Source of the DNA: a virus
DNA: 36,624 bases
Strand: one strand, 5' to 3'
IMG/VR virus record: IMGVR_UViG_3300026521_000115
Coordinates: 1 to 36,624 of that record
This document shows, in pieces, positions 1 to 36,624 of the stretch. The position numbers and the translations under genes are program-made. Each line of letters opens with the position of its first letter. Position 1 is the first letter of the stretch. The notes beneath the pieces are model-generated. The model was not told the DNA's origin. It was given only the letters and a program-made list of their open reading frames with translations, and did no database searches.

Positions 1-1
1 A

Positions 2-859
2 GTTCTAGAACGGTTTAAAGAAGTTCATGGAGATAAATATGATTATTCAAAAGTTATTTATAAAGGAACTTCAACTAAAGTAGAAATCGTTTGTCCAGAA
101 CATGGAAGTTTTTTTCAAAAACCAAATGATCATTTTAATGGAGCCGGGTGTGCGAAATGTGCTGGTAATAATAAAAAAAATAATGCTCAAATTATAAAAG
201 AATTTAAAAAAATCCATAAAGATAAATACGAATATTCACAAGTTAAATATACCGGAATTAAAAAATACGTTTTTATAAAATGCAATAAATGTTTAAATGC
301 TTTTAAACAGACTCCAAATAATCATTTAATGGGTAATGGTTGTCCCAATTGCAATGGGAGATTTACAAAATCTTTGGAAGAAATTTTAAAAGATTTTAAA
401 AAAGTCCATTCTAATAAATATAATTATAGCAAAGTCCGGTATATAAATAACATTAATAAGGTAGAAATAATATGCTTAGAACATGGTTCCTTTTGGCAGG
501 AACCATATAATCATAAAAATGGGCATGGGTGTCCAAGATGTTCTGAATCCAAAGGCGAAAGAAAGGTTAGAGAATTTTTAGAAGAGAATAACATATCTTT
601 TAAACAAGAAGTTAAACTCTTTGAGAATTATAGATTTGATTTTTATCTAGAAGATTTAAATACTGTCATTGAGTACGATGGAAAACAACATTACGAACCG
701 GTAAAATTTTTTGGTGGTTTAGAAGGGTTCTTAAAAACTCAAGAACGGGATAAAATTAAAGAAGATTATTGTTTAAAAAATAATATAAGAATAATTCGAA
801 TTAAATATTCCGAAGATGTACCGGAAGTTTTAAAACCTTTGATAACTGGTAGTAACTAA
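2..859 (+). CDS. Zinc-ribbon-repeat homing endonuclease-like protein (5' truncated)
   Basis: The reading frame is open from the first bases of the window, so the start lies just upstream; comparison with the sister gene at 3728 suggests only about ten residues are missing. Three N-terminal modules of about 60 residues each contain a KYDYSKV-type strand, a CPEHG motif and a closing GC(P/A)xC pair. The second module has CNKC in place of CPEHG, so Cys and His alternate at the same site, as expected for a zinc ligand. The last ~110 residues carry RFDFYLEDLN followed by VIEYDGKQH, a PD-(D/E)XK or EDxHD-like nuclease signature with Asp, Glu-x-Asp and Lys intact. Free-standing phage endonucleases of this type usually promote their own spread. 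It lies directly upstream of the probable capsid gene. Confidence 0.8.
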   Translation, partial: VLERFKEVHGDKYDYSKVIYKGTSTKVEIVCPEHGSFFQKPNDHFNGAGCAKCAGNNKKNNAQIIKEFKKIHKDKYEYSQVKYTGIKKYVFIKCNKCLNAFKQTPNNHLMGNGCPNCNGRFTKSLEEILKDFKKVHSNKYNYSKVRYINNINKVEIICLEHGSFWQEPYNHKNGHGCPRCSESKGERKVREFLEENNISFKQEVKLFENYRFDFYLEDLNTVIEYDGKQHYEPVKFFGGLEGFLKTQERDKIKEDYCLKNNIRIIRIKYSEDVPEVLKPLITGSN

Positions 860-980
860 ATAAAGAAATAAATTTATTTAATTACTTTGGGTTGTAAGAT
901 CCCTAACAAAACTTTCTAAACATGAAAATGTTTATTTAATTAAATAAATAAAAAATTTTTAAAAAATAAGGAAAAATAAT
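860..980 (+). promoter_or_regulatory. Intergenic leader of the capsid gene
   Basis: This is a 121-nt gap between the endonuclease stop and the capsid start. It contains a small perfect hairpin at 918-933 (AAACAT, loop GAAA, ATGTTT) followed by a very A/T-rich run, and an AAGGAAAAAT ribosome-binding site just before the ATG at 981. A promoter is expected here because the downstream gene looks strongly expressed, but I cannot identify a convincing -35/-10 pair. Confidence 0.35.
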
Positions 981-2534
981 ATGGCTAAATTAATTGATAA
1001 TTTAATTTTAGAAAACTATGATATGTTCACAAAAGATCACTCGAATCTTTTTGAAGAAGCGAAAACACCAGCTGAGATTATCTTTGATGACTCGTATTTC
1101 GATATGTATGTTTCGAGTCTTACTAAAGGTTTAGAAGAAAGTGTTGTTGCTAAAATTCTTCCAGTACTTGATCGCGAACGTAAAATGTTTATCGAGGAAA
1201 GTTCAGCTCTTTTAACTTCTCCAGAAGCTATCGCATATGCTGTAACTACTATTCCAATGCTTATTAACATCTATGCTGAACCACAACTTAGCAAGATCGT
1301 TACAACAGTTCCGACTGATATGCCAACTCTTTCTATTTCTAGAATTAAATGGGTATCTAAAGTAATTGATGAAAAAGGTGGAGTTACTGAGTACATGTTC
1401 CCAACTGCTACTTCAATGATTCGTCCAGATTTCAAACAATTCAAGGTTTCTCAATCTGCAAATCTTTATAGCGAACTTGGTATTGCTAAAGGTGATTTCC
1501 GTCTTTCTAAAAGAAATTTCAAAGTTGTAAGTATTGATGTTGTTGTTGATGATGGTGATACTACTACTGTTGAGAATGTTCCAGTAACTGCTATCGCAGG
1601 TGCTCGTGGAAACTTTACTGTAGATAATTTTACTGTTCCAGGTGTAACTGGTGGCGTTTATAAACTTCAAGGTTCTGTTGATTTCGAAAGTGGTAGTATT
1701 ACTTCTTCTGTAATTACTATTGAGCCAGGTGACAAAACTGTAACTGAAGATACTATTGAAATTAAATTTAGACTTTTTGGTAATGGTAATGGTCGTGGTG
1801 TTGTTAAATCAGCTCCAAAACAAGAAATCATTGATGTTAATGCAGATATCGAAGATTCTTTCGAAGTTGAAAATATTGAAGAAGTAATTCAAGATTGGTC
1901 TGCAATCTATAAACTTGATATCATTTCAGAGCTTAAAAACTTTGTAAAAGGTCAGATTAAACTGAACCGTGATTTCGAGATTGCTGAATTACTTGAATCT
2001 AATATTCCTTTTGCTATGAGTATTGGTCAATATAAAGAAGTAGACTTCTCAAGATTTGGATCTGCTGATGGTTTCAAACCTTCAAACATCCAAGATATCT
2101 TCAAAAATATTGTTCCTACAATTATGTCTCTAGTAGAGAAAATGCGTAAAACGAACAATATGGAAGTTCAATATCTTGCTTGTGGTGTTGATGTTGCTGT
2201 AGTACTTAAATCTCTTCAAGAGTTTGCTGTATCTATGGAAAAAATGAATGGTAACTATTCTGTTCAAGGTGGAGTTCAATCAGGTTTCAATAAACTTGAA
2301 ATCGTTGAGTCTTATGCAATTGCTGATGATCTAATGCACTTAGTTCTTACTGCACCTGCTACTAATCAAAGTTCACTTGTGGAAGTACTATTCAAACCAC
2401 TATATATTATTACTGAAACTACTAATAGTATCAAACGTACATTTATTAAATCAAGAACTTGGATTGGTATTGTTCGTCAAGAAGGTATTGGTACAATTCG
2501 TATTAAAAACTACGAAGGTTTCGTTAACGTATAA
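981..2534 (+). CDS. Probable major capsid protein (HK97-fold type)
   Basis: This 517-residue protein is likely the main shell subunit. It lies at the head end of the structural module, has its own leader and terminator, and ends with TWIGIVRQEGIGTIRI, a hydrophobic strand resembling the end of gp23-type capsid proteins. Codon choice differs from its neighbours, with many CTT, CGT, ATC and TTC codons, as expected for the most abundant virion protein. Residues 1-60 are acidic/helical and could be a scaffold-like or cleaved N-terminus. Residues ~185-270 are a Val/Thr/Gly-rich beta segment that may be an inserted surface domain. RBS AAGGAAAAAT precedes the ATG. The assignment rests on context, length and the C-terminal motif rather than a clear family signature. 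Another abundant head protein is the alternative. Confidence 0.7.
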   Translation: MAKLIDNLILENYDMFTKDHSNLFEEAKTPAEIIFDDSYFDMYVSSLTKGLEESVVAKILPVLDRERKMFIEESSALLTSPEAIAYAVTTIPMLINIYAEPQLSKIVTTVPTDMPTLSISRIKWVSKVIDEKGGVTEYMFPTATSMIRPDFKQFKVSQSANLYSELGIAKGDFRLSKRNFKVVSIDVVVDDGDTTTVENVPVTAIAGARGNFTVDNFTVPGVTGGVYKLQGSVDFESGSITSSVITIEPGDKTVTEDTIEIKFRLFGNGNGRGVVKSAPKQEIIDVNADIEDSFEVENIEEVIQDWSAIYKLDIISELKNFVKGQIKLNRDFEIAELLESNIPFAMSIGQYKEVDFSRFGSADGFKPSNIQDIFKNIVPTIMSLVEKMRKTNNMEVQYLACGVDVAVVLKSLQEFAVSMEKMNGNYSVQGGVQSGFNKLEIVESYAIADDLMHLVLTAPATNQSSLVEVLFKPLYIITETTNSIKRTFIKSRTWIGIVRQEGIGTIRIKNYEGFVNV

Positions 2535-2559
2535 TCCTTGATTATATAACCTTTAATTT

Positions 2560-2598
2560 ATTCTAGAAGCTTAGGCTTCTAGAATTTCCTGTCGTTAA
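2560..2598 (+). terminator. Stem-loop plus CCTGTCGTTAA element (copy 1)
   Basis: A perfect 11-bp stem (ATTCTAGAAGC, loop TTAG) at 2560-2585 lies 25 nt after the capsid stop. It is followed by TT and CCTGTCGTTAA at 2588-2598. The usual run of T is replaced by this sequence, which recurs after four other hairpins in the window. It probably ends or processes the capsid transcript. Confidence 0.75.
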
Positions 2599-2643
2599 TT
2601 TCAGGACTAGTTCGGATAGATATTTTTTTAGAAAGGAATAACT

Positions 2644-3735
2644 ATGGCTAAAAAATTAACCAAAAAAGAAGTTCTTGAACAATTTAAAAAAGTCCATAAA
2701 GATAAATACGATTATAGTAAAGTCCATTATATAAATACTACTACTAAAGTAAAAATAATATGTCCAAAACATGGTGAGTTTATGCAAACTCCAATTATGC
2801 ATAAATCTAAACAAGGATGTCCAAAATGTTCAAATACCTTTAAATATAATATAGAATCTTTTTTAGAAACATTATATTATAAATATCCAGAATATTCAAA
2901 ATACGATTTTTCAAAATTTATATATAAAAATATGTTTGTTAAGGGAATTGTAATTTGTCCGGAACATGGAGAATTTTTGAGAACCCCAAACGATTTATTA
3001 CATACGAATAATAAATGTCCAACCTGTTTTAAGAATTTTCAAAAAAAAGGTCTAAATAAAAAATCAATTTATGAACATATAGAAGATTTTAAAAAAGTTC
3101 ATTCGAATAAATATGAATATTTATTCGAGGATACTTTAAAAATTATCTGTCCGGAACATGGAGAATTTATTCAAAAAATAAATTCTCATAAAAATGGACA
3201 TGGTTGTCCTAAATGCGCAAGTAATTTAATAAAAGCTCCTAGAAAAATAATAATAGACCATATTAAAGATTTTAAAAATGTTCATCTTGATAAATATTCG
3301 TATATTATTGATTTTAATAATAATTTAAAAGCTAAAGATAAAATAAAAATTATTTGTCCAGAACATGGAGAATTTATTCAAGAAATAAATTCTCATAAAA
3401 ATGGACATGGTTGTCCAAGATGCTCTGAATCCAAAGGTGAAAGAAGAGTTAGAGAATTTCTAGAATCTAATAATATTAACTATTCTCAAGAAGTTAAATT
3501 ATTTGATAAATATAGATTTGATTTTTATCTAGAAGAACTTAACACTGTCATCGAGTACGATGGAAAACAACATTTTGAACCAGTAAATCATTTTGGTGGT
3601 TTAGAAGGATTAAAGAAGACTCAAGAACGGGATAAAATTAAAGAAGATTATTGTTTAAAAAACGATATAAGAATAATTCGAATAGGGTATTTTGAAGACG
3701 TTGAAGAAGTTCTAGAAGGAATTTTAAATGCCTAA
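2644..3735 (+). CDS. Homing endonuclease-like protein with four zinc-ribbon modules
   Basis: This 363-residue protein has four N-terminal repeats of ~60 residues, each with an FKKVHxxKY(D/E)Y start, ICP(K/E)HGEF and a closing CPxC pair. The second repeat is the most diverged (CPTC, LLHTNNKC). The C-terminal nuclease part starts at SESKGERRVREFLES and carries Asp293, Glu304, Asp306 and Lys308 in a PD-(D/E)XK-like arrangement. The ATG at 2644 has the RBS GAAAGGAATA. The stop overlaps the start of the next endonuclease by 8 nt. By analogy with other free-standing phage endonucleases, the repeats probably read the DNA target and the nuclease part cuts it. Confidence 0.8.
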   Translation: MAKKLTKKEVLEQFKKVHKDKYDYSKVHYINTTTKVKIICPKHGEFMQTPIMHKSKQGCPKCSNTFKYNIESFLETLYYKYPEYSKYDFSKFIYKNMFVKGIVICPEHGEFLRTPNDLLHTNNKCPTCFKNFQKKGLNKKSIYEHIEDFKKVHSNKYEYLFEDTLKIICPEHGEFIQKINSHKNGHGCPKCASNLIKAPRKIIIDHIKDFKNVHLDKYSYIIDFNNNLKAKDKIKIICPEHGEFIQEINSHKNGHGCPRCSESKGERRVREFLESNNINYSQEVKLFDKYRFDFYLEELNTVIEYDGKQHFEPVNHFGGLEGLKKTQERDKIKEDYCLKNDIRIIRIGYFEDVEEVLEGILNA

Positions 3736-4660
3736 AAAATTAACTCAAGAAGAAGTTATAAAAAGATTTAAAGAAGTTCATGGGAATAAATATGATTATA
3801 GTAAGGTTCTGTATAAAAATACCTCTACCAATGTTATTATAATTTGCTTGGAACATGGAGAATTTTTACAAAAACCAAGAGAACATTTATCTAAATCTGG
3901 TTGTCAAAAATGTTTTAAAAAGAATTTAAAAATATCCAAGAATAAATTATTAGAACAATTTAAAATCGTCCATAATAATAAGTACGATTATAGTAAAGTT
4001 CAATATTTTAGATCGGATGAAAAAATAGAAATAGTATGCCCAAAACATGGAAGCTTTTGGCAACTTCCTTGGTCCCATAAAAAAGGAGCTGGTTGTCCTA
4101 TTTGCGCTAATATAAAAAATAAAGGTAATTTATCAAACACTTTACAATATATTAATAAAGCTAAAATTATACATAATAATAAATACGATTATTCAAAAAC
4201 TAATTATAAGCACAGTATGAAAAATATAGAAATAATTTGTCCGAAACATGGAAGTTTTTGGCAACTTCCAAATAATCACTTAAGTTTGAAAACTGGATGT
4301 CCAAAATGTGCTCAAGAAAGTTCCGAATCTAAAGGTGAAAGAAAAGTTCGAGAATTTCTAGAATCTAATAATATCAAATATTCCCAAGAGGTTAAACTAT
4401 TCGATAATTATAGATTTGATTTTTATCTAGAAGATTTAAATACAGTTATTGAGTACGATGGAAAACAGCATTTTGAACCAGTTGAATATTTTGGTGGTTT
4501 AGAAGGATTAAAGAAGACTCAAGAACGGGATAAAATTAAAGAAGATTATTGTTTAAAAAACGATATAAGAATAATTCGAATTAAATATATAGATTTTAAT
4601 AAAATAGAAAAAATACTTTCCGGAACAATATACCATAATACATCCATAATATATCCATAA
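3728..4660 (+). CDS. Homing endonuclease-like protein with three zinc-ribbon modules
   Basis: This 310-residue paralogue of the preceding gene begins inside its last codons (ATGCCTAA overlap), so the two are translationally coupled. It has three zinc-ribbon repeats instead of four; the motifs are CLEHGEF/CQKC, CPKHGSF/CPIC and CPKHGSF/CPKC. The nuclease part keeps Asp231, Glu242, Asp244 and Lys246 and is nearly identical in sequence to those of the genes at 2 and 2644. The short C-terminal tail (TIYHNTSIIYP) is unique. The nuclease domains are much more alike than the repeats, which suggests domain shuffling or gene conversion between copies. Confidence 0.8.
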   Translation: MPKKLTQEEVIKRFKEVHGNKYDYSKVLYKNTSTNVIIICLEHGEFLQKPREHLSKSGCQKCFKKNLKISKNKLLEQFKIVHNNKYDYSKVQYFRSDEKIEIVCPKHGSFWQLPWSHKKGAGCPICANIKNKGNLSNTLQYINKAKIIHNNKYDYSKTNYKHSMKNIEIICPKHGSFWQLPNNHLSLKTGCPKCAQESSESKGERKVREFLESNNIKYSQEVKLFDNYRFDFYLEDLNTVIEYDGKQHFEPVEYFGGLEGLKKTQERDKIKEDYCLKNDIRIIRIKYIDFNKIEKILSGTIYHNTSIIYP

Positions 4661-4728
4661 TTTATCTAAGTCCGTAATTCCAGTTCAAATAGATATATTA
4701 AACATAATGAAGATCAAAGGAAATATAA
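4661..4728 (+). promoter_or_regulatory. Intergenic segment resembling the post-capsid leader
   Basis: At 4670-4699 the order GTCCGTAATTCCAG then GTTCAAATAGATATATT resembles 2591-2625 (GTCGTTAATTTCAG then GTTCGGATAGATATTTT), allowing a small gap. No hairpin precedes it here. It may be a decayed duplicate of the leader that originally followed the capsid gene. The RBS CAAAGGAAAT precedes the ATG at 4729. Confidence 0.35.
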
Positions 4729-5958
4729 ATGGCGAGAAAATTAAATATAGAATCGTTTTTAAATATTGTGATAAATTATTCTCAAACCTATAATGTTTCA
4801 TTTCTTTCTGAGGATGTTGAATTATGGTTTAATAATAATTATGAAAGTACTCGTACAAAAATCCCGTTCAAATGTGAAAAATGTAATTATAATTATACTA
4901 AATCTATAATTAATATTCGAAATGGTCAGGGTTGTCCTAAATGTGCTAAGCTAAATAAAAAACGTAGAACTAATAAAGAAATACAAAGCGAGCGTTTAAA
5001 AATGGAAGAAAATTTACATACCCCAATAAAAAACATTATGGAATTTTTATTAATTGATTTAAAAATTCCAGAAGAATATATCGAATTAAATAAATTTGGT
5101 AAATTAGATATAGTAATAAATATACCAAATAGACAAATGATAGGGATTAATATAATATCTCTTCGTAAAAATAGTTTTGGTAAAGAAATTCCTTATAGTC
5201 ATAAACATAAATATCGATTAAAAGCTGTGACAAATACGGATTTGGCCGAAATTAAAAATATAAATTTATTAAGTATTTTTGAAAATGAATTTGAAAACGA
5301 ATTCCAAAATAAAATTTGGAAGAGTATTATTATTAATAAACTCGGGATGAATTCGACTCGTTTATATGCTAGAAAAACTTATATTAAAGAAGTTCCGAAT
5401 AATTTGGCAAGAACCTTTTTAGAAGAAAATCATATGCAGCAAGCCGGAGCTATGGGAAGCGTAAAACTCGGATTATTTACTAAAGATACCCACGAATTAG
5501 TTTCATTAATGACTTTTGGAAAAGGTCGTTACAATAAAATGCCTGGTTTTGAAATGATAAGATATTGTAATAAAATTGGTTGTAGTGTTATTGGAGCAGC
5601 TAATAAATTATTTAAATATTTTATTAATAATTATTTAAGTGATGATCAAATAATAGTATCATATGCTAATAGAAAATATGCATATAGAAATAAAAATATT
5701 TATAAAACTTTGGGTTTTAAAGAAACGGCTATATCGGAACCCAATTATTTTTACTTTGAGGAAGAAAAATTAAATAAAAATTTTCCAGAAAGTTTAAAAA
5801 CTTTAAAATTATACTCAAGAGTTAATTTTCAAAAACATAAATTAAAAGATAAATTAAAAGTATTTGATCCAAAAGAAATAGAGATGATAAATATGTTTAA
5901 TAATGGTTATAGGAGTATTTGGGATCCAGGAAACTTTGTATATATTTTTAAAAAGTAA
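4729..5958 (+). CDS. Hef-like homing endonuclease, nuclease site degraded
   Basis: This 409-residue protein has one N-terminal zinc ribbon (Cys49/Cys52 and Cys69/Cys72) and a middle region matching Vsr-like nucleases of the phage Hef-like family. In that family, as I recall it, an LDIYIP strand is followed by IEFNGLYWHSE. Here Asp127 survives in GKLDIVI, but the glutamate position is Gly139 (IGINIIS) and the WHSE part is gone, so cleavage activity is doubtful. The C-terminal half (residues ~205-409) keeps the family blocks LYARK, ELVSLMTFGKGR, CSVIGAANKLFKYF, VSYANRKY and LGF. It lies between endonuclease genes and structural genes. Its remaining function may be DNA binding, or it may be a decaying element. 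Confidence 0.72.
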   Translation: MARKLNIESFLNIVINYSQTYNVSFLSEDVELWFNNNYESTRTKIPFKCEKCNYNYTKSIINIRNGQGCPKCAKLNKKRRTNKEIQSERLKMEENLHTPIKNIMEFLLIDLKIPEEYIELNKFGKLDIVINIPNRQMIGINIISLRKNSFGKEIPYSHKHKYRLKAVTNTDLAEIKNINLLSIFENEFENEFQNKIWKSIIINKLGMNSTRLYARKTYIKEVPNNLARTFLEENHMQQAGAMGSVKLGLFTKDTHELVSLMTFGKGRYNKMPGFEMIRYCNKIGCSVIGAANKLFKYFINNYLSDDQIIVSYANRKYAYRNKNIYKTLGFKETAISEPNYFYFEEEKLNKNFPESLKTLKLYSRVNFQKHKLKDKLKVFDPKEIEMINMFNNGYRSIWDPGNFVYIFKK

Positions 5959-5967
5959 AGTTCGAAC

Positions 5968-6002
5968 TAATAATTAGCATTGATGATCAATGTTAATTAT
6001 TA
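5968..6002 (+). terminator. Stem-loop after the Hef-like gene
   Basis: A 16-bp stem with one G-U pair (TAATAATTAGCATTGA, loop TGA) begins 9 nt after the stop. No CTGTCGTTAA and no T-run follow. The RBS of the next gene follows immediately, so this may be an mRNA end or a structure affecting translation. Confidence 0.55.
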
Positions 6003-6016
6003 AATAAAGGATTAAG

Positions 6017-6391
6017 ATGAATTTATATTTATCACCTGAAGTGATTCAGGAATTAAAAACAAATATTAATAGTAAATTATCTAATGGTACTTTTACTCTT
6101 AATTTTTATTCGAGTGTTGCCCCAACGGAAGAGCAAGCTAATGATATTACGACTGCTCCGACGGTTGGATTATTACATAGCCTTGAAATAGATTTAACTG
6201 ATGGTTCATTAACTGATGGAGAAATTAAATTTACTCCAGATAATAATGGTACGTGTATATGGGGATTATTTGGTAAAGATGATGAATACGTAATTTTCGA
6301 AAATATTTTGGATAGCGTTGTTTTAGCGGATACTGAATTTAATTCAGATCAAGAAAATACAGTTAGTGATATTAGCTGTGAATTAATATAA
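6017..6391 (+). CDS. Unknown 124-residue phage protein, probably structural
   Basis: I do not recognise this family. The protein is acidic and beta-rich, with a helical start (LSPEVIQELKTNINSKL) and later strands such as CIWGLFGKDDEYVIFENIL. There is no signal peptide or membrane segment. It has RBS AAAGGATTA and lies 12 nt upstream of the beta-propeller gene, so the two are probably co-transcribed. Position between capsid and tail genes suggests a small virion component or assembly factor, by context only. Confidence 0.55.
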   Translation: MNLYLSPEVIQELKTNINSKLSNGTFTLNFYSSVAPTEEQANDITTAPTVGLLHSLEIDLTDGSLTDGEIKFTPDNNGTCIWGLFGKDDEYVIFENILDSVVLADTEFNSDQENTVSDISCELI

Positions 6392-6403
6392 TTAGGAGAT
6401 AGA

Positions 6404-8161
6404 ATGTTTTTAACTAAAAAATTACAAAACTCTAGTTTTAAAGAGGTAATCTCTTTAGAAAATACATTTCCGGATTCTTTTACTGGAAATGGATTAACCG
6501 ATATTTTTTTACCAGATTTCGATAATCAGCGTATCACTGTATTAATGAATTTAAATCTGGAACTTTTAAATTCGATTAGAAAAAATATAAGTGGTTCGTT
6601 TCCAGCAGGAAGTATTAGGTATACAAATACTTTAATTTTTCCAGAAATTACTTATTTAGATGAAAATATAATTTTTAAAATTACCCAAGAATCATTTTTA
6701 AAAAATTATAATGTTGATGATCCAACAGATGAAAATATTATTAGAAATAATAATATCGAAATCGTTAATGATGCTCCAGAAGAAGCTTCCGAAATTAATG
6801 TTCTTGTTTCTGCTGTTTTTAAATCAGTCGATGAAGATGGTTCCGGAGAAATAGATTTAAGTAAATCTATAGTTATGGTTCCTGTTGATAATAAAAACTT
6901 TTATTTAACCGAAACCAAACCATTAGTTGGAGACATTATCAGCCCATTACGTATAAATAACTATACAAATACTATATCGTTATTTAGCAATGCTAATAAA
7001 AATAAAAAATTATTAAAAACTGCAGATTTTGGTAAATTAGTATATATAAAATCAAACGAGGTTGCAAATTCGGATAATTATGGATATTCTGTTGCAAAAT
7101 TTGAAAATTTTGTAGCTGTTGGGATTCCTAGAAAAGAGTTTGTAGATGAAGATGGTAATGTTATATCTAATGTTGGTGCCGTTTCGCTTATTAATTTAGA
7201 AACTAAAACCGAGGAAATTATTTTTCCATCTAATAAAAGTGCTGCCAGCGCTTTTGGAACATCTATAGATATGAACGATAAATATATTGTAACCGGTGCT
7301 CCAACTTCTAATGGAGCAGATGGTTCGGTATTTATTTATAAGTTAGATACCAAAGAAAAAATTACTCTAGTTCCAACGGATATTATTGTGGATAATCAAT
7401 TTGGATATGATGTAAAACTATCTGATAATATTTTAATTGTTGGAGCACCTGCGAAAAATAATAAAGTATATTTATACGATTTAACAAGTCCTGACAATAA
7501 TTATAACGAGGTTATAATTACTCCGTCAGATGGACTTACTACTGGTTGGTTTGGTTGTTCGGTAGATGTTTATGAAAATATGGTTTTAATTGGAGCATAT
7601 CGATCTGAAGGGGATTATGGTTCAATGTATTTATACGACTTATCTAACTCAGACGATAACTATCAAGAAATTCAAATAAAAGCATCGGATGGAGAAAACG
7701 ACGACTATTTCGGAAGACATGTTTGTATAAATTCTAAATATGTTATTGGTTCTGCGTATGGAGCAGACGAAATATCGTCTGCTACTGGTTCTGTTTACGG
7801 ATACGACCGAACTAACGATTTAAAAGAATTTAAAATATTACCAGAGAATATTGGAGAATATGGTTCTGATTATTTTGGATCGTCTCTTTCTTTAAATAAA
7901 TTTAATAATAAATTAGCTATTGGTACAAAACTTTCGGATCTTAGTGGGTATACTGATAATGGAGATGTATATATATTTGATTTGGACAGCGATTCAGAAA
8001 CAAATTACAACCAATTGTATATTAAACCACCTATTAAAGAATCTACTATTTATTTTGGAAGTGCTCTTTCTTTTTATAAAAATGAATTGGCAATAGGAGA
8101 ATATTGTAATAACGATATTGAAAATGATTCTGGAGCAATATATATTTATAAGGATAATTAA
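6404..8161 (+). CDS. FG-GAP seven-bladed beta-propeller protein
   Basis: This 585-residue protein has a C-terminal region (~220-585) built from seven repeats of the FG-GAP/integrin-alpha type. Each starts with a (Y/F)G motif, at residues 226, 284, 333, 383, 436, 491 and 551, and continues to an I(V)GAP-like turn and a G(S/D)VYIYDL strand, as in IVTGAPTSNGADGSVFIYKL. The seven near-regular units (49-60 residues) fit one closed propeller. Residues 1-200 are a separate N-terminal region, possibly for virion attachment. DEDGSGEIDLSK at 143-154 resembles a calcium loop but lacks the final acidic ligand. The lack of a signal peptide and its place in the structural operon suggest a virion-borne binding protein. 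RBS TAGGAGATAG precedes the ATG. Confidence 0.72.
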   Translation: MFLTKKLQNSSFKEVISLENTFPDSFTGNGLTDIFLPDFDNQRITVLMNLNLELLNSIRKNISGSFPAGSIRYTNTLIFPEITYLDENIIFKITQESFLKNYNVDDPTDENIIRNNNIEIVNDAPEEASEINVLVSAVFKSVDEDGSGEIDLSKSIVMVPVDNKNFYLTETKPLVGDIISPLRINNYTNTISLFSNANKNKKLLKTADFGKLVYIKSNEVANSDNYGYSVAKFENFVAVGIPRKEFVDEDGNVISNVGAVSLINLETKTEEIIFPSNKSAASAFGTSIDMNDKYIVTGAPTSNGADGSVFIYKLDTKEKITLVPTDIIVDNQFGYDVKLSDNILIVGAPAKNNKVYLYDLTSPDNNYNEVIITPSDGLTTGWFGCSVDVYENMVLIGAYRSEGDYGSMYLYDLSNSDDNYQEIQIKASDGENDDYFGRHVCINSKYVIGSAYGADEISSATGSVYGYDRTNDLKEFKILPENIGEYGSDYFGSSLSLNKFNNKLAIGTKLSDLSGYTDNGDVYIFDLDSDSETNYNQLYIKPPIKESTIYFGSALSFYKNELAIGEYCNNDIENDSGAIYIYKDN

Positions 8162-8163
8162 AA

Positions 8164-8520
8164 ATGTATAATTTAATTAATAATTCTGGGATGGTTATAA
8201 CCATCCCAGATTGGCAAAAAATATATTATAAAGATTTAACCTTAATTGGTAAAAAAACAATGGATTGGAATGAACCATTGGTACAGAATTTTATAATACT
8301 TCTTGATCGTATAGAACGTTTAGAAAATAAATTAAAAGTTCCAGATATCGAAACTTCTGAAACTATTGGATTATTTGATTTCTCAGCTAAAAAAATAGAT
8401 TATCTTTATGGTACAGAAACTTCTGAAACTATTGGATTATTTGATTTCTCAGCTAAAAAAATAGATTATCTTTATGGTACAGAAACTTCTGAAACTATTG
8501 GATTATTTGATTATAACTAA
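8164..8520 (+). CDS. Small protein with a WNEP-QNF head and 22-residue tandem repeats
   Basis: This 118-residue protein has two parts. Residues 1-58 form a head with YKDLTLIG, WNEP, QNFI and LDRIERLENKL, the same pattern as the 61-residue protein at 20236, so the two are paralogues. The rest is 2.5 copies of a 22-residue unit (ETSETIGLFDF then SAKKIDYLYGT). It starts 2 nt after the propeller stop. The QNF-to-LEN part reads as a short helix suited to oligomerisation. I infer a small virion or fibre-attachment part; no known function is visible. Confidence 0.6.
   Translation: MYNLINNSGMVITIPDWQKIYYKDLTLIGKKTMDWNEPLVQNFIILLDRIERLENKLKVPDIETSETIGLFDFSAKKIDYLYGTETSETIGLFDFSAKKIDYLYGTETSETIGLFDYN
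8350..8511 (+). repeat. Perfect 66-bp tandem repeat (2.5 copies)
   Basis: Copies lie at 8350-8415 and 8416-8481, with a partial third at 8482-8511. They are identical at the DNA level and in frame (22 codons). Identity at silent sites points to recent duplication or continuing slippage. Confidence 0.9.
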
Positions 8521-8526
8521 ATTATA

Positions 8527-8560
8527 ACTTGGATATTTATTATATAATAAGTATCCAAGT
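8527..8560 (+). terminator. Stem-loop ending the propeller operon
   Basis: A 16-bp stem (ACTTGGATATTTATTA, 2-nt loop) with a single T-G pair begins 7 nt after the stop at 8520. It lacks both a T-run and the CTGTCGTTAA sequence. It separates the propeller operon from the tRNA genes. Confidence 0.6.
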
Positions 8561-8588
8561 ACCTAAGTACCTAAGTACCTAAGTACCT
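8557..8588 (+). repeat. 8-bp tandem repeat AAGTACCT x4
   Basis: Four exact AAGTACCT units lie at 8557-8564, 8565-8572, 8573-8580 and 8581-8588, ending 4 nt before the tRNA-Thr gene. The first unit overlaps the 3' arm of the preceding stem-loop. It is probably a slippage-prone microsatellite. Confidence 0.9.
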
Positions 8589-8592
8589 AAAT

Positions 8593-8668
8593 GCTGGATT
8601 AGCTCAGTTGTTAGAGCACTTTCTTGGTAGGGAAGAGGCCAACGGTTAGAATCCGTTATCCAGCACCA
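8593..8668 (+). tRNA. tRNA-Thr (anticodon GGT)
   Basis: A full cloverleaf is visible: acceptor GCTGGAT/ATCCAGC, D-stem GCTC/GAGC, anticodon stem CTTTC/GGAAG with one wobble, loop TTGGTAG giving anticodon GGT, T-stem AACGG/CCGTT and an encoded 3' CCA. The T-loop is TTAGAAT, with A at position 56 where C is near-universal. The D-loop AGTTGTTA has T at position 19 where G is usual. The usual G19-C56 contact is therefore replaced by a possible U-A pair, which suggests the tRNA still folds and works. It reads ACC and ACU codons. Confidence 0.9.
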
Positions 8669-8673
8669 TATAC

Positions 8674-8756
8674 GGATCCTTACCTGAGCGGTTAAAGGAG
8701 CGGGTTGCTAACTCGTCTAGGTAAAACTAGCGTCAGTTCGAATCTGACAGGATCCA
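8674..8756 (+). tRNA. tRNA-Ser (anticodon GCT)
   Basis: The acceptor is GGATCCT/AGGATCC, the short D-stem CCT/AGG, and the anticodon stem GCGGG/CTCGT with loop TTGCTAA giving anticodon GCT for AGC/AGU codons. The long variable arm CTAG-GTAAAA-CTAG is typical of serine tRNAs. The T-arm GTCAG TTCGAAT CTGAC is perfect. No CCA is encoded. The base after the acceptor is A, whereas bacterial serine tRNAs normally have G73. Confidence 0.88.
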
Positions 8757-8760
8757 AATT

Positions 8761-8838
8761 AAAGAAGAAATACATGTTTAATTATAGAGGTAAGGTTTTT
8801 GGTACCAATATTCGGGTTCGAATCCCTCTACTTCTTTC
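8761..8838 (+). pseudogene. Degenerate tRNA-like sequence (possibly Gln, TTG)
   Basis: The segment has the length of a tRNA, a 7-bp end stem AAAGAAG/CTTCTTT (8761-8767/8831-8837) and a textbook GGG TTCGAAT CCC T-loop core. The middle, TAAGGTTTTTGGTACC, resembles the D-loop end and anticodon loop of a glutamine tRNA. However, I can pair only three base pairs of the T-stem and three of the anticodon stem, and find no D-stem. This looks like a tRNA remnant. A non-canonical tRNA cannot be excluded. Confidence 0.4.
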
Positions 8839-8858
8839 AAATACAAATAGGATAATTA

Positions 8859-9116
8859 ATGAATTTATTAATAGATAAACAACTCATTTTAGAAAGTTTA
8901 AGCGATTTCCAATTAGCTAGATTAAAAGAACAGGGCGAAAAACAGAAAGTATCTAAAAAAGATAATACTGAAAAATTATCAAAAGATTTTAAAACTAAAG
9001 AAATTTTAGATGCTGGTAAATCAATTCGATTATCTGGTATTAATCAAATAAAAAGATTTAAAAATGGTAAATTGCGGAAGTATGAAGCCGATAAAAAAGA
9101 CACGAACGAGCAGTAA
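8859..9116 (+). CDS. Unknown charged protein, N-terminal part of a split gene
   Basis: This 85-residue frame starts at ATG 8859 with RBS TAGGATAA, 20 nt after the third tRNA-like element. It is highly charged and helical (KDFKTKEILDAGKS, KRFKNGKLRKYEADKK). After an A6 run at 9093-9098 it reads only DTNEQ and stops. The -1 frame continues open from the same point to 9406 with the same Lys/Glu-rich character. The natural product is therefore probably a ~183-residue fusion across the A-run. Function is unknown. Confidence 0.6.
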   Translation: MNLLIDKQLILESLSDFQLARLKEQGEKQKVSKKDNTEKLSKDFKTKEILDAGKSIRLSGINQIKRFKNGKLRKYEADKKDTNEQ

Positions 9117-9406
9117 AAGAAGGGTTAAGCGATAACACATATAAAATAAAAAAAGAAAATGCTAAAAAAGAAAATCCTGCTCCATTACCACACGGAGTGG
9201 TTGATTTTCCACCAAAAAAACCAACCAAAGAAATTAGAGAATTTGGAAAAGATGTTTTAAAGAAAACTCAAGCCAAATTAAGAGAGGTTTCTAAAAAAGT
9301 CGTAAAGCAGCAAAAAACCGGGACATATAAAAAATCTCATCATGATATAATGGGATCTGGAAAAGTTACTCAAGCCGGTATATTTGGTGGCGGTAAAAAA
9401 AGATAA
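9095..9406 (+). CDS. C-terminal part of the split gene, -1 frame
   Basis: This frame is open from the A6 run to the stop at 9404-9406 and reads KRHERAVKEGLSDNTYKI, then a Pro/Lys-rich stretch and a Gly/Lys-rich end (TQAGIFGGGKKR). The only candidate start, GTG 9197, has no properly spaced RBS, so independent translation is unlikely. One extra A in the run would join it to the frame at 8859. It may be made by -1 frameshifting or transcript slippage, or the break may be a mutation or sequencing error. Its basic, low-complexity composition suggests nucleic-acid or virion contact, which is a guess. Confidence 0.5.
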   Translation, partial: KRHERAVKEGLSDNTYKIKKENAKKENPAPLPHGVVDFPPKKPTKEIREFGKDVLKKTQAKLREVSKKVVKQQKTGTYKKSHHDIMGSGKVTQAGIFGGGKKR

Positions 9407-9418
9407 AAGAATATATAA

Positions 9419-9452
9419 AAGAATATCTATACATAAAAGCATAGATATTCTT
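9419..9452 (+). terminator. Stem-loop after the split gene
   Basis: A perfect 12-bp stem (AAGAATATCTAT, 10-nt loop) begins 12 nt after the stop at 9406. It has no T-run and no CTGTCGTTAA. Confidence 0.55.
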
Positions 9453-9512
9453 AATATAATCATAGGAGAAATTCTTTGATTTAAATATTCTGGATTGGTT
9501 AGAGGAGTAGAC

Positions 9513-9554
9513 ATGTTAATTATGAAAATATCGTTTATATTAGTAAGACATTAA
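9513..9554 (+). CDS. Possible 13-residue leader peptide
   Basis: ATG 9513 follows a strong GAGGAG site by 6 nt and opens a 13-codon frame (MLIMKISFILVRH) that ends inside the left arm of the next hairpin. The peptide is hydrophobic. A short translated frame running into a stem-loop is the arrangement of an attenuation leader, but a chance frame is equally possible. Confidence 0.3.
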   Translation: MLIMKISFILVRH

Positions 9555-9735
9555 AGAAGACTCTCTCACTTCTTTAATAATTTGGTGCAACTCCAAATAT
9601 TTTCTCTCCTTTCTTTAAGTTATTGACGACTTTGACTACATTACTACATTACACTTAACCTTTCATACTTCTATTGAGGCACTGAGTTAATACTTTATTA
9701 AAGTATTTTCTTGGTGCCTCACCTCCTGTCGTTAA
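9551..9735 (+). ncRNA. Hairpin-rich gene-free segment, candidate structured RNA
   Basis: No credible gene lies here. Successive stems are TTAAAGAAG/CTTCTTTAA (9551-9559/9569-9577), ATTTGG/CCAAAT (9580-9585/9593-9598), and a two-part stem at 9675-9721. The region ends with CCTGTCGTTAA. The series of hairpins ending in a terminator-like element suggests a small RNA or a structured transcript end; this is inferred only. Confidence 0.3.
9675..9735 (+). terminator. Two-part stem-loop plus CCTGTCGTTAA element (copy 2)
   Basis: The outer stem TGAGGCAC/GTGCCTCA (9675-9682/9714-9721) encloses the inner stem AATACTTT/AAAGTATT (9689-9696/9700-9707). CCTGTCGTTAA follows at 9725-9735. This is the same arrangement as at 2560, 12236, 20422 and 33432. 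Confidence 0.7.
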
Positions 9736-9775
9736 ATTTACAAGCAACTATTATTTAAATTAGCTATTTAAACGT

Positions 9776-9905
9776 AATAACTATTGATAGTTAACTATGG
9801 ACAGTATAGTGTGTATAGATAACTATACTACTATTAGTACCATCAACTAAAGATACCACGTACTATCAATAGTTAACTATCAATAGTTAACTATCAATAG
9901 TTATT
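9776..9905 (+). repeat. Iteron and inverted-repeat island A
   Basis: In this gene-free region, 9776-9798 and 9883-9905 form a perfect 23-bp inverted repeat. Its right side contains three exact tandem copies of ACTATCAATAGTTA (9862-9875, 9876-9889, 9890-9903). Between the arms are two smaller stems, AGTATAG/CTATACT (9803-9809/9823-9829) and TAGTAC/GTACTA (9835-9840/9860-9865), so the whole can fold into a cloverleaf-like form. Candidate operator array, replication origin or leader RNA for the NTPase gene at 9964. The related island B lies at 33490-33763. Confidence 0.8.
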
Positions 9906-9963
9906 TAATTATTATCTAACTAGCTATATAGATATTCTAATTAATCCTAAATAAGGAGAAATT

Positions 9964-10551
9964 TTGGAATTAAAAAAACATATTATAATTAATTTATTTG
10001 CTGGACCAGGTTCTGGAAAAAGTACCGCGGCCGCTGGCTTATTCAATTATTTTAAAAAGAAAGGTTATAATTGCGAATTAGCCCCAGAAGTAGCAAAAGA
10101 TTTAACTTATTCTAAATCAAGAGCTATTAATAATCAATTTTTTGTAAGCGCTTCTCAGTATCAAGAAATATTTAAAGTACTTGATTACTGGGATAATATT
10201 GGTAAAAAAGGAATTATTATAATGGATAGTCCCATTATAATTGGGTTGGCTTTTTATGAATTTAGTACTGGAGTATTTGATAAATCTTTAAAAGATATGG
10301 TATTTTCTAAATTCTTACCAGAATTAAATAAAGATTTTATATTTAAAAATATAAATATTTTTTTAGATAATACCAATATATCTTATAATCCCGTTGGTAG
10401 AAATGAAACCGAATTAGAATCTAAAGATATAAATTTTATGATTAAAAATTTATTAAAGAATAATGAAATACATTATAAAAAGATAGACAGTATCAATTCA
10501 AAAAGTATTAATAAATATTGTCTTAATAAAGTAAAAAAGTTTTTAAAATGA
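9964..10551 (+). CDS. P-loop NTPase (AAA_28/NadR-like phage kinase family)
   Basis: This 195-residue protein has a Walker A motif GPGSGKST (residues 14-21), PEVAKDL at 41-47, a Walker B-like strand GIIIMDSP ending at Asp88, and a late YNPVGRNETE block with Arg146, a likely lid arginine. This order matches small phage ATP-binding proteins related to NadR-type nucleotide kinases. The substrate is not clear from sequence. Translation starts at TTG 9964, 4 nt after AAGGAGAA, and the stop overlaps the next start (ATGA). Its placement after iteron island A suggests separate regulation from the genes upstream. Confidence 0.75.
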   Translation: MELKKHIIINLFAGPGSGKSTAAAGLFNYFKKKGYNCELAPEVAKDLTYSKSRAINNQFFVSASQYQEIFKVLDYWDNIGKKGIIIMDSPIIIGLAFYEFSTGVFDKSLKDMVFSKFLPELNKDFIFKNINIFLDNTNISYNPVGRNETELESKDINFMIKNLLKNNEIHYKKIDSINSKSINKYCLNKVKKFLK

Positions 10552-10835
10552 TAGAATTATTTTTAAATTATATTACGAGTAATATAATTACTCTTGGTGG
10601 TTTACTTTTAATACTTGGTGCTTTATTTATGTTCTTAGGAAAAATTTATTATAGTTCATGGACGTATGTATTAGCTGATTTATGTTGGAGTACTAATTCA
10701 TATCTACATGGAGATGTACTAGGAATGTTTATGGTCAATACTGGATTAGTATTGGGTATTGGAGCCATGTATAAAATGCATATCGGAGTATTTACAAAAG
10801 ATCTAAAAAGCCATGATAACCAATCCATAAGATAA
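10548..10835 (+). CDS. Small membrane protein (three likely transmembrane segments)
   Basis: This 95-residue protein overlaps the NTPase by 4 nt. Hydrophobic segments lie at about residues 10-30 (IITLGGLLLILGALFMFLG), 33-50 (SWTYVLADLCWS) and 55-78 (VLGMFMVNTGLVLGIGAMY), with a charged C-terminal tail. Holin-like, PnuC-like or other small phage membrane proteins are possible, but no lysin gene is nearby. The pairing with an NTPase of possible nucleotide or NAD metabolism is suggestive only. Confidence 0.55.
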   Translation: MIELFLNYITSNIITLGGLLLILGALFMFLGKIYYSSWTYVLADLCWSTNSYLHGDVLGMFMVNTGLVLGIGAMYKMHIGVFTKDLKSHDNQSIR

Positions 10836-10849
10836 AATGGAGGATTATT

Positions 10850-11170
10850 TTGAATATTGAAATAAATAAAGAAGTTATATTAACAGAAGTATTTGATATG
10901 GTTGGTAAGGCGGCTGATAAAGTTTCAGATACTGTAAAAAATGCGGATTTAAATGGTACCAGAGATAAAATTTTAGCTAATGGTGGTTTACTTACAGGAG
11001 CTGCTCTTGGTGGTGGTGCCATGTTATCTAGTATGCTTAATGATGGGCATGATGTTGGGTCAAGTATTATTGGAGCTGGTGTTATTGGTACCGCAGGTGC
11101 CGGTATTGGCCACGTAATACATAACCAAATTAAAAAAAATAATAAAGAAGAAATGAATTTTAAATATTAA
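10850..11170 (+). CDS. Small glycine-rich protein with a membrane-like centre
   Basis: This 106-residue frame starts at TTG 10850, 5 nt after GGAGG; the next in-frame ATG is 16 codons in and lacks this site. Residues 1-40 are a charged helix. Residues 45-95 contain a Gly/Ala-rich stretch (GGLLTGAALGGGAMLSSML, SSIIGAGVIGTAGAGIG) resembling glycine-zipper membrane proteins. The C-terminus is basic and hydrophilic. It may be a virion pilot or injection protein, or an inner-membrane protein. Unknown family. Confidence 0.55.
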   Translation: MNIEINKEVILTEVFDMVGKAADKVSDTVKNADLNGTRDKILANGGLLTGAALGGGAMLSSMLNDGHDVGSSIIGAGVIGTAGAGIGHVIHNQIKKNNKEEMNFKY

Positions 11171-11189
11171 AATTTAAAAAAGGAAATTA

Positions 11190-12071
11190 ATGGATAATAC
11201 ACAAAAAGTACAAACTGCTATAGACAGTTTAATTGGACAATTGGATATATATACGCAGGAAACCGATCTAGTAATGCTCCGAGAAAAGGTCGAAGTATCT
11301 CCTCTTACAGGAAACGAAGAATTATTAATAAAAACTAAAAACGTAACATTGAATACATTCATTAAAAACTTTAATGAATTATTGTATTCAAAATGCAAAT
11401 TTTCTAAAAAAAGTAAAGTTAAATCATATGAAACGTTTTTAAAATATTTAACTCCACATGATAAAGCATTATTAATATACGCTTTAAGTTTAAGTACTTT
11501 TGATAATCTTGGTACTATTGGGCATGTTTGCGAGCATTGCGAGGAAAAATTTCCAGTAGATATAAAATCGGAAGAACTTTGGCATGATGATAGTGCTCCT
11601 GAAATTTGGGATCATTCTGAATCACCATTTGAATATATCGATAGACAATCTGTTTTAAATTCACATTTAACTTTTAATTTAAAAATTCCTAATGAAGCGG
11701 ATCGTTTAAAATTAATGGATTTTTTAGAAGGGAAAATTGAGCAAAATATGGATGAACGACAAAACGCATTTAGTCTTATAGAAACTGTTTCATTTTTAAC
11801 ATCATCTATAATTATTTCTGGTTCTGAAAAAGATCCGGAAGATAAAGTACTTGAAGATCTAGAAACCGAAATTTTGCCATTTTTAAAAAACCTCCCTTTA
11901 AAAATTAAAGATGCCGTTTTATCGGAATTGGATTTAAATGTATTTGACAAATACATGCCTAAATTATATCAAACTAGCGTATGTACCAGATGTCATAAAT
12001 TAAATAATATTCCGGTTAATATCGAAACATCATTTTTTCGTAAATCCCTTCTACTCCTCTCAGAGGTATGA
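11190..12071 (+). CDS. Tail/baseplate assembly protein with split C4 zinc motif
   Basis: This 293-residue protein carries CEHC (about residue 114) and CTRC (about residue 268), two Cys pairs that could bind one zinc ion. It lies directly before the baseplate genes, where myoviruses often encode hub-assembly proteins or tail assembly chaperones. The frame ends with SLLLLSEV and a stop, but the +1 frame is open across the end and runs on for a further ~60 codons with a protein-like sequence, so a longer frameshift product is likely. The resemblance to T4 gp26-type hub proteins is weak and context-based. RBS AAAGGAAAT precedes the ATG. Confidence 0.6.
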   Translation: MDNTQKVQTAIDSLIGQLDIYTQETDLVMLREKVEVSPLTGNEELLIKTKNVTLNTFIKNFNELLYSKCKFSKKSKVKSYETFLKYLTPHDKALLIYALSLSTFDNLGTIGHVCEHCEEKFPVDIKSEELWHDDSAPEIWDHSESPFEYIDRQSVLNSHLTFNLKIPNEADRLKLMDFLEGKIEQNMDERQNAFSLIETVSFLTSSIIISGSEKDPEDKVLEDLETEILPFLKNLPLKIKDAVLSELDLNVFDKYMPKLYQTSVCTRCHKLNNIPVNIETSFFRKSLLLLSEV

Positions 12072-12249
12072 TAGAAGGGAACTCATTAAAAAAAGTCTGG
12101 AAAATTATATAATATATAGCAGTACTGCTCATATACCTTTTTCATATAATGAATTAATGAATTTACCATCATTTATGATAGAAGACATTTATGAAATTTG
12201 TGAAAAAGAATTTGAAAGAAAACAAAAATTACATAAAAACCTCCCTTAA
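12004..12249 (+). CDS. +1-frame extension of the zinc-motif protein
   Basis: This frame is open from 12004 to the stop at 12247-12249 and overlaps the end of the preceding gene by up to 68 nt. From about 12049 it reads FYSSQRYDRRELIKKSLENY, then ELMNLPSFMIEDIYEICEKE, a natural-looking helical protein. It has no ATG, GTG or TTG before ATG 12166, so translation should enter by a +1 or -2 shift. The T6 run at 12033-12038 and TCCC at 12045-12048 are possible slip sites. Tail assembly chaperone genes commonly use such shifts. A one-base indel in T6 is the alternative. Confidence 0.55.
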   Translation: MIFRLISKHHFFVNPFYSSQRYDRRELIKKSLENYIIYSSTAHIPFSYNELMNLPSFMIEDIYEICEKEFERKQKLHKNLP

Positions 12250-12281
12250 TTTTAATAAGAGAGGTTTTTTCTTGTCGTTAA
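12236..12281 (+). terminator. Stem-loop plus CTTGTCGTTAA element (copy 3)
   Basis: The stem AAAACCTC-C-CTTA pairs with TAAG-A-GAGGTTTT (one C/A mismatch) at 12236-12268. TT and CTTGTCGTTAA (12271-12281) follow. This copy has the best T-run (TTTTTT) and one C-to-T change in the conserved sequence. It overlaps the stop of the +1 frame. Confidence 0.75.
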
Positions 12282-12305
12282 AATTACTTAAAGAAAGGAT
12301 AGATT

Positions 12306-13100
12306 ATGTTGAACCCATATTTATCTATAGATAAAAAATATTTTATTAGTGAAGATGATGGACAATTTATTATTACATTAGACGATTTATTAAAAATACC
12401 AAAATTAAAACAGTATGTTAACATATCGTATTTAAAAGATAATCAAATATTAATAAATGATTTTCCAATAAATATTAAGAACGAAATAGGATTATTATTT
12501 TTCGAATATTATGGATTTATAATTTGGGTTAAGGATAAAAAGTATTTAAATTTAAAAGAATTATATCCCAACCACGAAGAATTAAATTTACAAAAAACGT
12601 ATTATTTAAATTCAGATGAGAATATTTTGTACGAGACTGATAAAATTGATAAGACCAGTCTATTTAAAATAGTTACTAAATATTTTTATTCCCGATATTA
12701 TAATACTACGGAAAATATAAAATTTATAGAAAATACCGAAATTTTAACAGATATTAATTTAAATAAAAATCATTATGATAAAGTACCAGATGATATAAAT
12801 TTTATAGTAGATATTTTTAAAAACTGGTTAAATACTCGTCCAAATACAATACCATTTTCACCAAATTATGGAAATTCCTTAAAAGACTTAATTCAAGAAA
12901 AAAACAATATTGTTAAATTAAATTATGTTCGAACTGAAATAGTAACCTTTTTCGAGGAATTATCTAGTATATATAATTCCTTAGTTAAATTATTAGATGT
13001 TAAAATAAATTTATTAACTAATTATGGTATCGAAATAAATATATCTCTTTTGATTAAAAATGAAAATATAGCTTTCGATCTATTAGTACGGGAACAATAA
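12306..13100 (+). CDS. gp25-like baseplate wedge protein with N-terminal extension
   Basis: Residues ~164-264 fit the short gp25/GpW-like wedge protein. FKNWLNTRPNTIPFSPNYGN corresponds to the family's TxxGxRxxxPxYG region, then SLKDLI and a helix VRTEIVTFFEELSS followed by paired strands. The usual wedge protein is about 130 residues, so residues 1-160 are an extra domain I do not recognise. It would take part in the sheath-nucleating core of the baseplate. It starts a new unit after stem-loop copy 3, with RBS AAAGGATAG, and ends 2 nt before the next gene. Confidence 0.55.
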   Translation: MLNPYLSIDKKYFISEDDGQFIITLDDLLKIPKLKQYVNISYLKDNQILINDFPINIKNEIGLLFFEYYGFIIWVKDKKYLNLKELYPNHEELNLQKTYYLNSDENILYETDKIDKTSLFKIVTKYFYSRYYNTTENIKFIENTEILTDINLNKNHYDKVPDDINFIVDIFKNWLNTRPNTIPFSPNYGNSLKDLIQEKNNIVKLNYVRTEIVTFFEELSSIYNSLVKLLDVKINLLTNYGIEINISLLIKNENIAFDLLVREQ

Positions 13101-13102
13101 AT

Positions 13103-14695
13103 ATGAAATCTTTAAATAAAATAAATCAATCAGATTACCAATATACTTTGTATAAAGATTATCTTGAACAGATAAAAAAAAATTCTTTAATTTATTCCAA
13201 TAATCCAGAATTAGTAATTAAATATTTTAGTATCAATTTACAATTAAGTAATAATATTGATCAGATAGATATTCTTTTTCCACAAAACGTTCCTGTTTCC
13301 GGAGACGATCCAGAAGAACAAACGGATTATATGGCGAGTACATCATCTGCCATTCATGGTACTGGTATGTTCGACAAATACGAAAATTTTACATATGATA
13401 TATTTGAATTTGTCCCAGTCATTGAAATGAGTCCATTTCAATATTCTCCAAATAATGATGATAACAATGGAACTTCCGGAAGTATGTCATTAATGACAAT
13501 TGATAAACCAAAGGTTGGGGACTTATTCACATATTATTCTAAACGAGATACTTATGGTAAAAACGCGGTTGACCAAACAGAAATATTTCAAGTAAGTAGT
13601 GTTCAAATGCAAAGAACCAGTAACGAACTTTTGCCTATTTATCAATTGGAATTTAAAACCGCAAATATATTATATGAAAATTTAAAAAAATTTAGTATAC
13701 ATGATATATTTTTTTATGATAATTTACAAAATACTTTTTTATCGAATGCATGTTGGAATATATATCAAAATATAGGTAATACTGATATTACAATTTTTAA
13801 TAAAAATTATAATAAAGACAATGCTTATTATAATTTTTATTCGTTCGATTGCTCTGAAAAAAAAATTATACGAAGAATACCATTAATATTTAATAATTTA
13901 ATTAAACGGGTATCTCAATCAAATTATAATCAATATAATTTTAAACCAATTTCCAATATATCCGCCGATATAAGCATCAATGAATTTTTTGAAAATGATT
14001 TTTGTCTCTTAACTATTCCAGATAGGTTAAAATTGTTTTTTAATAATAGTTTTATTATTTCAAATTTTTTAGAATTGTATTTTTATTATTTGGTTTTAAA
14101 TAAAGAAAATATAATTAAAGATAAATTATTAGAAATAATTTCTCCAGACGATATTGAGAAAGTGATGATTTCAGAAAATATTGATGAACTAACGGAAATA
14201 TTTTCAAAATATAATAATACGGATCCAATCGCTTTTATAGATAAAGATTTAAAAACAAATACTTTTTTAATAATTGATAATATTTCTTTAATTCTTGGAT
14301 TTAAATCAGAGGAATCTTTAACACAATTACAATTAGTTATTCAAAATAATTTCGAAATATTTTTTAAATTATATGAGAATTTAAAAAATATAAGAACCCT
14401 TATAAATTGTCCAAAGAAATATATAAGATTTACTGATATAGAAGAAAAGGAATTATTTATTCTTTCGAATAAAGAAAAACTAAACAATTGCAATTATTAT
14501 AGAATATTTTGTTCCCTTAATAATGCGGAAAATGCCGAAAACCCTCCAGAAACATTATCAGATATATATTGGAATATTGATGGTGTAATAACGGATTATA
14601 ATACTCGAACCGAATTACCAATTGGAGATTTAGGACTTCCTATCGCAATGTCATATCAATATGGAATCCAATACCGAGATATTTATAAAGGATAA
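13103..14695 (+). CDS. Baseplate or neck structural protein
   Basis: This 530-residue protein has at ~95-190 the series FEFVPVIEMSPFQ, PKVGDLFTYYSKR, TEIFQVSSVQMQR and LLPIYQLEFKTANI. This resembles neck (gp14-like) or wedge proteins in which a GDL strand is followed by a FEV strand and a YQLEFK strand. The remaining ~340 residues are Asn/Ile/Phe-rich with no motif I recognise. It sits between the gp25-like gene and the next wedge gene with gaps of 2-3 nt, indicating one operon. The name is by context; neck or wedge cannot be decided. Confidence 0.5.
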   Translation: MKSLNKINQSDYQYTLYKDYLEQIKKNSLIYSNNPELVIKYFSINLQLSNNIDQIDILFPQNVPVSGDDPEEQTDYMASTSSAIHGTGMFDKYENFTYDIFEFVPVIEMSPFQYSPNNDDNNGTSGSMSLMTIDKPKVGDLFTYYSKRDTYGKNAVDQTEIFQVSSVQMQRTSNELLPIYQLEFKTANILYENLKKFSIHDIFFYDNLQNTFLSNACWNIYQNIGNTDITIFNKNYNKDNAYYNFYSFDCSEKKIIRRIPLIFNNLIKRVSQSNYNQYNFKPISNISADISINEFFENDFCLLTIPDRLKLFFNNSFIISNFLELYFYYLVLNKENIIKDKLLEIISPDDIEKVMISENIDELTEIFSKYNNTDPIAFIDKDLKTNTFLIIDNISLILGFKSEESLTQLQLVIQNNFEIFFKLYENLKNIRTLINCPKKYIRFTDIEEKELFILSNKEKLNNCNYYRIFCSLNNAENAENPPETLSDIYWNIDGVITDYNTRTELPIGDLGLPIAMSYQYGIQYRDIYKG

Positions 14696-14698
14696 ATA

Positions 14699-16597
14699 AT
14701 GTTAGAAATTAAAAAAACCGATTTAAATGATGGGTTAAACCTTTTATTTAATGCACCTCAATTGAATAATTTGGATTCAAAAGAGGAATTAAATAATATA
14801 TTATTATCCTTATTAAACGATGTATATATAGACGAACCAGAAGAATTAATATTAAATTTTAGAAATGAACCTTCTGATAAAATTACACAAACTCTTTTTT
14901 TAAATTATGGTATTTTACCCGAATATTATGAAAAACTAAATCCACTGATAAAAAGAAAATTAATTTATTATTTGGAAATTCTTTTTCAACAAAAGGGTAG
15001 TATTAAAAATTTAGAAATAATTTCTGAATTATTTTCAAATTTTTTTAAAGATATTAATTATTATGGTATTTCGGTTAACAAATTGCCTATAGATAATTCG
15101 CAAAAATATATTTTAAATTATTTTTTAAAGCCATTGGTAATATCAAAACCAGAAGTATTAAAATATTTTCCAACTTTTAAAATAGATATTACTGGAAAAT
15201 ATCTAATGAAATTAGAACAATTTGAAAATTTTCAAATTTTTCCAATTGATACCAATTTATTATATGTTGATTTTATAGATTCTTCTCATTTATTACACTC
15301 AGATTCTTTTTTTATTAATGGTGCGTTGGCTTATACAATGACTAAATTTCAGGATACCGTGATATCTTTTGATCAAGATTATAATTTAAAAATGTTGGAT
15401 GAATTATATTTTCAGGATATTCACATTATATTAACTTATTTTAATATACGATTTTTAGCATGTACTGGCAACGAGTTATTAAATATGGATTACGATCCAA
15501 GTATCCCAACAAGTACTTCTTTAATTTTTAAACCGGAAATGTTGGAAACAATAGAAATATTATTATTGGAATATAAAAATTTAAAAAATAGATCTGCTAA
15601 AAAATTAAAAGATCTTTCGAGAAGATGGCAATTCCTACTTCAATCCAATTATAACGATGAAGTAATGTATTCTAATTTTGAAGAATTGGAATTATTTATT
15701 TCCAAAAAATATCCAAAATTTAAAGAATTGTTTGATTCGTTTGAAAATTCTCCAGGTATATATTCTGGAATTAAAATAGATAATTTATTACCCGAAGAAA
15801 TTAACGAGGTTATTAAAACAGATTATGTTAATTATTTAATGAATTTATATATTAATTTATTAAACAATATTACCGGAAATGATTTTATCGAATTAACTAT
15901 CAATGGTTTATTTCAAAATATTCTTAATTCAAATACATTTATAGAATATTTTTTTGAACCAGTTTTTAAATTATTTGTGAATTATTTTATTCCTGGAAAT
16001 ATGGATTTTATTATATCTACCTCGTCAAAAACAATTATTAAAGATAAATTTGAAGCAGTATTTATAGATAACCAAATGTCTGTAAATATTTATAATACTC
16101 ATATTGATATGCGGTATCTTCCTGGAAATAGAATAGAAATAAAGCCATTCGTGAAGGAAAAATCATTTTCCAAGATAAAAGCAGATGAACGATGGTTAAA
16201 TATAAATACTAATAAAATATCAAAATCTTTAACAAGATTAAATGAATATAAAATTAGTTCTGAAATAGGACTTTATACTCAAACTAGTTATAATAATTAT
16301 AGATTAGAAAATTTAAAAAGATTAACCGTAACTAAACAAAAAAAAGATGAATTTAAAATAGAGGACGAATATACCATCGATCAATTAAAATATAATTTTT
16401 TCAAAGATTTTAATACTTCTCGGGAAATAGATAATTATATTTGGAAACTTGAAAGATTGAATGGGATAACGACTATAACATCCGAAGATGAGTTTGGTTA
16501 TTATGGTAACTCGTCTATAGGAATTTTAGAGGATTTTTTATTCTTAAAAAAGAATAAATATAAAAATATAGAAAATTATTTATTTTATAAAAGTTAA
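14699..16597 (+). CDS. Large baseplate wedge or tail protein I-like component
   Basis: This 632-residue protein has an early segment (about residues 88-112, LIKRKLIYYLEILFQQKGS followed by IKNLEIISELFSNF) that recalls the helical KGT/KGS pattern of P2 gpI-like and gp6-like wedge proteins. The rest is a mix of helices and strands without a clear signature, apart from a late charged region around residues 480-560. It starts 3 nt after the preceding stop with RBS AAAGGATAA. The baseplate role is inferred from this segment and gene order. Confidence 0.5.
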   Translation: MLEIKKTDLNDGLNLLFNAPQLNNLDSKEELNNILLSLLNDVYIDEPEELILNFRNEPSDKITQTLFLNYGILPEYYEKLNPLIKRKLIYYLEILFQQKGSIKNLEIISELFSNFFKDINYYGISVNKLPIDNSQKYILNYFLKPLVISKPEVLKYFPTFKIDITGKYLMKLEQFENFQIFPIDTNLLYVDFIDSSHLLHSDSFFINGALAYTMTKFQDTVISFDQDYNLKMLDELYFQDIHIILTYFNIRFLACTGNELLNMDYDPSIPTSTSLIFKPEMLETIEILLLEYKNLKNRSAKKLKDLSRRWQFLLQSNYNDEVMYSNFEELELFISKKYPKFKELFDSFENSPGIYSGIKIDNLLPEEINEVIKTDYVNYLMNLYINLLNNITGNDFIELTINGLFQNILNSNTFIEYFFEPVFKLFVNYFIPGNMDFIISTSSKTIIKDKFEAVFIDNQMSVNIYNTHIDMRYLPGNRIEIKPFVKEKSFSKIKADERWLNINTNKISKSLTRLNEYKISSEIGLYTQTSYNNYRLENLKRLTVTKQKKDEFKIEDEYTIDQLKYNFFKDFNTSREIDNYIWKLERLNGITTITSEDEFGYYGNSSIGILEDFLFLKKNKYKNIENYLFYKS

Positions 16598-16616
16598 CCA
16601 ATATTAAAGGAAAATT

Positions 16617-17330
16617 ATGAAAAAATTGCATATTTTGGATAGTAGTACATTAGAACCAGAGGATCGTGTAAGCGTTTTAAAGGGTTCCGATAAAGATTCT
16701 GATACAGAAACTATTAAAACAAAACGTATAATTGGAAAACCAAAAATATTCGATCTTAATAAAAATCTTCTAGCAGAAGAGGATAATTTGGTCGTTATGG
16801 GTGGACGGGAAATAGTCGCAGCCTTAATTTCGGGAACCTCCCCGGAATTAAGTAATTATAGAATTAATTATGTTGGTATTGGAACTGGTGGTACTGATAA
16901 TAACAATGGTGTTCCAAGTACGGTTGGCCCATTTGATAATGATTCTTCTTTAGCAAATGCTGTTCAAATTGGGCTTTCAACAGAAAGTGATACTTCATCA
17001 AACGATTATAAATATATAAACGATGGTTATTTAAAAAGAATTCAGGCAGATGGAGATATCACTATCTCATCAGAAGAACATATAATCAACGGTCCTACTG
17101 GAGAAATAACGGTTACGGCAAATACTGTAATCACGTATAATATAATTATTCAAAAAAATGAACCTGTAAATAAACCAGTTAAATTTAATGAAGCCGGTTT
17201 ATATGCGGTTGAATATATAGATGGAATACCAAGCAAAAATAATCATATTTTATTCGCTCGTTTTACCACATTAGATAAATATCTTGATATTTATGATGGT
17301 ATTATTATAGAATGGAATATTTTAGTTTAA
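16617..17330 (+). CDS. Phage structural protein with an FNEAGLYA / LFARFTT C-terminal block
   Basis: In this 237-residue protein, NLVVMGGREIVAALISG (~57-73) is followed by YVGIGTGGT, then a late block of KFNEAGLYA, LFARFTTLDKYL and IIEWNIL. This set recurs, from memory, in small structural proteins of large myoviruses, as the core that binds fibres or closes the tail end. Residues 1-40 are a charged segment (LEPEDRVSVLKGSDKDSD). It lies immediately upstream of the sheath gene. The exact position in the virion is unknown. Confidence 0.5.
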   Translation: MKKLHILDSSTLEPEDRVSVLKGSDKDSDTETIKTKRIIGKPKIFDLNKNLLAEEDNLVVMGGREIVAALISGTSPELSNYRINYVGIGTGGTDNNNGVPSTVGPFDNDSSLANAVQIGLSTESDTSSNDYKYINDGYLKRIQADGDITISSEEHIINGPTGEITVTANTVITYNIIIQKNEPVNKPVKFNEAGLYAVEYIDGIPSKNNHILFARFTTLDKYLDIYDGIIIEWNILV

Positions 17331-17363
17331 ACAATAATAATTATATAAGAAAAAGGAAAATAA

Positions 17364-19406
17364 ATGAGTACTTATAATATACCTGGAATCACTACTAGTC
17401 TAATAGACAATACTTATTTAAACACTGAGGTCGCTTCTGGTAGATGTGTTTTAGTAGCTGGTTTTAGTAAATATGGAGATGAAAACATCGTTGAGTTTGG
17501 AAACGTGGATGATGTTAAATCTAAACTTGGTTTAGAAAATATAAAAAAATATGGTCTCGGTGTAAAATACGTTAAAGGATCTTTAACTCAAACGAATAAA
17601 GTTCTTTGGAAACGTTTAGTAGCTTCGGACGCAAAATACGCAAATATTTTAATTGGAGATAATTATAATTTATATAATATATCGACTTCTGATAAAGGTA
17701 TCCTAACCGATAATAATTTAAAAGTAGATAATATACCAATTCTTCAGAAAATTTTTGCCAAACATAGAGGTAAAGGTTATGATGATTTAAGTTTAACATT
17801 TAGTCCAGCTTCTTCGTTTGAGAAATTATACTCAAATGATGATGGAGATCTTGATTATAAATTTAACTTCATGAATGTGAGCATATACGAAAACTCTTCA
17901 AAAGGACCAACCTTATTATATGGTGATATTTTAGTATCTCTTATAGATAGAGATCCTAAAACAGGAATTCCTATTATAAATATTAATACTGGACGAGAAT
18001 TATTCATAGATAAAAAATTTACAATGTCTAATGATTTTGTAGAAATTTCTACTAACGCAACCAAATTAAATGATTTATATACTTATTTAAGTTTAGAAGA
18101 TTTGACCGATGAGCAAGGTGGTAAAGTTATCATTACAGATAGCAGTACTGGAACAAATTTTGAATTATTTGTAAATGACGAAGATATTTTAGATATAAAA
18201 GCTACTCAAAATCCTGGTAAGAATGAAGTTATTTTAAAATTAATTCAAACCGATGATAATGGTACAGTAATTACTAAAAAATATAGCGTTACTATAAAAG
18301 ATTCTCAGGTTGTTACTAGTGCCTATTATGGTAATCTTGAAGGAGATTTATCTCTAAATATAAACGGCGAAAAAGCTTTTTATAAATTATTTATAAACGA
18401 TTCTGAACAATTATCGACGGAAATAATTTCTTTTCCAAGATATGAATTATATAATAAACTAATTAATTCGTCAATGAAATTAACCAATGGTTCTGATGGC
18501 GAGAATGTAATAATCGATGATACTTTGAATATGTATGGTCCTGGTTCAAGTACTTCTCAAAATGCTAAACAATTATTAATAGATTTCTTTAGTTATAATT
18601 CGGAAATTCGAGAAGTAATGTATCCAAAATATGATTTCGATTATATAGCTGATTGGACAGAAGATTTCGATGTTATGACAAGTATAGTAAATTTAGCAGA
18701 TGATATCGCATTTACAATACCAGTTACTTCGTTAGGTTATAGTACTTCCAGAGAGGAAGATATTATAAAAAGATCTCAGAATTTTTATGTTAATTCATTT
18801 AACACTTTAATTTACAGTGGTCAAGGAAATACTTTACATTTCGATGAGGGTTCGGGTTCTTATATATATATTCCTCATAGTTATATGGCGTTATTAATTA
18901 ATCTTAGAATAGATTCCGAATATAGTATTACGGAACCTCCAGCAAATATTACTAAAGGTTCGTTATTAGAAAGTTCAGTAAAACTTTCATATAGTGTTAC
19001 CTCAGAAGATATTGAAAAATTAAGAAATGCTCAAATTAATACTATTATTGAAGAAACAGATGGTACTTATGAAATTGATCAATTAAGTTCGTATAAAAAA
19101 GCTTCTAAATTATCTAGAATTAATATTATTAAACCTATACATAGAATGAGAAAAGATATTCCAAAACTTCTTAAAGAATTTATTCAAATAAAAGCACTTG
19201 GATCAAATATAACGGAAATAACTTCTATAGTTTCTAAATATATGGATAGGTATAGAATTTCTGCCGATAATCTTAAAGATGGTATTTTTCAAGATATTAA
19301 AATTAAAGTTTATTTCATAGAAGAAGAAAATCACCTAGTGGTGAGTATAACAATAAATCCAGTTGGAACTATAGAAACAATTAGTGTTCCAATTCAAGTT
19401 CAATAA
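17364..19406 (+). CDS. Contractile tail sheath protein
   Basis: This 680-residue protein has the length of T4 gp18 (659 residues). Its start matches sheath proteins: IPGITTSLIDNT, then RCVLVAGFSKYGDENIVEF, a frame-shifted-lattice type domain, and NKVLWKRLVASDAKYANILI. Residues ~390-480 (DFFSYNSEIREVMYPKYDF, YIADWTEDFDVM) fit the central domain of the family. The C-terminus (residues ~590-680) with IHRMRKDIPKLL and RYRISADNLKDGIF is the conserved core that binds the tube. The next gene is the tube protein, as expected. RBS AAAAAGGAAA precedes the ATG. Confidence 0.9.
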   Translation: MSTYNIPGITTSLIDNTYLNTEVASGRCVLVAGFSKYGDENIVEFGNVDDVKSKLGLENIKKYGLGVKYVKGSLTQTNKVLWKRLVASDAKYANILIGDNYNLYNISTSDKGILTDNNLKVDNIPILQKIFAKHRGKGYDDLSLTFSPASSFEKLYSNDDGDLDYKFNFMNVSIYENSSKGPTLLYGDILVSLIDRDPKTGIPIININTGRELFIDKKFTMSNDFVEISTNATKLNDLYTYLSLEDLTDEQGGKVIITDSSTGTNFELFVNDEDILDIKATQNPGKNEVILKLIQTDDNGTVITKKYSVTIKDSQVVTSAYYGNLEGDLSLNINGEKAFYKLFINDSEQLSTEIISFPRYELYNKLINSSMKLTNGSDGENVIIDDTLNMYGPGSSTSQNAKQLLIDFFSYNSEIREVMYPKYDFDYIADWTEDFDVMTSIVNLADDIAFTIPVTSLGYSTSREEDIIKRSQNFYVNSFNTLIYSGQGNTLHFDEGSGSYIYIPHSYMALLINLRIDSEYSITEPPANITKGSLLESSVKLSYSVTSEDIEKLRNAQINTIIEETDGTYEIDQLSSYKKASKLSRINIIKPIHRMRKDIPKLLKEFIQIKALGSNITEITSIVSKYMDRYRISADNLKDGIFQDIKIKVYFIEEENHLVVSITINPVGTIETISVPIQVQ

Positions 19407-19416
19407 AGGATAGACA

Positions 19417-20178
19417 ATGGCTTTTAATGCAATTAGTTTTAATCAAGTTAGTTCCGCAGTGTATGGGAATAGATATCAGGGAGGTTCTAATTTAGAGAAG
19501 AATGCTCATCCTTTTATAAAAGGATATTTCTACGTAATTTTCGAACTACCTGAAATTTTTTCTCAAAATGATTCAAGTTCTTTATCCAATCTACTTTTAT
19601 CTTCTGCTGAAAGTTATACTCCTCCAGGAGATAGACAATTAAAAACAGAAGATATTTTGGGTATGGGTGGAGTAGATAGTACATTTATAACTGGACAACA
19701 GATCGATAGAAACTTCAGTATTCAATATAAAGAATATTGGGGTGCTCCTATTTTCAGAATTCATCGACAATGGACTTCTATAATAGATCCATATAGTGGT
19801 GGAGCAATAAAACGATCTGCTACTGATAGTACTTCAAATTTCGAAGTACAATCATATAAAGGTAGAGTATGGATCATCCAAACTAAACCAGTTCTTGGTA
19901 ATTCATCTAATAAATTTATTCTAGATGATATTATTAAAGTTGATTATATGGATGGTGTTTTTCCAAAAACGGATTTAAAATCAATATATGATTCCAATAT
20001 CAATGATAACTCTTTAATTCGTCCAAACATTCAATATTCATCGGATGGTTTTCCATTGGATGAAACCAATGATAATATTAAAAAAGAAGCTCTGGATAAA
20101 TTAAATGCTGCTTTATTAATAGACGATACTTTATCAAAACATTCGTACAATGTATTCGATAAATTAACAGACGGATAA
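19417..20178 (+). CDS. Tail tube protein
   Basis: This 253-residue protein has the conserved tail-tube order: YTPPGD (about residue 68), GMGGVDSTFITGQQIDRNFS, EYWGAPIFRIHRQWTSIIDP, YKGRVWIIQTKPV and DYMDGVFPKTD. It begins 10 nt after the sheath stop with RBS AAAGGATAG. The protein would polymerise into the inner tube inside the sheath. The C-terminal ~50 residues after the PKTD block are helical and extend past the usual core. Confidence 0.85.
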   Translation: MAFNAISFNQVSSAVYGNRYQGGSNLEKNAHPFIKGYFYVIFELPEIFSQNDSSSLSNLLLSSAESYTPPGDRQLKTEDILGMGGVDSTFITGQQIDRNFSIQYKEYWGAPIFRIHRQWTSIIDPYSGGAIKRSATDSTSNFEVQSYKGRVWIIQTKPVLGNSSNKFILDDIIKVDYMDGVFPKTDLKSIYDSNINDNSLIRPNIQYSSDGFPLDETNDNIKKEALDKLNAALLIDDTLSKHSYNVFDKLTDG

Positions 20179-20186
20179 CAAGTTAA

Positions 20187-20227
20187 CTAATTTTTATAAA
20201 ACGTTGACAATAAAATATAAAAATTAG
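20187..20227 (+). promoter_or_regulatory. 11-bp stem next to the RBS of the following gene
   Basis: CTAATTTTTAT (20187-20197) is complementary to ATAAAAATTAG (20217-20227), whose last bases abut the TAGGAG ribosome site of the gene at 20236. It could end the sheath-tube mRNA or modulate translation. The long 19-nt loop and all-A/T stem make it weak. Confidence 0.35.
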
Positions 20228-20235
20228 GAGTTCAT

Positions 20236-20421
20236 ATGACTTACGAATTAAAAGATATTGACGGTAATCCAGTAATCGTCCCACCATTAGAAAAAATGGA
20301 TTATAAAGGTATTACTTTAGTTGGACGAGATACACCAAACTGGAACGAACCGTATCAACAAAATTTTATTAAACTTGTAGATAAATTAGAAAGTTTAGAA
20401 AAAATTTTAAATATAAAATAG
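20236..20421 (+). CDS. Small WNEP-QNF protein, paralogue of the gene at 8164
   Basis: This 61-residue protein aligns over its full length with the head of the 118-residue protein at 8164: YKGITLVG, WNEP, QNFIKLVD and LESLEKIL match YKDLTLIG, WNEP, QNFIILLD and IERLENKL. It lacks the 22-residue repeats. It has RBS TAGGAG and is followed by stem-loop copy 4, so it ends the sheath-tube unit. The closing helix looks like a short oligomerisation segment. Likely a small virion part or attachment adaptor. Confidence 0.65.
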   Translation: MTYELKDIDGNPVIVPPLEKMDYKGITLVGRDTPNWNEPYQQNFIKLVDKLESLEKILNIK

Positions 20422-20464
20422 AAATAACCAGTGGTATATACCACTGGTTATTTCCTGTCGTTAA
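20422..20464 (+). terminator. Stem-loop plus CCTGTCGTTAA element (copy 4)
   Basis: A perfect 15-bp stem (AAATAACCAGTGGTA, 2-nt loop) spans 20422-20453 and is followed directly by CCTGTCGTTAA (20454-20464). This is the longest perfect stem of the five. The stop codon of the preceding gene (20419-20421) lies immediately before it. Confidence 0.8.
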
Positions 20465-20497
20465 ACTAAATATAAGATATAATACAAAAGGATTAAA

Positions 20498-21808
20498 ATG
20501 TTGAAGAGTAATCGAAAAATTGGAATAATTTTAGAGGAAGTTGATGAACTCTATCCAACAAAATATTTTGTAAAAATTCCTGTTTTAACTAATCAGAAAA
20601 TATTGGTACAGAATGGGTTAACCTCGTATACCGCTGTGAATAACGGAGGTATTATAAATTATTCGGGAACTTATTTTCCATTACAAGCTGGTACCAAAGT
20701 TATAATAGAATTCCTCACCGAGGAATTAACAACCGGGAGAATAATTGGCATAGAAGATGATTCGATAGCGGTACCTCCAGGACAAACAAGAGAAAACTAC
20801 TATTTGATTATGGAAACTAAAAATGGTTCTAAAGTTTATTTCGACGAATATAAAAATCGTTTTCATATATCAAATGCTAATAGAACTGATTTTTATATGG
20901 ATGATCAATCAATTATTTTACAGACCTCGGATGAATCGAATACTCAAAAATCTTTTTTAGAATTATCTGAAAATGGATTTTTGATAAAATTTGGGGATAA
21001 AGCTTTAGTATTTAACGATTCTGGTTTTAGTATTTCCAGTAAAAATTCAAATACTTTTTTCAATATTACCGATAAAGGTATTGCTATGAAAGGAGAAGAA
21101 TTCTTAAGTTTGGATACCCAGAAATTAGATATACGTGGGGAAAGCGTAAACCTACAAAGTCTTGGTAATTTTCATATTCGGGGATCGGTTTTAAACTTAA
21201 CCGGTACTCAAAAGGCCTCTTTAAATTCAAGTGTTGTTCATATCGAGGGTTGGTTAAGTACTTATATAAAATCTGGTATGACCCTAAATCTAGAATCAAA
21301 AATTTTTTATAAAACCCAAAGTTTGGTATCCGATGAAATAAATTTAGCCTTTAAACATACGTATAGTTCGGTTGAATCCCGAGAAAGTTCCCTTTCTGCG
21401 GAAACGAGTACCTTTAAAGCAAATGCTATCAGTACTATCGCCAACGATGGTTTGGTACTAAATAATCTAGGGGTGGCCACTTCTGTTGCTCCAAGTTTGG
21501 CAACCTCCTTAAACGCTACTAGTTTATCATTAACCGGTTCTTTCACCGCGTTTGGCACATTTATGAGTACCGATAATATTGGTTCTTCTGTAGTTGGAGC
21601 CATTCTTACCGATAATTCTATAGCCGATTCTGCTTCAGTAGCCACACCAAAAGATAAATCAATGATTGGAATTCTTCCATATGATAATAAGACTTTTTTA
21701 AATAATTTAAAAGATTTAAATAGTACTTTTAAAAGGTCTTATTCCGACACGGTAACCGATTATTCGGCTTTAAAAACTCCAACTTTTAATAAGGATTTTA
21801 ATGTATAA
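20498..21808 (+). CDS. Central baseplate spike (gp5-like OB-fold and beta-helix)
   Basis: Residues ~6-90 form an OB-fold like that of gp5/gpV/VgrG spike proteins: KIGIILEEVDE, YFVKIPVL, then LQAGTKVIIEFLTEELTTGRIIGI. Residues ~100-340 are repeated short strands (ETKNGSKVYFDE, LELSENGFLIKFGDKALVF, LDTQKLDIRGESVNLQSLG) typical of a trimeric beta-helix. No lysozyme domain is inserted, unlike T4 gp5. The C-terminal 100 residues are Ser/Thr-rich. The protein would sit at the tip of the tube and pierce the outer membrane. It opens a new unit after stem-loop copy 4 and overlaps the next gene by 8 nt. Confidence 0.75.
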   Translation: MLKSNRKIGIILEEVDELYPTKYFVKIPVLTNQKILVQNGLTSYTAVNNGGIINYSGTYFPLQAGTKVIIEFLTEELTTGRIIGIEDDSIAVPPGQTRENYYLIMETKNGSKVYFDEYKNRFHISNANRTDFYMDDQSIILQTSDESNTQKSFLELSENGFLIKFGDKALVFNDSGFSISSKNSNTFFNITDKGIAMKGEEFLSLDTQKLDIRGESVNLQSLGNFHIRGSVLNLTGTQKASLNSSVVHIEGWLSTYIKSGMTLNLESKIFYKTQSLVSDEINLAFKHTYSSVESRESSLSAETSTFKANAISTIANDGLVLNNLGVATSVAPSLATSLNATSLSLTGSFTAFGTFMSTDNIGSSVVGAILTDNSIADSASVATPKDKSMIGILPYDNKTFLNNLKDLNSTFKRSYSDTVTDYSALKTPTFNKDFNV

Positions 21809-24800
21809 TATAACCAATAATTTTTCTTTGGATATGGATGGATATGTTGAAGTAGCATATGTGAATCTTTTACCTAGGATAAATCCGACGGAAGAAATTA
21901 TAAATAATGTTAATTTAGAAACGTCTATAACCTCGAATACTTCTAATACTTCTAATACTTCTAATACCACCAATATAAACAATTATAATTTCCATTGTGA
22001 TATAAAATTTGATATTTCTATTGATTTAGATTTCCCAGATATTTCGAATTCTACTCCAAACTTAAATCTTTTTAAAAAAGCTGATCAATTAAGTGCGGAA
22101 ATATCAAATTTAAATGATACGATAATAGATTTAATTAAATCTATGGATTGTTGTGGTGTTTCGGATGAATACAATAAAACAGTAGTTCCTATTTTTAGAT
22201 ATTTGGCCAGTACCGAGGACCATACTGATTGTGGAAATTCCCCAAATATTAATAATTGTGGACCTTCTGGAAATTTCCTACAAGAAATTTTAATAATTAT
22301 TAAAGATATTACCAAGACTTATACTAAGATAGAACCATTATTTTGTATGATTTCTCCAATTCCTGGTAATCCTTGGCTACCTATAGATTTTAATTGGATG
22401 GCTCCGATTTTACCATATATTCAAAGTTTTCAGCAATTGATGGATCAAATAATGTCTGGTTCTTTACTAGATATGATTATAGATCCAATTAAAAATTTAA
22501 ATAGAAATTTAAAAAATTGTAGTACCCGAACATCAAGTAATAATATAAATAATCATTTAATAGATAAAGAAAATGCTGAAAAAATTATTAAACTATTGGA
22601 AGACGATAAAACATTAGCTAATGGTGATTCGAGCTTGGATAAGAACCCAGATTTTTTAACATATGAAGAATTATTAAAAAAGAATCTAACAGATATTAAT
22701 AATTCTCTTGATCAGTCTAAAGCTTTAATTCCTTCGACAAGTGTTTCAAATACTTCTTTGGGTTTTTCCAATGCGGATATAATAACTATTGAAAATTATT
22801 ATGCTCGTAATAAAACAGATTCAGTATGTAATTGTATTTTAAAATATACCGGAACGGATATAAAAATTCCAAAAATCCCTAAAGCCACGATAAAAATTCT
22901 CCCACTTAGTACCGAAGAATGTTTTTTAGAAAATATAAATGATTTATTAAAATATACTGATGAAATGGCATATTCTATAAAATATTCCGATGTTGTATTT
23001 GATTTAAATTCGAAAGATAATATAGTATTTTCAAAAAATCTTATTACTGATATAAATTTTATAAATAATTTTAAAACATATATTGAAAATAATGGAGATA
23101 CTAAAACTTATTATACAATCGATGCCTTAAACACTATTTCAGATTCTCGATTAAATCCGTTTACAGCTGATCTAGATATAGAAGAATTTGCAAATAAACT
23201 TGAAGAAGCCTTACCTCCATTTTATTTCGAATATACAGATAAACAAGAATATATTATAAAAACTATAAATTCATATAATGATTTTTTGGATTTTAATGAA
23301 TTTGGAATAAATATTAATTTAAATACTGGATCCGGGAAACCAAGCGAAATCCTTTCTACGAACAGAGCTTTTATAAACGAAATAAAAAAGATTAATAAAT
23401 ACGAAGATGATATTAATAATAAAATAATCGAAATAGAACGAACAGATTATCTTAATTTTTTAAAATATAAAGATTTGGCTTTAATTGAGTTTCAAAAAAT
23501 AAAATTAGATAATTCTATAACAGCTTTAAAAATAAAACAATTGTATACTGATATTTTTGGAACCTATTTAAAACCGGATATAAATATAGATTTATTAGAT
23601 AACCGAATATTTGAAAAGTTATTAATAAATATAGATATTCTGGATAGTGATCTTGGGAAAATATGTTTGAATTATGTATCTGATCGAAAAAATTTAACAT
23701 ATTACGGTACGGAAAACCTCTACGAAAAATATACACAGGAAATTGAATTAGCTATGTATGGTTTAATAGCTATTATAGATAAATATCAAATTATATACGA
23801 TTTTCCAGAATTCGATATTACTTCCGAGGATATAAATAATCTAACTGAACTTTGTAATAATAATGAATATTATGAAGAATTAGGAAAATTATATAATGTC
23901 AAATTCGTACCAGAATTTATAAATTATTTTTTCGAAAATAATTATCCAATCTATAAAGATTTATCCGGATATATTATTTTCGATACTGATTATAAATTAC
24001 AACTTGAAGAAATTTCGAAAAAATTAAAAGCCTCTATACCAGAATTAACTATTGCTGGGACTTTAGAAAATAATTGGATATATTATAATATAAAACTTTT
24101 GCAATGCGAGGAATATAAATTAACTTTATTCGAAATACTTGATAGTAATGTAGCTTATGAATTTTACCTTTCCGACTTTCCAAAAATTGATTGTTCATGT
24201 GAAAAAGTTATATGTACCATGTTACAAACTATTTTAAATAAGATATTAACTTATATAAATACATTTGTATCTTGGATAACTCAAATGGTTGTAGATTGGC
24301 TGGTTCCAAAATGGTTACGAGCAGTTATAGATCTAATAATATATAAATTAAAATGTTTATCTAAAATTACGAATATGAATAAAAATTTGGATTTAATTGA
24401 TTCCACTTATAAAAACATTCTAATGTCTTTAAAAACTAGAGTGTCTGCTTATCCTTATGAAAATTGTACCAATTCCCTTTTAGATTCGGCTCTTCAAAAA
24501 TTAAATGAAAAGTATTTACCAGATACAATTAATTCAGATAATGATTCATTAGCGTTACCAAATATAATAGATTCTGATAAAATAGAAAATGAATTAGAAA
24601 GTCATAACCTTTCGGTAAATTTTGTAGATATAAATAAATTACCTATAGATTATTGTACTTTGGAAGAATTAAAGTTTATAAATATTAAAATAGAATATGA
24701 TATCGGAGCGGAAATTAATAAAATATTATTGGTAGATAAATTAAACCCACAGAACGAATTTAATATTTTACAAAATGCAAGTGAAAATTTAATATATGAT

Positions 24801-25556
24801 AACCAAATTATTTATATTAAAAATATACCACTTGATAATATTTTATCCGGAGAATTAAAAATAATTGTTACCAGTTATAAAAGCTTTGCTGAAGTAAAGG
24901 AAATAACAGAAGAGGATACTTTAAGTATTATAGATTTTATAGAAAAAGATATATTATTACAAGATTATATAACTAAAGATCAAAATATATTTTTAGAAGA
25001 ACATAAGGATACTTTAGAAATTCTTTTTAAATTGGATGATATTTCCGAAACGTTATTGATGGATAATTATATTTCGGAAATTATTTTATTCGATACTTTA
25101 CCAACTACTGATTTGGAAAATATAATTATTACTGATTTTTCAAATGTTATTTATAATCCAGAAACCGAATATTTTTCCTTGGTATATGATTGTTCTAATT
25201 TTTTTCCAGAAGGACGAAATATAAATTGTAATATCAATTTAAAATCGGGGATTACTTTAAACGATTCAATCTTTTGTCAAAAGTCGATATTGGACGATAC
25301 TGATATTTTATCAGAACTAAACGAAAATACCGATTTGGAAAATGTTATATATTATTCACCAGGAGTATTTAAACCAATAAATGATAATATAGTTTTTAAA
25401 AATGATATGGATGATATTAAAATTATAGATATTAATTTAAATTCTCCTTTGATATTTAATTGTTTAAATGGTACCTCGGTCAATATAAATTATTTAAACG
25501 AAGAATTTAAAGATTTTTGGATAGAAACGGAGCGGATTCCAAATGAAATTAATTAA
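21801..25556 (+). CDS. Very large (1251-residue) unknown baseplate/tail protein
   Basis: I do not recognise this protein. Its ATG lies inside the end of the spike gene (8-nt overlap), so it is probably made with the spike. Residues ~47-59 are an SNT-rich linker. Residues ~100-230 hold several Cys (MDCCG, TDCGNS, NNCGP) and a Pro/Trp-rich stretch (NPWLPIDFNWMAP). Residues ~790-860 contain DCSCEKVICTM followed by an amphipathic helical stretch (YINTFVSWITQMVVDWLVPKW). It is not a coiled coil, so a classic tape measure is unlikely. The dispersed Cys pairs could bind metal. A hub or wedge role is inferred from position only. Confidence 0.5.
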   Translation: MYNITNNFSLDMDGYVEVAYVNLLPRINPTEEIINNVNLETSITSNTSNTSNTSNTTNINNYNFHCDIKFDISIDLDFPDISNSTPNLNLFKKADQLSAEISNLNDTIIDLIKSMDCCGVSDEYNKTVVPIFRYLASTEDHTDCGNSPNINNCGPSGNFLQEILIIIKDITKTYTKIEPLFCMISPIPGNPWLPIDFNWMAPILPYIQSFQQLMDQIMSGSLLDMIIDPIKNLNRNLKNCSTRTSSNNINNHLIDKENAEKIIKLLEDDKTLANGDSSLDKNPDFLTYEELLKKNLTDINNSLDQSKALIPSTSVSNTSLGFSNADIITIENYYARNKTDSVCNCILKYTGTDIKIPKIPKATIKILPLSTEECFLENINDLLKYTDEMAYSIKYSDVVFDLNSKDNIVFSKNLITDINFINNFKTYIENNGDTKTYYTIDALNTISDSRLNPFTADLDIEEFANKLEEALPPFYFEYTDKQEYIIKTINSYNDFLDFNEFGININLNTGSGKPSEILSTNRAFINEIKKINKYEDDINNKIIEIERTDYLNFLKYKDLALIEFQKIKLDNSITALKIKQLYTDIFGTYLKPDINIDLLDNRIFEKLLINIDILDSDLGKICLNYVSDRKNLTYYGTENLYEKYTQEIELAMYGLIAIIDKYQIIYDFPEFDITSEDINNLTELCNNNEYYEELGKLYNVKFVPEFINYFFENNYPIYKDLSGYIIFDTDYKLQLEEISKKLKASIPELTIAGTLENNWIYYNIKLLQCEEYKLTLFEILDSNVAYEFYLSDFPKIDCSCEKVICTMLQTILNKILTYINTFVSWITQMVVDWLVPKWLRAVIDLIIYKLKCLSKITNMNKNLDLIDSTYKNILMSLKTRVSAYPYENCTNSLLDSALQKLNEKYLPDTINSDNDSLALPNIIDSDKIENELESHNLSVNFVDINKLPIDYCTLEELKFINIKIEYDIGAEINKILLVDKLNPQNEFNILQNASENLIYDNQIIYIKNIPLDNILSGELKIIVTSYKSFAEVKEITEEDTLSIIDFIEKDILLQDYITKDQNIFLEEHKDTLEILFKLDDISETLLMDNYISEIILFDTLPTTDLENIIITDFSNVIYNPETEYFSLVYDCSNFFPEGRNINCNINLKSGITLNDSIFCQKSILDDTDILSELNENTDLENVIYYSPGVFKPINDNIVFKNDMDDIKIIDINLNSPLIFNCLNGTSVNINYLNEEFKDFWIETERIPNEIN
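21934..21969 (+). repeat. 9-bp tandem repeat encoding SNT linker
   Basis: About four near-identical in-frame 9-bp units (TCTAATACT-type) encode repeated Ser-Asn-Thr near the start of the 1251-residue protein. It is a likely flexible linker and slippage site. Confidence 0.7.
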
Positions 25557-26571
25557 AATTACGGAAAATGATTATTTTTTAAATACAGAAAAGATTTTAC
25601 AAACTCGGATAAAAGAATTGGAATTGATTCCAATTCTTTCTAAAATTTTATTATTAGATGAAAATACTCAAATATATAACACACTGAATTTAAATAATAC
25701 GTTTATACTAAATTTATGTTTTGATAAAAATAATTTAAATTATAATTTAAATATTGATTTGGAATTTAAGTTATCATTCGGTAATGATATTATTACGCGT
25801 AAAAAAACTTTTAGTATTAATAATATAAAAGAAATTAATAATAATGGGTGGTATTCGTGTTATATTTATTTCGACGGTATAGATGAGAATATATGTACCG
25901 AAATAACAAATATGAAAATTTATCTAAATGATACTTTTTTAAAACAAATTGATTATTTAAATCATACTAAATTATACGAATATACCTTAAATTTAAAACC
26001 AATCGATAATACAAATAATACCCTAATATATGGAAATAATTTATTTAATGATTATGATTTGGAAAAAGTATTAACACAATTAGAAACCGATTTTTATAAA
26101 AAAACTTATACTATTAGCAATACCAAGATAAATAATTTTGAATATTACAAAAAAATATTATTATTCGAAAGTACTTTAGATATTTCAATTTCGATAGAAG
26201 AAATAATTGATAAATGTATTCCTCTATTAAATAATAAAAATAATAAAAATTTTTTATTTGATACTAATATAAATACTGGAAATATAAAAGTTATTCTAAA
26301 ACATTTAGATAATTATTATCAAATTTATTTTGATATCGATTTAAATAAATTTAATTATAATAAAATTGATAATATTAATAATACTGATAAAAATAATATA
26401 ATTAATTTATTTAATTATGATAATTCGATTAATATTCTGGATGATAATTATTTACAAATAGTTAACAATTTAACTCTTAATGAATATAATCTGATTCCAG
26501 AAACCAATATTAATAAAATTATGGAAGCTGTTGCGTATTCTGTTGGCACTGCTACAATATACGTTTACTAA
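25543..26571 (+). CDS. Unknown 342-residue tail-associated protein
   Basis: The start overlaps the preceding gene by 14 nt, so the two are coupled. The sequence is extremely Asn/Ile/Lys-rich (NNINTDKNNIINLFNYDNS-like runs), matching the strong A/T bias, with a beta-type N-terminal half and a C-terminus ending AVAYSVGTATIYVY. No motif is recognised. It precedes a small beta protein and the collagen-like fibre, so a fibre-base or baseplate-edge role is plausible but not shown. Confidence 0.45.
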   Translation: MKLIKITENDYFLNTEKILQTRIKELELIPILSKILLLDENTQIYNTLNLNNTFILNLCFDKNNLNYNLNIDLEFKLSFGNDIITRKKTFSINNIKEINNNGWYSCYIYFDGIDENICTEITNMKIYLNDTFLKQIDYLNHTKLYEYTLNLKPIDNTNNTLIYGNNLFNDYDLEKVLTQLETDFYKKTYTISNTKINNFEYYKKILLFESTLDISISIEEIIDKCIPLLNNKNNKNFLFDTNINTGNIKVILKHLDNYYQIYFDIDLNKFNYNKIDNINNTDKNNIINLFNYDNSINILDDNYLQIVNNLTLNEYNLIPETNINKIMEAVAYSVGTATIYVY

Positions 26572-26588
26572 AATAATAAAGGATTATA

Positions 26589-27119
26589 ATGGCTAATTTA
26601 CAAACACTAGTTTTAAATTTAAATAATTTAGATGGACAAAAATATCCAAAATATTTTTCAATTACCGATGTTGCGGTACCTCTTATTCCAGATTTAGATG
26701 TATCCGAGGTATCATTTTGGTATCAGAAAGATATAGACGCTTTTCGACAAATAGATGCCGAAACTGTAGAATTCACATGTATTGTAGAAGATGTTGATAA
26801 TAATAATACTACCAAATCGATCGTTTTATTTTTTTCAGATGGTACTCCATTTTTATTAGGAGTATTATTAAACGAAATATCTAAAAATAATAAAGTTATC
26901 GTAAATATTCAATTTAAAATATCTACTCTTAATACTGCGGGGATGACTATACATTTTGATTTGATAGATATAGATAAAAACCAAGAGGGATTATTATCTT
27001 TAAATAATTTGGTAACCTTAGGAAATCAAATTACAAAAAATACAACTTTATTAAATAAAATATATTTGGAAAATGTTCTAGATACTCCAGAAATATCTTC
27101 TGATATATTTACACTATAG
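26589..27119 (+). CDS. Unknown 176-residue beta-rich protein
   Basis: This is an acidic beta-rich protein with strands such as [33 protein letters not shown] and [14 protein letters not shown], followed by a helical C-terminus ([17 protein letters not shown]). No known family is seen. It has RBS AAAGGATTA and lies 8 nt upstream of the collagen-like gene. It could be a fibre adaptor, by context only. Confidence 0.45.
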
Positions 27120-27127
27120 GATTAATT

Positions 27128-28150
27128 ATGAATTTACAGGAATTAAATAATAATGTGCGTATATTATTATCAAATGGGTGGAATATTTTAACATTCTTAA
27201 AAGATTTTACAACTGCTGATAAAGAATCAGACGCTACCATAATTTTTATACAAGAGGATTTAAACACCGTGAGTGTTACTTATCCTTCGGTATCTAAAAT
27301 TGTTTCTCAGTTTGATGATTTATCTAAATTTATTGGTCCTGAAGGTCCACAAGGTCCAGAAGGTCCACAAGGTCCAGAAGGTCCTCAAGGTATTCAAGGT
27401 CCGGAAGGCCCGAGAGGATATACTGGACCCCAAGGAGATGCTGGACCAGAAGGTCCTCAAGGTCCTCAAGGTCCTCAAGGAGAAATTGGCCCAAGAGGAT
27501 TAAATGGAGATACTGGTCCTCAAGGTCCTCAAGGTATTCAAGGTCTTGAAGGACCACAAGGACCAGAAGGTCCACAAGGACCGGCTGGATTAGACGGTAA
27601 AGATGGTATTGATGGGGAAACTGGTCCTCAAGGTCCAGAAGGTCCAGAAGGTCCACGTGGTCAACAAGGACCAGAAGGTCCACAAGGCCCTGAAGGCCCT
27701 GAAGGTCCTCAGGGTCCAGAAGGCCCCGAAGGTCCTGAAGGTTTACAAGGACCGGAAGGTCCGGAAGGAGTCCAAGGACCTCAAGGTCCAGAGGGTCCTC
27801 AAGGTCCTCCAGGGGATACATCGTATGATGCCGGAACTTTAAATGGTTTTACCGATGAAGATTTTCTAAAATCAAAAATATTAAATAATTTGGGTTTATT
27901 CGATGTGGCCGAAATATACGATTTAGCTTTACCAATAGAAGATTCCGATTATTATTATAATCTATTTTCTTCAGATACTAATTTTATAATTAATTATATG
28001 TTGACCGACGATTCGGAAGACGCCGAGGATGATATCTTAGTAACTGAGGCTTTAAATATTAACGCAGATGCCGGAACGGTAAATGTATTTGGTAAAAACA
28101 TATTGGATTTCACTGATTTCCGAACAGCATATCAAGCAGAATTGGAGTAA
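27128..28150 (+). CDS. Collagen-like tail fibre protein
   Basis: This 340-residue protein has a helical head (1-69), then about 53 unbroken Gly-X-Y triplets (~70-229), mostly GPQ and GPE, then a C-terminal region beginning [16 protein letters not shown]. The triplet region would form a collagen-like triple helix, and the LNG-x-x-x-x-DFL motif is common at domain joints in trimeric phage fibres. Alternating GPQ/GPE suits trimer formation without hydroxyproline. The next gene starts 1 nt after the stop, and its frame overlaps this gene, but the better start is downstream. Confidence 0.85.
27335..27814 (+). repeat. 9-bp-based Gly-X-Y coding repeat
   Basis: Degenerate GGTCCTCAA / GGTCCAGAA units repeat for about 480 bp. 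Units vary at third positions, and synonymous variety suggests selection on protein as well as slippage. Confidence 0.85.
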
Positions 28151-28151
28151 T

Positions 28152-30956
28152 ATGAATACGTTTGAAATAATAGATAATTATTTTTATGGTTGGTTAAAGA
28201 ATTCTGAGGATGGGTACTCTGGAGTATTTTGGGAAACCGATTCATTAAATAGTTTAAAACCAAAAGTAATTTATAATGGTGTTACAGATATCCCATCTGA
28301 ATTTGAAAACGATGGAGTATTACTAAATAATAATTGGGTAGTTAATGAATTTATTCGTTGGACCAAAGAAAATGAGATGGGGTTCTGTTCCATAGATGGC
28401 ACATGGACATTTAAAATAGATAAATTTAAAAATGCTTATATTTATAATAATTTAAATGTTCTTGGTGATATTACTGCTCAAACTTTTACTGGGGATGGAT
28501 TTAAATTAAATAATTTAAATGCTTCTTCGTTACAAGGAGTCATTGGTAATAATAATTTACCTGATCTTATACATTCTGATATTTCTGGTACTGCCGAATT
28601 TGCTAAAAATCTGAAATCCGATTCCACCATTTCCATAGTTGGTGGAGTATCTGGTAAATTTAAATTTACAGGATTAGATCAGGAAGTATTGCTTTTAGTA
28701 AACGACGATAGTCATAAACACGACGAAAGATATTTTTCAAAAACTGAGATAAGCGACAAATTTTTATCCAAAACGGATACTGCTAAAAACTCAGAGAAAC
28801 TTGGAGATAAAACTCCAGAAGAATATGTGCTTAAAACAGAAATACAAAAATATGAAAATAAATTAAATGATATTTTAAATTTAAGTAGTGATGATTTAAA
28901 TTCGTTTTACGAAATTGTTTCTTTAATTAATGATAAATCAAAAACGATTTATTCGAAAATTGAGGATTTAGATTTAAATGTTCAAAATGAAATAAAAGAA
29001 CTTTTAAATTCGCAAAGTGAATTAGAGGAAATTATTAAAGAAGAATATCTTCGAGCTATAACCGAAGAGGAAAAATTATTATCTTTAATAGAACTCAATA
29101 AAGCAAATATTTTTTTAAAATTTGATGAAAATAATAAAAAATTAAAAGAGTCCTTTGATCAAATAACTGATCAAATAAATGAACTTAATTCTCATGTATC
29201 TGCAACTGAACTTAAAATAGAGGATAATATAAACGATTTTAAAAGTACATTAACTTCTATTAATAATAAATATGATGAATTAAATTTAAAAATCGATATG
29301 CAAAAAACCGAATTAAATCAACTTTTAACTGAATTAAAAAATAATTTAGATATTCGCGAATCAAATATATTTAAAAATATAACTACTGAGCAGACTAGGG
29401 CAGAAGAAAAAGAAAAGGAACTTGAGGAAAATATAAATATTCAAGCTTCTCGAATTAACGATATTCTTAATTTAAGTACTGATGATAAAAATTCATTTAA
29501 AGAAATAGTTGACTTAATCAATTCGGTCGATTTAGAAAATGACGATAATCTTATAAATTATAAAATTAATACTGATAAAAATATATCTGATCTTAAAGAT
29601 AAAGACAGTGATTTACAAAATCAGATTGACGATTTAAATGATTGTTGTTTAAAGACCAATGCTATCATATCTTCGGAAATACAAAAAATATTAAAAACCG
29701 AAAATGATTTAGTCTTAAAAATAAATGATTATATATTGTTAAATGATACTACAATTGAAAATAATAAAACCGAGATAGAAAATAAATTAACCGATTTAAA
29801 AACATCTATTTCTTTATTAGATGCTAAAATAATTTTAAAACTAAATGATGAAATTAATCGTTCGAAAGCAGCGGAAGAATTATTAACTGAACGTTTAACT
29901 ACGGAAGAGGGTTTGGCTAGAAAAAACGAATTCGAATTACAAGAAGCTATTCAAGAAAATAATAATATTATTAAAAATCAAATCGTAGAATATCAAACTT
30001 TTAAACAGGTGATCGAGGATCGTTTAATAACTATCGAAACACATATTATTGAAAATTCAGACAATATTGTAAAATTAGAAAATCAGTTTTCCGAACAATT
30101 GGATAATTATTTAACTACTGTAAATTCGACAATAGATAATTTAAAATTAATTATTGATAATAATAAGTTAGATTGTGAAAAAAGTATAACCGAATGCGAA
30201 AATAATACCGATACTCTCAGAAACGAATTAAATACGGAACGTTTGCGAATAGACGAAATTCTCAACTTAAGTGAAGAGGATAAAAATTCTTTTCGTGAAA
30301 TAGTCGATTTAATCAATTCTGTTGATTTGGTTAACGATCAAGCTTTTGGTAATTTTGTATCGAAAACTACAGAATCTATTTCAAATCTTAATAATAATTT
30401 AGATAACGAAATTCAACGAGCTACTACTAAAGAAGACGAATTAGAAAATGAGTTGGTTAATGAAATCAGACGAGCTACTAATAAAGAAGACGAATTAAAT
30501 ACAAATGTATTGACTATCGGTGATTTATTAAAAAACGAAATTTCGGAAAGAATTAATGAAGATCAATTAAGATATTTAAAATCGGAAACCGATACAAAAT
30601 TTTTATTTAAAAATGAAACCGCTATAAATTCAAATAAATTAAATAATGAAGATGCGGAACATTTTAAAGAAGCTTATTTAAAAGCGGTTGGAGAAATATC
30701 CAAAACAAGTGTTTATAAAATATATAAAGAAATACTTCCTATTTATTGGGATGATGATCGAAAAATAAATTTTTCAATCCTGTCGTATACTCCTATGGGA
30801 AGTATAATAGATCTGACAATTAATACCAAAACGGAAAATATTACGATTAACGATTTAATTAATCAGGCCGATAAAAGAATAGATTTTTTACCAGATGATA
30901 ACAGAAAGTCAGATACAATTATTGTATCCTATTTAATACAAGAATATATAAATTAA
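28152..30956 (+). CDS. Long coiled-coil tail fibre with HxH motif
   Basis: I place the start at ATG 28152, which has GGAG 4 nt upstream, giving 934 residues; the frame extends upstream into the collagen gene, but the earlier ATG lacks an RBS. Residues 1-125 include VFWETDSLNSLKP and a LNVLGDITAQTFTGDG segment typical of fibre domains. HKHDERYFSKTE (~188-199) is the HxH metal-binding signature of T4 gp12/gp37-like fibres. Three copies of a block ending DxNSF(Y/K/R)EIVxLIN lie near residues 238, 437 and 703. The rest is mostly coiled coil. A second joint motif (NSNKLNNEDAEHF) lies near the end. It is probably the receptor-facing or linking fibre. Confidence 0.75.
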   Translation: MNTFEIIDNYFYGWLKNSEDGYSGVFWETDSLNSLKPKVIYNGVTDIPSEFENDGVLLNNNWVVNEFIRWTKENEMGFCSIDGTWTFKIDKFKNAYIYNNLNVLGDITAQTFTGDGFKLNNLNASSLQGVIGNNNLPDLIHSDISGTAEFAKNLKSDSTISIVGGVSGKFKFTGLDQEVLLLVNDDSHKHDERYFSKTEISDKFLSKTDTAKNSEKLGDKTPEEYVLKTEIQKYENKLNDILNLSSDDLNSFYEIVSLINDKSKTIYSKIEDLDLNVQNEIKELLNSQSELEEIIKEEYLRAITEEEKLLSLIELNKANIFLKFDENNKKLKESFDQITDQINELNSHVSATELKIEDNINDFKSTLTSINNKYDELNLKIDMQKTELNQLLTELKNNLDIRESNIFKNITTEQTRAEEKEKELEENINIQASRINDILNLSTDDKNSFKEIVDLINSVDLENDDNLINYKINTDKNISDLKDKDSDLQNQIDDLNDCCLKTNAIISSEIQKILKTENDLVLKINDYILLNDTTIENNKTEIENKLTDLKTSISLLDAKIILKLNDEINRSKAAEELLTERLTTEEGLARKNEFELQEAIQENNNIIKNQIVEYQTFKQVIEDRLITIETHIIENSDNIVKLENQFSEQLDNYLTTVNSTIDNLKLIIDNNKLDCEKSITECENNTDTLRNELNTERLRIDEILNLSEEDKNSFREIVDLINSVDLVNDQAFGNFVSKTTESISNLNNNLDNEIQRATTKEDELENELVNEIRRATNKEDELNTNVLTIGDLLKNEISERINEDQLRYLKSETDTKFLFKNETAINSNKLNNEDAEHFKEAYLKAVGEISKTSVYKIYKEILPIYWDDDRKINFSILSYTPMGSIIDLTINTKTENITINDLINQADKRIDFLPDDNRKSDTIIVSYLIQEYIN

Positions 30957-30975
30957 AAGAAAGGTATTGATTATT

Positions 30976-31209
30976 ATGCTACCAAGAAGATATTTTAATA
31001 TTAAAAAATTTGAAGATGGTGACGAAAATGGGGATGTAACATATGCTCGGGAGACGTCTCGAGCAAAAATAAAAACACCAAAAATAAAAACACCAAAAAT
31101 AAAAACACCAAAAATAAAAACACCAAAAATATGTAAAAAAATAAAAGTACCAAAAATATGTAAAAAAATACATAAAAAAATACTCAATAAATTCGGCGTT
31201 TTTAAATAG
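30976..31209 (+). CDS. Small basic protein with KIKTP repeats
   Basis: This 77-residue protein is counted from ATG 30976, 11 nt after the AAGG site; TTG 30967 lies too close to that site. Residues 1-30 are mixed (RRYFNIKKFEDGDENGD). Then come four exact KIKTP units, followed by KICKKIKVPKICKKIHKKIL, giving a strongly basic, Cys-containing tail. It lies between two fibre genes. It resembles no family I know. DNA or LPS binding is possible from charge alone. A/T-driven low-complexity drift is the alternative. Confidence 0.5.
   Translation: MLPRRYFNIKKFEDGDENGDVTYARETSRAKIKTPKIKTPKIKTPKIKTPKICKKIKVPKICKKIHKKILNKFGVFK
31066..31125 (+). repeat. 15-bp tandem repeat x4
   Basis: Four identical AAAATAAAAACACCA units lie at 31066-31080, 31081-31095, 31096-31110 and 31111-31125, in frame as KIKTP. 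They are exact at silent positions, so the array is recent or slipping. Confidence 0.9.
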
Positions 31210-31235
31210 TTTGTTTAACACTAAACTAATTGATA

Positions 31236-31255
31236 AGGTAGGAATACTCCTATCT
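31236..31255 (+). promoter_or_regulatory. 8-bp stem-loop before the Ala-rich fibre gene
   Basis: AGGTAGGA, loop ATAC, TCCTATCT (one G-U pair) lies 25 nt upstream of the ATG at 31281. It may end the previous transcript or affect the leader of a strongly expressed gene. Weak on its own. Confidence 0.35.
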
Positions 31256-31280
31256 ATATTATAATTCATAAGGATAATTT

Positions 31281-33422
31281 ATGGCTATTACTAAAATTAG
31301 ACAATATGGTACAAGAACCGTACCATTGTTAAAAGATCGTGTTTCGTATGGAGACATCGTTAACGATACTAGTATAGGTGGTACAAGTGTTCCGGCATCT
31401 GCTGAAACAGTTAAAACTTTAAAAACTGAGTTAGACGTTGAAATCGCAGATAGAGTTCAACAAGGTATTGATTTAGTCGATGGAGCTAGTACCAATGGTA
31501 ATACAATGGGAAAACTTGAAGTACTTGTTGGTACAACTGCAGAAGCTAACGCAGAAGCATTGGCTAAAGAAATCGAAGATAGAAATGCTGCTATTCAAGT
31601 AGAGACTGATAGAGCAGTTGCTGCCGAAGGTGTTGTACAAGCTAATCTTGATAAAGAAGTAGCTGATAGAGTTTCAGCTGTAGACTCTCTTAATAGTTCA
31701 TTAACTGCTGCTATAACAGCTGAAACAGATAGAGCAGTAGCTGCTGAAACAATCAATAAAGATGCGATAACTATTCTTAATAGTGATTCAAGTGTTTCTG
31801 GTTCTGTAGACGCAAAAATTGCTGTAGAGTCTGCTCGTGCTATTGCAGAAGAGCAAAGAATCGAAGCAGAACTTATAGAAGAAATTGAAATTCGTACCGA
31901 AGGTGTAGCTCTTAAAAGTTATACTGATGATGCGGTAGCTGCTGAAAAAGCTCGTGCTGAAGCGGTAGAAGCTTCAAATTTAACTGCTATTAATAACGAA
32001 GTAAGTACAAGAACTTCTGAAATTGAAAGAGTTGATGTACGTATCGATGACCTTGGTACTGCTATGGCTGATAATAGATCGGTTGTAGATGCTGCTATCG
32101 CTACTGAAGCAAGTACTCGTAGTACTGCGGATACAGCACTTTCTGATCGTCTTAATGCTGTAGAAAGTTCTATTATTGGTGGAGTTGCTTGGAAGGGTTC
32201 TCTTGATGATATGGCGGCACTTGATGCTCTAGTAGAAGATGATTTAATTGCTGGTCAGGCTTACTATGTAGTAGCTGAAAAAGATGTTTTTGTAGTATTA
32301 GAAGGAACTCAAGGTGATTATATCCCAGAAGGTTTTGAAAATAAATCATTCCTAAAAATTGCTGATTTTAAAGAACTTAGTGGTCTAGTAACTGCTGAAA
32401 AAGCTCGTGCTTTAGCTGCGGAAGCTGCTTTAACAGCTGCTCTAGATAAAGAAGTTGCTGATAGAATTGCTGAAATTTCTAGAATCGAAGGTTTAGTAAA
32501 TACTGAGAAAGATCGTGCTTTAGCTGCGGAATTAGTTAATACTAATGCTATTGCTCAAACTATCGAAGATTATCAAACTGCTGATACTGCGGTAAGAGCC
32601 GAATTTGCTGCTGCTGATACGAGTTTAAATGACCGTATTACTACAGAAGTTGATTCACTTAATAATAGAATGGATTCTGCGAGTGAATCATTCGCTACAG
32701 CTCTTCAAGTAGAGACTGATAGAGCGACTACAGCAGAATTAGCTAATAAAGATGCTATCAGTATTCTTAATAGCGATGACACCATTTCTGGTTCTGTAGA
32801 TTTCAAAGTAAAAGTTGAGAAAGATCGTGCTTTAGCTGCTGAACAAGTTATCGCGGATGCTTTAGCTCAAGAACTTCTTGATCGTACTGCTGATGTAGAT
32901 GCTGAAGAAGATCGTGCTTTAGCTGCTGAACAAGTTATCGCGGATGCTTTAGCTCAAGAAGTTCTTGATCGTACTGCTGATGTAGATGCTGAAGAAGCTC
33001 GTGCAAAAAATGCAGAAGATGCTATCAATACGAAATTAGACGTTATTAACTCTGATAAAACGGTTGTTGGTTCTATTGCTAATGCTCAATTCGAAGCTCA
33101 GGTTTATGCTGACCATTGGATTCCAATGATGAAACTTGAAGGTATGGATGGTTCTTTAACTGTTGATGGAGACGATGTAACTGTTACATATGTTCCAATG
33201 ACTGATGGTATCATTTATGGTGAGGTTATCGTATATGATCCAAGTAATGGTGATGCAATTGCGGTAAACGTTAAATCAATCGCTGGAAATGTTATCACTC
33301 TTGATACTACTACAGAAAATGAATTTGATGGTTTTGCTTGTAAAGTACAGTATATGTTTAAAGAAGGTGACCAAGATGGTGCTGGAATGGGTGTAGCTGG
33401 TGAAGGTGGAGCTGGAGAATAA
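31281..33422 (+). CDS. Alanine-rich coiled-coil fibre, probably abundant
   Basis: In this 713-residue protein, the start (MAITKIRQYGTRTVPLLKDR) looks like a virion anchor. The body has many AEKARALAAE / ETDRAVAAE units of long coiled coil, broken by IIGGVAWKGSLDDMAALDAL and a small beta domain (~300-360). DRALAAEQVIADALAQE is in a perfect in-frame duplication. The C-terminus is a beta domain (~595-700) ending in a Gly-rich tail (GAGMGVAGEGGAGE). Codons are CTT/CGT/GCT-rich, unlike the neighbouring fibres but like the capsid gene, implying high expression. It could be a head fibre, whisker or tail fibre. It is followed by stem-loop copy 5. Confidence 0.65.
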   Translation: MAITKIRQYGTRTVPLLKDRVSYGDIVNDTSIGGTSVPASAETVKTLKTELDVEIADRVQQGIDLVDGASTNGNTMGKLEVLVGTTAEANAEALAKEIEDRNAAIQVETDRAVAAEGVVQANLDKEVADRVSAVDSLNSSLTAAITAETDRAVAAETINKDAITILNSDSSVSGSVDAKIAVESARAIAEEQRIEAELIEEIEIRTEGVALKSYTDDAVAAEKARAEAVEASNLTAINNEVSTRTSEIERVDVRIDDLGTAMADNRSVVDAAIATEASTRSTADTALSDRLNAVESSIIGGVAWKGSLDDMAALDALVEDDLIAGQAYYVVAEKDVFVVLEGTQGDYIPEGFENKSFLKIADFKELSGLVTAEKARALAAEAALTAALDKEVADRIAEISRIEGLVNTEKDRALAAELVNTNAIAQTIEDYQTADTAVRAEFAAADTSLNDRITTEVDSLNNRMDSASESFATALQVETDRATTAELANKDAISILNSDDTISGSVDFKVKVEKDRALAAEQVIADALAQELLDRTADVDAEEDRALAAEQVIADALAQEVLDRTADVDAEEARAKNAEDAINTKLDVINSDKTVVGSIANAQFEAQVYADHWIPMMKLEGMDGSLTVDGDDVTVTYVPMTDGIIYGEVIVYDPSNGDAIAVNVKSIAGNVITLDTTTENEFDGFACKVQYMFKEGDQDGAGMGVAGEGGAGE
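32823..32996 (+). repeat. 87-bp in-frame duplication
   Basis: Units at 32823-32909 and 32910-32996 encode 29 residues each (beginning DRALAAEQV). They differ at only a few bases (CTT to GTT in one codon and GAT to GCT at the last join). A recent duplication within the coiled coil. Confidence 0.85.
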
Positions 33423-33431
33423 TTTCTCTTT

Positions 33432-33474
33432 AATTTATCCTTAGCGTAAGCTAAGGATAAATTCCTGTCGTTAA
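33432..33474 (+). terminator. Stem-loop plus CCTGTCGTTAA element (copy 5)
   Basis: A perfect 14-bp stem (AATTTATCCTTAGC, loop GTAA) spans 33432-33463 and is followed directly by CCTGTCGTTAA at 33464-33474, 9 nt after the fibre stop. It marks the end of the fibre unit and the start of the gene-free island B. Confidence 0.8.
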
Positions 33475-33489
33475 ATTTTAGAAAATAAA

Positions 33490-33763
33490 CGGATAACTAT
33501 TGATAGTTAACTATCAGTACACACACTATGAATAGTTAACTATCAATAGTTATTCGTTTTATAAAATTCCTAGCTAACAGATTTTAAAATAAACTTAAAT
33601 TCTGTTCTTGGATCCCCTATTTACCGGTGCTATCAGTGTTTGAAAAATTAACTATTTCTTAAATTTTGGTTTTTAAAAATTTTTAAAAAACCAAATAACT
33701 AACATACGACACTTAGTTAACTATTCATAGTGTGTGTACTGATAGTTAACTATTAATAGTTAT
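33490..33763 (+). repeat. Inverted-repeat island B
   Basis: In this gene-free region, 33493-33542 and 33714-33763 are a 50-bp inverted repeat with 49/50 identity, 171 nt apart. Each arm also contains its own near-palindrome: 33490-33515 can instead pair with 33531-33556. The arms contain ATAGTTAACTAT and ACTATTGATAGT, the same words as island A. Inner stems lie at 33576-33587/33595-33606 (11/12) and 33665-33674/33686-33695 (perfect). Long-range and local pairing exclude each other, as in a cruciform or RNA switch. Operator, origin or mobile repeat are all possible. No coding frame was seen. Confidence 0.8.
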
Positions 33764-33833
33764 CTCTTAAAACCTATCATAAACTAAATTATTAAAAATT
33801 AACTAAATAATATAAATTAAAAAGGATTAAAAA

Positions 33834-36624
33834 ATGATGGTAGATCCAATTTTAGGTAAAGCAATTTGTGAAAAATTCACGGATATTGATAATACCTTAG
33901 ATCGAATAAAAAATGAAAATGTTTTGATAGATATCGAAACTGATAAAAATATAAATTTCATGTTAAATCATTTCAATAAATATGATTTGGAACAATTTAA
34001 AAATTTAATTGAAACTAAGAACTTAAAAAGCGATGAAGAATATATAATTTTTGAAGATGGTGTAAAAACGCTTACTTTTAAGTACGGTTTTTATCAACCA
34101 AATACTTTCGAATTGGGTCCAATTCAATTTTATAACGGAAGACGAATATCTTTTAAAACTCCTGATACTACTACTCAAGGAGCGGATTGGGGAATTTATT
34201 ACTTGGATGATAATTCCAAGGTCGAATTCAATTTAAATAAGGATGTTATAATTTCTTGGTATCCTGATGAATTTTTTACATCTCCTCAAGAAACGTTTTT
34301 TGTGGATAGGAAAATTTTTGGAAATAATGAAATTCCGGAAACCACCAGATTATTTGATTTAGAAAATATTATTTTATCGGTTCCAACTCCAGACACATAC
34401 GCAGTACATAGATTAAACTTATTTTTTAACACTATGCAAAATACTATGGAAAATATTGGAAATATTAAATATAATGCTATACTACAAGCGAAAGAAAATT
34501 CATTTGGTGAAAAATTTACCGAATTTCAAATAGCTAATAAACAATATATGGTTAATAAAGATAATGTAATTTTTTTAGTAAATGTTATAAATGATGATGG
34601 AACAATAGAGGAAATTAACGAAGAAATTGGTACTACCTTAAATACGGAAATAGGGAAAATAACAGTAAATAATTATTCATTATATTTTAATATGTCAATC
34701 TATGTTTATCAAGATGAGTTAATACCATATGGTAGATATTATCCAGATAATTCGTATTTTAATATAGAATTAGTAACTGAAATACCATTCGCTGAATTAA
34801 GTATACTGGATGGTATTAATTATAATATAGATACATTTAAAACTCCTAGTGACTCAGTACAAGATTTGAAAATTAAAAGAGTGTCCGAGGACATCCCTTT
34901 AAAACGAGATGGCGATGGATATAGATTAGATAACGGATCTGATTATAAAAATTTAAAGAAGAATACTATAGATATGTCTTATAATAGTAACTCTTCGGGA
35001 TCGCAGAGTGTTTTATTTGGAGAAGAACATACGGAAACGGGAAGTTTAAATAATGTTTTTGGATCTATTAATACTGTAGATGGTAACGAAAATACGGTTT
35101 TTGGAAAATATAATAAATTAACAAATGGCTATTTAAATACTATAATTGGTCAAAGCAATATTGCCGATGGCAATGATGGAAGATTAAAACAAAATTTAGC
35201 CAATGGTTATGAATTAGGGATATTTGGAAATTATAACACGGTGTATGGAAATCGGTCCTATGTTACCGGAGAATATAATTTAATTTCTGGAAATTATAAT
35301 GGAAGTACCACTAAAAATTCGGTAGTTATTGGTTATAATAATGTTGCTTTTAATAATGAGTTGGTATATATAGAATCCGTTGAATATGGCGACAAGGAAT
35401 TAATTGATGGAATATATTATCAATTAGCGACTGTAAAAATTATTTACGAAATTGATTTTGATAACGATGATATTGGTATATACGGTATTTATTCGGCCGA
35501 GACTAGAACTGCAAGTTATTCACCAAAGATATTTAAAATTTTAGACGTTAAATCCGGAACCGAGTTAGTTTTGGGATTACTTGGAGGGAATATAAATCCT
35601 TTCTGGGGCTTATCTTTCGAAACGAAAAATACCAATTATATTTTTGGTACTAATAATATAAGCAATGGAAATAATGCATTAACTTCTGGTTCTTCTAATA
35701 CCAATAATTCTGAATTATCTGCAATTATTGGAGAAAATAATATAAGTTCTAAAAATATTTTTTCTCCTGAAAATGATTTTACCGCAAGTAAATCAGAAGA
35801 CGATACCGATGAAAGTTTTGGATATACAAAAATAACTTTTACCAAACCAAATGCATCTAACAATTATAATAAAGATGAATATATATTTTGTAAATATAGA
35901 ATACCAGTTAGTTCAAAAACAGTGACAATACATATTAAAATATTGGAACAACTTACTTCGGAAAACAGTATTATAATGGAAATACCTTTTATAAGAGATA
36001 GAGAAATTATAAGTATATTTAAATGGTACAATGATTCAACCGATTTTAATAATTCTTCCTTTATTTTTGGCTCGGCTAATATATCAACATCTAATAATTC
36101 TTTAACAAGTGGTTATGGAAATATAAATAAAGGTGATTATTCTATAGTTTTTGGAAAAAGAAATATTTCCCAATCCAATTATCAATTATTAACCGGTAAA
36201 TATGGCAAATATAATTTAGACTATTCAAGTGATTTAATGTTTGGTGTTGGGGTAGGTAAATGTTTAGGTACAAGTATCGATAGAAAAAACGGTATTGAAG
36301 TTTATCTCGATGGTATGGTAATGGCTCCCGAATTAAATCTAGACCATTTTTTATATAATAATCCAAAAACATTAGTAACTTTAGAATATTTAAAATATTT
36401 TGCTGGGAATAATATAGATAATATAGAATCATTAAAAACAGATGTTGAATCTAATACTAATAATATAGAATCATTAAAAACAGATGTTGAATCTAATACT
36501 AATAATATAGAATCATTAAAAACAGATGTTGAATCTAATACTAATAATATAGAATCATTAAAAACAGATGTTGAATCTAATACTAATAATATAGAATCAT
36601 TAAAAACAGATGTTGAATCTAATA
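33834..36624 (+). CDS. Beta-roll and coiled-coil adhesin-like fibre (3' truncated)
   Basis: The frame opens at ATG 33834 (RBS AAAGGATTA; a second ATG follows directly) and stays open to the window end, 930 codons so far. Residues ~1-380 are a mixed N-terminal part. At ~390-505, ~600-640 and ~740-780 repeated NTVFG/NTVYG/NNVFG units form a left-handed beta-roll like the head of YadA-type trimeric adhesins. DLMFGVGVGKCLG, RKNGIEVYLDGMVMAPEL and LVTLEYLK (~800-855) form the block that usually precedes fibre ends. The visible C-terminus is a 14-residue coiled-coil repeat. A trimeric host-binding fibre is likely. Confidence 0.75.
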   Translation, partial: MMVDPILGKAICEKFTDIDNTLDRIKNENVLIDIETDKNINFMLNHFNKYDLEQFKNLIETKNLKSDEEYIIFEDGVKTLTFKYGFYQPNTFELGPIQFYNGRRISFKTPDTTTQGADWGIYYLDDNSKVEFNLNKDVIISWYPDEFFTSPQETFFVDRKIFGNNEIPETTRLFDLENIILSVPTPDTYAVHRLNLFFNTMQNTMENIGNIKYNAILQAKENSFGEKFTEFQIANKQYMVNKDNVIFLVNVINDDGTIEEINEEIGTTLNTEIGKITVNNYSLYFNMSIYVYQDELIPYGRYYPDNSYFNIELVTEIPFAELSILDGINYNIDTFKTPSDSVQDLKIKRVSEDIPLKRDGDGYRLDNGSDYKNLKKNTIDMSYNSNSSGSQSVLFGEEHTETGSLNNVFGSINTVDGNENTVFGKYNKLTNGYLNTIIGQSNIADGNDGRLKQNLANGYELGIFGNYNTVYGNRSYVTGEYNLISGNYNGSTTKNSVVIGYNNVAFNNELVYIESVEYGDKELIDGIYYQLATVKIIYEIDFDNDDIGIYGIYSAETRTASYSPKIFKILDVKSGTELVLGLLGGNINPFWGLSFETKNTNYIFGTNNISNGNNALTSGSSNTNNSELSAIIGENNISSKNIFSPENDFTASKSEDDTDESFGYTKITFTKPNASNNYNKDEYIFCKYRIPVSSKTVTIHIKILEQLTSENSIIMEIPFIRDREIISIFKWYNDSTDFNNSSFIFGSANISTSNNSLTSGYGNINKGDYSIVFGKRNISQSNYQLLTGKYGKYNLDYSSDLMFGVGVGKCLGTSIDRKNGIEVYLDGMVMAPELNLDHFLYNNPKTLVTLEYLKYFAGNNIDNIESLKTDVESNTNNIESLKTDVESNTNNIESLKTDVESNTNNIESLKTDVESNTNNIESLKTDVESN
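36417..36624 (+). repeat. 42-bp tandem repeat (5 copies to the window edge)
   Basis: Five exact in-frame copies start at 36417, 36459, 36501, 36543 and 36585 (the last cut by the edge; the first begins GAT instead of AAT). They encode NNIESLKTDVESNT, two heptads with Ile, Leu and Val at core spacing. The array extends beyond the window. Confidence 0.9.

What the first reader, a model, noticed from the sequence alone, without database searches (positions are those of the whole stretch)
33490..33763. 50-bp inverted repeat with alternative local folds (island B)
33493-33542 and 33714-33763 match as reverse complements at 49 of 50 positions, 171 nt apart in a gene-free region before the adhesin-like fibre gene. 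Each arm is itself nearly self-complementary, so local and long-range pairing compete. Near-perfect conservation of two arms in an A/T-rich phage implies active maintenance by function or by recombination. It could be an operator for a fibre switch, an invertible segment boundary, an origin, or a small mobile element.
Basis: partly seen in the sequence, partly recalled or inferred. Interest (0 to 1): 0.7.

Follow-up and report, generated by a model that had tools for sequence, protein, structure and literature searches.

The report
Shuffled palindromic repeats in a jumbo phage
The 50-base inverted repeat is one copy of a family of small, shuffling, palindrome-bounded DNA repeats scattered through the gaps between genes of an undescribed giant bacterial virus; it is not a switch for the nearby fibre gene, and such repeats are known from bacteria and mitochondria but I found none described in phages.

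Summary
The inverted repeat is real: 49/50 (50/51) complementary bases, arms 33492-33542 and 33714-33764. It is not a one-off. Each arm is a repeat unit, palindrome TAGTTAACTA + 17-nt spacer + palindrome. The arms flank a conserved ~140-bp core (33551-33690).

A second island lies at 9777-9905. About 8 intergenic islands per 100 kb occur in related phage contigs up to 167 kb. They belong to a jumbo myophage lineage with its own RNA polymerase. Islands sit between a terminator (hairpin + TTTTCCTGTCG) and the next promoter.

The inverted arrangement is not maintained. At the orthologous locus one relative (G005) has the core without the 50-bp repeat, and another (G009) has no island at all between the same terminator, promoter and fibre gene. 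In G004 the same arms are direct repeats.

Copies within a phage are nearly identical while orthologous copies are 75-92% alike. Spacers are flipped between orthologous islands. No Y1, tyrosine, serine or TnpB recombinase was found.

Best reading: mosaic palindromic interspersed elements, like bacterial BIMEs/REPINs or yeast mitochondrial GC clusters, spread and homogenised by recombination. A regulatory role upstream of promoters remains possible.

The parts
33432..33463 (+). terminator hairpin AATTTATCCTTAGC-GTAA-GCTAAGGATAAATT of the upstream transcription unit
   Evidence: perfect 14-bp stem (I9); one of 43 intergenic hairpin+CCTGTC terminators in the lineage
33461..33478 (+). terminator tail ATTCCTGTCGTTAAATTT
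   Evidence: TCCTGTC is in 43/43 intergenic hairpin-bearing sites; 45 of 50 sites with stems >=8 bp follow a same-strand gene end
33492..33542 (+). left arm: palindromes at 33504-33513 and 33533-33542 with spacer CAGTACACACACTATGA between them
   Evidence: the same unit occurs in other islands in either orientation
33551..33690 (+). conserved AT-rich core (about 140 bp), about five copies per phage
   Evidence: copies in G008, G004, G002, G001 (x4), G005, G007 (x4), G006
33694..33713 (+). module AATAACTAACATACGACACT, also found to the left of the core in G004 and G005
   Evidence: sequence
33714..33764 (+). right arm: same palindrome-spacer-palindrome unit, spacer in reverse orientation
33801..33817 (+). 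late-promoter-like AACTAAATAATATAAAT just downstream of the island
   Evidence: AACTAAAT is enriched upstream of transcription-unit starts, 25/193 vs 1/470 operon-internal genes; conserved in the island-less G009 and in distant G010
33834..36624 (+). downstream gene, beta-roll fibre/adhesin-like (start conserved in G009 as MLDPISSKLICDKF)
   Evidence: (sub-threshold LbR_Ice_bind)
9777..9905 (.). second island of the family (type 2, no core), upstream of the thymidylate-kinase-like gene 9964-10551
   Evidence: present at the same locus in G005 and G009
20422..20497 (+). island-free terminator-promoter spacer; the orthologous spacers in G005 and G009 carry a type 2 island

Best explanation
The feature is one member of a dispersed family of mosaic palindromic repeats in a jumbo myophage lineage. 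Each island is built from cassettes bounded by the 10-bp palindrome TAGTTAACTA: a 17-nt spacer unit, an ~60-nt 'ACCATCAACTAAAGAGACAAACG' unit, and a ~140-bp core. Islands sit in the spacer between the terminator of one transcription unit and the promoter of the next. Copies appear, disappear, merge and flip at the shared palindromes, and copies in one phage are kept alike by recombination. Because every bounding palindrome is its own reverse complement, a cassette can be joined in either orientation; the 50-bp inverted repeat arose because the two arms happen to carry the spacer in opposite orientations. SHOWN: family, cassette structure, location, presence/absence, inversion, within-phage homogenisation, no detectable member of four recombinase/transposase families. 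INFERRED: that spread occurs by phage recombination or replication template-switching at hairpin-forming palindromes rather than by a dedicated transposase, and that the elements are mainly selfish or tolerated rather than needed by the downstream gene.
For: Dispersed copies: 15 islands in 167-kb G001, 8 in G005, 9 in G007, 6 in G009. ATAGTTAACTAT (<=1 mismatch) is seen 19-29 times per record against 1-3 expected, and 2 vs 1.6 in the relative G010. Presence/absence at syntenic sites: gamma has a core island in W and G005, none in G009; epsilon has an island in G004, a 12-nt gap in G001; site 1 is empty in W and occupied in G005 and G009; a short palindrome lies in a G007 operon gap where G001 and G004 have 10-16 nt. 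Concerted evolution: four of five cores in G001+G005 are 100% identical over 131 nt, and W-phage cores 99.3-100%, while orthologous cores between phages are 75-92%. Inversion: the capsid-gene island has spacer CAGTACACACACTATGA in G001 and its reverse in G009; G004 epsilon arms are direct repeats. Location: terminator-to-promoter distance is 72-607 nt with islands, mostly 4-44 nt without, and mostly 9-30 nt in the essentially island-free G010. No Y1 transposase, TnpB, tyrosine or serine recombinase.
Against: Promoter motifs are much commoner beside islands (24/36 transcription-unit starts) than at unit starts without islands (24/112; p = 1e-6), and cores sit at all three large divergent junctions in G001 and G007, as a functional element might. 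No clean target-site duplication or mobilising enzyme was found. All contigs are metagenomic; some copies lie at contig ends.
Confidence: 0.63

Rival explanations
1. Regulatory element: the palindromes are operators or upstream activating sites for a phage-encoded DNA-binding protein that works with the phage's own multi-subunit RNA polymerase at many promoters.
For: 29 of 36 island-gene junctions of >=40 nt have a promoter motif between island and gene; ATAGATAT motifs lie mostly 10-24 nt and AACTAAA motifs mostly 33-64 nt from the island edge; the promoter association is significant; RNAP beta and beta' homologues are present.
Against: Orthologous promoters exist without the island (gamma in G009, site 1 and the capsid site in W). 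Islands also occur in operon gaps and inside a coding gene. Number, spacing and orientation of palindromes vary between orthologous islands.
Confidence: 0.2
2. The core is a replication origin (or replication enhancer), with several copies per genome.
For: Cores at all three main divergent junctions in G001 and G007; the cumulative GC-skew minimum lies at 51,183 in G001 and 44,895 in G007, at the alpha core in both; a 30-nt invariant AT-rich block.
Against: Skew and transcription direction are confounded. The W copy lies inside a long co-directional run and is missing in G009. Copy sites beyond the divergent junctions vary between phages.
Confidence: 0.08
3. Structured non-coding RNA, or CRISPR-repeat mimic (RNA anti-CRISPR), encoded by the core.
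For: A conserved core in an intergenic place; strong hairpins in W; a TTGAAA-like stretch noticed by eye.
Against: Consensus fold energy is only -3.7 kcal/mol with little covariation. Rfam gives no match at gathering scores; the low-scoring hits are eukaryotic miRNA hairpins produced by the palindromes. The G001-type core segment and the invariant block were not found in 84,980 species genomes. Core orientation to genes is not fixed.
Confidence: 0.05
4. Invertible segment or fibre phase switch: the arms recombine to flip the inner 171 nt and switch the fibre gene.
For: Near-perfect inverted arms in W and in G008; the G004 beta-locus core, at a contig end, is inverted relative to G001, G007 and G006.
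Against: No invertase or integrase found. The G005 orthologue keeps the same core orientation without the inverted repeat. G009 has the fibre gene with promoter but no island. The promoter-like motif of the fibre gene lies outside the inner segment (33801-33817).
Confidence: 0.03

Closest known systems
REP/BIME and REPIN elements of bacteria (PMC2817692, PMC3116915)
   Same: Short palindromic units in extragenic space, combined into mosaics with alternating orientation; doublets form long hairpins; sporadic distribution.
   Different: In a phage. No RAYT/Y1 transposase found. AT-rich palindrome TAGTTAACTA. Tens rather than hundreds of copies. Carries a ~140-bp core cassette.
Palindromic GC clusters of yeast mitochondrial DNA (PMC4478555)
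   Same: Palindromic elements with sporadic presence/absence in a compact genome; merger and shuffling of palindromic clusters.
   Different: AT-rich, in a jumbo phage genome, concentrated between terminators and promoters.
Prokaryotic MITEs, including Rickettsia palindromic elements (review PMC10969869, whose main text does not mention phages)
   Same: Small, non-coding, hairpin-forming, intergenic, occasionally in frame inside genes.
   Different: No clear target-site duplication and no parent transposon or transposase among the four families tested.

Membership tests
REP/BIME/REPIN | palindromic units in extragenic space, repeated in mosaic arrays | tested here: met
REP/BIME/REPIN | associated RAYT (Y1_Tnp, PF01797) in the genome | tested here: not met
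   0 of 8 records; the records may be incomplete genomes
REP/BIME/REPIN | high copy number (>100 per genome, PMC2817692) | tested here: not met
   15 islands in 167 kb, 8 in 114 kb
MITE | terminal inverted repeats | tested here: inconclusive
   islands often start and end with ATAACTATTRATAGTTAACTAT and its complement, but ends vary
MITE | target-site duplication | tested here: not met
   no clear duplication seen by eye at the epsilon, gamma and site 1 empty/occupied pairs; flanks are diverged, so weak
MITE | related autonomous element or transposase in the same genome | tested here: not met
   Pfam scan of 51 further G001 proteins shows none
Invertible segment / phase-variation switch | inverted repeats flanking the segment conserved at the locus | tested here: not met
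   absent in G005 and G009 orthologues
Invertible segment / phase-variation switch | site-specific recombinase | tested here: not met
Invertible segment / phase-variation switch | both orientations in the population | not testable with these tools
   no reads available
Structured ncRNA (Rfam) | covariation-supported conserved structure | tested here: not met
Origin of replication | replication initiates there | not testable with these tools
   only indirect GC-skew evidence at the alpha copy

The most novel reading that the evidence does not exclude
A jumbo phage lineage carries a modular cassette system: palindrome-bounded DNA cassettes that copy and shuffle between its promoter-upstream spacers without a transposase, homogenised within each phage. 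A core cassette is fixed at the divergent control regions as an origin or enhancer, so the phage rewires many promoters by recombination.
Probability: 0.2. Interest if true: 0.75.

Novelty: new variant of a known kind. Interest (0 to 1): 0.52.

Why it matters
Phage genomes are usually thought too compact to carry families of interspersed non-coding repeats. Here such a family occupies many of the larger intergenic gaps of a jumbo phage lineage, is shuffled and homogenised like REPs or mitochondrial GC clusters, and sits directly upstream of phage promoters. It gives a tractable case for how palindromic elements spread without a known transposase, and whether they alter transcription. It may also explain why metagenome assemblies of these phages break: several contigs end inside islands.

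Tried and rejected
Fibre switch or operator: rejected by the empty orthologous site in G009. Tyrosine or serine recombinase, IS200/IS605 (Y1) or TnpB mobility: no such genes found. Homing-endonuclease-linked spread: DUF723-like endonuclease genes are adjacent to islands somewhat more often (7/30 vs 62/536) but not significantly (p = 0.08). CRISPR-repeat mimic: no match to the G001-type core segment in species genomes, nor to the invariant core block. Conserved RNA: negligible covariation. CTGTCGTTAAA as part of the island: rejected, it is a general terminator tail. Similar DNA or protein in cultured phages: none found for the island, the sheath or one baseplate-region protein. Literature searches found no description in phages, within an open-access library only.

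Full report
NAMES. W is the window; G001, G002 and so on are related IMG/VR phage records given handles by the genome search. Greek letters name loci where a core-bearing island was found: gamma is the locus of this finding; alpha, beta, eta, zeta, delta and epsilon are other loci.

OBSERVATION. The inverted repeat is real and is the best in the window: 49/50, or 50/51 when extended by one base to 33492-33542 and 33714-33764. The intergenic region folds far better than shuffled sequence (z = -13.3). Each arm is palindrome TAGTTAACTA - 17-nt spacer - palindrome. The palindrome motif is strongly over-represented in the window (18 matches with up to one mismatch against 2.8 expected) and nearly all matches fall in two islands, 9787-9894 and 33503-33753.

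A DISPERSED FAMILY. Exact-pattern scans of IMG/VR with the palindromic repeat, the core and the spacer unit returned contigs from a few metagenomes. Searching those records with the island shows many copies each: 15 islands in G001 (167 kb), 8 in G005 (114 kb), 9 in G007 (130 kb), 6 in G009 (81 kb). Three islands lie inside coding genes. One of these, shared by G001 and G007, is read in frame at a place where the G004 orthologue has different residues.

THE PHAGE. Gene order shows that window 981-8520 corresponds to the end of G001, and window 9964-33422 to G005 in reverse. G009 joins the two in one contig, so I infer a genome of at least ~281 kb for the G001+G005 phage. The lineage has a contractile-tail sheath, T4-type terminase, multi-subunit RNA polymerase subunits, family-B DNA polymerase, ribonucleotide reductase, RecJ-like, dUTPase and actin-like genes. 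No cultured phage matched the sheath protein or one baseplate-region protein. G002, G004 and G008 come from one metagenome (3300026521), have window-like cores at 99-100% identity and do not overlap the window in gene content apart from the endonuclease family, so they are probably other pieces of the window's phage or of a sister phage (inference).

ANATOMY. The lineage has a recognisable terminator: a hairpin followed by TTTTCCTGTCG(TTAAA). Of 50 CTGTC sites preceded by a stem of at least 8 bp, 43 are intergenic and 45 follow a same-strand gene end. Two promoter-like motifs are enriched upstream of transcription-unit starts: ATAGATAT (38/193 vs 7/470 operon-internal genes) and AACTAAAT (25/193 vs 1/470). 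Islands lie between terminator and promoter. The distance from terminator tail to first promoter motif is 72-607 nt with an island and mostly 4-44 nt without; in the essentially island-free relative G010 it is mostly 9-30 nt. The window feature follows this plan exactly: terminator 33432-33463, tail 33461-33478, island 33492-33764, promoter-like motif 33801-33817, fibre gene 33834.

CASSETTES. Comparison of islands shows recurring units bounded by the palindrome: the CAGTACACACACTATGA spacer, the ACCATCAACTAAAGAGACAAACG... unit, the AATAACTAACATACGACACT module and the core. The spacer occurs in both orientations. At the island downstream of the major capsid gene the flanks are conserved between G001 and G009, but the spacer is reversed. 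In G004 epsilon both arms have the same orientation, giving direct repeats where the window has inverted ones. G008 alpha has the inverted arrangement like the window. So the inverted repeat is one outcome of cassette orientation, not a conserved structure.

PRESENCE AND ABSENCE. At the locus of the finding, G005 has the core but different arms. G009 has terminator, promoter AACTAAATAGTAATAAA and a fibre-gene start homologous to the window's (MLDPISSKLICDKF vs MMVDPILGKAICEKF), with no island. Other occupied/empty pairs are epsilon (G004 occupied, G001 12-nt gap), site 1 (G005 and G009 occupied, W empty), the capsid site (G001 and G009 occupied, W empty) and a G007 operon gap. The core at delta is present in G002 but missing in G001, G006 and G009, which have type 2 islands there.

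CONCERTED EVOLUTION. Four of the five cores in G001+G005 are identical over 131 nt. Window-phage cores are 99.3-100% identical. Orthologous cores between phages are 75-92% identical, while neighbouring genes can be 86-93% identical in DNA. The G001 eta copy keeps a left end shared with the G007 eta copy, but its middle is of the G001 type, as expected for a gene-conversion tract (interpretation).

MECHANISM. No Y1 transposase, TnpB-type, tyrosine or serine recombinase was detected in eight related records. I infer that movement and flipping come from recombination or template switching at hairpin-forming palindromes during phage replication. This step is not shown. A regulatory role is the main rival: promoter motifs are strongly associated with islands (24/36 vs 24/112, p = 1e-6), and motif distances from the island edge are not random-looking. 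However, orthologous promoter motifs are conserved without islands, and some islands occur where no promoter motif is seen. Cores occupy all three large divergent junctions in G001 and G007, and the GC-skew minimum falls at the alpha core in both. An origin or enhancer role for that copy is therefore open.

COMPARISON WITH KNOWN KINDS. The closest analogues are BIMEs/REPINs (PMC2817692, PMC3116915) and yeast mitochondrial GC clusters, described as undergoing merger and shuffling (PMC4478555). It works like these. It does not meet the BIME criterion of an associated RAYT, nor the MITE criteria of target duplication and related transposase, so I do not file it as a member of either. I found no report of such a family in phages, but the library is limited.

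LIMITS. All relatives are metagenomic contigs; G002 and G004 copies lie at contig ends. Gene calls are simple longest-ORF calls. Motif counts use hand-chosen patterns seen in the same data. Orthologous comparisons rest on three phage types.

Noticed in passing
window 2589, 12273, 20455, 33465; 43 intergenic sites across the window and relatives: Phage-wide terminator signature: perfect hairpin followed by TTTTCCTGTCG(TTAAA), on both strands at convergent junctions; also in the distant relative G010. Perhaps a termination or processing signal of the phage RNA polymerase.
   Followed up: partly
upstream of transcription units, e.g. window 33801-33817 and about 9928: Two promoter-like motif classes, ATAGATAT and GAACTAAAnnnTATAAA, in a jumbo phage that encodes its own RNA polymerase subunits.
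   Followed up: partly
window 2-859, 2644-3735, 3728-4660 (34 family members counted in window and relatives): A large paralogous family of DUF723/DUF4379 free-standing homing-endonuclease-like genes; association with islands not significant (p = 0.08).
   Followed up: partly
L048 7955-7994 (G001 107955-107994) and G007 105219-105255: A palindromic element inside a coding gene, read in frame (ELTIDSKLSIVNYQ), where the G004 orthologue has different residues.
   Followed up: partly
G001 51183, G007 44895: The cumulative GC-skew minimum falls at the alpha core between RecJ-like and RNAP-beta genes in both phages; possible main origin.
   Followed up: no
window 8593-8665 and 8674-8756: Two tRNA genes (Rfam); a tRNA-3'-like stretch follows at about 8800-8838.
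   Followed up: no
window 32808-32981: 87-nt tandem coding repeat (93% identical copies) in the coiled-coil-like protein upstream of the island.
   Followed up: no
G001 140019-143909: Ribonucleotide reductase large subunit with an intein bearing a LAGLIDADG domain; the G002, G006 and G009 orthologues are ~450 aa shorter.
   Followed up: no
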